Shown here one piece after another: positions 1 through 43,263 of a stretch of 43,263 nt of DNA. A program made the translations under genes and the position numbers. Numbering within the stretch: the stretch's first letter is position 1; each line of letters begins with the position of its first letter. The DNA comes from Verrucomicrobiales bacterium. Lineage in GTDB: Bacteria; Verrucomicrobiota; Verrucomicrobiia; Verrucomicrobiales; DEV007. The DNA lies in the NCBI GenBank assembly GCA_016795505.1, contig JAEUHH010000027.1, positions 1 through 43,263 on the forward strand, written 5' to 3'. A model generated the notes under the pieces. The model searched no databases. It was not told the origin of the DNA and saw only the letters and a program-made list of their open reading frames with translations.

Positions 1-178
1 AGCTCTGACCTCCGAAATCGGTGCTTTGACCTCCGAAATCGGAGCTTTGACCTCCGAAATCGGAGCTTTGACCTCCGAAATCGGAGCTCTGACCTCCGAA
101 ATCGGAGCTCTGACCTCCGAAATCGGAGCTCTGACCTCCGAACTTGGAGCTCTGACCTCCGAACTTGGAGCTCTGAAC
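1..178. repeat. 21-bp tandem array, 8 full copies plus a partial
   Basis: Eight consecutive 21-bp units fill positions 1-168 and a ninth begins at 169. Each carries the core GACCTCCGAAATCGG; the last two full units carry GACCTCCGAACTTGG instead. In the standard unit CTCCGA and TCGGAG form an inverted repeat around AA. In the variant the outer CTCC/GGAG pairing is kept. The array continues off the left edge. It is open in one plus frame as a 7-residue TSEIGAL-type repeat, but nothing suggests that peptide is made. Confidence 0.9.
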
Positions 179-184
179 CCCAAT

Positions 185-236
185 AATGAGCCCCTGGGCC
201 CCACGAAGGGGCTCCAGGGCTTCGTTTTTGGGGAAT
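185..236 (+). terminator. Probable intrinsic terminator
   Basis: AGCCCCTGGGCCCC pairs with GGGGCTCCAGGGCTT across the loop ACGAA, and the stem is followed by CGTTTTTG. This is the form of a factor-independent terminator for transcription running rightwards from off the left edge. No gene upstream of it is visible in the window. Confidence 0.55.
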
Positions 237-261
237 TGGCTGTTTTCGGATGGCCCTGCCA

Positions 262-570
262 TCACGCTTCCGACGTCTTGGGTTTCAGCGGCACCCGTTT
301 GAACCGGGTGCCCACTTGGGCGCGCAACTCATCCAGGCCGTCGCCGACCCCGATCGCCTTGAGGACAACTTAGGTCTCCAGGCAATAGACCATCACGTCG
401 GTGGCCAGGGCCATTTCGGAGTCGTCGGTCTTTTCGCACACGGGCTGGAGGCGATGCAGGCGGACCCGCAGCGAATCGGGGGAGGTGAGATCGGTCTCCA
501 CCGCGCGGGGCGGGCAGACGGTGATCCGCGATCTGTCAGCAACAATCGGTTGATTCGTCCCACAGGACGC
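262..570 (-). pseudogene. Broken reading frame, remnant of an unidentified gene
   Basis: Read on the minus strand, one frame runs from 570 to a TGA at 264-262 with a single in-frame TAA at 372-370. Both halves look protein-like, with mixed hydrophobic and charged residues: the first ends in ALATDVMVYCLET, the second begins VVLKAIGVGDGLDELR. There is no ATG start at the upstream end. This could be a decayed gene, or the 3' end of a gene stopping at 370 with chance coding beyond it. I could not assign a family. Confidence 0.35.
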
Positions 571-607
571 TCAACTGTCCCCACCCGTTTCAAAACTCCC
601 GTATCTC

Positions 608-1540
608 ATGGAAAACGTCATCATCATCGGCACCGGCTGCGCCGGCTGGACAGCGGCGATCTACACCGCCCGCGCCAACCTGCGACCGCTCGTCATCTCC
701 GGCACCCAGCCGGGTGGTCAGCTCACCACGACCACGGAGGTGGAAAATTTCCCCGGCTTTCCCGAGGGGGTGATGGGGCCGGATCTGATGATGCGCATGC
801 AGCAGCAGGCGGAGAAGTTCGGCACCCGGGTGGAATACGCCCAGATCGATGCGGTGGAAAAACAGGCGGACGGCTCATTCGTCCTCAAGTCCTCCGGGAC
901 GGACTACCGCGCCCGGGCGGTGATCGTGGCCACCGGGGCGAGCCCGCGCCATCTGGGGCTGCCGAACGAGTCGAGCCTCATCGGCCGCGGTCTCACGTCC
1001 TGCGCGACGTGCGACGGGGCTTTTTACCGCGATGTGCCGGTGGCGGTGATCGGTGGGGGGGACTCGGCCTGCGAGGAGGCGAATTTCCTGACCCGGTTCG
1101 CGTCGAAGGTGTACCTCATTCACCGTCGCGACGAACTGCGCGCGTCGAAGATCATGGCCGACCGGGTGTTGGCGAATCCCAAGATCGAGCCGGTCTGGGA
1201 CAGTGTCGTGACGGCCTACCTGACCAACGAAAAGGGGGAGATGCGTGCCGCGGCGGTGAAAAACCTGAAAACGGGCGCGGAGAGCGAGCTGGCGCTGGAT
1301 TGCGTCTTCGTCGCCATCGGTCATGTGCCGAACACGGCGTTTCTGGCCGGCACGGGGATCGATCTCGATGAGTCGGGCTACATCGTTCTCAAAAAGGGCG
1401 GTCAGACCAACATCGAGGGTCTGTTCGCGGCGGGCGATGTGGCCGATCACGTCTATCGTCAGGCCATCACGGCGGCGGGCAATGGCTGCCAGGCGGCGCT
1501 GGATGCGGAGCGGTATCTCGCCGATCTCGGGGTGGAGTGA
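608..1540 (+). CDS. trxB: Thioredoxin-disulfide reductase
   Basis: A cytoplasmic FAD flavoenzyme that passes electrons from NADPH to thioredoxin. The 310-residue length matches the low-molecular-weight family. The N-terminal FAD-binding loop is GTGCAG (residues 8-13), with Cys where Pro is usual. The redox-active pair is the CATC motif at 132-135, followed by DGAFYRD. The NADPH-binding loop GGGDSA begins near 149, and a C-terminal FAD-contacting GDVAD segment is present. ATG at 608 puts the FAD motif at the usual distance from the N terminus; no Shine-Dalgarno sequence precedes it. The gene stands alone and ends 12 bases before the convergent ATPase gene. Confidence 0.97.
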
Positions 1541-1552
1541 GCCGGGGTGGTC

Positions 1553-3811
1553 TCAGCCGGCGGTGCCGGCTTCCTTGAGCGGCTGGCCGAGCCGTCGCCA
1601 AAAGGGATCGAGCCGCTTGGCGACGAGCCGGGTGGCGCGCTCGCCCTGGCCGCTTTGGAAGGCTTCGGCGAGGAAGGTCTCGGAGGCGTAGAGGAGATTC
1701 AGGTCCCGGTCGGTCATTTCGATGATGTCGATGAGCCGGGCGGCGGCATCGGGGTCGGAGCCGATGGCCTGGAGGGACTGGGCGCTGACCGGTGCGGCGC
1801 GATGGGCGAACATCACGACTTTACCCGGGGCGGCGCCTTTGGCGATGCGGTCGGTGAGGGTGCTCCAAAAGGAAAAATGCTCGGCCGCCTCGAAGCCGAT
1901 GCGGATGGCCGAGCCTTTCACGGACCACAACAGGCAGGGCCGGTCGTCGATCATCTCGACGGTCTGTCCGACGGCGGAAAACTGGCGTCCGACCGCACGG
2001 ATGAGCTGCTCGAGCCGGCGCGGCTGCCACTCGGGCGAGCGGCCGGCGTTCTGGGCGACGGTGCTGGCTTCGATCTCGCGGAGGCGTCGCTCCAAGTCGC
2101 TGGATTCGCGGCTGGCAGGTGTGGCGGGAGCCGCAGAGGCGGTGACGGGGCGCGGGGGCTCGGACGGGGCGGGGGTTTCGCTGACGGCTTTGGCTCCGGA
2201 GCCGCGAATCTCGGCGATGATGGCTTCGATATTGGTCAGGCCGCGGGTGGGATCGATCCCGGCGGCCCGGGCGGCCAGCGATGGATCGTCGACGCGGGCA
2301 CCGGCGCGCGGGGCGGGCGGAGTGGGCTGCGCAGGCGGCGGCGGAGCCGGCGTGGTGGCGGCAGGGGGAGGCGGCGCAGTCGGTGCAGGAGGCGTGACTG
2401 GCGTGGAGCGCGGGGTGGCAGGGCGCGGCGGCTCATCGGCGGCGCTGAAGACATTGCCGGTCGTCGGCCGGGGTGGCAGCGGCCGAGCGGGAGCGGGATT
2501 GTGGAAAAAGGAGCTGACTGAGTCCAGCGGGTGGGCCTTTGGTGCGGCGGGCGCAGCGGGGCGGCCGAGTGGCGGGGTGGCCATCGGCGTCGCAGGACGG
2601 GACGGAGCCGACGGACGCGAGGCGCCGCGGGTGAGGGGATCGTGATCCCACGCGCGGGCCGCCCGGCGCAGTACTTCGCGGGGATAGAGCGCGTCGTGGC
2701 CGGTTGATTCGAGGCAGGAGTCGCGGTGATGGCTCAGCCAGGCATCGCTGTCGGCGGCGGACCAGCCGGCGGCGTGGAGGCGGGCCGTGAGCAGGGACTC
2801 GGCATCGTTCGGGGACATCTCGCGCAGGGCGGTGGCCTCGCCGGTGAGGCGATCCACCCAGGCGCTGGGGATTTTCCCTTCGAACAGGGAGGCCCACAGG
2901 TCTTCATTCAAACACAGCAGGGTGACGCTACGCGGCACGGTGAAGCGCAGTTCGGTCAGGATCTCCGCGATCCGCATGCCGGCGGTGTCGGATCCGAAAA
3001 AGCCGTCGAGGTGATCGGCGATGAAGGCCACCGGGCGGCAGTCCGAGGCGATGCGCAGAAATTGGGTGAGCCGGTCGCGGGCTCCGGCCGGGCTGAGGGT
3101 GCGGAATTGCTCGAACGCCGTCGATTTCGGGCGCACGGCGTCCTGGAAAAAGCGGTTCCAGAAGACGATGTCGTCGAATTCCAGCCCCCAGCGGGCGCCG
3201 AGCGGGGCGGCGACGGCGTCCATGATCTCCGGGGAGCGCTTCGTGAGCCAGGAGACCATGCGGTTGCCCGACTTCGGGTCGAAGACGTCGCGGAACTGCA
3301 CCCGGAGGGCGATCTCGGTCTCGGGCAGCTCTTTCTCGTCCACGAGGCCGCGCTCGAGGGCGTGTCGGACACTCTGGGATTGGAAATACCGGGCCGTTTC
3401 CTCAAACAGCGAGCACCCCGGATGCTGCGGGCAGCGCGCGGTCCGATACTGATTGGAGATCGAAGCCAGCATCGAGTCCCAGCCGACCGGGCGGGAGGGA
3501 TCGAACGGCAGGGCGACGGGGGCGATGAGGTTTTCCGTCACCGCGCGGACACGGCCGATGAGGTGGCTTTTCCCGTAGCCGGCCCGCGGGGCGGCCAGCA
3601 GGAGGGTGCGGCCCGAGCCTCCCCAGGGCGAGGTTGCCGGCCCGCGCTCGCTGAGCAGGCTCTCGAAGGCTTTCAGGCAGCGGCTCAGCGCGTCGGCATG
3701 GATCTCCATGATGCCGGGCAACGGGGTGATGCCCGACGCGAACACGTCGTCGCGGAAGGGATTCGGCGAGGCTTTTTCGGCGCCTTCAAATATCGAATCG
3801 AGATTGCGCAT
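1553..3811 (-). CDS. ATPase-like protein with proline-rich linker, function unknown
   Basis: 752 residues. The N-terminal part looks like a P-loop NTPase: APRAGYGKS at 74-82 is a Walker A motif with Ala in place of the first Gly, and VAFIADHLDGFF (261-272) fits Walker B. Residues of about 395-560 form a long Pro/Ala linker, and a C-terminal globular part follows to 752. No signal peptide or membrane segment is seen, so it is probably cytoplasmic. It is convergent with trxB and divergent from the gene at 4118, with an AT-rich promoter region between. The degenerate first Gly leaves ATP hydrolysis uncertain. I do not recognise a characterised family and assign no role. Confidence 0.75.
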   Translation of the reverse strand: MRNLDSIFEGAEKASPNPFRDDVFASGITPLPGIMEIHADALSRCLKAFESLLSERGPATSPWGGSGRTLLLAAPRAGYGKSHLIGRVRAVTENLIAPVALPFDPSRPVGWDSMLASISNQYRTARCPQHPGCSLFEETARYFQSQSVRHALERGLVDEKELPETEIALRVQFRDVFDPKSGNRMVSWLTKRSPEIMDAVAAPLGARWGLEFDDIVFWNRFFQDAVRPKSTAFEQFRTLSPAGARDRLTQFLRIASDCRPVAFIADHLDGFFGSDTAGMRIAEILTELRFTVPRSVTLLCLNEDLWASLFEGKIPSAWVDRLTGEATALREMSPNDAESLLTARLHAAGWSAADSDAWLSHHRDSCLESTGHDALYPREVLRRAARAWDHDPLTRGASRPSAPSRPATPMATPPLGRPAAPAAPKAHPLDSVSSFFHNPAPARPLPPRPTTGNVFSAADEPPRPATPRSTPVTPPAPTAPPPPAATTPAPPPPAQPTPPAPRAGARVDDPSLAARAAGIDPTRGLTNIEAIIAEIRGSGAKAVSETPAPSEPPRPVTASAAPATPASRESSDLERRLREIEASTVAQNAGRSPEWQPRRLEQLIRAVGRQFSAVGQTVEMIDDRPCLLWSVKGSAIRIGFEAAEHFSFWSTLTDRIAKGAAPGKVVMFAHRAAPVSAQSLQAIGSDPDAAARLIDIIEMTDRDLNLLYASETFLAEAFQSGQGERATRLVAKRLDPFWRRLGQPLKEAGTAG

Positions 3812-4117
3812 GGATCAGACAGGAGCGGGGATGGCGGTATTCCACCACAAGAGAATCAGTTTTGCAAACTTTTTATACTTTTGATAAGTTTACTACTTTA
3901 CGGAATTGTGTCAGTTAGTTAATTTATGGAAAATTCATTGATTCCCGTTCTTATAGCGGGTCGCGAGCCACCTGCAAGCAATTCGAGGGCAAAAGCGGGA
4001 AATCTTTCATTCAGGACGGGCGAGTCCTCCGACTTTCCCGAAAATATTTCGCATCGAAAAGACAAAATCGCGGCAGAGAGGCGCTTTCCCCGATGAACGC
4101 AAGCCGAACCCGCTGTC
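3812..4117. promoter_or_regulatory. AT-rich divergent intergenic region
   Basis: This gap separates the start codons of two divergent genes. Positions 3858-3930 are strikingly AT-rich for this genome, with runs such as CTTTTTATACTTTTGATAAG, so promoters in both directions are likely. On the minus strand CTGACA and TAAACT lie 16 bases apart and could be a weak -35/-10 pair. A fragment GATCAGACAGG just upstream of the ATPase start resembles half of the dispersed 22-bp repeat but has no partner. No convincing gene was found. Confidence 0.45.
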
Positions 4118-4684
4118 ATGAACGTCCCGGACTCCTCCCACGACGATTTGCCCCCGGATCTCGCCGATCTCGAGTCCCGACTCTCGGGCTTGGTGCCGAC
4201 CCCGCCGGCGGCTCATGCCGGGCGGCGGTTGGGACGCCGGCTCGATGAGATGGCGGCGCAGCGCCGGGAGTCTCGGCAGATGTGGTGGCGGTTCGCCCCG
4301 GTGGCTGCGGCGGCCTGTCTGACGCTGGCGGGTCTGGCCACGCTGCGGCATCACCTCGGTACGCCGGCGGCGACGGGCGCGGTGGCGGAAGCCGTTGCCG
4401 ACGAGCCGACTGCGACCGGGCCTGTGGAAGCGCCTGCGTTTGTCTCGCCGCCGCCGATTCAGACCGGCATTCCGGCCGATCACTTCGTGCCGGTGTCCTC
4501 GCAGGAGATCCTCCGCGAGACCACTCCGGGCGGGGTGATCGAACTTTCCGACCGCCTCCGAGCCCGCGAGGTGCGGGTCGAGTACGACCGGGCCTGGCAT
4601 TGGCACGACCCAGCCACCCAGACCAATGTCCGCGTCTTCACGCCGCGCGAGGAGGTGATTCTCGTTCCCATCGAAACTGACTGA
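4118..4684 (+). CDS. Single-pass membrane protein, hypothetical
   Basis: 188 residues. A charged cytoplasmic-looking N-terminal segment (1-56) precedes one hydrophobic helix at about 57-76, followed by a C-terminal part of roughly 110 residues. This is the topology of small anti-sigma-type regulators, but no sigma factor gene is adjacent and no zinc-binding HxxxCxxC motif is present, so that remains a guess. It ends 28 bases before the PDZ protein gene and is probably co-transcribed with it. ATG at 4118 is the first plausible start. Confidence 0.75.
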   Translation: MNVPDSSHDDLPPDLADLESRLSGLVPTPPAAHAGRRLGRRLDEMAAQRRESRQMWWRFAPVAAAACLTLAGLATLRHHLGTPAATGAVAEAVADEPTATGPVEAPAFVSPPPIQTGIPADHFVPVSSQEILRETTPGGVIELSDRLRAREVRVEYDRAWHWHDPATQTNVRVFTPREEVILVPIETD

Positions 4685-4712
4685 ACCGAAACCCTGCCCC
4701 TGTTCCGCAACC

Positions 4713-5915
4713 ATGAACCCCGTCCGCCTCTTGTCCGGCCTGTTGATGGCCGTCACGCTGCCCCTCGCCGGGCAGGCCCAGGAAAAATCGCCCCAACCCG
4801 GCTCGGCACCGGATGCCCCGGACCGCCGTGAGCCGCGTCCCACCTTCCAGCCTCCCGGAGGCCGGTCCGAGCGGCAGCCGACGCTGATCAAAGTCGCCTG
4901 GCTCGGCGTCGCCACCGCGCCGGTCGATCCCGCGGTGCGGCGTCACCTCGATCTGCCGGAGGGCTTTGGCATCACGGTTGATTACGTGGCGGAGGACAGC
5001 CCCGCGGCTGCCGCCGGCGTGCAGGAGCACGACATCCTCGTCAGGCTGGACGATCAGCGGCTGACGACTCCGGAGCACCTCGCGGTATTGGTCCGCGCGC
5101 AGAAAAAGGGCGACCGGGTGAAAATCGCCTTCCTGCGCAAAGGGACGGAGCAGACCGTCGAGATCGTGCTGGGCGAGACCGAGGTGCCCGAGCAGCCCGA
5201 GTGGCCGCGGGCTTTCGGCTTTCAGGTGCAGCCCGTGCCGGGTCAGGATCACCAGTGGCAGTTTCAGGGCCAGTTCCCCCTGCCAGCCCTGCCTTCCGGC
5301 GAGAAAGCCGAGGACTGGCAGCGGGCGATGCGGGACTATCAGGACCGGCTGAAGGAATGGATCGAAAAAAATCACCCCAAGCATTTCGCCCCTGACCAAC
5401 GACCTGGTCGCGAGGGCGAGCCCGGCGACAAGCCCCGGGGTCGCGACAATCCGCCGCCTCCGCCCGGCGCCGAGCCGGCCGCGCAGCATCCCGCACTGCC
5501 GCTGCCGGGTCCCGGCAGTGAGAAAAAGCCGTCCGGCGACAAGCCGCCGCAGGTTTCGGTGCGTCCCGGCTTTCCCATTCAGGTTTTCAGCGGTTCCGGG
5601 ATGATCCGGATCGACAACCAGCAGGGAGAGGTGACCATCCAGGTTCAGGATGGCAGGCACACCATCAAGATCGTCGATGCCGACGGCGGTGTGATTTACG
5701 AAGGCGACTACGATCCGGAAAAAGGTGCCGAGGCGCTGCCGGAAAAGGCCCGCGATCAGCTCAAAAAGATGAAACTCGACGATCTGAAGGTGCTCGGCCT
5801 GCCTCAGCCCGGTTCCGGCGAAGCCGGCCCCAAGACGGAGATCAAGATCGAGATCGAGTCCGGCCAGACGCCTGCCGCCTCCGGGAAGGAAGCCGGCAAA
5901 GGCGACCTGCTGTGA
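4713..5915 (+). CDS. Secreted PDZ-domain protein
   Basis: 400 residues. A signal peptide is visible at 1-23 (hydrophobic core LLSGLLMAVTLPLAG, likely cleavage after QAQ). A PDZ domain covers about 60-155: WLGVATAP is its carboxylate-binding region and SPAAAAGVQEHDILVRLD its signature turn and strand. The remainder is Pro/Gly-rich with a second small folded part near 285-345. No protease domain is present, so it is a peptide-binding or scaffold protein of the envelope rather than a DegP-type protease. It lies directly downstream of the membrane protein gene, suggesting that the two work together. Confidence 0.85.
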   Translation: MNPVRLLSGLLMAVTLPLAGQAQEKSPQPGSAPDAPDRREPRPTFQPPGGRSERQPTLIKVAWLGVATAPVDPAVRRHLDLPEGFGITVDYVAEDSPAAAAGVQEHDILVRLDDQRLTTPEHLAVLVRAQKKGDRVKIAFLRKGTEQTVEIVLGETEVPEQPEWPRAFGFQVQPVPGQDHQWQFQGQFPLPALPSGEKAEDWQRAMRDYQDRLKEWIEKNHPKHFAPDQRPGREGEPGDKPRGRDNPPPPPGAEPAAQHPALPLPGPGSEKKPSGDKPPQVSVRPGFPIQVFSGSGMIRIDNQQGEVTIQVQDGRHTIKIVDADGGVIYEGDYDPEKGAEALPEKARDQLKKMKLDDLKVLGLPQPGSGEAGPKTEIKIEIESGQTPAASGKEAGKGDLL

Positions 5916-5951
5916 CGGCACAACAGGCGGGCGACCGGTGAGGCGTCCTCA

Positions 5952-5980
5952 CGGCGGCCGCGAAAAAGGCCCGGCCGCCG
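5952..5980. terminator. Hairpin between convergent genes
   Basis: CGGCGGCCG and CGGCCGCCG form a perfect 9-bp stem around an 11-base loop. It sits between the 3' ends of the PDZ gene (plus) and the ROK gene (minus), where a bidirectional terminator is expected. There is no long T run on either side. Confidence 0.45.
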
Positions 5981-5985
5981 CAGCC

Positions 5986-7032
5986 TCACTTCCCCGTCAG
6001 CGCACGCCGCGCCCACGCCGCCGCGCCCTTCACGCCCGCGTCGTCGGCGAGTTGGGCCGGGACCAGCTTGAAGGTGTTGCGGTACGGGCCGAGCAGCCGC
6101 GCGTTGGCGGAGGCTTTCACCGTTTCGAGATAGAGCTTCGGCATCGCCGAGACCAAGCCGCCGCCCAGCACGATCACATCGGGCGCGAGCAGGTGGACCA
6201 CCGTGGCAACGCCGGCGCCGAGCAGCACCGCGGCCTTGCGGACGATCTCCTCGATGGCTGTGTCGCCCGCCGCGATGGCCGCAGCCAGTTTGCCGCTGGT
6301 GATGGCCGAGATGTCGGTGCCGCATTCTTTGAGCAGATGGGGCGCCTGGCCCCGGTAGGCGGCCTGGGCGGCTTCGGCCGCGATGGCGAGCCGGCTGGCG
6401 GCGATTTCCAGCGTCGGACCGCCGTTGCCGCTCGTTTCCGGGTTCAGCGGGATGTGGCCGATCTCCATGCAGCTCAGGTTGGCGCCCTGGAGCAGGCGGC
6501 CTCCGATCACCGCGCCACCGCCGATCCCGGTGCCCGGGAAAATGCCGACCGCACACTTCGCACCGCGCGCCGCGCCGAATTCGTACTCGGCAAACACGCC
6601 CGAATCCACATCGTTGCAGATCGCCACCGGTGACCCGATCGCCTTTTTCAGCGAGGCGGCCACCGGGGCGTTTTTCCAGCCGAGATTCGGCGCCTCGACG
6701 ATGACGCCCTTGTCGGCATTCACCGGCCCTGGACAGCCGACGCCGATGCCGAGCACCCGCGACTTGTCCACGCCGGCTGCCTCCAGCGCGGCCGTGACCG
6801 TGTCAGCCATGCGGGCGAGACCCTTTGCCATGCCGCGATGGCCCTCGGTCTTCTTCTTGGCCACGCCAAGTTCCTTGAAATTTTCATCGAACACCTTGGC
6901 CAGCATCTTCGTGCCACCCAGGTCGAGGCCCACCCACACGCCGCCGGCGGCTTTGGCCGGCTTGGCGTTGGACGGGGCTTTGGCCTTCGTCTTTTTCGAG
7001 GCCGGTTTCGGATTCGGTTTCGCGGTGCTCAT
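5986..7032 (-). CDS. ROK-family sugar kinase-like protein
   Basis: 348 residues. ROK proteins are glucokinases, N-acetylsugar kinases or sugar-responsive repressors. The phosphate-binding loop GLDLGGTK lies at 35-42, followed further on by GVGCPGPVN and GTGIGGG. No DNA-binding domain is present, so a kinase role is favoured. Two oddities: a 30-residue Lys/Ala/Pro-rich N-terminal tail, and no cysteines where the ROK zinc motif (CxCGxxGCxE after EIGH) is expected; here EIGHIPLNPETSGNGG follows. The ATG at 7032-7030 overlaps the TGA of dxr as ATGA, so it is translationally coupled at the end of the cdsA-dxr operon. This start was chosen for that overlap although the frame stays open upstream. 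Confidence 0.88.
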   Translation of the reverse strand: MSTAKPNPKPASKKTKAKAPSNAKPAKAAGGVWVGLDLGGTKMLAKVFDENFKELGVAKKKTEGHRGMAKGLARMADTVTAALEAAGVDKSRVLGIGVGCPGPVNADKGVIVEAPNLGWKNAPVAASLKKAIGSPVAICNDVDSGVFAEYEFGAARGAKCAVGIFPGTGIGGGAVIGGRLLQGANLSCMEIGHIPLNPETSGNGGPTLEIAASRLAIAAEAAQAAYRGQAPHLLKECGTDISAITSGKLAAAIAAGDTAIEEIVRKAAVLLGAGVATVVHLLAPDVIVLGGGLVSAMPKLYLETVKASANARLLGPYRNTFKLVPAQLADDAGVKGAAAWARRALTGK

Positions 7033-8195
7033 GTCAGTAGATGGGCGGCAAACCCGCGTGCCCACGCGTCCGCCGCCAGGATCTCCTCCAGGTTGGGATG
7101 GGCCGTCACGGAGTGGGCGGCCATCGTTCTCTCCACCGTTTCCCAAATCTCCGGAAAGCGAAGTGAATTTTCGAGAAATTTTGCCACCGCCACCTCGTTG
7201 GCCGCATTCAGCACCGCGGGGAGCGTGCCGCCGACCGTGCCGGCCTCCTTGGCCAGCCGCAGGGCCGGGAAATCGTCCCAGCGCGGCGCCTCGAACTCCA
7301 GCCGGCCCAGCGCCGCGAAATCGAGCGGCTTCAGGGTGTTCGCCACCCGCTCCGGCCACGTGACGGCGTATTGGATGGGAAAGCACATGTCCGTCACGCT
7401 CAGCTGGGCCAGCACGCTGCCGTCGATGAACTCCACCATGCTGTGAATGATGCTCTGGGGATGCACGATCACATCCACCCGGTCCATCCCGACATCGAAC
7501 AGCCAGCGCGCCTCGATCATCTCCAGCCCCTTGTTGAACAAGGTCGCGGAGTCGATGGTGATCTTCGGCCCCATGTCCCAGGTCGGGTGATTCAGGGCCT
7601 GCTCCACCGTGACGGAGGCCAGTTCCGCGGCCGGTTTCTTCCGGAATGGGCCGCCGGACGCCGTCAGGATCAGCCGCGAGACTTCGTCCGCACCCCGGCC
7701 CTCCAGACATTGGAAAATGGCGTTGTGCTCCGAGTCCACCGGCAGCACCCGGACCCCGCGGCGGCGCGCGGCGGTCATCACTGCCTCGCCGGCCATCACG
7801 AGGATCTCCTTGCTGGCCACCGCGATGTCCTTGCCGGCTTCGATCGCTGCCAGCGCCGGCTTCAGCCCCGCCGTGCCGACGATCGCGATCAGCACCATGT
7901 CCGCCTCGGGCAGCGTGGCCAGATCGACCAAGCCGGACTCGCCCGCATAGGCCGTGACCGAGCCCGGCAGGCTGGCGCGGAACGGACCGAACCGGGTCTC
8001 ATCGGCGAGGCAACACCGTTGGATCGAAAATTCCGCCACCTGCGCCGCCAGCTTGTCCGCGCTCCGGTGGGCGGCCAGGCCCACCACCTGCATCCGGTCG
8101 GGGATGTCGCGCGCCACCTTCAGCGCGCTCTCGCCGATCGAGCCGGTGGAGCCGAGGATGACGACACGTTTGGGTCTGTCGGGAGCGCCTGCCAT
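7029..8195 (-). CDS. dxr: 1-deoxy-D-xylulose 5-phosphate reductoisomerase
   Basis: Second enzyme of the MEP isoprenoid pathway; converts DXP to MEP using NADPH and a divalent metal. 388 residues, the normal length. The NADPH-binding loop is GSTGSIG near residue 15. The metal and substrate region contains VDSEHNAIFQCLEG, followed by TASGGPFR, NHPTWDMG, and the block with KITIDSATLFNKGLE and VHPQSIIHSMVE. The gene lies 13 bases downstream of cdsA and overlaps the ROK gene by 4 bases. The cdsA-dxr pairing is a common bacterial envelope-lipid gene order. Confidence 0.98.
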   Translation of the reverse strand: MAGAPDRPKRVVILGSTGSIGESALKVARDIPDRMQVVGLAAHRSADKLAAQVAEFSIQRCCLADETRFGPFRASLPGSVTAYAGESGLVDLATLPEADMVLIAIVGTAGLKPALAAIEAGKDIAVASKEILVMAGEAVMTAARRRGVRVLPVDSEHNAIFQCLEGRGADEVSRLILTASGGPFRKKPAAELASVTVEQALNHPTWDMGPKITIDSATLFNKGLEMIEARWLFDVGMDRVDVIVHPQSIIHSMVEFIDGSVLAQLSVTDMCFPIQYAVTWPERVANTLKPLDFAALGRLEFEAPRWDDFPALRLAKEAGTVGGTLPAVLNAANEVAVAKFLENSLRFPEIWETVERTMAAHSVTAHPNLEEILAADAWARGFAAHLLT

Positions 8196-8208
8196 TTCCG
8201 AGTAAAAA

Positions 8209-9123
8209 TCAGCCCAACACCACGATCAGGTAGAGATACAGCACCGGCCCCGTGAACAGGACCGAGTCGATCAGGTCCAGCACCCCGCCGATGCCCGGCA
8301 GACCGTGGCCGGAGTCCTTCACCGCGAGGCTGCGTTTCAGGATCGATTCGGCCAGGTCGCCCAGCACCGCCACCACCGCCAGCCCCACCGCCAGTACGCC
8401 GGCATGGACCGGGGTGATGAGCGGAATCTGGTCGCCGTAGAGCGCCAGACTCCCGAAACTCGCCACGCAGGCGCCGAAGATCGCCCCGCCGAAGCCCTGC
8501 CACGTCTTGCCCGGACTCACGTGCGGCACCATCTTGTGCTTTCCGATCAGCGAGCCGATCGCATACGCGCCCATGTCGGTGAATTTCGTCACCGCGATCA
8601 GATACAGGATGTAGAAATGGGCGCTGGGTGACCCGTCCGCGGCGGTGAGCGGCAGCTGGAGGATTTTCGCCACGAACCCCAGCAACAGCACGATGTAGGC
8701 AAAGCCGAAAACCGTCACCGCGATCTCATGCAACGTCTGCTGCCCCTCCAGCGGGCGCCAGATGCGCGCCAGCACGATGAGGATGAAGAGCACTGCCACC
8801 GCCGCGCCGTCGATGGGCCCCGGCCACGTCACCGGGCAGCCCAGCAGCGGGGCGAACTGCGCCGCCACATGGAACAGCGCGACCCCGTAGGCGATCCGGC
8901 GGAAGCGGCGCTGGCCCGCGTCGTGGAACAGCCGGAAATACTCCACCAAACCCAGCAGCGTGAGCGATCCCACGATGACGAGGAACATCCACGGCGACGC
9001 CACGATGAATGTCGCCGCCGTCAGCCCCCACAGCACCACCGTGCTGCCGAGCCGCCGCGCGAAGACCTGCCCTTTGGAGGGCTTCTTCGGCTCGGCCGGA
9101 GGGGACGGGGAGTCGGTGGACAT
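8209..9123 (-). CDS. cdsA: Phosphatidate cytidylyltransferase
   Basis: Integral membrane enzyme that makes CDP-diacylglycerol from phosphatidic acid and CTP, the branch point for phospholipid synthesis. About 304 residues from ATG 9123; an in-frame ATG 24 bases upstream is possible, but MSTDSPSPP is the more natural cytoplasmic start. Several hydrophobic helices run through the protein. The family signature near the C terminus reads SILKRSLAVKDSGHGLPGIG followed by GVLDLIDS, with the conserved Lys, Asp and Gly positions intact. It is the first gene of the cdsA-dxr-ROK run. uppS, often upstream of cdsA, is not here. Confidence 0.96.
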   Translation of the reverse strand: MSTDSPSPPAEPKKPSKGQVFARRLGSTVVLWGLTAATFIVASPWMFLVIVGSLTLLGLVEYFRLFHDAGQRRFRRIAYGVALFHVAAQFAPLLGCPVTWPGPIDGAAVAVLFILIVLARIWRPLEGQQTLHEIAVTVFGFAYIVLLLGFVAKILQLPLTAADGSPSAHFYILYLIAVTKFTDMGAYAIGSLIGKHKMVPHVSPGKTWQGFGGAIFGACVASFGSLALYGDQIPLITPVHAGVLAVGLAVVAVLGDLAESILKRSLAVKDSGHGLPGIGGVLDLIDSVLFTGPVLYLYLIVVLG

Positions 9124-9206
9124 GCAGGAGGGGCGTTGCGCGCCCAAGAAAACCCTCTGGCCGATCGGAACGCAATCTCAAAAGGCACAAACTCGATCGG
9201 TATCAA

Positions 9207-10160
9207 TCACCGCCACTTCAGCTCCGCCGGCTTGCCATGCTCCGGATGGGCCGGGTCGAGGGCGCGCAGCTCCAGCGTCATGCCGCCGGCCCCGACGGTG
9301 GCGCGCACCCAGCCGTTGGGCCGGGCGTTGTTGAAGACATAGGCGGTCGGCGGGAGGTTCACCTGATGGGCTCCCTTGGCATCGACGGCCATCTTCCAGT
9401 CGTGGCTGTGCCCATAGATGTAAGCCTTCGCACAGGCGTGGCGGTCGAGCAGTTTCAGGAAGGGATCGCTGTCCACCAGGCCGGAGATCTTGATCTTCTG
9501 GTCGCCGGGGATCACATCCTCGCGGAAGACCTGCGGGTAGTGGTGCCCGATCAGCAGCGCCGGTTTGGCGGCGTGGGCGGCGAGATACTGGTCGAGCCAG
9601 GCGAGCTGGGCCTTGCCGAATTCGCCTTCGACCTTGTTCACGTAGCGCAGCGAGTCGAGGAAGATCCAGTTCGCGTGGCGACCCTCCACCACGCTGACAT
9701 GCTTGCCATCGACCGGCGGCGCGTCGGGCCGGTGATCGGAAAAAGCGGCCAGGAAACTCACCCGGTCGTCGTGGTTGCCCATCGTCATGTGAATCGGCAG
9801 GCCGGCCTCGCGGAGCGGCGCCAGCAGGGTGGCGAGTTGTCCGTAGTCGCCCGGCTGGCCGTCGTCGAAGGCGCAGTCGCCGTCGATCAGCACCCCGTCG
9901 AGGCGATCCTTCTCCGCCAGCACCTCGGCGACCACGCGCTTCAGGTGATCCGTCACATTCACCCCCTGACGGGTGACAAAAGCCGGGTCGGCCGCGATGT
10001 GCGTGTCGGAGAGCAGCGCCCAGCGCTCCGGCGCGTCGGCTTCGGCGGCGGAGAGCGAGAGCCGCGTCGACTTCAGGCACAGCGCGCCCGCCACGAAGGC
10101 GGACCCGCGGAGAAATTGGCGGCGGCTGACGGCGGTGGTGGGAGGCAGGTGCAGAGGCAT
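9207..10160 (-). CDS. Tat-exported metallophosphoesterase
   Basis: 317 residues from ATG 10160. A twin-arginine signal lies at the N terminus (SRRQFLRG then a hydrophobic stretch), so the protein is exported folded with its metals bound. The calcineurin-like phosphoesterase motifs appear in order: LLSDTHIAAD, LIDGDCAFDDG, TMGNHDDR, IGHHYP and GHSHDW, providing the usual two-metal ligands. The substrate cannot be told from sequence; phosphodiesters or phosphomonoesters are possible. The frame is open further upstream, but the Tat signal fixes the start. It lies 83 bases upstream of cdsA on the same strand. Confidence 0.9.
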   Translation of the reverse strand: MPLHLPPTTAVSRRQFLRGSAFVAGALCLKSTRLSLSAAEADAPERWALLSDTHIAADPAFVTRQGVNVTDHLKRVVAEVLAEKDRLDGVLIDGDCAFDDGQPGDYGQLATLLAPLREAGLPIHMTMGNHDDRVSFLAAFSDHRPDAPPVDGKHVSVVEGRHANWIFLDSLRYVNKVEGEFGKAQLAWLDQYLAAHAAKPALLIGHHYPQVFREDVIPGDQKIKISGLVDSDPFLKLLDRHACAKAYIYGHSHDWKMAVDAKGAHQVNLPPTAYVFNNARPNGWVRATVGAGGMTLELRALDPAHPEHGKPAELKWR

Positions 10161-10268
10161 GGCGGCAGAGCGAATTCCCGCCACTGTGACGGGAAACCCC
10201 CAGCCTGTCGAGCCCAAAGCCAGCCCCGCTCGGCCGACTGCGCCATCTCCAAGAGAGGCCGAGTTTCC

Positions 10269-10312
10269 GATCAAACAGGGTCTCATTGGCGATCGAACAG
10301 GGTCTGATCGAA
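10269..10312 (+). repeat. Paired 22-bp ACAGGGT repeat, locus 1
   Basis: Two adjacent 22-bp units begin GATCAAACAGGGTCTC (10269) and GATCGAACAGGGTCTG (10291). The ACAGGGT cores start at 10275 and 10297, exactly 22 bases apart. It lies between divergent genes. The same pair structure recurs near 16809, 30488, 36700 and 42875. Confidence 0.85.
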
Positions 10313-10330
10313 AACCCGCGGGTGAGTTTA

Positions 10331-10485
10331 GGATTTAGAGCTTAGGATTTCGGATTTCCGCCGCCAGGCGGCGATCCATTTCCTCTCAATGACAGAAGCA
10401 CCGTTTCGAACCTTCCCCGATTTTTGGACATTCGAATTTGTTTCGGATTTAGAGCTTAGGATTTCGGATTTCCGCCGCCAGGCGG
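10331..10485 (+). repeat. 41-bp direct repeat, two copies
   Basis: Identical 41-bp copies lie at 10331-10371 and 10445-10485. Each begins GGATTTAGAGCTTAGGATTT and ends in the hairpin-forming CCGCCGCCAGGCGG. The first part has a 7-base rhythm (TTAGGAT, TTAGAGC, TTAGGAT, TTCGGAT), like the heptanucleotide arrays elsewhere in the window. With the 22-bp pair, this fills the intergenic gap 10161-10539; no gene was seen there. Confidence 0.85.
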
Positions 10486-10539
10486 TTTGGCGCGTATCCG
10501 CTCTAGTCGCGGGCGCGGCGGCTGGTGCATGGTCCGGTC

Positions 10540-11598
10540 ATGCCCGATCCTGCTGCCGTCGATCCCGTCTCTGTCGTCGTCCTGACCGATGCCGGAGGGG
10601 CGCATCTGGACGCCTATTTTGAGGCGCTGGGCACGCTGGGCGAGATCGGGCAGGTGCTGCTGTGCGACCCGAGCGGGGAATCGGTGGCGCTGGCGCGGAA
10701 GGCGCTGGGGGCGAAGCTGGCGGCGGTGTACGAGCGGCCGGCGGATGTCTTTGCCAAGGAAAAACCGGACCTGGCGGTGATCAGCGTCGAGGCCGTGCAG
10801 GGACCGCCGCTGATCGAGACGGCGCTGCGGGCGGGCTGTCATGTCTTTGCCGAAAAGCCGGCCTGCCTCCGCGCGGCGGACTTCGAGCCGCTGGTGCGGC
10901 TGGCGGAGAGCCAGTCGCGGCACCTCATGCTGGCGCTGGCGAACCGCATCACGCCGGCGGTGCGGGAGGCGCGGCGGCTGATCGGGGCGGGCACCTTTGG
11001 GCGGCTGTATGGGATCGAGCTGCATCTGGTGGCCGACCAGACCCGTCTCACGCGGCCGGCGTATCAGCAGAGTTGGTTCGCCGACCGCGCGCGTGCCGGG
11101 GGTGGGCATCTGGCGTGGCTGGGGATTCACTGGCTCGACCTGGCGATGCACCTGACGGGCCAGTCGGTGAGCGAGGTGGCGGGTTTCACCGGCATCGTGG
11201 GCGGCCAGCCGCTGCGGGCGGAGGATGCGGCGGTGGTGGCGATGAAATTCTCGGGCGGGATGCTCGGCACGCTGACGTCGGCTTACTTTCTCGATAAGGG
11301 CTACCAGTCGCACCTGAAACTTTGGGGGGAGAAAGGCTGGCTGGAATACACCGAGTGGCTGGAGGGTGCGCGGAACCCCCGGCCGCTGCGCTATCAGGTG
11401 GCGGGCAGCGATCCCGTCGAGCCGGAGGTGCCGATGGAGCCGAAGGGCTACACGCCGGCCATCCGCGAAGCCGCGCTGGCGGCGGCGGGGCGCGGACAGC
11501 CCTTCATCACCGCCGCGGAGGGCCTGCGGGTGCTGCGGACGGTCTTCGGTCTCTATGAGGCGGCCGAAAATGGGCGGACGGTCCGGGTGGCCTCGTGA
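10540..11598 (+). CDS. Gfo/Idh/MocA-family oxidoreductase
   Basis: 352 residues from the ATG at 10540; an ATG 15 bases upstream is an alternative. The N-terminal Rossmann domain starts VSVVVLTDAGGAHLDAYFEA, with a less canonical glycine loop than usual. The family landmark EKPACL follows at about residue 107-112, and the C-terminal alpha/beta domain carries GGHLAWLGIHWLDLAMHLTG, whose His residues correspond to the catalytic region. Members oxidise or rearrange sugars and cyclitols with NAD(P). It lies 76 bases upstream of the large heme-binding protein gene on the same strand; in PVC bacteria such pairs are commonly linked to carbohydrate breakdown. Substrate unknown. Confidence 0.88.
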   Translation: MPDPAAVDPVSVVVLTDAGGAHLDAYFEALGTLGEIGQVLLCDPSGESVALARKALGAKLAAVYERPADVFAKEKPDLAVISVEAVQGPPLIETALRAGCHVFAEKPACLRAADFEPLVRLAESQSRHLMLALANRITPAVREARRLIGAGTFGRLYGIELHLVADQTRLTRPAYQQSWFADRARAGGGHLAWLGIHWLDLAMHLTGQSVSEVAGFTGIVGGQPLRAEDAAVVAMKFSGGMLGTLTSAYFLDKGYQSHLKLWGEKGWLEYTEWLEGARNPRPLRYQVAGSDPVEPEVPMEPKGYTPAIREAALAAAGRGQPFITAAEGLRVLRTVFGLYEAAENGRTVRVAS

Positions 11599-11674
11599 CG
11601 GGGCCGCGCTCCGGCGTGGATGCGCCCGGCGCAGGCTTGCCAGCGGGACGGGATCGGTGGCACACTCCGACCCG

Positions 11675-14600
11675 ATGAGCATTCCCCGCAATCTTCTTTT
11701 CTCCGCCCTGCTGCTGGCCGGTCCCGCCGGTCTCGCGCAATCAGTCCCCGCGGTGTCGTGGCAGACGATCCGGCTCGACGGGACGTTCTACGCGGAAGGC
11801 GCCGGCTACGGCGACCTCGATGGCGACGGCGCGGTCGATCTGGTGTCGGGTCCGTGGATCTACTACGGCCCGGACTTTTCACCGGAGCGCCGATCAGCCT
11901 TTTACGAGCCGAAGCCGTACAACATCGTCGGCTACTCGGACAACTTCTTCGCCTACACCCGCGACTTCGATGCCGACGGCGATCTGGACATCCTCGTCCT
12001 CGGCTTTCCCGGCAAGGATGCCTCGTGGTTCGAGAATCCGGGGCGGGAAACGCTGCGGAGTGGTCCCTGGGCGCGCCACCGGGTGCTGGAGCCGGTGGAC
12101 AACGAGTCGCCGCTCTTTGCCGACCTGACCGGCGACGGCCGGCCGGAGATCGTCTGCTCGCAGAATGGCGTCTTCGGCTTTGCTGGTCCGGACGGGGCCG
12201 ATCCCCGGCAGCCGTGGGCCTTCCGTCCCATCACGCCGCCGCAGTCGACGGGCGCGAAGTTTACTCACGGGCTGGGCATTGGCGACGTGAACGGCGACGG
12301 GCGGCCGGATCTGCTGGAAAAGAATGCCTGGTGGGAGCAGCCGGCCTCGCTGGAGGGGAATCCATTGTGGAAGCGGCATCTCTTCGCCTTCTCGGGTCCG
12401 GGCGGGGCGCAGATGTTCGCCGACGATCTCGATGGCGACGGGGATCAGGACATCGTCACCAGTCTGGCGGCGCACGGCCACGGACTGGCCTGGTATGAGC
12501 AGGTGGAGCGCGACGGGAAAAAGGGATTCGAGCGGCGTCTTATCATGGGCGCCACGCCGCAGGAGAACCCGCACGGGGTGGCCTTTTCCCAGCCCCATGC
12601 CGTGGCCCTGGTCGATATCGACGGCGACGGGGTGAAGGACATCGTGACCGGCAAGCGCTACTGGGCGCACAACGGCCGCGATGCCGGGGAGCGCGAGCCG
12701 GCGGTGCTCTACTGGTTCAAGACGGTGCGGGAAAAGCGGGGAGACAGGGTTGTCCTGGAGTTCCTACCCTGTCTGATCGACAACGACTCCGGCGTGGGCA
12801 CCGACGTGACGGTCGGCGATGTGAATGGCGACGGTCTGCCCGACGTGCTGGTCGCCAACAAGAAGGGCACCTTTGTCCATCTGCAAAAGCGGGACGGCAC
12901 CCCGGCGACCGCGGCGCCCCGGCGTCCGGTCCGCAAGCCCTTTGCCGAGACCGGACTGACCGCCGCCGAGGCGGTGCAGCAGATGTCGCTGACCGAGGGC
13001 TTTCGCGCCCGCGTCATCGCCGCCGAGCCCGACGTGACCCAGCCGATCGCCATGGCCATCGACGAGCGGGGCCGGCTCTGGGTGGCCGAGGCCCATGCCT
13101 ACCCGATCCGGCAGCCGGAGGGCGAGGGTCGGGACCGGCTGCTGATCTTCGCCGACGAGGATGGCGATGGCAGCTATGAAACACGGAAGGTGTTCGCCGA
13201 TGACCTGAACCTCGTCAGCGGCCTCGAGGTCGGCTTTGGCGGCGTCTGGGTGGGGGCGGCGCCCCACCTGCTGTTCATCCCCGATGCCGACCGGGACGAT
13301 GTGCCGGACGGCGAGCCGCAGGTGCTGCTGGATGGCTGGGGCTATCAGGACACCCACGAGACGCTGAACTCCTTCGTCTGGGGACCGGACGGCTGGCTCT
13401 ACGGCTGTCACGGCGTCTTCACGCACAGCAAGGTGGGCAAACCGGGCACCCCGGAGGCCGATCGCGTGCCGCTGAATGCCGGCGTGTGGCGCTACCATCC
13501 GGTGCGGCACCGCTTTGAAGTGTTCGCCCACGGGACCAGCAATCCGTGGGGGCTGGACTTCGACGAGCAGGGCGAGGCCTACGTGACGGCCTGCGTCATC
13601 CCGCACCTCTTCCACATGCTGCCGGGCGGGCGCTACCACCGGCAGGGCGGGCAGCATTTCAATCCCCATACCTACGACGACATCAAGACCATCGCCGATC
13701 ATGCCCACTATGCTGGCAACATCCGCGACCATGCCCACTGGGGCCACACGCCCACCGCTCCGACCGACACTCTGACGATGGGTGGCGGCCATGCCCACTG
13801 CGGCCTGGTCATCTATCAGGGCGATCAATTCCCGGCTGAGTTTCGCGGGCAATTGATCTTCACCAATCTCCACGGCCACGGCCTGATCAGCGATTTCACG
13901 GTGCCGCACGGCAGCGGCCGGATCGGTCGACACGGGCCGGATTTCCTCCACACCAACGACCGCTGGGCCATGCCGATCGACATCCAGGTCACCCCCGATG
14001 GCGGACTGGTGATGATCGACTGGTACGACCAGCAGAACTGCCACCGCCGCGATGCCGAGCTGTGGGACCGGACCAACGGGCGGATCTATGCGATCGAGTA
14101 CGGCGAGCCGCAGCGGAAAAAGGCGCCCGACCTGTCCGCCGCGACCGACGACGATCTGGTGGCGGCCCTGTTTTCCCGAAACGACTGGGAGGCCACGCTG
14201 TCCCGCCGCGTGTTGCAGGAGCGCGCCGCGTCGGAAAAGCTCGGCGCGGAGACCGTGGCGGCGCTGATCGACCGGTCCCGGTCCGCCGACCAGCCGCTCC
14301 GGGCCCTGTGGGCGCTGCTGGCGATCGACCGGGCCGACGAGGCGGCGGTGACGAGCTGGACGCAGCACGCCGACGAGTCGGTGCGCGCCTGGGCGGTGCG
14401 GGCGATCGACGGGACCAGTGCGGCCCTGAACGCGGTCGCGACCGGATTGGCACCGGCCGAGGCCTCGCCGGTGGTGCGGCGCGAGCTGGCTTCGCTGCTC
14501 CAGCGGCTGCCCTCTGCGGCGCGCTGGGATCTCGCCGCCGCGCTGCTGGCGCGAGGCGAGGATGCCACCGATCACAATATCCCGCTGCTGCTCTGGTACG

Positions 14601-16270
14601 GCGTCGAGCCGCTGGTGCCGGAGGCGCCGGAGCGCGCGCTGACGCTGGCGGGCGCGGCGAAGATCCCCTTGGTGCGGCAGTTCATCTACCGCCGCCTCGC
14701 CCACGAGGACGCCGGGCGCGAGTCGCTGCTGACGCAGGCGGCTCGCGGGGGAAATGCCGTCGAGATGCTCACCGCCATCGACACCGTGCTGCAGGACCGC
14801 GCCTCCGCGCCGATGCCGCAGGCCTGGGAGGCCGCGTTCACCGCCCTGGCGGCATCGAAAGACGCCGCGGTGGCGCCGATGCTGGAGCGGCTGGCGACGA
14901 AGTTCGGCGACCGCCGCATGCTGCCGCGCTACCGCGAGACGCTGGCCGACGACCGGGCCGATCCGGCAGTGCGGGAAAACGCCCTCGCCTCCCTCGTCGC
15001 GGCCAAGGACGCCGAGTCCGTGCCGGTGCTCCAGCAACTGGCCGGCGGCGCGCCGTCTCCGCTGCGGGCGCGGGCGATCCGGGCGCTGGGGGCCTTCACC
15101 CATGACGCCACGCCCGAGGTGCTGCTCGGCGTCTTCGACCGTCTGAGTCCGGCCGAGAAAGCCGACGCCGCCTCCGTGCTGGCGTCGAATGCCGGTTACG
15201 CCCGGTCCCTGCTCGCGGCCCTGGCTGGCGGCCGCGTGCCGCGCGGGGCGATCTCGGCTTTCACCGCCCGCCAGATCCGCGCCCTGGGCGACGAGGCCCT
15301 GAATGCCTCGCTGGAACAGCATTGGGGCAAGGTGACCGACTCGTCGGACGCGAAAAAGGCCGAGCTGGAGCGCTACCGCAAGCTGCTCACCCCGGACTTC
15401 CTCGCCAAAGCCGACCTCGGAAATGGCCGGGCCTTGTACAATCAGACCTGCTACGCCTGCCACACCCTTTTCGGCGAGGGCAACGCGATCGGCCCGGACA
15501 TCACCGGCGGCAACCGGCAGGACCTCGAGTTTCTGCTCGAAAACATCCTCGATCCCAGCTCCGTGGTGGGGGGGGACTATCAGCTCACCCTGTTCACGAT
15601 GAAGGATGGCCGGGTCGTGTCCGGCATGCCGCGCGGGGACAATGAGAATGCGGTGCGGGTGGCCCTGCTCGGTGCCGAGGAGCAATTGCTGCCCAAGGCC
15701 GACATCGCCAAGCGCGAGACCGTGCCGGTGTCCATGATGCCCGAGGGCATCCTCGCGCCGCTGAAGGACGCCCAGGTCCGCGACCTCATCGCCTATCTCC
15801 AGAGCCCCACCCAGGTCCGCCTGGCGATGCCGGGTGAGATCCTTTTCGAGGGCGAGTCGCTGAAGGTGGTCAAGTCCACCGGCAACGCCCGTCCCCAGGC
15901 CATGGGCGGCTTCAAGGCGGGGAAATGGAGCGGCGACACGCACCTGTGGTGGGTCGATGCCAAGCCCGGCGACGAGTTGGTGCTGGAGTTCGAAGTGCCG
16001 TCCGACGGCGTTTACGCCCTCGCCACCGCCCTCACCAAAGCCCGCGACTACGGCATCGTGACCCTGTCGCTCGACGGCGCCAAGCCGCTGCTGGAGACCT
16101 ACGACCTGTATCATCCCGACCAGGTGGTCGACACCGGCGAGCTGAGCCTCGGCGAGCATCCCCTGACCGCCGGCCGGCACACCCTGAATGTGAAGATCAC
16201 CGGCGCCAACCCCGCCGCCGTGCGGCGTCACATGGTCGGCATCGATTACCTGCGTTTGCTCAAGAAATGA
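11675..16270 (+). CDS. PVC-type heme-binding CxxCH protein with VCBS, propeller and HEAT modules
   Basis: 1531 residues with a signal peptide (1-22), so periplasmic or membrane-associated. Residues of about 40-400 carry FG-GAP/VCBS repeats with calcium-binding-like DGDGAVD, DADGDLD and DLDGDGDQD loops. A PVC-type dehydrogenase-like beta-propeller follows at about 430-800 (GFRARVIAAEP, then RGRLWVAEAHAYP). HEAT-like helical repeats fill about 830-1230. The single heme-c site CYACH is at 1259-1263, in the planctomycete-type cytochrome module with GPDITGGNRQD. A galactose-binding-like domain closes the protein. Start chosen at the signal peptide. It is probably an electron-transfer or sugar-oxidising envelope protein; substrate unknown. 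VCBS plus propeller plus heme in one chain is an unusually large architecture. Confidence 0.9.
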   Translation: MSIPRNLLFSALLLAGPAGLAQSVPAVSWQTIRLDGTFYAEGAGYGDLDGDGAVDLVSGPWIYYGPDFSPERRSAFYEPKPYNIVGYSDNFFAYTRDFDADGDLDILVLGFPGKDASWFENPGRETLRSGPWARHRVLEPVDNESPLFADLTGDGRPEIVCSQNGVFGFAGPDGADPRQPWAFRPITPPQSTGAKFTHGLGIGDVNGDGRPDLLEKNAWWEQPASLEGNPLWKRHLFAFSGPGGAQMFADDLDGDGDQDIVTSLAAHGHGLAWYEQVERDGKKGFERRLIMGATPQENPHGVAFSQPHAVALVDIDGDGVKDIVTGKRYWAHNGRDAGEREPAVLYWFKTVREKRGDRVVLEFLPCLIDNDSGVGTDVTVGDVNGDGLPDVLVANKKGTFVHLQKRDGTPATAAPRRPVRKPFAETGLTAAEAVQQMSLTEGFRARVIAAEPDVTQPIAMAIDERGRLWVAEAHAYPIRQPEGEGRDRLLIFADEDGDGSYETRKVFADDLNLVSGLEVGFGGVWVGAAPHLLFIPDADRDDVPDGEPQVLLDGWGYQDTHETLNSFVWGPDGWLYGCHGVFTHSKVGKPGTPEADRVPLNAGVWRYHPVRHRFEVFAHGTSNPWGLDFDEQGEAYVTACVIPHLFHMLPGGRYHRQGGQHFNPHTYDDIKTIADHAHYAGNIRDHAHWGHTPTAPTDTLTMGGGHAHCGLVIYQGDQFPAEFRGQLIFTNLHGHGLISDFTVPHGSGRIGRHGPDFLHTNDRWAMPIDIQVTPDGGLVMIDWYDQQNCHRRDAELWDRTNGRIYAIEYGEPQRKKAPDLSAATDDDLVAALFSRNDWEATLSRRVLQERAASEKLGAETVAALIDRSRSADQPLRALWALLAIDRADEAAVTSWTQHADESVRAWAVRAIDGTSAALNAVATGLAPAEASPVVRRELASLLQRLPSAARWDLAAALLARGEDATDHNIPLLLWYGVEPLVPEAPERALTLAGAAKIPLVRQFIYRRLAHEDAGRESLLTQAARGGNAVEMLTAIDTVLQDRASAPMPQAWEAAFTALAASKDAAVAPMLERLATKFGDRRMLPRYRETLADDRADPAVRENALASLVAAKDAESVPVLQQLAGGAPSPLRARAIRALGAFTHDATPEVLLGVFDRLSPAEKADAASVLASNAGYARSLLAALAGGRVPRGAISAFTARQIRALGDEALNASLEQHWGKVTDSSDAKKAELERYRKLLTPDFLAKADLGNGRALYNQTCYACHTLFGEGNAIGPDITGGNRQDLEFLLENILDPSSVVGGDYQLTLFTMKDGRVVSGMPRGDNENAVRVALLGAEEQLLPKADIAKRETVPVSMMPEGILAPLKDAQVRDLIAYLQSPTQVRLAMPGEILFEGESLKVVKSTGNARPQAMGGFKAGKWSGDTHLWWVDAKPGDELVLEFEVPSDGVYALATALTKARDYGIVTLSLDGAKPLLETYDLYHPDQVVDTGELSLGEHPLTAGRHTLNVKITGANPAAVRRHMVGIDYLRLLKK
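12743..12773. repeat. Inverted GACAGGGT motif inside a coding sequence
   Basis: GACAGGGT (12743-12750) and ACCCTGTC (12766-12773) form a perfect 8-bp inverted repeat with a 15-base loop, inside the heme-binding protein gene. Extended leftwards on the minus strand, the right arm reads GATCAGACAGGGTA, identical over 14 bases to the second unit of the 22-bp pair at 16831. Confidence 0.5.
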
Positions 16271-16311
16271 GCCTCGTGGGCTGTGCTCGTGGGAGTGGGG
16301 GAGGGGAGCCT

Positions 16312-16764
16312 TCAGCGGCGGAGCGCTTGGATCAGTTCATCCAGTTTGTTTAGCACATCCTGCATCTGGCTGGGGCTGTAGCTGCTGTCGGCGGTCTGCC
16401 CCAGCGGCAGGACGCCATTGGAGTTGTTGCTGGTGCCACTGATGGCCAGCGCGAGTTGGGCCAGTGTCACTTCACCGGGTGGCCCTTGGGCACCCTGGGG
16501 ACCGGGGCCGCCTTCCGGTCCGGTTGGTCCCGTTTGGCCATCCTGACCTCGGGGCAGGGCAAAGGTGAAATACAGCGTCCCGTCGGTGTAGCTCACCGAT
16601 GCGGTGGCCGGATCGCCCGGCGGCAGGGTGCCGACGCTGGTGACCTGCGCATTGGTGACCGTGGCGATGAGGTCGATGAGTGCCTTCAGGCTGTTCAGTT
16701 GGTCCCGCATCACTGCCGATGAATTGGGCGAGTTTGGGGCGGGGAGCGAGGGATCGAAGGGCAT
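16312..16764 (-). CDS. Short collagen-like protein
   Basis: 150 residues. Residues of about 77-95 form a Gly-X-Y run (GQDGQTGPTGPEGGPGPQG), the triple-helix repeat of bacterial collagen-like proteins. The N-terminal part resembles phage or surface tail-type connectors, and the C-terminal helix (MQDVLNKLDELIQALRR) could trimerise by coiled coil. No signal peptide is seen. It faces the same way as the hypothetical gene at 16907, separated from it by a 22-bp repeat pair and a perfect palindrome. A structural or surface role is likely but unproven. Confidence 0.75.
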   Translation of the reverse strand: MPFDPSLPAPNSPNSSAVMRDQLNSLKALIDLIATVTNAQVTSVGTLPPGDPATASVSYTDGTLYFTFALPRGQDGQTGPTGPEGGPGPQGAQGPPGEVTLAQLALAISGTSNNSNGVLPLGQTADSSYSPSQMQDVLNKLDELIQALRR

Positions 16765-16808
16765 GACTGGGAGGCCTTTCCAGAAAGGGGGGGGTGAGGG
16801 CGAGGTCT

Positions 16809-16852
16809 GATCAAACAGGGTTGGTCCGCTGATCAGACAGGGTATGACCTCC
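16809..16852 (+). repeat. Paired 22-bp ACAGGGT repeat, locus 2
   Basis: Units begin GATCAAACAGGGTTGG (16809) and GATCAGACAGGGTATG (16831), with cores 22 bases apart. The second unit runs into the palindrome starting at 16846. Confidence 0.85.
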
Positions 16853-16878
16853 GATCGTACCCGGTACGATCGGAGGTC
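16846..16878. repeat. Perfect 33-base palindrome
   Basis: GACCTCCGATCGTACC is followed by one C and its exact reverse complement, giving 16-bp arms. The arm start GACCTCCGA matches the core of the 21-bp array at the left end of the window. It lies between two minus-strand genes and could act as a transcript hairpin or a protein-binding site. Confidence 0.9.
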
Positions 16879-16906
16879 CCTGTCGGAGATAGTCGCAGGG
16901 TCGGTC

Positions 16907-17608
16907 TCAGGGGCTCACCGTGACGGAGGCGACCGGCGTCCAGGGGCCATTCGGCGTGCCTTTGTCCCAAAAGCGCATCCGGTATTCCCGCACCTCCGGC
17001 GTGCCTGCGACCAGCAGCGGGCGCTCGTCCAGATAGGGACTCTCCGTGTCGATGGCCAGCAGTTCCCAGACACCGGTCGCCCCGCGGCGGCTTTCGATGT
17101 ACACGCCCATGTGGCCGTATTTGAAAAAGGCGAGCCGCACGCACTGGCAGCCGGTGCCCTGTTCCAGAGTGGTAGTGAACTTGGGCTGGTCCTTGGGGGT
17201 CTCCTCCGGCCCGATCACCCCGAGGTCCGCGCCGATGATCTCATTGTAGCCATCGGCTGTCTTGATCCGCGCCACGACGCCGAAGATCCGGGTCAGGATG
17301 CCGGGCAGCGCTGCGGTGACCCCGGACGGCAGGGCGGGCGGGACGAATGTCGGCAGTACGATGGCGGTCGATCCCGTGCCCTCCAGCACATCCTCCACCG
17401 CGTCCGTGGTGCTCGGGCTGAAGGCTCGCACGGCAGACAGCCAGGTCAGGAGGACGTAGACACCCCATCCGGCATCGTTCACCGTGGCGGCGATCTCCGC
17501 CGGCGTCTGGCTCAGAGCGGTGCCATGGATGGGCATTTTCAGGCGATAGTTCTCCAGCCACGCGGCCTGTTCGCTGAGGCGGCTGGGATAGTAGTTTTGT
17601 CTTTTCAT
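16907..17608 (-). CDS. Conserved hypothetical protein, MKRQNYYPSR-type
   Basis: 233 residues from ATG 17608. The opening MKRQNYYPSRLSEQAAWLEN resembles a group of verrucomicrobial hypothetical proteins of about this size, which guided the start choice. No catalytic motif is recognised. The C-terminal part (about 150-233) looks like a beta-sandwich or fibronectin-like segment ending in WTPVASVTVSP. The frame stays open upstream: an ATG at 17710 would add a Trp/Asp/Pro-rich leader (MNWDEGTWDTGYWDDG), and beyond that lies the 21-bp repeat array. The leader may be a real alternative N terminus. Its neighbour is the collagen-like gene on the same strand. Confidence 0.7.
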   Translation of the reverse strand: MKRQNYYPSRLSEQAAWLENYRLKMPIHGTALSQTPAEIAATVNDAGWGVYVLLTWLSAVRAFSPSTTDAVEDVLEGTGSTAIVLPTFVPPALPSGVTAALPGILTRIFGVVARIKTADGYNEIIGADLGVIGPEETPKDQPKFTTTLEQGTGCQCVRLAFFKYGHMGVYIESRRGATGVWELLAIDTESPYLDERPLLVAGTPEVREYRMRFWDKGTPNGPWTPVASVTVSP

Positions 17609-17746
17609 GGTGTTTTTGCGTTTTGGTTGGTCCAAATGGGTGGGTGGCGGTGGCGGGACCGGGCCGTCGTCCCAGTAACCGGTGTCCCAGGTGCCTTCGT
17701 CCCAGTTCATGGCTGTTGGGAAATCAGGGTGAGCGGTTTCGGCTCC

Positions 17747-17960
17747 GCGCCATCCATGGAACACCCCGCGCCGTCCATGGAGCACCCCGCGCCGTCCATG
17801 GAAGACCCCGCGCCGTCGATGGAAGACCCCGCGCCGTCCATGGAACACCCCGCGCCGTCGATGGAACACCCCGCGCCGTCGATGGAACACCCCGCGCCGT
17901 CCATGGAACACCCCGCGCCGTCCATGGAAGACCCCGCGCCGTCCATGGAAGACCCCGGAC
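17747..17960. repeat. 21-bp tandem array, 10 copies
   Basis: Ten units with the core CCATGGAACACCCCGCGCCGT, varying mainly between CCATGG/CGATGG and AACACC/AAGACC. The period of 21 keeps every frame without stops, so long open frames arise on both strands by construction. It is followed by two copies of CGGACGAAATGGGG 23 bases apart. The rest of the gap to 18172 contains nothing I can assign. Confidence 0.92.
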
Positions 17961-18172
17961 GAAATGGGGAACTTCCCCGGACGAAATGGGGGCCGGATTT
18001 CGGCGCAAAGTGCGACATTTTGTCCCAAAAATGGCCATTTTCGCCAAAAACGCCCGCCAGAGGGCCGAAAAAGGGGGCGGAGGACAGGAGGGCGACGGAC
18101 ATGGCGGGAGGCGGCAAACAGCCTCGACATCGAAACCGATCTCCCGACGAAGCGGTAGCCAAACGTATTTGG

Positions 18173-18433
18173 CTAAAAGTGATCCCGCAGCAGGGCGGCA
18201 GTGATCAGCTCCGGCAGCGTGGTGCCGAGGCGTTCCGCAATGCGAAAAAGGGTGCCCACCTGACAGCCATTTCCGCACCGACCCTGTTCGATATTGAGGA
18301 TGGTTTGGTCCGTCACATTTCCCGCCCGCCCCAGGCTATACGCACTGATGCCCAGCCGCTCCCGCCGGGATCTGATCTCGGCGCCGAGATCCCGGATGAA
18401 AAAGGAGACCGCGTCCTCTGTAGAGGGGGCCAT
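18173..18433 (-). CDS. XRE-family helix-turn-helix regulator
   Basis: 86 residues, essentially one Cro/C1-type DNA-binding domain. IRSRRERLGISAYSLGRAGN covers the first helices, VTDQTILNIEQGR the recognition helix and the family's closing IEQGR turn, and LGTTLPELI the fifth helix region. It is small and has no sensor domain. An inverted repeat TTGCCAA/TTGGCAA lies about 110 bases upstream and could be its operator. It borders the cassette island on the left; nothing shows that it controls it. Confidence 0.85.
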   Translation of the reverse strand: MAPSTEDAVSFFIRDLGAEIRSRRERLGISAYSLGRAGNVTDQTILNIEQGRCGNGCQVGTLFRIAERLGTTLPELITAALLRDHF

Positions 18434-18542
18434 GGTGGAGAGGCCTCTGGAGAAAAAGGCGGGGTTGGAGACGACGGTGGGTCACCGCACGACCCGTCAC
18501 CGGGAGCCAGTTCCGACCGGCAGGCGGTTGCCCACGGCGAAA

Positions 18543-18569
18543 TTGCCAAATATGGGGGGAGCTTGGCAA
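18543..18569. promoter_or_regulatory. Inverted repeat upstream of the XRE gene, possible operator
   Basis: TTGCCAA and TTGGCAA are perfect inverted arms separated by 13 bases, in the gap 18434-18974 between the XRE gene and the divergent NYN gene. Arm length and spacing suit a dimeric regulator. The rest of this gap shows no gene. Confidence 0.3.
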
Positions 18570-18955
18570 GGAAAAGATTCGACCCTTGATCCACGAAACC
18601 AAAGGTCGTGCGCCGAGCAAAGTGAGGCGTTTCTGGTGGTGTGAAAGTCACCCTGCCGGTCACCGCCCACCGGGCCGGAGGGCGCGGAAAGCAGCTCCGA
18701 AGCGGCCCGTGGCTGAGGCCGCCCCTGGCCGAAGCCGGAGACACCGCCGCCAGTCCTCCCCGTTCGACCGGTTGATCCACGGGCTGGAAGACGCGTGATA
18801 TCCCAGAGGGAACGGACGCGCCCGGAAGCGCGATCCGGTTGGGCGGATAGACGCACTCTTTTGCAGAAAATCCTTGTCAGGACGAGGGGTTTTGGGCACT
18901 TTCAGCGCTGACCGACGGGCGGATATCACTGCGGGCGGTTTTACGAAGAAACAGT

Positions 18956-18962
18956 GTTCGCC
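18956..18962 (+). other. Cassette boundary, GTTCGCC core
   Basis: GTTCGCC fits a G/TT recombination core 12 bases before the NYN start codon. It is the exact reverse complement of GGCGAAC at 19523-19529, the R'' box of the site following the same gene. That complementarity between a cassette's 5' end and its own attC R'' box is what excision as a circle requires. No attC-type L' box and no convincing attI is seen to its left. Confidence 0.55.
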
Positions 18963-18974
18963 ACAGAAAAACAC

Positions 18975-19514
18975 ATGAAAATCTACACCTACGTTGATAA
19001 CTCCAACCTCTTCATCGAAGGCCGAAGGGTGTCCGCCGTCTCGAAGGGCATGGCTCCGAACATCTACGATGCGATGAATCACGGGATTCTCGACCATTCC
19101 TGGAATGTCGATTACGGGAAGCTCCATCGATTTCTCTGCGGAACGAACAAAGCAGAGATTGGCGGCGCGAAGCTTTGGGGATCGCTGCCTCCAAGTGACT
19201 CCTTTTGGGATATGGTGAAGCGGAAGGGGTTTGATCACACTGTTTTCGACAAGAACTTCCAAGGCAAGGAGAAGAAGGTCGATGTGGCGATCGCGCACGG
19301 GATGACTAAAGATGCCTACACGGTGATCGACAAGAAGGTGGACGAGATCACACTCGTTGCAGGCGACAAGGATTTCGTTCCCGTGGTCGAAGACCTCGTG
19401 GCAGAGGGATTTAAGGTTGAGGTAGTATTCTGGGATCATGCGGCAAGGGAACTCCGCGATGCCGCGACCTCATTCGTGTCACTCAATCCCCACCTCACGC
19501 TGCTCGGGCGATGA
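18975..19514 (+). CDS. NYN-domain protein, predicted RNase (PIN-like fold)
   Basis: 179 residues. NYN domains share the PIN/FLAP nuclease fold and usually cut RNA with a metal held by conserved acidic residues. Visible here are the opening YVDNSNLF (Asp8 and Asn11), Asp103 in KKVDVAIAHG, and LVAGDKDFVPVVE with Asp131 and Asp133, the typical acidic set. The start at 18975 was preferred to 18954 because it places the Asp-Asn motif right at the N terminus, as is usual. Base composition is lower in GC than the flanking genes. It is followed 8 bases later by an attC-like site and preceded by its matching core, so it is probably gene 1 of a cassette array. Confidence 0.85.
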   Translation: MKIYTYVDNSNLFIEGRRVSAVSKGMAPNIYDAMNHGILDHSWNVDYGKLHRFLCGTNKAEIGGAKLWGSLPPSDSFWDMVKRKGFDHTVFDKNFQGKEKKVDVAIAHGMTKDAYTVIDKKVDEITLVAGDKDFVPVVEDLVAEGFKVEVVFWDHAARELRDAATSFVSLNPHLTLLGR

Positions 19515-19522
19515 AAATCAGA

Positions 19523-19649
19523 GGCGAACAAGGCGCGGCTGGACAACCCGCCGCCCGTTTCGAGTCGAGGTTTAAGCAGTGACTACCACCTTCCACCCTG
19601 TTGCGAGGCGGCTCCCCCGGTAGCGGGTGCCAGCGCTCGGACGTTAGCC
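19523..19649 (+). other. attC-like integron recombination site 1
   Basis: R'' is GGCGAAC (19523-19529) and R' is GTTAGCC (19643-19649), complementary at 6 of 7 positions. L'' GCGGCTGGACAACCCGC (from 19535) pairs with L' GCGGGTGCCAGCGC (19624-19637, approximately) once single extra bases G, A and A are looped out. Such extrahelical bases are the hallmark of folded attC sites. The 127-bp length is within the attC range. The next gene starts 8 bases after R', as in gene cassettes. Confidence 0.75.
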
Positions 19650-19656
19650 TAAAGGA

Positions 19657-20349
19657 ATGCCCAGCAACGCACGCAAATCGTTCGACGAGAACCTAGTAGA
19701 CATCGGGCGTCTGATTGACTTTCACCAAGTCGCCGAACTTCTCGAAAAGGAAGCTGATCCCAATGATTCTCCAGTAGCCGGCAAGGATGTAGTGCTGAGG
19801 TCTGCGATTGTTCTATTAGTCACCTACTGGGAAGCGTATTTAGAAGACATAGCTTCCGAAGCTATAAATCTTATTGTAGATAAAGTGATAGTTCCTGAGA
19901 AGCTTCCTAAGGATCTGAAGAAGGCAGTTCTCAAGGACCTTGAGAACGATACAAATGAACTAGCATGTTGGCAGCTAGCGGGTGATGGATGGAAAAAGCT
20001 ACTTCATGATAGGCTGCCAAAGTTGCAAGAGGCCCGAAATAGAAGCTTTAACACTCCAAAATCGCGCCAAACAAGAGAGTTTATTTCGGCAGCGTTGGGT
20101 ATTGCCGATGTAACCAAGGCGTGGGAGTTTGCGGGGCGGACTCCGGAGGAGAATGCTGCTAAGCTGGATGCTTTGGTGGAGACTCGCGGGCGGATTGCCC
20201 ACCGGGGCAAGCTGACCAAAAAAATCACCGAAAAGGGTGTGAGTGAGGCGACTGAATTCATCAAAAGTCTAGTATCTAAGACTGGTGGAAAAATCAACAC
20301 GGAAGTTAAAAAGATTGCCGGCGTTTCCCTGCTTAAAGAAAATAAATAA
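19657..20349 (+). CDS. HEPN-like protein (MAE_28990/RiboL-PSP type), predicted RNase
   Basis: 230 residues, largely helical. VLLVTYWEAYLEDIASEAIN near 53-72 is typical of the MAE_28990/MAE_18760 HEPN group, and R177-GRIA-H182 is the Rx4H motif that forms the RNA-cutting site in HEPN toxins and defence nucleases. No signal peptide or membrane segment. GC is far below the surrounding genome, indicating acquisition. The start is 8 bases after the R' core of attC site 1, and the TAA stop overlaps the R'' box of site 2: a compact cassette. No paired antitoxin (for example MNT) is within the cassette. Confidence 0.75.
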   Translation: MPSNARKSFDENLVDIGRLIDFHQVAELLEKEADPNDSPVAGKDVVLRSAIVLLVTYWEAYLEDIASEAINLIVDKVIVPEKLPKDLKKAVLKDLENDTNELACWQLAGDGWKKLLHDRLPKLQEARNRSFNTPKSRQTREFISAALGIADVTKAWEFAGRTPEENAAKLDALVETRGRIAHRGKLTKKITEKGVSEATEFIKSLVSKTGGKINTEVKKIAGVSLLKENK

Positions 20350-20469
20350 CAATCGCGTCGGGCAACCGCTGTTCCCCGTTTTATTAAGACGTTTTACCTT
20401 AGTTTGAAGATCAACCATGTATGCATCTTCGGCCCGCTCGGGTAGCGGTGCATGCGCTTTTTGTTGTGC
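20344..20469 (+). other. attC-like integron recombination site 2
   Basis: R'' AAATAAC (20344-20350) overlaps the stop codon of the HEPN gene; R' is GTTGTGC (20463-20469). L'' GCGTCGGGCAACCGC (20355-20369) pairs with L' GCGGTGCATGCGC (20445-20457), again with an unpaired A in GCAACCGC. Length 126 bp, nearly that of site 1, although the interior sequence differs, as expected for attC sites, where structure is conserved rather than sequence. The R boxes pair less well than in site 1. Confidence 0.65.
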
Positions 20470-20477
20470 CAAAAAAT

Positions 20478-21323
20478 ATGTCGAAATCAATAGAACCGAG
20501 TACTAAACAAACGGCTTTCTCGTGTCCCCATTGCGGCGCCTACACGACGCAGTACTGGTATAGCGTTCGCGCTCATAATCTGTCAGGTGAGCGAAAGATT
20601 CCCTTTATTCCAGGGAAGGAAGAAAAGGAGCGTCTGGAAGCATCAATAGAGATTCCAGTAGAAAGCAAGAAAACCATTCGTAAATGGTTTGCTGATGTAG
20701 GAACCGGACTGGTATTCTTCAGGGATGGCGATCACGAAGGAACAAGGCGTTGTGTGGAGAATTTGCACCTCAGTGAATGCTACAACTGCAGCAAGATCGC
20801 GGTTTGGATCCACGAGAACCTCGTTTTCCCAGCACATAAGAACGGAAGCATTCCGAATACGGATCTGCCGGACGAAATCAAGCGCGACTTCGAGGAAGCT
20901 CGCAATATCGTCGAATCTTCACCCCGTGGAGCTGCCGCCCTGCTTCGTCTATGTGTCCAGAAACTTTGCGTTGAACTTGGCGAAAAAGGGAAGAATATCG
21001 ATGCAGATATTGCCAGTCTCGTTTCCAAGGGACTTGATCCACTCGTTCAACAAGCTCTGGATGTCGTTAGAGTGGTCGGGAACGAAGCTGTTCATCCGGG
21101 GGTGATTGACCTTGACGATGACAAGGAGATTGCGCTCCGATTATTCGATCTCATTAATGCGATCACAGATCAACTTATCTCCCATCCGAAACGGGTGAAG
21201 GATATGTATTCGAAGCTGCCAGAAGGGAAGAGGAAGGCGATTGAGGACCGGAACGAGAAAGCCAAACCAAAGGCACAGCAAGACGGTTGTGAACAACCGA
21301 CTACTTGCCGCGCGTCGGAATGA
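20478..21323 (+). CDS. Zinc-ribbon DUF4145 protein
   Basis: 281 residues from ATG 20478, which lies 8 bases after the R' core of attC site 2; the frame extends to 20421 but that would run through the attC site. The N-terminal zinc ribbon has C16PHC19 and C101YNC104. The C-terminal half (about 120-240) fits DUF4145: DFEEARNIVESSPRGAAALL, then the VRVVGNEAVHPG segment. DUF4145 occurs alone and fused to restriction enzymes and other defence proteins, and its helical fold is thought to be HEPN-related. Low GC and rare-codon use set it apart from the chromosome. Function not established. Confidence 0.8.
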   Translation: MSKSIEPSTKQTAFSCPHCGAYTTQYWYSVRAHNLSGERKIPFIPGKEEKERLEASIEIPVESKKTIRKWFADVGTGLVFFRDGDHEGTRRCVENLHLSECYNCSKIAVWIHENLVFPAHKNGSIPNTDLPDEIKRDFEEARNIVESSPRGAAALLRLCVQKLCVELGEKGKNIDADIASLVSKGLDPLVQQALDVVRVVGNEAVHPGVIDLDDDKEIALRLFDLINAITDQLISHPKRVKDMYSKLPEGKRKAIEDRNEKAKPKAQQDGCEQPTTCRASE

Positions 21324-21399
21324 CCCCTATGACTAAAACTCTTAGCCCTGTTGCGGAGCGGCGCTCCCAGTAGCGGGTGCCAGCGCTCTACTATCTGAG
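21291..21399 (+). other. Degenerate attC-like site 3
   Basis: L' GCGGGTGCCAGCGC (21373-21386) is identical to that of site 1, and about 58 bases before and including it align with site 1. GAACAAC (21291-21297), inside the DUF4145 gene end, matches at 6 of 7 bases the complement of this cassette's own core GTTGTGC. The position where R' should be (about 21393) reads ATCTGAG, without GTT. The site is therefore likely inactive, or the right junction has decayed. Nothing else is seen up to 21496. Confidence 0.5.
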
Positions 21400-21496
21400 A
21401 AAGAACAGGTGGATTATTTGAAACCCGACGCCAGTTACGTAAGGCGAATTCTACGTTGTTGCGAGAGGGTGATCCGACTTTCGCCACCGCCCCCCC

Positions 21497-21850
21497 TCAA
21501 AACGTCCCCGGCCCCACATCGACGACATCGAACTTCAGGCCGCCGGTGAATTTGGCGACGAGGTTGTAGATCGCGGCGAGGATGATGCCGCCGATGAAGC
21601 CGAAGAAGCCGTAAAAGATCGGGATGATGATGGCCATGACGATGCCGAATCCGCCGAAGAGGGCCAGCACTTCGGCGCCCCCGGGTCCGGTGCCGGTACC
21701 ACCAGCCGGCTGTGCCGACAGGCCGATGGCGCCGAAGGCGAGAAAGAAGAGGGCATACAGGATGCCGATGATGAGCCCGAGGGCGGCGTAAAGGGCGCCG
21801 AGGAAGACGCCGCTCTGGAGCACGTGGATGCGTTTCAGTTCTTTTTGCAT
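21497..21850 (-). CDS. Small integral membrane protein (DUF3566-like)
   Basis: 117 residues from ATG 21850. Two strongly hydrophobic stretches (LGALYAALGLIIGILYALFF and FGIVMAIIIPIFYGFFGFIG) form at least two, probably three, membrane helices. The ending YNLVAKFTGGLKFDVVD is typical of a family of small bacterial membrane proteins annotated as DUF3566-like. Function unknown. It stands alone, bordered by the cassette island on one side and a repeat-rich gap on the other. The open frame upstream of 21850 lies in repeats and was discarded. Confidence 0.75.
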   Translation of the reverse strand: MQKELKRIHVLQSGVFLGALYAALGLIIGILYALFFLAFGAIGLSAQPAGGTGTGPGGAEVLALFGGFGIVMAIIIPIFYGFFGFIGGIILAAIYNLVAKFTGGLKFDVVDVGPGTF

Positions 21851-21944
21851 GGGATGGTGGGTGTACGTCACCGGGTATACCCAAGATCCCGGCAGGGCCG
21901 CAAGCACAATAGTCAGGGGGGGGATCTGAGCCGGAAAAAGTAGC

Positions 21945-22342
21945 TCGGGCTTCAGCCCGAACCGCGCCGGTCCCGCCAGGGTTTGGTTTTGCCGCCGGTG
22001 GTTTTGCATGGGGAGATTCCGTTGCCACCAAGGCCACCGTCGTCGGGCATGACGCCAGACGGCGGGATGTGGGAGTGGTGGAGTGTCGGAAGCGCGGTGT
22101 GTCGGAGGTGCGGCGTGTTGGAAGTGCGGAACCGCGGAGCGGTTCTCCATGAATAGCCAGGGGTCGGCACGACCCCTGGTATCTGAGGAGCCCGCGGCAA
22201 CCCCGGATGGGGTTGTCCTATGCGGTGGAGATGTTGCCGGCCGATTTCCCCATTGGACAACCCCATCCGGGGTTGGCGTTCGGAGGCGCGGGTGACCCGT
22301 AGTTTCACTACGGGCTATTCATGGAGCATCCCTCCGGGATGC
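21945..22342. repeat. Cluster of six perfect hairpins
   Basis: Within 400 bases: TCGGGCT/AGCCCGA (21945-21960); GAACCGC/GCGGTTC (22129-22145); CCAGGGGTCG/CGACCCCTGG (22157-22179); a 21-bp inverted pair at 22198-22218 and 22255-22275 built on ACCCCGGATGGGGTTG; CCCGTAGT/ACTACGGG (22296-22314); GCATCCC/GGGATGC (22326-22342). All arms are perfect. Such palindrome clusters resemble REP-type intergenic elements. No gene is seen here. Confidence 0.8.
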
Positions 22343-22480
22343 GGTAGAGAGGGATTTGTCCGGGGTGGCCGTTGGTTGGGATTGGTTGGATGGATTTGGG
22401 CGGCCGTTGGATTGGGATGGCCGTTGGATTGGGGCCGGTTGGTCCGGGAACGGAGCCGGAGGCTTCGCGGAGATAAGCCG

Positions 22481-22918
22481 GTGGCGACAGCCACCGGGTT
22501 CCGGCCCGCCTATACGAGACCGCCCCGGCAGGGGCGGCGGAATGGGTGTCCGGGACAACCGACCACGCGCGGCCCGCAAAGGCTCCGGGGCGGGCGGGAC
22601 GCCCGCGGTCCCGGTGGGTTGGGCCGGTGGCGACAGCAGCCGGGTTCCGGCTCGCCTGTGCGAGACCGCCCCGGCAGGGGCGGCGGAATCGGTGTCCGGG
22701 ACAACCGACCACGCGCGGCCCGCAGAGGCTCCGGGGCGGGCGGGACGCCCGCGGTCCCGGTGGGTTGGGCCGGTGGCGACAGCCACCGGGTTCCGGCTCG
22801 CCTATACAAGACCGCCCCGGCAGGGTCGGCGGAATGGGTGTCCGCGACAACCGACCACGCGCGACCCGCAAAGGCTCCGGGGCGGGCGGGACGCCCGCGG
22901 TCCCGGTGGGTTGGGCCG
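22481..22918. repeat. Three tandem 146-bp repeats
   Basis: Units at 22481-22626, 22627-22772 and 22773-22918 are exactly 146 bp each with only scattered substitutions. Each begins GTGGCGACAG and contains palindromic blocks ACCGCCCCGGCAGGGGCGG and GGCGGGACGCCCGCGGTCCC. Just upstream (about 22400-22435) GGCCGTTGGATTGGG occurs twice in 17-base steps. All frames are open through GC-rich repeats, which is not evidence of coding. There is no spacer diversity, so this is not CRISPR. Confidence 0.92.
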
Positions 22919-22950
22919 GAAAGCCTACGGGTTCCCGCGCTCGGGCTCGC

Positions 22951-23787
22951 TCACTCCTTTTTCTTTTCCTTCAGCGCCTGCTCGATTGCCTGGGCCACGG
23001 TCTGGCCGAGGAAGGTGTAGCCGTCGGCGGTGAAATGGACGTCGTTCGGCGGCTGGAAGGCGGCGAGGCGGGGGGTGACGGCGGTGAAGAGGTCGTCGAT
23101 GGCGATGCCGTGGCGCTGCATCAGGGTGGCGGCGGCGGCATTGCGCTCGACGATGGAGCGGGCGGTCTGTTTGCCGTCGGGACTGTCGGGGATGGGGGTG
23201 GTGCTGGCCCACATCAGCCGGGCGCCGGTCTGCTGCATCCGGGCGATGAGCTGGTCGAGGCGCTGGGTGTAGTCGGCGAGGGGCGTGGCGCGGTCGTGGA
23301 TGCCGAAATTGAAATGGATCAGGTCCCAGCGGCCGTCGCCGAGCCAGACATCGAGGTTTTTCAGCCCGTTGGCGGTGGGACCGCAGTTGGCGGGGGCGCG
23401 GTGGACATTGGCCTTGCCGGCGAGCGCGGTACGGACGGCCTGGGTGTAACCGCGTGAGACGGAATCGCCGATGAGCAGCACGCGGGGCAGGGCGGGGTCG
23501 TCCTCGACGAAGTCCCAGGCATTCGACCGGCCGGCGACTTTCTCCCGCTGGTGGATGGGCAGATAAAAGGAGCCGAGCTGGCTCTGGAGGACGCGTTCCC
23601 ACGCCTGGCGCTCGGGCGACAGGGTGGCGACCCAGTTCTGATACTGTTCGGCGACAGCTTTCTCCGCCGCCGCCTTCTGCGCGGCCGCCTCCGCCGCATT
23701 CGTCGGCTCACCCTTCGGCGGCGTTTGCGCGAATGCCGGGATGGAGAAGAGAGAAAGCGTTAGTAGGATGATGGGGAGGGAGCGCAT
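22951..23787 (-). CDS. Secreted SGNH/GDSL-type hydrolase
   Basis: 278 residues with a signal peptide (1-20, cleavage after AFA). An Ala/Lys/Glu-rich helical stretch (about 25-50) precedes the catalytic domain. SGNH blocks: LLIGDSVSRGY with the nucleophile Ser, the Gly and Asn in PANCGPTANG, FNFGIHD in place of GxND, and NDVHFTADGY carrying the Asp-x-x-His pair. Members de-esterify acylated sugars or lipids; in PVC bacteria they are frequent among polysaccharide-degrading sets. The substrate is unknown. Its ATG is only 15 bases from the heptanucleotide array, so its upstream region is made of repeats. Confidence 0.9.
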   Translation of the reverse strand: MRSLPIILLTLSLFSIPAFAQTPPKGEPTNAAEAAAQKAAAEKAVAEQYQNWVATLSPERQAWERVLQSQLGSFYLPIHQREKVAGRSNAWDFVEDDPALPRVLLIGDSVSRGYTQAVRTALAGKANVHRAPANCGPTANGLKNLDVWLGDGRWDLIHFNFGIHDRATPLADYTQRLDQLIARMQQTGARLMWASTTPIPDSPDGKQTARSIVERNAAAATLMQRHGIAIDDLFTAVTPRLAAFQPPNDVHFTADGYTFLGQTVAQAIEQALKEKKKE

Positions 23788-23802
23788 TTTTTTAGGGGGG
23801 AG

Positions 23803-23893
23803 TTCAAGGTTCCAAGTTCAAGGTTCCAAGTTCCAAGTTCCAAGTTCCAGGTTCAAAGTTCAAAGTTCAAAGTTCAAAGTTCAAAGTTCAAAG
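23803..23893 (+). repeat. Heptanucleotide array, left arm (13 units)
   Basis: Thirteen uninterrupted 7-base units of the set TTCAAGG, TTCCAAG, TTCCAGG and TTCAAAG, lying immediately upstream of the SGNH hydrolase start. It is the reverse-complement counterpart of the array at 23956. Confidence 0.93.
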
Positions 23894-23955
23894 TTTGGAG
23901 GGAGAGGGAGTTGGTAATCCGTTTTCAGGGAGGGATGGGGGAGGCGAAGGCCGAA

Positions 23956-24102
23956 AACCTGGAACTTGGAACCTCGAACTTGGAACTTGGAACCTGGAAC
24001 CTGGAACCTGGAACTTGGAACCTGGAACTTGGAACCTGGAACTTGGAACCTGGAACTTTGAACCTGGAACTTTGAACCTGGAACTTGGAACTTGGAACTT
24101 GG
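23956..24102 (+). repeat. Heptanucleotide array, right arm (21 units)
   Basis: Twenty-one uninterrupted 7-base units, AACCTGG or AACTTGG with a few AACTTTG and one AACCTCG. AACTTGG units are the reverse complement of the left-arm family in register, so the two arrays can pair as a long cruciform around a 62-base centre. It ends 11 bases from the alpha-2-macroglobulin stop codon. Confidence 0.93.
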
Positions 24103-24113
24103 AACCGACAAAG

Positions 24114-27100
24114 TTACTCAACCCGTAGTTCCAAGCTCCCACTATGGCTGTTGAATTCCGGGGCGTAGAGGCATTGGATCTCGGCGACGCCGCTCTGGTA
24201 GCGGCCCCGCAATTGGACGCGGGTGGTGGTCTCGAAGACGTAGGTGCCCTTGGGGAGATACTCGATGAAGAAATGGCTCGCGGTGTCGCGGGTGGACTCG
24301 TAGTAGGCGAGTCCATCCTGGAATCGGTAGCCGCTCAGGACATTGACGGGCTCGGTGCCGCTGCCGCGCTGGTCTTTGAGGTGGACGTACTCGAGATCGC
24401 GATCGGTGCGGAGTTCGACGCGGGTGACGAGCTCGTCGCCTGGCTTGAGGGCCTGGCCGGCGGCGACGGCTTTCAGCTCGGGGCCGGCCTTGCCATGGGT
24501 CCGGAGGAAGAGGGATTTTTTCAGGGTGAGGGGATTGTCCTGGTGCGGGGTGACTTTGGCGATGTCCTCCAGATACTGCCAGTGGAGGCTGCCCCAGGAC
24601 ACGCCCTTGTCCGGCTTGGTCAGGGTGACGCGGCCCATCTCGGGGCGGATCTCGGTGGCGGTGAGGCGTTTTTCGTAAAAGCCGGTGCCGGCCTCGACAT
24701 TCTCGGGTTTCACGGCGGTGTCGCCGAGGGTCAGGGTGACGAGGGCATCGGAGCCGAGCAGGTCGTCGCCGCCGAGCAGCAGGGCGTAGATGGCGTCGGC
24801 GGTGGACTTGGTGCTGGGCCAGGCCTGGGTCTGGCGCTGTTTCAGCAGCCAGACGCGGCAGTCGTCGGCGGCGGTCTGGTCCCGGGGGATCTCGCGGAGG
24901 GCCTCGATCATCATGGCCTGGGTCTCGATGGGGGCGCGATACCACCACCAGTGCTGCTCGGTGTCGCGCCAGTAGCGGCCGAGTTCGTCGTCGTTGACGG
25001 ACCGCTCCAGCAGGGAGGCGACGATGGCGCCGGGAGTCTCGGCATCGCCAAAGCGTTTCAATCCGAGGGCGATGTGGGCCTGGGAGAGGCGGGGCAGGCC
25101 GGGCCAGTCGCGCCGCGCGAGGCCGCGGAAGAAATCGACCGCCGGCTGATACTCCGGCGCGACGGGGCGGCGCACGAGGTAGAAACTGCGGGCATAGAGG
25201 TAGAGCGCCTCGGTGGTGCCGAGGTGCTCGATCTTTTGGCGCAGGTAATGCTGGTGGCGCTCGTGGAGCCAGGCATCGAGCCGGTCGAGGGCGCGCAGGG
25301 CGAGGCGGTCATCGATATCGACTCCGAGATGGATCAGCCGTCCGAAGCCGCTGACGAGGTAGAGGGTGATGAATTCGTTCTCACGTCCGCCGGGAAACCA
25401 CGGCCAGGCGCCATTGTCGATCTGCATGGACTCGAGCTTGGCCAGGGCCGAGGCGGTCTCGGCCTGGAGCCGGTTGGCTTCGAACAGGATGCCGACATTC
25501 CGGCGCGCCTGGGTCTCGTCCTTGGCGTCGCGCAGCCAGGGGGTCTCCTCGACGAGGACGCTCTTCAGGTCGTCGTTTTTGAGCAAGGGGCTGTCGAGCG
25601 CCTCCGGCTGGGCCTCGCGCCAGAGATCGAAGACGCGGCGGATCTTCGGATTCGAGTTGGCGATGTGCCGGGCGAGGGCATTGGCATAGAGCCGGTTGAA
25701 GACCTGCTCGGCGCACTCGTGGGGATACTCCATGAGGTAGGGCAGCGACTGCACCGCATACCAGGCGGGCTGGGACACCACCTGGGCGGTGAGGCTGCGG
25801 TGCTGGAGCGTGCCGGACCCGGCGCTGTCGAGCAGCTTCGGCAGGGTGAAGGTCTTTTCCCCCGCGTCGCGGATGGGCAGGGTGATGGACTCGGTGAGGA
25901 GGATGCGGCGGGAGAGTACGGGCAGCCAGCCTTCCTCGCCATCGGAGACGGTGCCGGTGGAGGCGACGGCGCGATACTGGAGGAAGCCCTGGCCATCGGG
26001 CACGGTGAGGCGCCACGAGTAGGTGCGCGATCCGCTGGCGGGCAGGTCGAGCGTCTGCTCGGGGGTGGCATTGCCGAGGGCGGGATTGGCATCGGCCAGT
26101 GAGGCGGCGTCGGAAAACTCGAGGCGCACCTTGCCGGTCACCGGCTGGGCGGCCTTGTTGGTGACTTTCACGGTGAACTCGACGGTGTCGCCTTCGCGGA
26201 GGAAGCGCGGGGGATTCGGCTGCACCATGAGATCCTTCGCCGTGACCGTCTCGCCGGTGAGCAGGCCGGCGCGGAGCTGGCGGTCGTGGGCGAAGCCGAG
26301 GAATTTCCACGTGGTCAGGGCCTCGGGCATGGTGAACTCCAGCCGCACGGTGCCGGACTCGTCGGCGAGGAGATGCGGGTAGAAAAAGGCGGTCTCATCG
26401 AGATTCTTCCGCGCGCCGACCTGGCTCCAGTCGATGGGAGCCCCGCCAGCGGCCGGCTCGGCGGGTGCCTCGGCAGAGGCCGCTCCAGCCCCGCCGGCGG
26501 CAAAGGCATCGACCGGTGCGGCTGCCGGGGCGGCCGGGGCCGCCATGGGCGCGCCGTCGGCGATCGAAAGGGCTCTTTCTTCAAGGATATGTTCGTCCGA
26601 GTGTCTGGCGGTGGCGGATACCATCCCTTTGGCCCTGTATCCATAGACTGGTCCACGGGCCATGAGCTGCGGTAGGAAATGTCTCCACTGGGGCTCGGTC
26701 TCCGACTTGATGGCCCAATGCGAAAAAGCCGACAAGGGCGAGATCCACGCATTGTGGAACTGGCCCGAGCGGTTGGAGTAGTCGTGGTAAAAGGCGTGGA
26801 AGCCATTCTGCCAGCCATGCGGCAGGAAGGCGTCGAGCGAGGCATCATACATCGCCGCCACCAGCTCGACGGGCTCGTCTTTGGCGGCGCCTTCGACGAC
26901 GAGGGTCCAGGTCTCCTGAGATCCCGGCTCCAGCTTGTCGCGCATGCGTTCCCAGCGCAGGGAGTAGTCTTTGTTCGACCAGGGCACGGAGACGGAGCGG
27001 CTGGTGAGGTGGGCGCGGTTCTCGCGGATCTGGGTGACGTGCAGGGTGAAACCGCCGCGCTCCTTTTCCGTCACGGGCACCGCCAGCCCCTGCTGGGTGC

Positions 27101-30092
27101 GACCGGGCTCGGTCCAGTAGCGCCGCACGATCTTTCCGCGATGTTCGACTTCGACAAAGGCGCGGCCGGTCCCGTAGCCCGTGCCCCAGAGTGCCTCCAG
27201 GGTCTGGCCCGGCTCGAGGGTCCAGTTTTCGGCCGACAGGTGATGCGCCACGCGGATGGGGAAGGTCGCCGCGGCGGGATCGAGCACCCGGATGGGCAGC
27301 AGGGCGGTGACGGCGCGACCGTTGCGGTCCTTTGTCTCGAGGACGGCGCGATATTCGCCGGCGGCGAGTTTCACCTCGACCGTGGCGCGGCCCTGCTCGT
27401 CGGTTTGGAAAGGGTCTCGCTGCACCACGTCGCCGAGCGGCCACTGATTCGGGTCGGACAGGTCGGGCTCATCTGCCTGGGCGGGGCGCTGCTGCCAGGG
27501 GCGGCCGGAGAGCCGGGGTCGGTGCACCCGGTCCGGCGCCTGGAGACGGTGGACCGTGATGGTGCCGGTCGCGGTGAGCGGGTCGCCGTCGAGACTGGTG
27601 GTGCGCACGGTGAGGTCGACCGGCTTCGCCACCGTCTGCCACTCCGACGCCGACAGGTCGGCCTGGAGGGCGGTGTAGCCGATGGTGACGCCTTTCGAGG
27701 CCGAGCGGGTCTCGCCAGCCGTGTCGGTGATATCGGCATGGACCGTGAAGACGAAAGAGGGTTCCGCTTTTTCCTCAAGGGAACGGTCGGGTTCGGCGGT
27801 GAAAGCCAGCTCGAAACGGCCATCGGCTCCGGTCGTCGCCACGCCGTTGGCGATCTCGCGGGCGCCCTGAGTGGCGGGCGGGAAGAACCATCCGCACCAG
27901 CGCAGCCAGCCCGGCCAGCGGGCCTCGCGGGTGACCCGCCACCGCACCGCGGCGCCGTCGATGGGTGCGCCGGCGTAGGAGTCGGCTCGGCCCTTCAACG
28001 AGACGGCCTCACCCAGTTTCGGCGAGACCGCGGGCGGCTCCAGGGTGACTTGGAACTTGGGACGCTTGTATTCCTCCATTGAGACCGAGACAGCGCCGCG
28101 GTCTCCCTCTGCGATGGTCAGGCGGCCGGTGACGCGGCCCTTGGGCGCGGTGAAGGAGCCGCTGAAGCCACCGCGATCATTGGTCTTCACCTCGATGACC
28201 TCCACCTCCTCGCCATTGGCGTCGAGCAGGCGGATGGCGAGCGTCTTGTTCTTCAGGGTATGGTAGTCGTTTTTCTCGGTGTCGGCGTGGATGTGGATGC
28301 CTTTGAACCGGATCGTCTGGCCGGGCCGGTAGAGCGACCTGTCGGTGAAGAGATAGGTCCGGACGGGCTGGATTTCTCTCTCGCTGCGCCAGAAATGGAG
28401 TTGGTCGGAGGAGACGGCGTGGCCCTGGTGCCTCGCCAGAAAGAGAACCGGGCGATCCTTGGCCTTTTCCTCAAAGAAACCCATCGCATCGGTCTTTTTC
28501 TTGAAGGCATCGCGATTCCACCGGCCATTGTTGTCGAGAGACCAGACCTCCACCTCGGCCCCGGCGATCGGCTCGCCGGAGAGGGCATCGAGGACGAAGC
28601 CCTCTGCTCCATCCGGTGCCTGCCGGGTGATCAGCGCGAGGGGCGATACCCAGACGGGCTGGGCGGCGAGGAGATTGTCCCGCTCCGCGAAATCGGCGGC
28701 ATGGCTGGCGATGAGCAGGTAAAAGCCCGGCTGCTGGCCGGCCGGAGCCGGAACCCGCACGGTCCGCTGGCGGTAGTCGGCGGTCTTTTCGAGATCGCTT
28801 TTCCACGACACGGCGGGCGGCTGTTTCAGCGCGGCGGCGATGTCCTCGTGATTCACGTGCAGGGGCGATTGCCAGCGTCTTTCGCCAAAGGACCACTCGC
28901 GCGGGACTAGGCGGAAGTGCACGGCTGCGATGTTGCGGTAGGTGATCGCGATCTCCGGGCCGGCGGCATTCCAGACCTGCTCGGTGCCGACCTGGAGATC
29001 CGGCGCTTCGATTTGTTTCAGCAAATTGCGGCAGTTGGCCGCGAAAATGGAATCCGGGTGGCGCTCCGCAGCGGCGGCGGCGATGCGGCGGGCTTCGACG
29101 AATTCCTCGGTCGCCATGAGCCGGTCGGCGAGGGCTGCGGCCACGGCGACGCCGGCTTCCGTGTCGCCGTGGGTGGCGAGCAGCGCGGTGAGCTGGGCGC
29201 GGGCCCGGGGAGCGGCCTGGTCGCCGGTGGCCACGCCGGCAGCCCAGGCGATGCGGTCCAGGTCGATCAGCACGCGCGCCGAGGCATCGGCGTCGTTGGT
29301 GTGAAAGCGCAGCAGGTCCTGATACAGGGCGATGGCGCGCAGCTTGGGCGAGGCGGTGTCGGTCGAGGCTGGCTGCCAGGCGAGAAATTCGGCCATCGTG
29401 CCGAGCGCGGGTGAGGCGGCGTCGAAGTCGTAGGCATCCTGGGGTGCGGCGCCCGCCTGCTCGCCGGCGGTGTAGAAGGCCAGCGCCTCGTGGGCAAGAA
29501 AATCATAGAGCGTGGGGCGGAACCGGTCCGGCACGTTGCCTCTGATGAGCAGGGTGTCGAAGTCGGCGATCGGGATCTGCTGCAAGGCGGCTGCCTTTTC
29601 CAAGGCCGAGCGGTAGCGGGTGTCGATCTCGGTGAGCAGGCGCGGCAGGTCCCAGGTCTGGAAATCATCGCCCGGCGCCTCGGTGGTGCGGGTGCGCTGG
29701 AGGATGCGCCAGCGGTTTTGCTGAAAATAGGTCCAGTAGCTGCTGGCGAGCAAGGTCCTCAGGATCGGGGCGATTTCCGCGGGCGCGTCGGCCAGGGCGG
29801 TCTCATAGCGGCGGATGCGCTCCTCGGGCTGATGTCCCTGGATCTGGGTCTCGGCGGAGATGCGGTAGGCGACGGCTTTCGCGAGTTCGGGCCAGGCTTT
29901 GTCGGCTTTGGCGGCGGCTTCGATGGTGGTGAGCACCTCGATCGCCGACTGGGGACGGGCTTCGCCAAGGTGTGTTTCGACCTGCTGCCATTGGGCGTCT
30001 CGGGGGGCGGCGGCAGCGGTCATGAGGTAGCTGGAGAGGCAGAGGCCGAGAAAGCAGGCCAGGCGGGCGGGGGCGAGTCGGGGTGAGCTCAT
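24114..30092 (-). CDS. Bacterial alpha-2-macroglobulin with thioester motif
   Basis: 1992 residues with a signal peptide (1-28), so periplasmic. Bacterial alpha-2-macroglobulins trap attacking proteases through a reactive internal thioester. The CxEQ thioester is present as C1460-AEQ-1463, in the context PYLMEYPHECAEQVFNRLY. The middle part carries macroglobulin beta-sandwich domains (TYLFTDRSLYRPGQTIRFKG marks the MG2 region near 580). The bait-region candidate is an Ala/Pro-rich stretch at about 1170-1215. A helical thioester domain follows the CxEQ motif. The first 450 residues look like helical repeats. No pbpC-type transglycosylase is adjacent, so it is not the classical linked pair. Confidence 0.95.
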   Translation of the reverse strand: MSSPRLAPARLACFLGLCLSSYLMTAAAAPRDAQWQQVETHLGEARPQSAIEVLTTIEAAAKADKAWPELAKAVAYRISAETQIQGHQPEERIRRYETALADAPAEIAPILRTLLASSYWTYFQQNRWRILQRTRTTEAPGDDFQTWDLPRLLTEIDTRYRSALEKAAALQQIPIADFDTLLIRGNVPDRFRPTLYDFLAHEALAFYTAGEQAGAAPQDAYDFDAASPALGTMAEFLAWQPASTDTASPKLRAIALYQDLLRFHTNDADASARVLIDLDRIAWAAGVATGDQAAPRARAQLTALLATHGDTEAGVAVAAALADRLMATEEFVEARRIAAAAAERHPDSIFAANCRNLLKQIEAPDLQVGTEQVWNAAGPEIAITYRNIAAVHFRLVPREWSFGERRWQSPLHVNHEDIAAALKQPPAVSWKSDLEKTADYRQRTVRVPAPAGQQPGFYLLIASHAADFAERDNLLAAQPVWVSPLALITRQAPDGAEGFVLDALSGEPIAGAEVEVWSLDNNGRWNRDAFKKKTDAMGFFEEKAKDRPVLFLARHQGHAVSSDQLHFWRSEREIQPVRTYLFTDRSLYRPGQTIRFKGIHIHADTEKNDYHTLKNKTLAIRLLDANGEEVEVIEVKTNDRGGFSGSFTAPKGRVTGRLTIAEGDRGAVSVSMEEYKRPKFQVTLEPPAVSPKLGEAVSLKGRADSYAGAPIDGAAVRWRVTREARWPGWLRWCGWFFPPATQGAREIANGVATTGADGRFELAFTAEPDRSLEEKAEPSFVFTVHADITDTAGETRSASKGVTIGYTALQADLSASEWQTVAKPVDLTVRTTSLDGDPLTATGTITVHRLQAPDRVHRPRLSGRPWQQRPAQADEPDLSDPNQWPLGDVVQRDPFQTDEQGRATVEVKLAAGEYRAVLETKDRNGRAVTALLPIRVLDPAAATFPIRVAHHLSAENWTLEPGQTLEALWGTGYGTGRAFVEVEHRGKIVRRYWTEPGRTQQGLAVPVTEKERGGFTLHVTQIRENRAHLTSRSVSVPWSNKDYSLRWERMRDKLEPGSQETWTLVVEGAAKDEPVELVAAMYDASLDAFLPHGWQNGFHAFYHDYSNRSGQFHNAWISPLSAFSHWAIKSETEPQWRHFLPQLMARGPVYGYRAKGMVSATARHSDEHILEERALSIADGAPMAAPAAPAAAPVDAFAAGGAGAASAEAPAEPAAGGAPIDWSQVGARKNLDETAFFYPHLLADESGTVRLEFTMPEALTTWKFLGFAHDRQLRAGLLTGETVTAKDLMVQPNPPRFLREGDTVEFTVKVTNKAAQPVTGKVRLEFSDAASLADANPALGNATPEQTLDLPASGSRTYSWRLTVPDGQGFLQYRAVASTGTVSDGEEGWLPVLSRRILLTESITLPIRDAGEKTFTLPKLLDSAGSGTLQHRSLTAQVVSQPAWYAVQSLPYLMEYPHECAEQVFNRLYANALARHIANSNPKIRRVFDLWREAQPEALDSPLLKNDDLKSVLVEETPWLRDAKDETQARRNVGILFEANRLQAETASALAKLESMQIDNGAWPWFPGGRENEFITLYLVSGFGRLIHLGVDIDDRLALRALDRLDAWLHERHQHYLRQKIEHLGTTEALYLYARSFYLVRRPVAPEYQPAVDFFRGLARRDWPGLPRLSQAHIALGLKRFGDAETPGAIVASLLERSVNDDELGRYWRDTEQHWWWYRAPIETQAMMIEALREIPRDQTAADDCRVWLLKQRQTQAWPSTKSTADAIYALLLGGDDLLGSDALVTLTLGDTAVKPENVEAGTGFYEKRLTATEIRPEMGRVTLTKPDKGVSWGSLHWQYLEDIAKVTPHQDNPLTLKKSLFLRTHGKAGPELKAVAAGQALKPGDELVTRVELRTDRDLEYVHLKDQRGSGTEPVNVLSGYRFQDGLAYYESTRDTASHFFIEYLPKGTYVFETTTRVQLRGRYQSGVAEIQCLYAPEFNSHSGSLELRVE

Positions 30093-30153
30093 ACGGGAGC
30101 TTAAACGGCCGGGGCGGAAGGATGAAGTCAGAAAAATGTAAAATGTGTGGCTT

Positions 30154-30188
30154 GGATCTGGGATCTTGGATCTTGGATCTTGGATCTT
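30154..30188 (+). repeat. Heptanucleotide repeat, 5 units
   Basis: Five GGATCTT-type units (the first is GGATCTG) lie about 60 bases upstream of the alpha-2-macroglobulin start. With the arrays at 23803-24102, this places 7-base repeats on both sides of that gene. Confidence 0.85.
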
Positions 30189-30258
30189 GGTGGGGCTGAT
30201 GTTTTTGGGTAGCTTTGGAGGTGTGGGCTCCCGATCGGATGGGGAGGCGGGGCTGGAA

Positions 30259-33246
30259 TCAGCCTTTGGTGACGGCTTCGTCGAGATTCAGGATCGCCCG
30301 AGCGACCATGGTCCAGGCGGCGAGTTCGGCAGAGGCGCCGGGTTTGGCGGCCACTTTGGCGGCTTCGAGTTCGGAGTGCTGGAAACGCTGGCGCTGGGCC
30401 TCGAAGTAGGTGACGAGGTCGTTCAACTCGCTGGCGTCCGGCTCGCGGACGAGGAGTCTGCGGAAGAGGGTGGCGGCGATGGTTTCCGATGAAACAGGGT
30501 TGGATCGGAGATCAGACAGGGTTGCATCGGCGAGTGCGCGGGCGGCCTCGACAAACATCTCGTCGTTCAGCACCGTGAGGGCCTGGAGGGGGGTGTTGCT
30601 GCGGCCGCGCTGGGCGACGCAGGTCTCCCCGGTGGGGCCGTCGAAGGTGAGGTAGGCGGCAAAGGGGGCGGTGCGCTTGGAGAAGGTGTAGAGGCTGCGG
30701 CGGTAGCGGTCCTCGCCGGGTGAGGGTTTCCAATCGGGCGAACCATAGGCGACATTGACGACACTGGCGGGCTGGGGCGGCTGGACGCTGGGACCGCCGA
30801 TCCGGGCGGACAACAGGCCGGCGCCGGCAAGGGTGGCGTCGCGGAAGACCTCGCCATCGAGGCGGAAGCGGGGACCGCGGGCGAGCAGGATGTTCGCGGG
30901 ATCGCGGGTCAGCAGGTCGGCGGTGACGGCCGAGCTTTGGCGGTAGGTGGCGCTGTGGACGATGAGCCGGTGCAGCTCCTTCATCGACCAGCCGCGCCGG
31001 ACGAACTCGAGCGCGAGCCAGTCGAGCAACTCGGGATGGCTGGGCAACTCGGACTGGAGGCCGAAGTCGGCGGCTTCCGGGACGAGGCCGCGGCCGAAGA
31101 AGGCGTGCCAGGCGCGGTTCACGGCGACGCGGGCGACGAGGGGATTGCGCCCGGCATCGACCAGCCAGCGGGCAAAGCCGAGGCGGTTGGCGGGCACTCC
31201 CTCGGGGAGGCCGGCGAAGACTTTGGGCACGGCGGGGGCGACGGCTTCCTCCGCCTTGAGGTACTCGCCGCGGTGATGCCGGTGGGTGGGGCGGGGATGA
31301 TCGGCCGGACGCTCCTGCATGACCAGGGTGGTGGGAAAGCCGGGCCGGCGCGCCTCGTGGGTCTCCAGTGGCTTGCGGGCCTCGGCCAGATCGGGGGAGG
31401 TGCGGGCGTAGGCGAGCCGCAGCGTGGCATCGGTGGCGGTGAGGGGATCGACCGGCGGCAGGGTGCGGGCGGCGGGTTTCCCCGGGGCGGTGGTGGCGGA
31501 GACGCGGAATTTCCCCAAGCCGGCGACGAAATGGCGCTCGAAGAGCAGTTCCACGGTGACGACTCCGCTGGCGGCCAGGGGCTGGGCGAGATGGAGGACG
31601 AGTTCGTGCGGACGGCCTTCGCCGGTGGCGGTGGACCAGCCGGTGGAGCCGTCGCCGTCGAAGACATTGGCCGCCTCGGCATTGCCGGAGCCGATCGCGA
31701 TCTTGCCGAAATCGCGTGAGCCGCCGGAGAAGGCGACGGGATTGCCGCCGGCGATGACTTTGAACTCGCTGAGGAAAAAGTCGCCGCTGCGTCCTTCGTA
31801 GTAAGCCGCACCGGGGCCGCCCTCGGGGAGGCGGTCGTCGGGCAGGGCTTCCAGGCGCAGAGCGGTGACGGGCGCGCCGAGGTGGGACAGGTCGTAGGTC
31901 AGGGTATAGACATCCCGTTTGGTGAAGTCGCCGCTGGCGAAGACGATGCCGTCGCCTTCGTGGGCGAGGCGGGGGAGATTGCTTGTCAGCGAGGCGGGCT
32001 CCAGCGGGGTCCACGGGGCGGCCCCGGCTTTTTCGGCGGTGAGCCAGGTCTGGTAGCGGGCTTCATCGATCTTCCCGACGAGTTCGGCCTCGAGCCGGGC
32101 GGTCTCCCGGTCATGGGTGGCCTGTCGGCCGGCGACGGCGGGATCGGGCACGGCGATGGCGGGTTCATCGGCCTGGTTGAGCAGGGCCATCATGCCGTAG
32201 TAATCGGTGTGGGTGATGGGGTCGTACTTGTGGGTGTGGCACTGGGCGCAGCCGACGGTGAGGCCGAGCCAGACGGTGCCGGTGGTGTTGACCCGGTCGA
32301 CCATGGCATGGAAGCGGAACTCGAGGGGATCGATGCCGCCTTCCTCGTTGAGCATGGTGTTGCGGTGGAATCCGGTGGCGATGCGTTGGTCGAGGGTGGC
32401 GTCGGGCAGCATGTCGCCGGCAAGTTGCTCGATGGAAAAGCGGTCGTAGGGCATGTCGTCATTCAGCGCCCGGATGACCCAGTCGCGGTAGGGCCAGATG
32501 CTGCGGGGGCGGTCCTTCTCGTAGCCATTGGTATCGGCATAACGAGCCAGGTCCAGCCAGAGGCGCGCCCAGCGCTCGCCGTAGCGGTCGGAATCGAGCA
32601 GTCGGTCCACCAGATCGGACCAGGCCGCGTCGGGATCGGCGGCGTGCGCGGTGGCGAAGGCATCGGCTTCGGCCGGGGTGGGTGGCAGCCCGATGAGGTC
32701 GAGCGAGACGCGGCGGATCAGCGTGTGGGGATCGGCGGTGGGGGACGGTGCCAGACCCTCGCGGGCGAGGCGCTCGGCAACAAAGGCGTCGATGGGATTG
32801 CGGATCGTGACGGTCGCCTCGCGGATCGTGGGCACGGTGGTCGGCTGCGGGATTTCAAAGGCCCAATGCTGCTCGTAGCGGGCGCCTTCGGCGATCCAGC
32901 GGCGGAAGAGGTCGATTTCTTTTTCGCTCAGCCGGGGCTTGTTGGCTTTGGCCGGTGGCATGACCTCGTCGGGGTCGGTGGAGGTGATGCGGGCCAGCAA
33001 CTCGCTGGCTTCCGGCTTTCCGGGTTCGATGGCGCGGTAGCCACCGAGGTCGGCGGTGGCGAACTCGAACGTATGCAGGCCGAGGTCGGCATCGCGGGTC
33101 TGGTCGTCGAAGCCGTGGCACTTGAAGCAGCGGTCACTGAGGATGGGCCGGATGTCGCGGGAGAAGTCGACCGGCTCCGGCTGCTGGGCGTGCAGGGGGG
33201 CGACTGAGGCAACGCTCAGCAGGACGATCAGAGTCGGCTTTGTCAT
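30259..33246 (-). CDS. PSD1-type protein with planctomycete cytochrome C, DUF1549 and DUF1553
   Basis: 995 residues from ATG 33246 with a signal peptide (1-21). The PSCyt1 module holds the heme-c motif C40-FKCH44. DUF1549 follows, with LIRRVSLDLIGLPPTP and a second CxxCH (GCAQCHTHKYDP). A middle domain of about 250 residues looks like a carbohydrate-binding beta-sandwich. DUF1553 closes the protein (NRLGFARWLVDAGRNPLVAR to AILNLDEAVTKG). The family is diagnostic of PVC bacteria, usually in polysaccharide utilisation. No partner DUF1501 gene is next to it. A 22-bp repeat pair lies in the DUF1553 part at 30488-30531. Confidence 0.93.
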   Translation of the reverse strand: MTKPTLIVLLSVASVAPLHAQQPEPVDFSRDIRPILSDRCFKCHGFDDQTRDADLGLHTFEFATADLGGYRAIEPGKPEASELLARITSTDPDEVMPPAKANKPRLSEKEIDLFRRWIAEGARYEQHWAFEIPQPTTVPTIREATVTIRNPIDAFVAERLAREGLAPSPTADPHTLIRRVSLDLIGLPPTPAEADAFATAHAADPDAAWSDLVDRLLDSDRYGERWARLWLDLARYADTNGYEKDRPRSIWPYRDWVIRALNDDMPYDRFSIEQLAGDMLPDATLDQRIATGFHRNTMLNEEGGIDPLEFRFHAMVDRVNTTGTVWLGLTVGCAQCHTHKYDPITHTDYYGMMALLNQADEPAIAVPDPAVAGRQATHDRETARLEAELVGKIDEARYQTWLTAEKAGAAPWTPLEPASLTSNLPRLAHEGDGIVFASGDFTKRDVYTLTYDLSHLGAPVTALRLEALPDDRLPEGGPGAAYYEGRSGDFFLSEFKVIAGGNPVAFSGGSRDFGKIAIGSGNAEAANVFDGDGSTGWSTATGEGRPHELVLHLAQPLAASGVVTVELLFERHFVAGLGKFRVSATTAPGKPAARTLPPVDPLTATDATLRLAYARTSPDLAEARKPLETHEARRPGFPTTLVMQERPADHPRPTHRHHRGEYLKAEEAVAPAVPKVFAGLPEGVPANRLGFARWLVDAGRNPLVARVAVNRAWHAFFGRGLVPEAADFGLQSELPSHPELLDWLALEFVRRGWSMKELHRLIVHSATYRQSSAVTADLLTRDPANILLARGPRFRLDGEVFRDATLAGAGLLSARIGGPSVQPPQPASVVNVAYGSPDWKPSPGEDRYRRSLYTFSKRTAPFAAYLTFDGPTGETCVAQRGRSNTPLQALTVLNDEMFVEAARALADATLSDLRSNPVSSETIAATLFRRLLVREPDASELNDLVTYFEAQRQRFQHSELEAAKVAAKPGASAELAAWTMVARAILNLDEAVTKG
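30488..30531 (+). repeat. Paired 22-bp ACAGGGT repeat, locus 3, inside a gene
   Basis: Units begin GATGAAACAGGGTTGG (30488) and GATCAGACAGGGTTGC (30510), with cores at 30494 and 30516. On the coding strand they encode residues around LSDLRSNPVSSE of the DUF1553 domain, leaving the frame open. Confidence 0.85.
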
Positions 33247-33329
33247 GAGAGAAAGTAAACCCGTCCGGGCGGGAAGGGGGCGGCGTTTTTGCGGGCCGGA
33301 GTGGACCGTAAGATGGGGCAAAAAAGCGG

Positions 33330-33788
33330 TCAGGAAAGGGCGACGATCCGCAGCGCGCCGACCTGATCGCCGACCCGGGCGCCCTGCAACCGCTGGAACA
33401 GGGACGCCTGGGGCGAGACGACGGTGGTGACGATGCCATCCACCTCGGTGTCGAGGCCGCCGCCGACCGGGGCGAGCAGGAAAGCCGCGCGATGACCATC
33501 TTCGCCCGCGGTCTCGACCAGGGCGCCGAGGGCGATGGCGGCGTCGGGAGCAAAGCCGGGCGGCGTCCAGGTGGCGAAGGTTTGGAGCGTGGCGGCGAGT
33601 TCCTCGGCCTTGGCGGCCTGACCGGCGGCGAGGTAGGAGGCTTCCACGGTGCGGGTGTCGTACTTGTTCTCGGCTTTGCTGTCGGGATCGGTGGCGTAGC
33701 CGCGGGCCTCGTCGGCGGCGCCGGTGACCCGGCGGAATTGCGATTCCAATTCGGTGCGGAGAGCGTTGATGACTTGGGACTTATCCAT
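33330..33788 (-). CDS. GreA/GreB-domain-like protein
   Basis: 152 residues from ATG 33788. The helical N-terminal half has the segment AENKYDTRTVEASYLAAGQA, typical of a family of GreA/B-related proteins. The C-terminal half (about 105-150) carries LLAPVGGGLDTEVDG and a VSPQASLFQRLQGARVGD segment, matching the GreA/B C-terminal fold in which SPLGxALxGxxxGD is usual. It may bind RNA polymerase, but it lacks the long acidic-tipped coiled coil of true transcript-cleavage factors, so that function is not claimed. It is divergent from the deiminase gene. Confidence 0.65.
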   Translation of the reverse strand: MDKSQVINALRTELESQFRRVTGAADEARGYATDPDSKAENKYDTRTVEASYLAAGQAAKAEELAATLQTFATWTPPGFAPDAAIALGALVETAGEDGHRAAFLLAPVGGGLDTEVDGIVTTVVSPQASLFQRLQGARVGDQVGALRIVALS

Positions 33789-33874
33789 GAAAACGGTGGC
33801 GGGAGACAGGGCGGGAAAGATGGGTGCGAAGTTTGGCCGGAGCAACCCGCTGCGCTCGAAAAGGGCCCGCCACG

Positions 33875-33893
33875 ATTCTTTGCGCTAAAGAAT
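33875..33893. promoter_or_regulatory. Inverted repeat in divergent promoter region
   Basis: ATTCTTT and AAAGAAT form perfect 7-bp arms around GCGCT in the 267-bp gap between the GreA/B-like gene and the deiminase gene. Its AT-rich arms stand out from the GC-rich surroundings; an operator for one or both genes is plausible. Confidence 0.3.
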
Positions 33894-34055
33894 TCCTTTA
33901 TTGAAGAACAAAGACCGGGCGATACGTTTTCGACGCCATCACTTCTAACTCCCGCTTTCCGTGTCACTTCCGCCCGCCCAGACTTGCCGATCCGGTTGTC
34001 GGACGGGTCTTTCGCGGGGTCATCGGATTTCGGCCGTGAGGAGCGCCGCACTCTC

Positions 34056-35198
34056 ATGAGCAAGGGAAAACGGCCACCTTCGTTTTTCGGGCGCACCAAG
34101 ACCTCGAGTCTTTCGGATGCGCGTACGACCACATCGCATCCCCTGCCACGTCTGGCGGGGGTGGTGGGTGAGTTCGAGCGGCACGATGCGATCCTGATCG
34201 GCTGTGCCCAGCTGATCCGCAATTTCCCCCAAGTTTTTGTCAATGTGGTGCGCTCGCTCTATCGGCGCATTCAGGTGGTCTGCCTGGTCAATGAGGAGGA
34301 CGAGGTCCTCGGACGCGTGCTCCTGGCCGCGGCGGACATCCCCAAAGGATCGGTCGATTTCCTGATCATGCCGTCTGTGTCGATGTGGGCACGCGACTGG
34401 AGTCCGCTGGCGGGCTTTGACTCGTCGGGCAAGCGTCGTTTCATGGGATTTGAACTGCGGCACCTCCGTACCAGTGCCGATACCACGGCGCGGCCGGAGC
34501 TGTCGCGGATGTTCGAGTCTCCGGTGATCGACGTGCCGCTGACGCATGAGGGGGGCAACATCCTCTGCAATGGCGAGGGGATCTGCCTGACTTCCACGAC
34601 GGTGCTGCTGAAAAATGCCAGCCGGCAGTACGACGCGAAGAAGATCGGCGAGGTGCTGGCCGAGTACTTCGGGGCGACCCAGTGGGCCTATCTGGATCCG
34701 CTGAGCGGTGAGCCCACTGGCCATATCGACCTGTTCTGCTGTTTCCTGGCCCGCGATCTGGTCATTGTCGGAGAGTTCGACCCGAAAGTGGACTCCATCA
34801 ATGCCTCCCTGTTGGACCGGGCGGCCGAGATCCTCGCCACGCTGAAGACTTCCCGCGGCCCGATGCGGGTCGAGCGCATCCCGATGCCCCCGCCGATCGA
34901 TGGCAAGTATCGGAGTTACACCAACTGCATCATCGCCAACGGTTCCGTGGTCGTCCCGCTCTTTCCCGAGATCAGCGACGCCATGGACCAGCAGGCGCTG
35001 GCCACGTACAAGCGGCTCATGCCGGACTATGATGTGATCGGCATCGACATTCTGGATCTGTCCTCGCTGGGCGGGGGATTGCACTGTCTCACGTCGCATG
35101 TGTGCCTGCCCCGACGCGGCATGCTCAGCGGCGGATTGGCCGAATTGGATGCCGCAGACCGCGTTCCGGTCGATTTCGTCGGTGTGCGCCGGGGTTGA
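34056..35198 (+). CDS. Agmatine deiminase / peptidyl-arginine deiminase-type hydrolase
   Basis: 380 residues from ATG 34056. The fold hydrolyses guanidino groups through a Cys-His-Asp/Glu set. The expected residues are visible: MWARDWSPL (Asp), THEGGNIL (Glu), TGHIDLFCCF (His and Asp) and the C-terminal GGLHCLTSHV with the nucleophile Cys. Agmatine deiminase would yield N-carbamoylputrescine, which fits the spermidine genes downstream, but no N-carbamoylputrescine amidase is in the window, and GHIDLF differs from the usual agmatine-type GHVDNF, so the substrate is open. It is 36 bases upstream of the aldehyde-dehydrogenase-like gene, probably one operon. The open frame upstream of 34056 was not used. 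Confidence 0.82.
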   Translation: MSKGKRPPSFFGRTKTSSLSDARTTTSHPLPRLAGVVGEFERHDAILIGCAQLIRNFPQVFVNVVRSLYRRIQVVCLVNEEDEVLGRVLLAAADIPKGSVDFLIMPSVSMWARDWSPLAGFDSSGKRRFMGFELRHLRTSADTTARPELSRMFESPVIDVPLTHEGGNILCNGEGICLTSTTVLLKNASRQYDAKKIGEVLAEYFGATQWAYLDPLSGEPTGHIDLFCCFLARDLVIVGEFDPKVDSINASLLDRAAEILATLKTSRGPMRVERIPMPPPIDGKYRSYTNCIIANGSVVVPLFPEISDAMDQQALATYKRLMPDYDVIGIDILDLSSLGGGLHCLTSHVCLPRRGMLSGGLAELDAADRVPVDFVGVRRG

Positions 35199-35234
35199 GA
35201 ACGTCCTGTCCGAACCCCAGAAAGATCACCCGCG

Positions 35235-36668
35235 ATGAACGCCTTTTATGCATCCGAATGGCAGGACTGTCCCGAAGGCGGGGTGCGGGACGTGTGCAGT
35301 CCCTGGAGCGGCGAAGCCATCGAGACCGTTCCGGTCTGCCATCCCGGCACGGTGGACAAAGCCATCGTCGCTCTGAAACAGGGGGTGCGCGGCCTGTCCG
35401 AGATCAGCAATGAGGGGCTGGGCAAGGTCTTTCTCAAAGCCGCGGAGATGCTGAAGGAGTCGTCGCACGACATGGCGACGCTGATCACCCGTGAACAGGG
35501 CAAGCCGATCAGCGAATCGCTTCAGGAAGTGGCGGTGACGATCAACCTGATGGAGTCCTTCGGCCACGAGTCCTATCGGTTGGGACGCCAGTTTCTGTCG
35601 CTCGCCGTCGAGGCCAGGGTGGGGGAGCGTTTTGGCTTCACCCGACGCCGGCCCATGGGCATCACGGCGCTGCTGACGCCGAACACTTTCCCGCTGCTCA
35701 CCGTGGCCAAGCTGGTGCTGCCCTCGCTGGCGGCCGGCAATGGCGTGGTCATCAAGCCGGCGTCGCAGACGCCCTTTTCCGCGCTCGGTCTGGTCGAGTC
35801 CCTGTTGGAGTCGGGACTGCCGCCCGGCACGATCGCCTGCCTGACCGGTCCGGGTGAGATCACCGGGCAGGCGGTGTGCCGGCATCCGCTGGTCGATCAT
35901 GTCTCCTGCTACGGGGGGATGGAATCCATCCGGGCGATCCGCTCGGTGATCGGTCTGATTCCCCTGCGCTTTCATCATGGCGGGATGAGCGTGTGCGTGG
36001 TGTTGGACGATGCCGATCTCGACCGGGCGGTCCGCAGCATCATCGAGCAGGGCTTTGAAAATTCCGGGCAGACCGCGATTTCAGCCGGTGCGGTGTTTGC
36101 CACTGAGCGGATCTATGACTCGCTGATCGAGCGGCTCGGCGCCGCCATCCGCAACCTGCCCTGCGGCAATCCCGAGACGCCCGGCACCCGGATCGGGCCT
36201 CTCACCGAGCCGGTCCGCGCCCAACGGGCCACCGGTATCGTGGGCGAGTTGATGGAGAGGGGGGCGCGCAAGATCGTGGGCTCCGGCATGAGTGAAGGCA
36301 ATCTGTTCGAGCCCGTGCTGTTGGCGGATGTCGATCCGATGGACCCGAGCTTCTATCCGCAGAGCCGCAGCCGGGAGTTACTGTCGCCCATCATGGGCAT
36401 CACGCGGCTCACGGGCGATCCGATGCAGATCGGCGAGTGGCTCGAGCCCCGCACCCAGATCGCGGTGACCATTTTCAGCAATGATCTGGACCGGGCCACG
36501 CAACTGGCTGCCGCATTGCCGGTCTACAATGTCCACATCAATGGTCTGCCGACCTGGCGCGACGGGCTGCTCTTCAATTCCCAGGCCGGCTTGAGGCTGG
36601 GGCGCCGCAAGTCCGAGCAACGGGTGAATGATGTGACCTCGCTGCAGGACATCGTTTTCCACCCGTGA
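35235..36668 (+). CDS. Aldehyde dehydrogenase-fold protein lacking catalytic residues
   Basis: 477 residues, the full family length. Conserved scaffold segments are present: TREQGKPISE (85-94), TPNTFPLLTVAKLVLPSLAA with the oxyanion Asn150, and GNGVVIKPASQTPFSA for the cofactor. The catalytic block that normally reads GQxC is GQTA at 278-281, so the nucleophile Cys is Ala, and the ELGGK block that supplies the general base Glu is FHHGGM at 246-251. The reading frame is intact, with no sign of decay. It is therefore probably a pseudoenzyme, or uses a different chemistry. It is coupled closely to the deiminase gene, suggesting a complex or regulatory partner. Confidence 0.85.
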   Translation: MNAFYASEWQDCPEGGVRDVCSPWSGEAIETVPVCHPGTVDKAIVALKQGVRGLSEISNEGLGKVFLKAAEMLKESSHDMATLITREQGKPISESLQEVAVTINLMESFGHESYRLGRQFLSLAVEARVGERFGFTRRRPMGITALLTPNTFPLLTVAKLVLPSLAAGNGVVIKPASQTPFSALGLVESLLESGLPPGTIACLTGPGEITGQAVCRHPLVDHVSCYGGMESIRAIRSVIGLIPLRFHHGGMSVCVVLDDADLDRAVRSIIEQGFENSGQTAISAGAVFATERIYDSLIERLGAAIRNLPCGNPETPGTRIGPLTEPVRAQRATGIVGELMERGARKIVGSGMSEGNLFEPVLLADVDPMDPSFYPQSRSRELLSPIMGITRLTGDPMQIGEWLEPRTQIAVTIFSNDLDRATQLAAALPVYNVHINGLPTWRDGLLFNSQAGLRLGRRKSEQRVNDVTSLQDIVFHP

Positions 36669-36699
36669 TGGTGGTTTGCGGCGGCGGATCGTCGACCGC

Positions 36700-36743
36700 G
36701 ACTTGACAGGGTTGCATCGGAGAGGCGACAGGGTTGCATCGTA
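36700..36743 (+). repeat. Paired 22-bp ACAGGGT repeat, locus 4
   Basis: Units begin GACTTGACAGGGTTGC (36700) and GAGGCGACAGGGTTGC (36722), with cores at 36706 and 36728. It ends about 20 bases upstream of the enolase-superfamily start codon, where a promoter or operator would lie. Confidence 0.85.
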
Positions 36744-36764
36744 ACCTCAGCCAGCGGACCGCGG

Positions 36765-37868
36765 ATGAAAATCACCCAAGTCGGAGTCTATCAAGTCGAT
36801 CTTCCCCTTCACGAGGGGTCTTATCATTGGTCGGGAGGCAAGAGTGTCTCCGTCTTCGACAGCACCGTGGTGCGCATCGACACGGACCTGGGCGTGACCG
36901 GCTGGGGCGAGGTGTGTCCGCTGGGGCCATTCTATCTGCCGGCTTTTGGCCAGGGAGCCCGGGCAGGGCTCTACGAACTGGGACCGCATCTGCTGGGGGC
37001 CTCGCCGCTCGAGCCGACCCGTCTGAACCGGCGCATGGATGCGGTGCTGAAAGGCCATCCCTACGTGAAGTCCGCCGTGGACATGGCCTGCTGGGACATC
37101 CTCGGCAAGGCGGCCGGTCTGCCGGTGTGCGAGCTGCTGGGTGGCCGCTATGGCGACGATTTTCCCCTCTATCGCGCGATTTCGAAAGACACGCCCGATG
37201 CGATGGCCGCCAAGGTGGCCAGCTATCGCGGCGAGGGCTACCGGCGATTCCAACTGAAAGTCGGCAGCGATGTCGAGACCGATATCGCCCGCATCCGCAC
37301 CGTGCGCGGGGCGCTGGGCAGTGGCGAAGTCTTGGTGGCCGACGCGAACACCGGCTGGCTCAAGCACGAGGCGCTGCGGGTGTGCCGGGCGGTCGAGGAC
37401 CTGGATGTCTATATCGAGCAACCCTGCGCAACCTACGAGGAATGTCTGGCAGTGCGGCAAAAGTGGGGCGGCCCCTTTGTGCTCGACGAGTCGATCGACG
37501 GGCTCGCGCCGCTGCTGCGCGGCCACGCCGATCAGGCCATGGACGTGGTGAACCTGAAGATCAGCAAGCTCGGCGGGCTGACTCGGATGCGTCAGGCGCG
37601 CGACCTGTGCGTGGAGCTGGGCATCGCGATGACGATCGAGGACAGTTGGGGCGGGGACATCGTGACGGCTGCGATCGCCCACCTCGCACACAGCACGCCG
37701 CCGGAGCTGCTGTTCACCTCCACGGATTTCAACAGCTACGTGACCGTGAGCACTGCGGTGGGAGCGCCGAAGCGGGCCAACGGACGGATGTCGGCATCGA
37801 AGGAGCCGGGGCTCGGCATCGAACCGCGACTGGACATCCTGGGGCCGGCGCTGTTCGAGCTGAATTGA
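36765..37868 (+). CDS. Enolase-superfamily enzyme, likely cis-3-hydroxy-L-proline dehydratase
   Basis: 367 residues. The N-terminal capping domain ([20 protein letters not shown]) precedes a barrel with the three metal ligands in VADANTGW (Asp193), YIEQPC (Glu219) and LDES (Asp241/Glu242). Catalytic-region residues are Lys165 in FQLKVG and the pair in LKISK (265-268). The first Lys of the usual KxK motif is Gln163, so one-sided acid-base chemistry is expected. The overall sequence style matches the cis-3-hydroxyproline dehydratase / hydroxyproline-betaine epimerase subgroup. The product of the former, delta-1-pyrroline-2-carboxylate, is a substrate of some ornithine-cyclodeaminase-family reductases, and such a gene converges on it 25 bases away. 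Confidence 0.8.
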
Positions 37869-37893
37869 GCGGCATTCAGACCGGGCCGATGCC

Positions 37894-38895
37894 TCACCAG
37901 GCAACCTCGGTCCCCAATCCAGCCTGCCGGGCGCTGGCCAGGGCGCTGCGGGCGGCGAGGGCATCCTGCACGGCGAGACCCACGGATTTGAAAAGCGTCG
38001 TCACCTGGCCGTCGTGAGCGCGGTCGGGCGGAGGCACGGCCCCGGTGACAAGTTCGCCCAATTCTGCCCGGACGTCTGACCATTGAAAGCAACCGGCCGC
38101 GATGGCCTGGATCAGGTCGCCGGCTTCGTCGAGGGCGGCCTCGCGGCTGTCGACCACGACCCAGCTTCGGCCAACGGTGGCGGCGGGAATCTCGACGACA
38201 TGGGGCTGGAACGAGCCTACCGCATTGACGTGGGCGCCGGGCTTGAGGTCCGCATCATCAAAGAGCGGACCGCCGGCTCCGGCCGTTGCGGCACAGACGA
38301 TATCCGCGTCTCGCAGGGCTTCGCGGGCGCTGGTGGCGCGCCGGAGATCGCGCGGGATGGGGCCTTTTCCGGCGAGTTCAGCGATGAGCCGGTCGGCCGA
38401 TTCGGGGCGCCGGGAGACGATCCAGGCGGTTTCGATGGGGCGGACGGTGCATACCGCTTCCAACTGGGTGCGAGCCTGCACGCCGGCGCCGAAAATGGCG
38501 GCGGTCCGGGCTCCCGCCGGGGCCATCAGGTCGGTGGCGGCACCGGATGCGGCGCCGGTGCGAAGGGCGGTCAGGGTGGCTCCCTCCAGCAGGGCTTCGG
38601 GCCGGCCGGTCGCGGGGTCAAAAGCCAGCACTGCCGACTGGATGCGGGCCAGGCCGATGTCTAGGTTGCCGGGAAACAGGGAGACGACCTTGACGGCGAG
38701 GGATTCCCTGTCGGGCGTCGCCACATGCGCCGGCATGACCAAGCTGATGCCCCGGTGTGCCGGGATGTCCAGATGGATGCGGGGCGGGACAGTCGCCTGC
38801 CCGCTGCTATAAGCCGCGAAGGCCTGTTTCATCGCTTCGATCGCCGCGGCCATGGGCAGGGCGGCACGGACATCGGCGGCGGAAAGGATCAGCAT
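37894..38895 (-). CDS. Ornithine cyclodeaminase / delta-1-pyrroline-2-carboxylate reductase family
   Basis: 333 residues. The N-terminal half has the substrate-binding segments PPRIHLDIPAHRGISLVMPA and SLAVKVVSLFPGN. The NAD(P)-binding loop is IFGAGVQARTQLEAV, followed by ADIVCAATAG and the conserved HVNAVGSFQPHVVEI. Family members either cyclise ornithine to proline or reduce cyclic imino acids. Context, facing a hydroxyproline-dehydratase-type gene, favours reduction of pyrroline-2-carboxylate to L-proline. It is also just downstream of the spermidine genes on the same strand, so an ornithine role linked to polyamines remains possible. Confidence 0.88.
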   Translation of the reverse strand: MLILSAADVRAALPMAAAIEAMKQAFAAYSSGQATVPPRIHLDIPAHRGISLVMPAHVATPDRESLAVKVVSLFPGNLDIGLARIQSAVLAFDPATGRPEALLEGATLTALRTGAASGAATDLMAPAGARTAAIFGAGVQARTQLEAVCTVRPIETAWIVSRRPESADRLIAELAGKGPIPRDLRRATSAREALRDADIVCAATAGAGGPLFDDADLKPGAHVNAVGSFQPHVVEIPAATVGRSWVVVDSREAALDEAGDLIQAIAAGCFQWSDVRAELGELVTGAVPPPDRAHDGQVTTLFKSVGLAVQDALAARSALASARQAGLGTEVAW

Positions 38896-38917
38896 GGGCG
38901 CGTCTGGGGTGGCCGGT

Positions 38918-40117
38918 TCAGCCCATGCGGTGCCGGTAGTCGGCGTAGGTGAACTGCCGGATCATTTCCACCCGGCCATCGGACCGTCGCAGGCAGATGC
39001 TGGGATGTGGCACGCCGTTGAACATGGTGGTTTTAACCAGCGTGTAGTGTGCCATCTCGCGGAAGACGAGGCGGTCGCCCACGGCGAGAGGCCGGTCAAA
39101 GCTGTAGTCGCCGATGACATCGCCGGCGAGACAGGTCGGTCCGCCCAGCCGGTAGGTGTGGGATTTCTCGCCTGGCTGGCCCGCGTCGAGGATCTCGGGG
39201 CGGTAGGGCATTTCGAGCGTGTCGGGCATGTGGGCGGTCGCGGAGATGTCGATGACGGCGATGGGCATGCCGTTTTCCAGGAGATCGATCACGCTGCCGA
39301 TCAGGACGCCACTCCCGATGGCGATGGCCTCGCCCGGCTCGATGTAGATCTGGAGCTGGGGGTAGCGCTCGCGCAGGTCCTGGATGAGTTGGACGAGGAG
39401 TTCCCGATCGTAGCCTGGCGCGGTGATGAGATGGCCGCCGCCGAGATTGAGCCATTTCATCCGCCGCAGATGGCTGTCGAAGCGGGCGATGACCGCCTCC
39501 AGTGTCCGCCGCAACGCGCCGGCTCCCTGCTCGCACAGGGTGTGAAAGTGGAGTCCCTCGATGCCGTCGAGATCGTCGCCTGCCGCATCGAGCTGGGCTG
39601 CCAGCACGCCGAAACGCGAGCCGGGAATGCACGGATTGTAGATTTCGGCGACGGCTTCAGCGTATTCGGGATTGATCCGCAGGCCGGCGGAGACGGGGCG
39701 GGGGCTGGCGAGCACTTCCCGACGATAGCGGCGCCACTGGCCGAGGGAATTGAAGATCAGGTGATCGGCAAAGCCGAGCAGTTCGGCGATCTCCGCAGGC
39801 TTGAACGATGGGGAATAGACATGCACCTCGCCGCCGAATTCTTCATGGCCCAGCCGGGCCTCGTAGAGCCCGCTGGCGGCCGTGCCGGCGAGGTAGGGGC
39901 GCAGGATGGGGTAAATGGGCCAGCAGGAAAAAGCCTTCTGCGCCAGCAGGATCCGTGCGCCGGTGCGCTCCTGGATCGACTGCAGGATGCGGCCATTGTG
40001 ATGGTAAACGTCCTCGTCCAGAACGAAGCTCGGCGTATCGAACCCGCTCCGGGCAAAGGCCTCGGCGAGGGCTGCGACATCGCAGGCGGCGTGGGGCAGG
40101 GAGAGGTCTTCGGGCAT
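38918..40117 (-). CDS. nspC: Carboxynorspermidine/carboxyspermidine decarboxylase
   Basis: PLP enzyme of the alanine-racemase/ornithine-decarboxylase fold that decarboxylates carboxy(nor)spermidine, the last step of the aspartate-semialdehyde route to spermidine. 399 residues. The PLP lysine is in LLAQKAFSCW; the phosphate-binding glycines are LNLGGGHLI; EPGEAIAIGSG and the C-terminal cysteine in GGPTCLAGDVIGDY complete the active site. The gene starts 12 bases after the carboxynorspermidine synthase stop and is co-directional, a classic pair. Which triamine is made cannot be told from sequence. Confidence 0.95.
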   Translation of the reverse strand: MPEDLSLPHAACDVAALAEAFARSGFDTPSFVLDEDVYHHNGRILQSIQERTGARILLAQKAFSCWPIYPILRPYLAGTAASGLYEARLGHEEFGGEVHVYSPSFKPAEIAELLGFADHLIFNSLGQWRRYRREVLASPRPVSAGLRINPEYAEAVAEIYNPCIPGSRFGVLAAQLDAAGDDLDGIEGLHFHTLCEQGAGALRRTLEAVIARFDSHLRRMKWLNLGGGHLITAPGYDRELLVQLIQDLRERYPQLQIYIEPGEAIAIGSGVLIGSVIDLLENGMPIAVIDISATAHMPDTLEMPYRPEILDAGQPGEKSHTYRLGGPTCLAGDVIGDYSFDRPLAVGDRLVFREMAHYTLVKTTMFNGVPHPSICLRRSDGRVEMIRQFTYADYRHRMG

Positions 40118-40129
40118 GGACGAGCTTGA

Positions 40130-41347
40130 TCAAGGCATCTGAAACCCGCTCCCGTCGACCACTTCCCACGGCAGACCCCACTTCATCGAGTCGGCCATGA
40201 AGGGATCGGGATCGAGCTGCTCCAGGTTCCATACCCCCGGCTTCATCCAGTGGCCGTTGAGCATCTGACGGGCGCCGATCATGGCGGGCACGCCGGCGGT
40301 GTAGCTGATGGCCTGGCTCTTCACCTCGCGGTAGCACTCCTGGTGGTCGCAGATGTTGTAGATGAACTTGGTCGCCATCTCGTCGCTGCCTTTCAGCCGG
40401 CCGCGGATCAGGCAGCCGATGAAAGTCTTGCCCTTCGTCAGTGGGCCGAGGCTGGCGGGATCGGGCAGCAGTTTCTTCAGGAATTGGATCGGGACGATCT
40501 GGTGGCCTTCGAATTCGACCGGCTCGATCGAGGTCATGCCGACATTTTCCAGCACGCGCAGGTGGGTGATGTAGTTCTGCGAAAAGGTCATCCAGAAGCG
40601 GATCCGCTTCAGGCCCGGCAGGTTCTTCGCGAGGCTCTCCAACTCCTCGTGGAACAGCAGGTAGATGCGCCGGGTCCCGACCTCGGGATGGGGAAAGGGG
40701 AAATCGTGGCCGATCTCGAGCGGCTGCGTTTCCTTCCATTCGCCATTCTCCCAGTAGCGGCCGTTCTGGGTGATCTCGCGCAGGTTGATCTCGGGATTGA
40801 AGTTCGTCGCGAACGGCAGGCCGTGGTCGCCGGCGTTGGCGTCGATGATGTCCACCGTCTCGATCTCGTCGAAGTAGTGCTTCAGCGCGTAGGCGCAATA
40901 CACATTGGTCGTGCCGGGGTCGAATCCCGAGCCGAGGATGGCGGTGAGGCCGGCCTCACGAAAGCGGTCCTGGTAGGCCCACTGCCACTTGTACTCGAAC
41001 TTGGCCGTGTCCGGCGGCTCGTAGTTGGCGGTATCGAGGTAGTGCACGCCAGCTTCGAGGCAGGCCTCCATCAGGGTGAGATCCTGATAGGGCAGGGCGA
41101 TGTTCAGCAGCACCTCGGGCTGGATCTGGCGGAGCAGGGCCACGGTCTCGGCGACATTATCCGCATCGAGTGCGGCCGTTTTCAGTTCCACGCCGGTGGC
41201 TGCCTTGACGTCGGCGGCGATGGCGTCGCACTTGGCTTGGGTCCGGCTGGCCAGCCAGATCTCGCCGAAGGTCTCCGCGTCCTGGGCGCACTTGTGGGCG
41301 ACGACATTGCCGACGCCACCCGCGCCTACGATGAGGGTTTTGCGCAT
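40130..41347 (-). CDS. Carboxynorspermidine synthase (saccharopine dehydrogenase family)
   Basis: 405 residues from ATG 41347, which puts the Rossmann loop LIVGAGGVGNVVAHKCA at the very N terminus; the longer open frame upstream was rejected. It condenses putrescine (or diaminopropane) with aspartate semialdehyde and reduces the imine with NADPH. Typical segments are LNIALPYQDLTLMEACLEAG, YLDTANYEPPD and GSGFDPGTTNVYCAYALKHY. It forms a two-gene unit with nspC. Together with a deiminase upstream in the window, this suggests an arginine-agmatine-putrescine-spermidine supply, though arginine decarboxylase and the carbamoylputrescine amidase are not here. Confidence 0.94.
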   Translation of the reverse strand: MRKTLIVGAGGVGNVVAHKCAQDAETFGEIWLASRTQAKCDAIAADVKAATGVELKTAALDADNVAETVALLRQIQPEVLLNIALPYQDLTLMEACLEAGVHYLDTANYEPPDTAKFEYKWQWAYQDRFREAGLTAILGSGFDPGTTNVYCAYALKHYFDEIETVDIIDANAGDHGLPFATNFNPEINLREITQNGRYWENGEWKETQPLEIGHDFPFPHPEVGTRRIYLLFHEELESLAKNLPGLKRIRFWMTFSQNYITHLRVLENVGMTSIEPVEFEGHQIVPIQFLKKLLPDPASLGPLTKGKTFIGCLIRGRLKGSDEMATKFIYNICDHQECYREVKSQAISYTAGVPAMIGARQMLNGHWMKPGVWNLEQLDPDPFMADSMKWGLPWEVVDGSGFQMP

Positions 41348-41442
41348 GATTTCTGTGAGAGGAAAAGGGGTGAAAAAGACGGGCCGGAGAGTCCCTTGAA
41401 ATCGGCCAAAGTCAACGCCTTTCGCCACTCCGGGCCGCTTCG

Positions 41443-41970
41443 TCACACGCCGGAACCGTCCAGAGGGAGTTCGGCGTAGGCGAAGGTTTCACCGGTGCCG
41501 AACCAGTCATCGATCCGTCCCAGTTCCCGGCCGCCGATGGCGAGAAAGTTGTGGAGCGAGGCATTGTCGCGAAAATGGCCGCCCAATGTCGAAAATCCCA
41601 TCTCTCTGGCCAGACGAACGGCCTCGTCCAGCAGGCGCCGGCCGTGGCCGCGGCCCTGGCATTCGGGAAGGATCGCGATATTGAACAGGTAGGCCACCTT
41701 CGGATCGAGCGGCCGGAAACGGTCGATGAGCAGGTCGCGATGCGGGTCGGCCTCCAGCGCAAAGCCGATGAGGTTGCCGACATAGGCGCCCCTTTCCAGC
41801 AGCACAGCGCCGAAGGCCCGGTCCCGCCCCATCGCCTCGCGGAGCGATTCCTCCGTCTCGCGCAGGGCTTCGGGATACACCGCCTCGCTGGCGAGGATCT
41901 CGGGCAGGAAGCGGGAGAAATCCGCCTCCGTGAAGGGCACGAGGCGCAGATCTGGCGGGAGGGAGTTCAT
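41443..41970 (-). CDS. GNAT-family acetyltransferase
   Basis: 175 residues. The acetyl-CoA-binding core reads VAYLFNIAILPECQGRGHGRRLLDEA (residues about 97-122), including the QGRGHGRR pyrophosphate loop. The rest has the expected alpha/beta pattern. The acceptor is unknown; small amines such as polyamines and protein N-termini are family options. The ATG at 41970-41968 overlaps the TGA of the SET-domain gene as ATGA, so the two are translationally coupled. This start was chosen for the overlap. Confidence 0.85.
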   Translation of the reverse strand: MNSLPPDLRLVPFTEADFSRFLPEILASEAVYPEALRETEESLREAMGRDRAFGAVLLERGAYVGNLIGFALEADPHRDLLIDRFRPLDPKVAYLFNIAILPECQGRGHGRRLLDEAVRLAREMGFSTLGGHFRDNASLHNFLAIGGRELGRIDDWFGTGETFAYAELPLDGSGV

Positions 41971-42560
41971 CCGTGTTGGCCGCAGTAATAGTGCCGCAGG
42001 GACTCCGGTGCGGCTCCCGATCGGGACAGCTCCACCAGCGCCTCCCACCGATCCGGAGCAAACAGCCGGGCCAGCGGCTGGGGCACCCGCCAGAGATCGG
42101 GGAAAGCCGCCGCGATCAGGCGGTCCCAGGCGTCCGCGTGGCGCAGCAGGTCGTCGGGCATCACCCGCTCCCGGGTGGACCCGGCCTCGGGCAGGCAGTC
42201 GAAGGGCTCGATGATGTTCAGCGAGCCGTAGTCGTTGGTGATCTCTTCGCCCGCCGCGATGTCCCGCACCGCAATCTCGAAGCCGAGCTGGGTGCCCAGG
42301 CAATTGGGATCGAAGGAATGGTTCACAAAGCGGGTGTTGTCCCAGGGAAAGACCCAGTGCGCCCGGTCATTGCGGAAGCAGTAGCGCTCCAGCACCTCCT
42401 GGTAGGCGGGTGCCATCTGGCGGACCTCCGCCTCGGTGAAGACCCGGTCCAGCTCGTCGAGCACCCACACCACCGTGCCTCTGGGGAGAAAGGTGCGGGC
42501 AAAGACTCCCGACCCGATCTCGTCGTCGATGTGGCGGACCAAAGTGGCGGGATGGAGCAT
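41967..42560 (-). CDS. SET-domain protein, predicted lysine methyltransferase
   Basis: 197 residues. SET domains transfer a methyl group from S-adenosylmethionine to lysine. The pseudoknot-forming motifs are present: RFVNHSFDPNC (the NHS block) and GEEITNDYG (the ELxxDY block), with GSGVFARTFLPRGTVVW at the N-terminal side. No post-SET cysteine cluster is seen. Bacterial SET proteins are uncommon; reported targets include nucleoid and ribosomal proteins. It overlaps the GNAT gene by 4 bases, so methyl- and acetyl-transferase are made together, upstream of the spermidine pair on the same strand. Confidence 0.88.
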   Translation of the reverse strand: MLHPATLVRHIDDEIGSGVFARTFLPRGTVVWVLDELDRVFTEAEVRQMAPAYQEVLERYCFRNDRAHWVFPWDNTRFVNHSFDPNCLGTQLGFEIAVRDIAAGEEITNDYGSLNIIEPFDCLPEAGSTRERVMPDDLLRHADAWDRLIAAAFPDLWRVPQPLARLFAPDRWEALVELSRSGAAPESLRHYYCGQHG

Positions 42561-43263
42561 GGCCGGAGGCGTGAAATGGGGCTGAGGTCGACGGTAGGTC
42601 CGCCCAGCGAGCCGTCAAGCGCCCGGAGCGACTCCCCGACCCGGCGCGTATTTCCAGAGTGGCGCCCGCAGACGAGGCTTGGCCTGTGGCATGGATCGCC
42701 CCGTATTTCCCCAAGCTCCGGGGCCTTCAGATTTCCTCAGAATGTTCGCAGGCGCCTGTCGTCTGTGTAGCGGCGGCATCGGCGGGATGGGTGACACTGT
42801 AGGGACGGCCGGAGAGGGTATGGCGGGCGTAGAGGTAGCGGCGACCGTTGGGCGCGGCGGTGGGCCGAAGATTCGATGGCAGAGGGTGCGATCGGCGTGG
42901 AAAGAGGGTTCGATCGGGAACTTCGGAATCTCCGGAAGGGGCTGATTTTCAACATCAAAGCGGCGTCTTCTCAATAGCTTTCCTGTCCCTTTAAATTTGT
43001 TATTTATCCGCTGCTAAATTTCTTTTCTTTTGTGGTATTAGTAAAATGTATGCCAATATTGCGCAAAAAGTAATAGGGATATATACGGGAAAAGATAGAG
43101 AAGTGCCCATCCTGCCGCCGAAAACTCCCCGAGAACAGTAAAAAAACCGCGAAGATCATCGAATGAAAATCCCCTGGGCTTTCGAGAGCCAAAGTCAAAG
43201 AAAAAATGCCCAAAAGGCAATGTGTGATCCTCTGAAGTGCCAAACCGAAAGTTGCCTTCGGAA
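42561..43263. other. Intergenic region ending in an AT-rich stretch
   Basis: The first 400 bases are GC-rich with a degenerate 22-bp repeat pair. From about 42985 to the right edge the composition becomes sharply AT-rich (for example AAATTTGTTATTTATCC). Short open frames on the minus strand here have no recognisable features and I do not call them genes. The change in composition may mark acquired DNA continuing beyond the window. Confidence 0.5.
42875..42918 (+). repeat. Paired 22-bp repeat, locus 5 (degenerate)
   Basis: Units begin GATGGCAGAGGGTGCG (42875) and GTGGAAAGAGGGTTCG (42897). AGAGGGT cores at 42881 and 42903 are again exactly 22 bases apart, and both units end in ATCGG. The core carries G for C relative to ACAGGGT. 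Confidence 0.6.

Follow-up and report, generated by a model that had tools for sequence, protein, structure and literature searches.

The window, by which we mean the whole 43,263-nt contig analyzed here, carries a genuine three-gene integron cassette array with attI at its head and the integrase gene absent. Very probably, the locus represents a small chromosomal integron platform that lacks an integrase of its own and consists of attI and three captured cassettes, each ending in attC. The initial annotation, made from the sequence alone, had described an integrase-less, CALIN-like array starting at 18956; a cassette array lacking intI is indeed present, but it is not a bare CALIN because attI is kept, and the feature actually starts at about 18795. 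Its parts are listed below, where the scores of S1 to S3 with our attC covariance model (Model R1) are circular rather than independent evidence, all three being training sites.

18795..18958, plus strand: attI element, probably with the cassette promoter Pc (homology to 11 other copies in the genome and to congener DNA between intI and the first cassette)
18975..19514, plus strand: cassette 1 gene, NYN-domain (PIN-like) nuclease, 179 aa (PF01936, E = 3.8e-17)
19522..19650, plus strand: attC site S1, R'' GGCGAAC 19523-19529, R' GTTAGCC 19643-19649 (Model R1 120.7 bits, training site)
19657..20349, plus strand: cassette 2 gene, HEPN protein of RiboL-PSP type, 230 aa (PF18735, E = 2.1e-17)
20344..20472, plus strand: attC site S2, R'' AAATAAC 20344-20350 (poor), R' GTTGTGC 20463-20469 (Model R1 59.2 bits, training site)
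20478..21323, plus strand: cassette 3 gene, DUF4145 protein of the PD-T7-4 anti-phage family, 281 aa (PF13643, E = 2.2e-15; PADLOC PD-T7-4, E = 3e-83)
21271..21400, plus strand: attC site S3, terminal, R'' GGCACAGC 21272-21279, R' decayed (TATCTGA from 21392) (Model R1 91.9 bits, training site)

The cassette genes

As first noticed from the letters, the three plus-strand genes are lower in GC (54%, 47% and 49%) than their flanks (66-67%) or the whole window (65%), and the genome is of PVC type, one window gene matching both TIGR02604 and TIGR02603. Relatives of the NYN, HEPN and PD-T7-4 genes are absent from nearly all of the 75 family genomes, which fits acquired cassettes, and in none of these genomes are the three genes found together. 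The one good relative there, of the HEPN gene (in G020, 47% identical), likewise ends 13 bp before an attC site. The cassette 3 protein matches the PADLOC family model of PD-T7-4 with 276 bits; phage protection by the window protein is putative, and the cargo as a whole is probably anti-phage or abortive-infection defence, judging from protein family. A comparison with the congener G063 for an empty site found only the right-hand gene (21500-21850) conserved, in a region that is not collinear.

A genome-wide family of attC sites

In a BLASTN search of the region against its own genome, similar sites were found on contigs C85, C98, C35, C29 and C120. A covariance model was trained on 14 aligned sites, nearly all of which had first come to light in plain BLASTN comparisons of contigs or on inspection of the C98 array. 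In a genome-wide attC search, as proposed in the initial annotation, this model returned 31 places in the 6.5-Mb genome, of which 17 had no part in the training; the lack of attC hits named in that annotation as counter-evidence was not seen. Six relatives have 10-66 places each, and G041, a same-family genome with no IntI over the cut-off, has 0. In the helix common to the 14 sites, 14 of 21 pairs are changed on both sides in at least one sequence, and the covariation score over the alignment is 0.342, compared with 0.141 when shuffled and no more than 0.123 when partners are slid. Similarly, 76.6% of cells are paired versus 62.8% in shuffles, bulged columns lie within the L arms, and S3 departs from the attC box arrangement at R' only. 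The sites therefore show the variable sequence, conserved structure and many copies per genome that characterize attC, and S1 to S3 are attC sites, members of a family of about 31 sites in the genome with covarying arms. Rfam gave no relevant match for the sites, and a simple DNA pattern proved of no use as an attC finder.

The sites in the window are 129-130 bp long, in agreement with the attC-like spacers first described between the genes (about 129 bp). Because of the long variable middle, and because in the array R'' and R' come from different cassettes, whole-site folding of S1 to S3 as single-stranded DNA was set aside for arm-only pairing and covariation. In S1 (z = -2.2) and S2 (z = -3.4), but not in S3 (z = -0.1), the arms by themselves pair better than shuffled ones. 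The R' box of S3 reads TATCTGA where relatives have GTTCTGC or GTTCGGC, and the decayed S3 is probably inactive. The degeneracy first noted for this site holds for its R' box only; its body scores 92 bits with the attC model that it helped to train. Other details of the first description hold in part. The site interiors, said to be unlike in sequence, share a right arm between S1 and S3 (88% over 43 bp), and the overlap of a stop codon with R'' is seen at S2 only, the NYN stop lying 7 bases before S1 and the third gene reading through the R'' of S3.

At several places in the genome, the AAC of an attC R'' box (AACAATAAAGG.TGT.GCCAAGG) is precisely where a repeated element of about 0.97 kb starts (L018:12639-12670, L018:16230-16261, L141:3730-3761, L142:3312-3343, L143:3595-3626 and L101:1441-1472). 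The two L018 copies are 92% alike, and the repeat may be an insertion targeting attC or a long unusual attC tail.

Signature of circular cassettes

In a cassette circle a single gene lies between R'' and R', so the R'' that follows it is expected to be the complement of the R' that precedes it. In cassette 1, the R' core GTTCGCC (18956..18962, plus strand) is the exact complement of R'' GGCGAAC at 19523-19529, just as the initial annotation had pointed out; the same relation holds in cassette 3, where GTTGTGCC at 20463 and GGCACAGC at 21272 are complementary at 7 of 8 positions. The match in cassette 2 is weak (GTTAGCC vs AAATAAC, 4 of 7). Model hits supplied 37 neighbouring pairs; at their variable positions there are 107 matches in 148, whereas 10,000 permutations give a mean of 67.3 (sd 5.6) and a maximum of 89; 18 pairs match perfectly against 2.5 expected. 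Cores were picked in this test, as in the attI-core test below, as the GTT nearest the model end, a rule that may misplace a few of them. An earlier hand-picked set gave 56 of 65 against 27.6, but its sites were chosen by eye, some with the match in view, and it is supporting only, being superseded by the model-based test. R'' after the gene thus complements R' before it, as in gene cassettes, and the cassettes once circularized.

The attI element

The DNA just left of the NYN gene resembles DNA beside arrays on five other contigs of the same genome (C73, C31, C67, C62 and C29) and DNA beside intI in the congeners G061 and G062. In G061 the order is intI (minus strand), the element, GTTAGGGC, a cassette, GCCCTAAC and attC, and this locus is a complete integron with the element of about 160 bp as its attI. 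Because the element lies between divergent intI and the first cassette in relatives, the stretch 18795-18958 is shown to be attI. Copies adjoin intI, the position expected of attI, in G061, G062, G003 and G028, and past the core GTT each copy goes on into its own cassette. The motifs of the window copy are GTGATATC at 18795, GATAGACGCAC at 18846, the -35-like TTGTCA at 18874, GATATCAC at 18922 and the core GTT at 18956-18958. The element would recombine with attC under IntI and, judging from its sequence, probably holds the cassette promoter Pc; a scan with the sigma-70 consensus did not report Pc in the element.

Two GATATC palindromes (GTGATATCAC-like) are kept in the element, at 18795 and 18922 of the window and in all copies; they may be operator or integrase-binding sites. 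A small HipB/XRE-like helix-turn-helix gene (18173-18433, minus strand) lies divergently upstream of attI, roughly at the expected position of intI. We had also considered the left boundary as an insertion at a secondary (attG) site, which was dropped once the attI homology emerged.

No integrase gene beside the attI copies

No IntI was found over the TIGR02249 cut-off in this assembly of 120 contigs, which is 96.6% complete and could be missing one integrase. This extends the earlier remark that none is visible from the window to the assembly. The best tyrosine recombinases have no match to model positions of about 182-236, which we take to be the IntI-specific part of TIGR02249. Searches with congener IntI proteins gave no hit in the window or close to any of the other attI copies here, and no intI remnant was found upstream of any copy. 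It is also evident that 11 of the 12 copies have at least 2.8 kb of upstream DNA without intI, the remaining one, on C62, being at a contig end; contig breaks therefore do not explain the missing gene there. These results show that intI is absent beside the window attI and at least 10 other copies in the genome. With three attC sites and no intI in the 43-kb contig, the locus falls within the definition of a CALIN, and it lacks the intI beside attI of a complete integron.

In the family, 36 of 75 genomes encode an IntI over the cut-off, including the congeners G061 and G062 and excluding G063. Several family genomes (G062, G053, G003 and G028) have at least two IntI genes over the cut-off on separate contigs, and some of these are without the window type of attI.

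Dispersed attI copies

A sequence model of attI finds 12 copies in this genome, 10 in G062 and 11 in G028; across the order it matches 40 of 289 genomes, which belong to three families. The existence of dispersed attI copies in this genome is well supported. The window array and at least five others here are headed by attI. In 11 genomes a copy has a divergent intI within about 2 kb on the same contig, and for most other copies none is listed. Within 1.3 kb downstream, 19 of 27 attI copies have the complement of their core heptamer (permutation mean 3.9, maximum 12); no exact R'' heptamer lies downstream of the copies on C73, C67, C29, C7 and C54, a point against the platform reading.

Most copies in this genome are only about 70-78% alike. 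The platforms on C17, C91 and C78 are 91-94% identical over a shared upstream stretch of about 1.1-1.2 kb that includes attI. Between C17 and C91 the match ends at GTT, where ungapped identity falls from 82% to 30%; in a gapped alignment the two are 93.8% identical upstream of GTT and unrelated after it. Near-identical platforms with different cassettes are as predicted by capture at attI, and since both are without intI, the integrase acted either in trans or before its loss. At L148 (G062:C210), L147 (G062:C240) and L153 (G028:C57), two attI copies stand in tandem on a single contig at a spacing of about 1.5 kb, and a cassette follows each of them.

Origin of the integrase-free platforms

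These platforms could be explained by an IntI encoded elsewhere, either missing from the assembly or lately lost, which would act in trans on the dispersed attI sites, recombining folded attC bottom strands into them, while Pc would transcribe the first cassettes. Service in trans from another locus is, in our judgment, evenly poised between true and false, and the window array may itself be inactive, given the weak R''/R' match of cassette 2 and the decayed S3. Extended to this order, the proposal is a distributed integron, in which attI multiplied without the integrase, each copy has its own short set of cassettes, and an IntI encoded at another locus fills them in trans, so that there are many promoter-proximal first positions in place of a single one. 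Behind it stand the attI copy numbers (12 here, 10-11 in some relatives), and we would give it an even chance. Alternatively, each attI-headed array may be the degraded remnant of a once complete integron that lost its own intI, with nothing acting now. The decay of S3, the absence of intI from the assembly, the low similarity of most attI copies, which marks them as old, and the general reading of CALINs as degraded integrons (PMC9024848) are all consistent with this. However, the C17, C91 and C78 platforms are closely alike over about 1.1 kb with no intI on any of them and differing cassettes on C17 and C91, no copy in the genome has an intI remnant upstream, and twelve independent losses in one genome are many; degradation alone is thus a real possibility but a somewhat doubtful one.

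It is improbable that the pattern is an assembly artefact, that is, one or a few complete integrons fragmented by their repeated attC sites, while intI sits on a piece left out of the assembly or bin. Many attC sites do lie near contig ends, and CALINs are overestimated in draft genomes (PMC9024848), but the window array has single-contig flanks of 18.8 kb and 21.8 kb and nearly all attI copies have the long upstream DNA without intI described above, and such breakage could account for the missing intI of the genome, not for the separate attI loci. Three co-oriented genes with plausible defence functions might also form an ordinary operon with chance inverted repeats in its spacers, and an operon in relatives was what the initial annotation had named as evidence against cassettes. 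Yet no such operon is seen in the relatives, the three genes never occurring together in the 75 family genomes, and the spacers belong to a genome-wide family of covarying sites; the attC family and the cassette-circle test refute this reading, which we regard as scarcely credible.

Relationship to known integrons

In the usual description an integron consists of a single integrase, a single attI and a single array, with the result that expression is limited to the first few cassettes. The window array, as an integron cassette array, has an ordinary mechanism; the unusual point is that attI platforms lacking an integrase have multiplied, both within one chromosome and across an order. As in sedentary chromosomal integrons, there are attI, cassettes and attC, and the window attI element adjoins divergent intI in G061 and G062; such integrons, however, have intI and one attI per genome, whereas here there are no intI, short arrays and many attI copies. 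There are already reports of integrons in Verrucomicrobiota and Planctomycetota (PMC8618304). IntegronFinder has CALINs as a standard class, for which an origin by degradation of integrons has been proposed and whose counts are inflated when assemblies are broken (PMC9024848). The window array is like them in having at least two attC sites, one cassette orientation and no intI nearby, but CALINs are defined by attC sites alone, whereas this array and at least five others in the genome keep attI at the head. The delta-attI cassettes of class 1 and 2 integrons likewise have attI sequence away from intI, but there an attI fragment replaces attC at the cassette 3' end (PMC12901181), whereas the array here has an attI-plus-leader element of about 160 bp at its head. 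No relevant report of multiple or dispersed attI was found in the literature searched, although an earlier description is possible, most subscription journals being outside the search. With many integrase-free attI platforms in one chromosome, capture would be uncoupled from the integrase locus and the expressed positions multiplied, and the duplicated C17, C91 and C78 platforms make this idea directly testable.

The PD-T7-4 anti-phage family travels in integrons of unrelated bacteria. Relatives of the window protein at 42-60% identity occur in 19 loci of other lineages (L039-L057), the one in Nitrosomonas eutropha being 60% identical. R'/R'' complements of 8-11 bases lie on either side of the gene in N. 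eutropha and Pseudomonas sp. 8Z, and likewise in Kineobactrum sediminis, a Rhodoferax MAG and a gammaproteobacterial MAG. In the literature searched, no paper names PD-T7-4 jointly with integrons; the gene differs from PD-T7-4 as described in PADLOC in being an integron cassette, both here and in these five other bacteria or MAGs. Probable defence genes as cassettes in this clade, together with the recurrent PD-T7-4 cassette, lend further weight to the view that integrons store defence genes.
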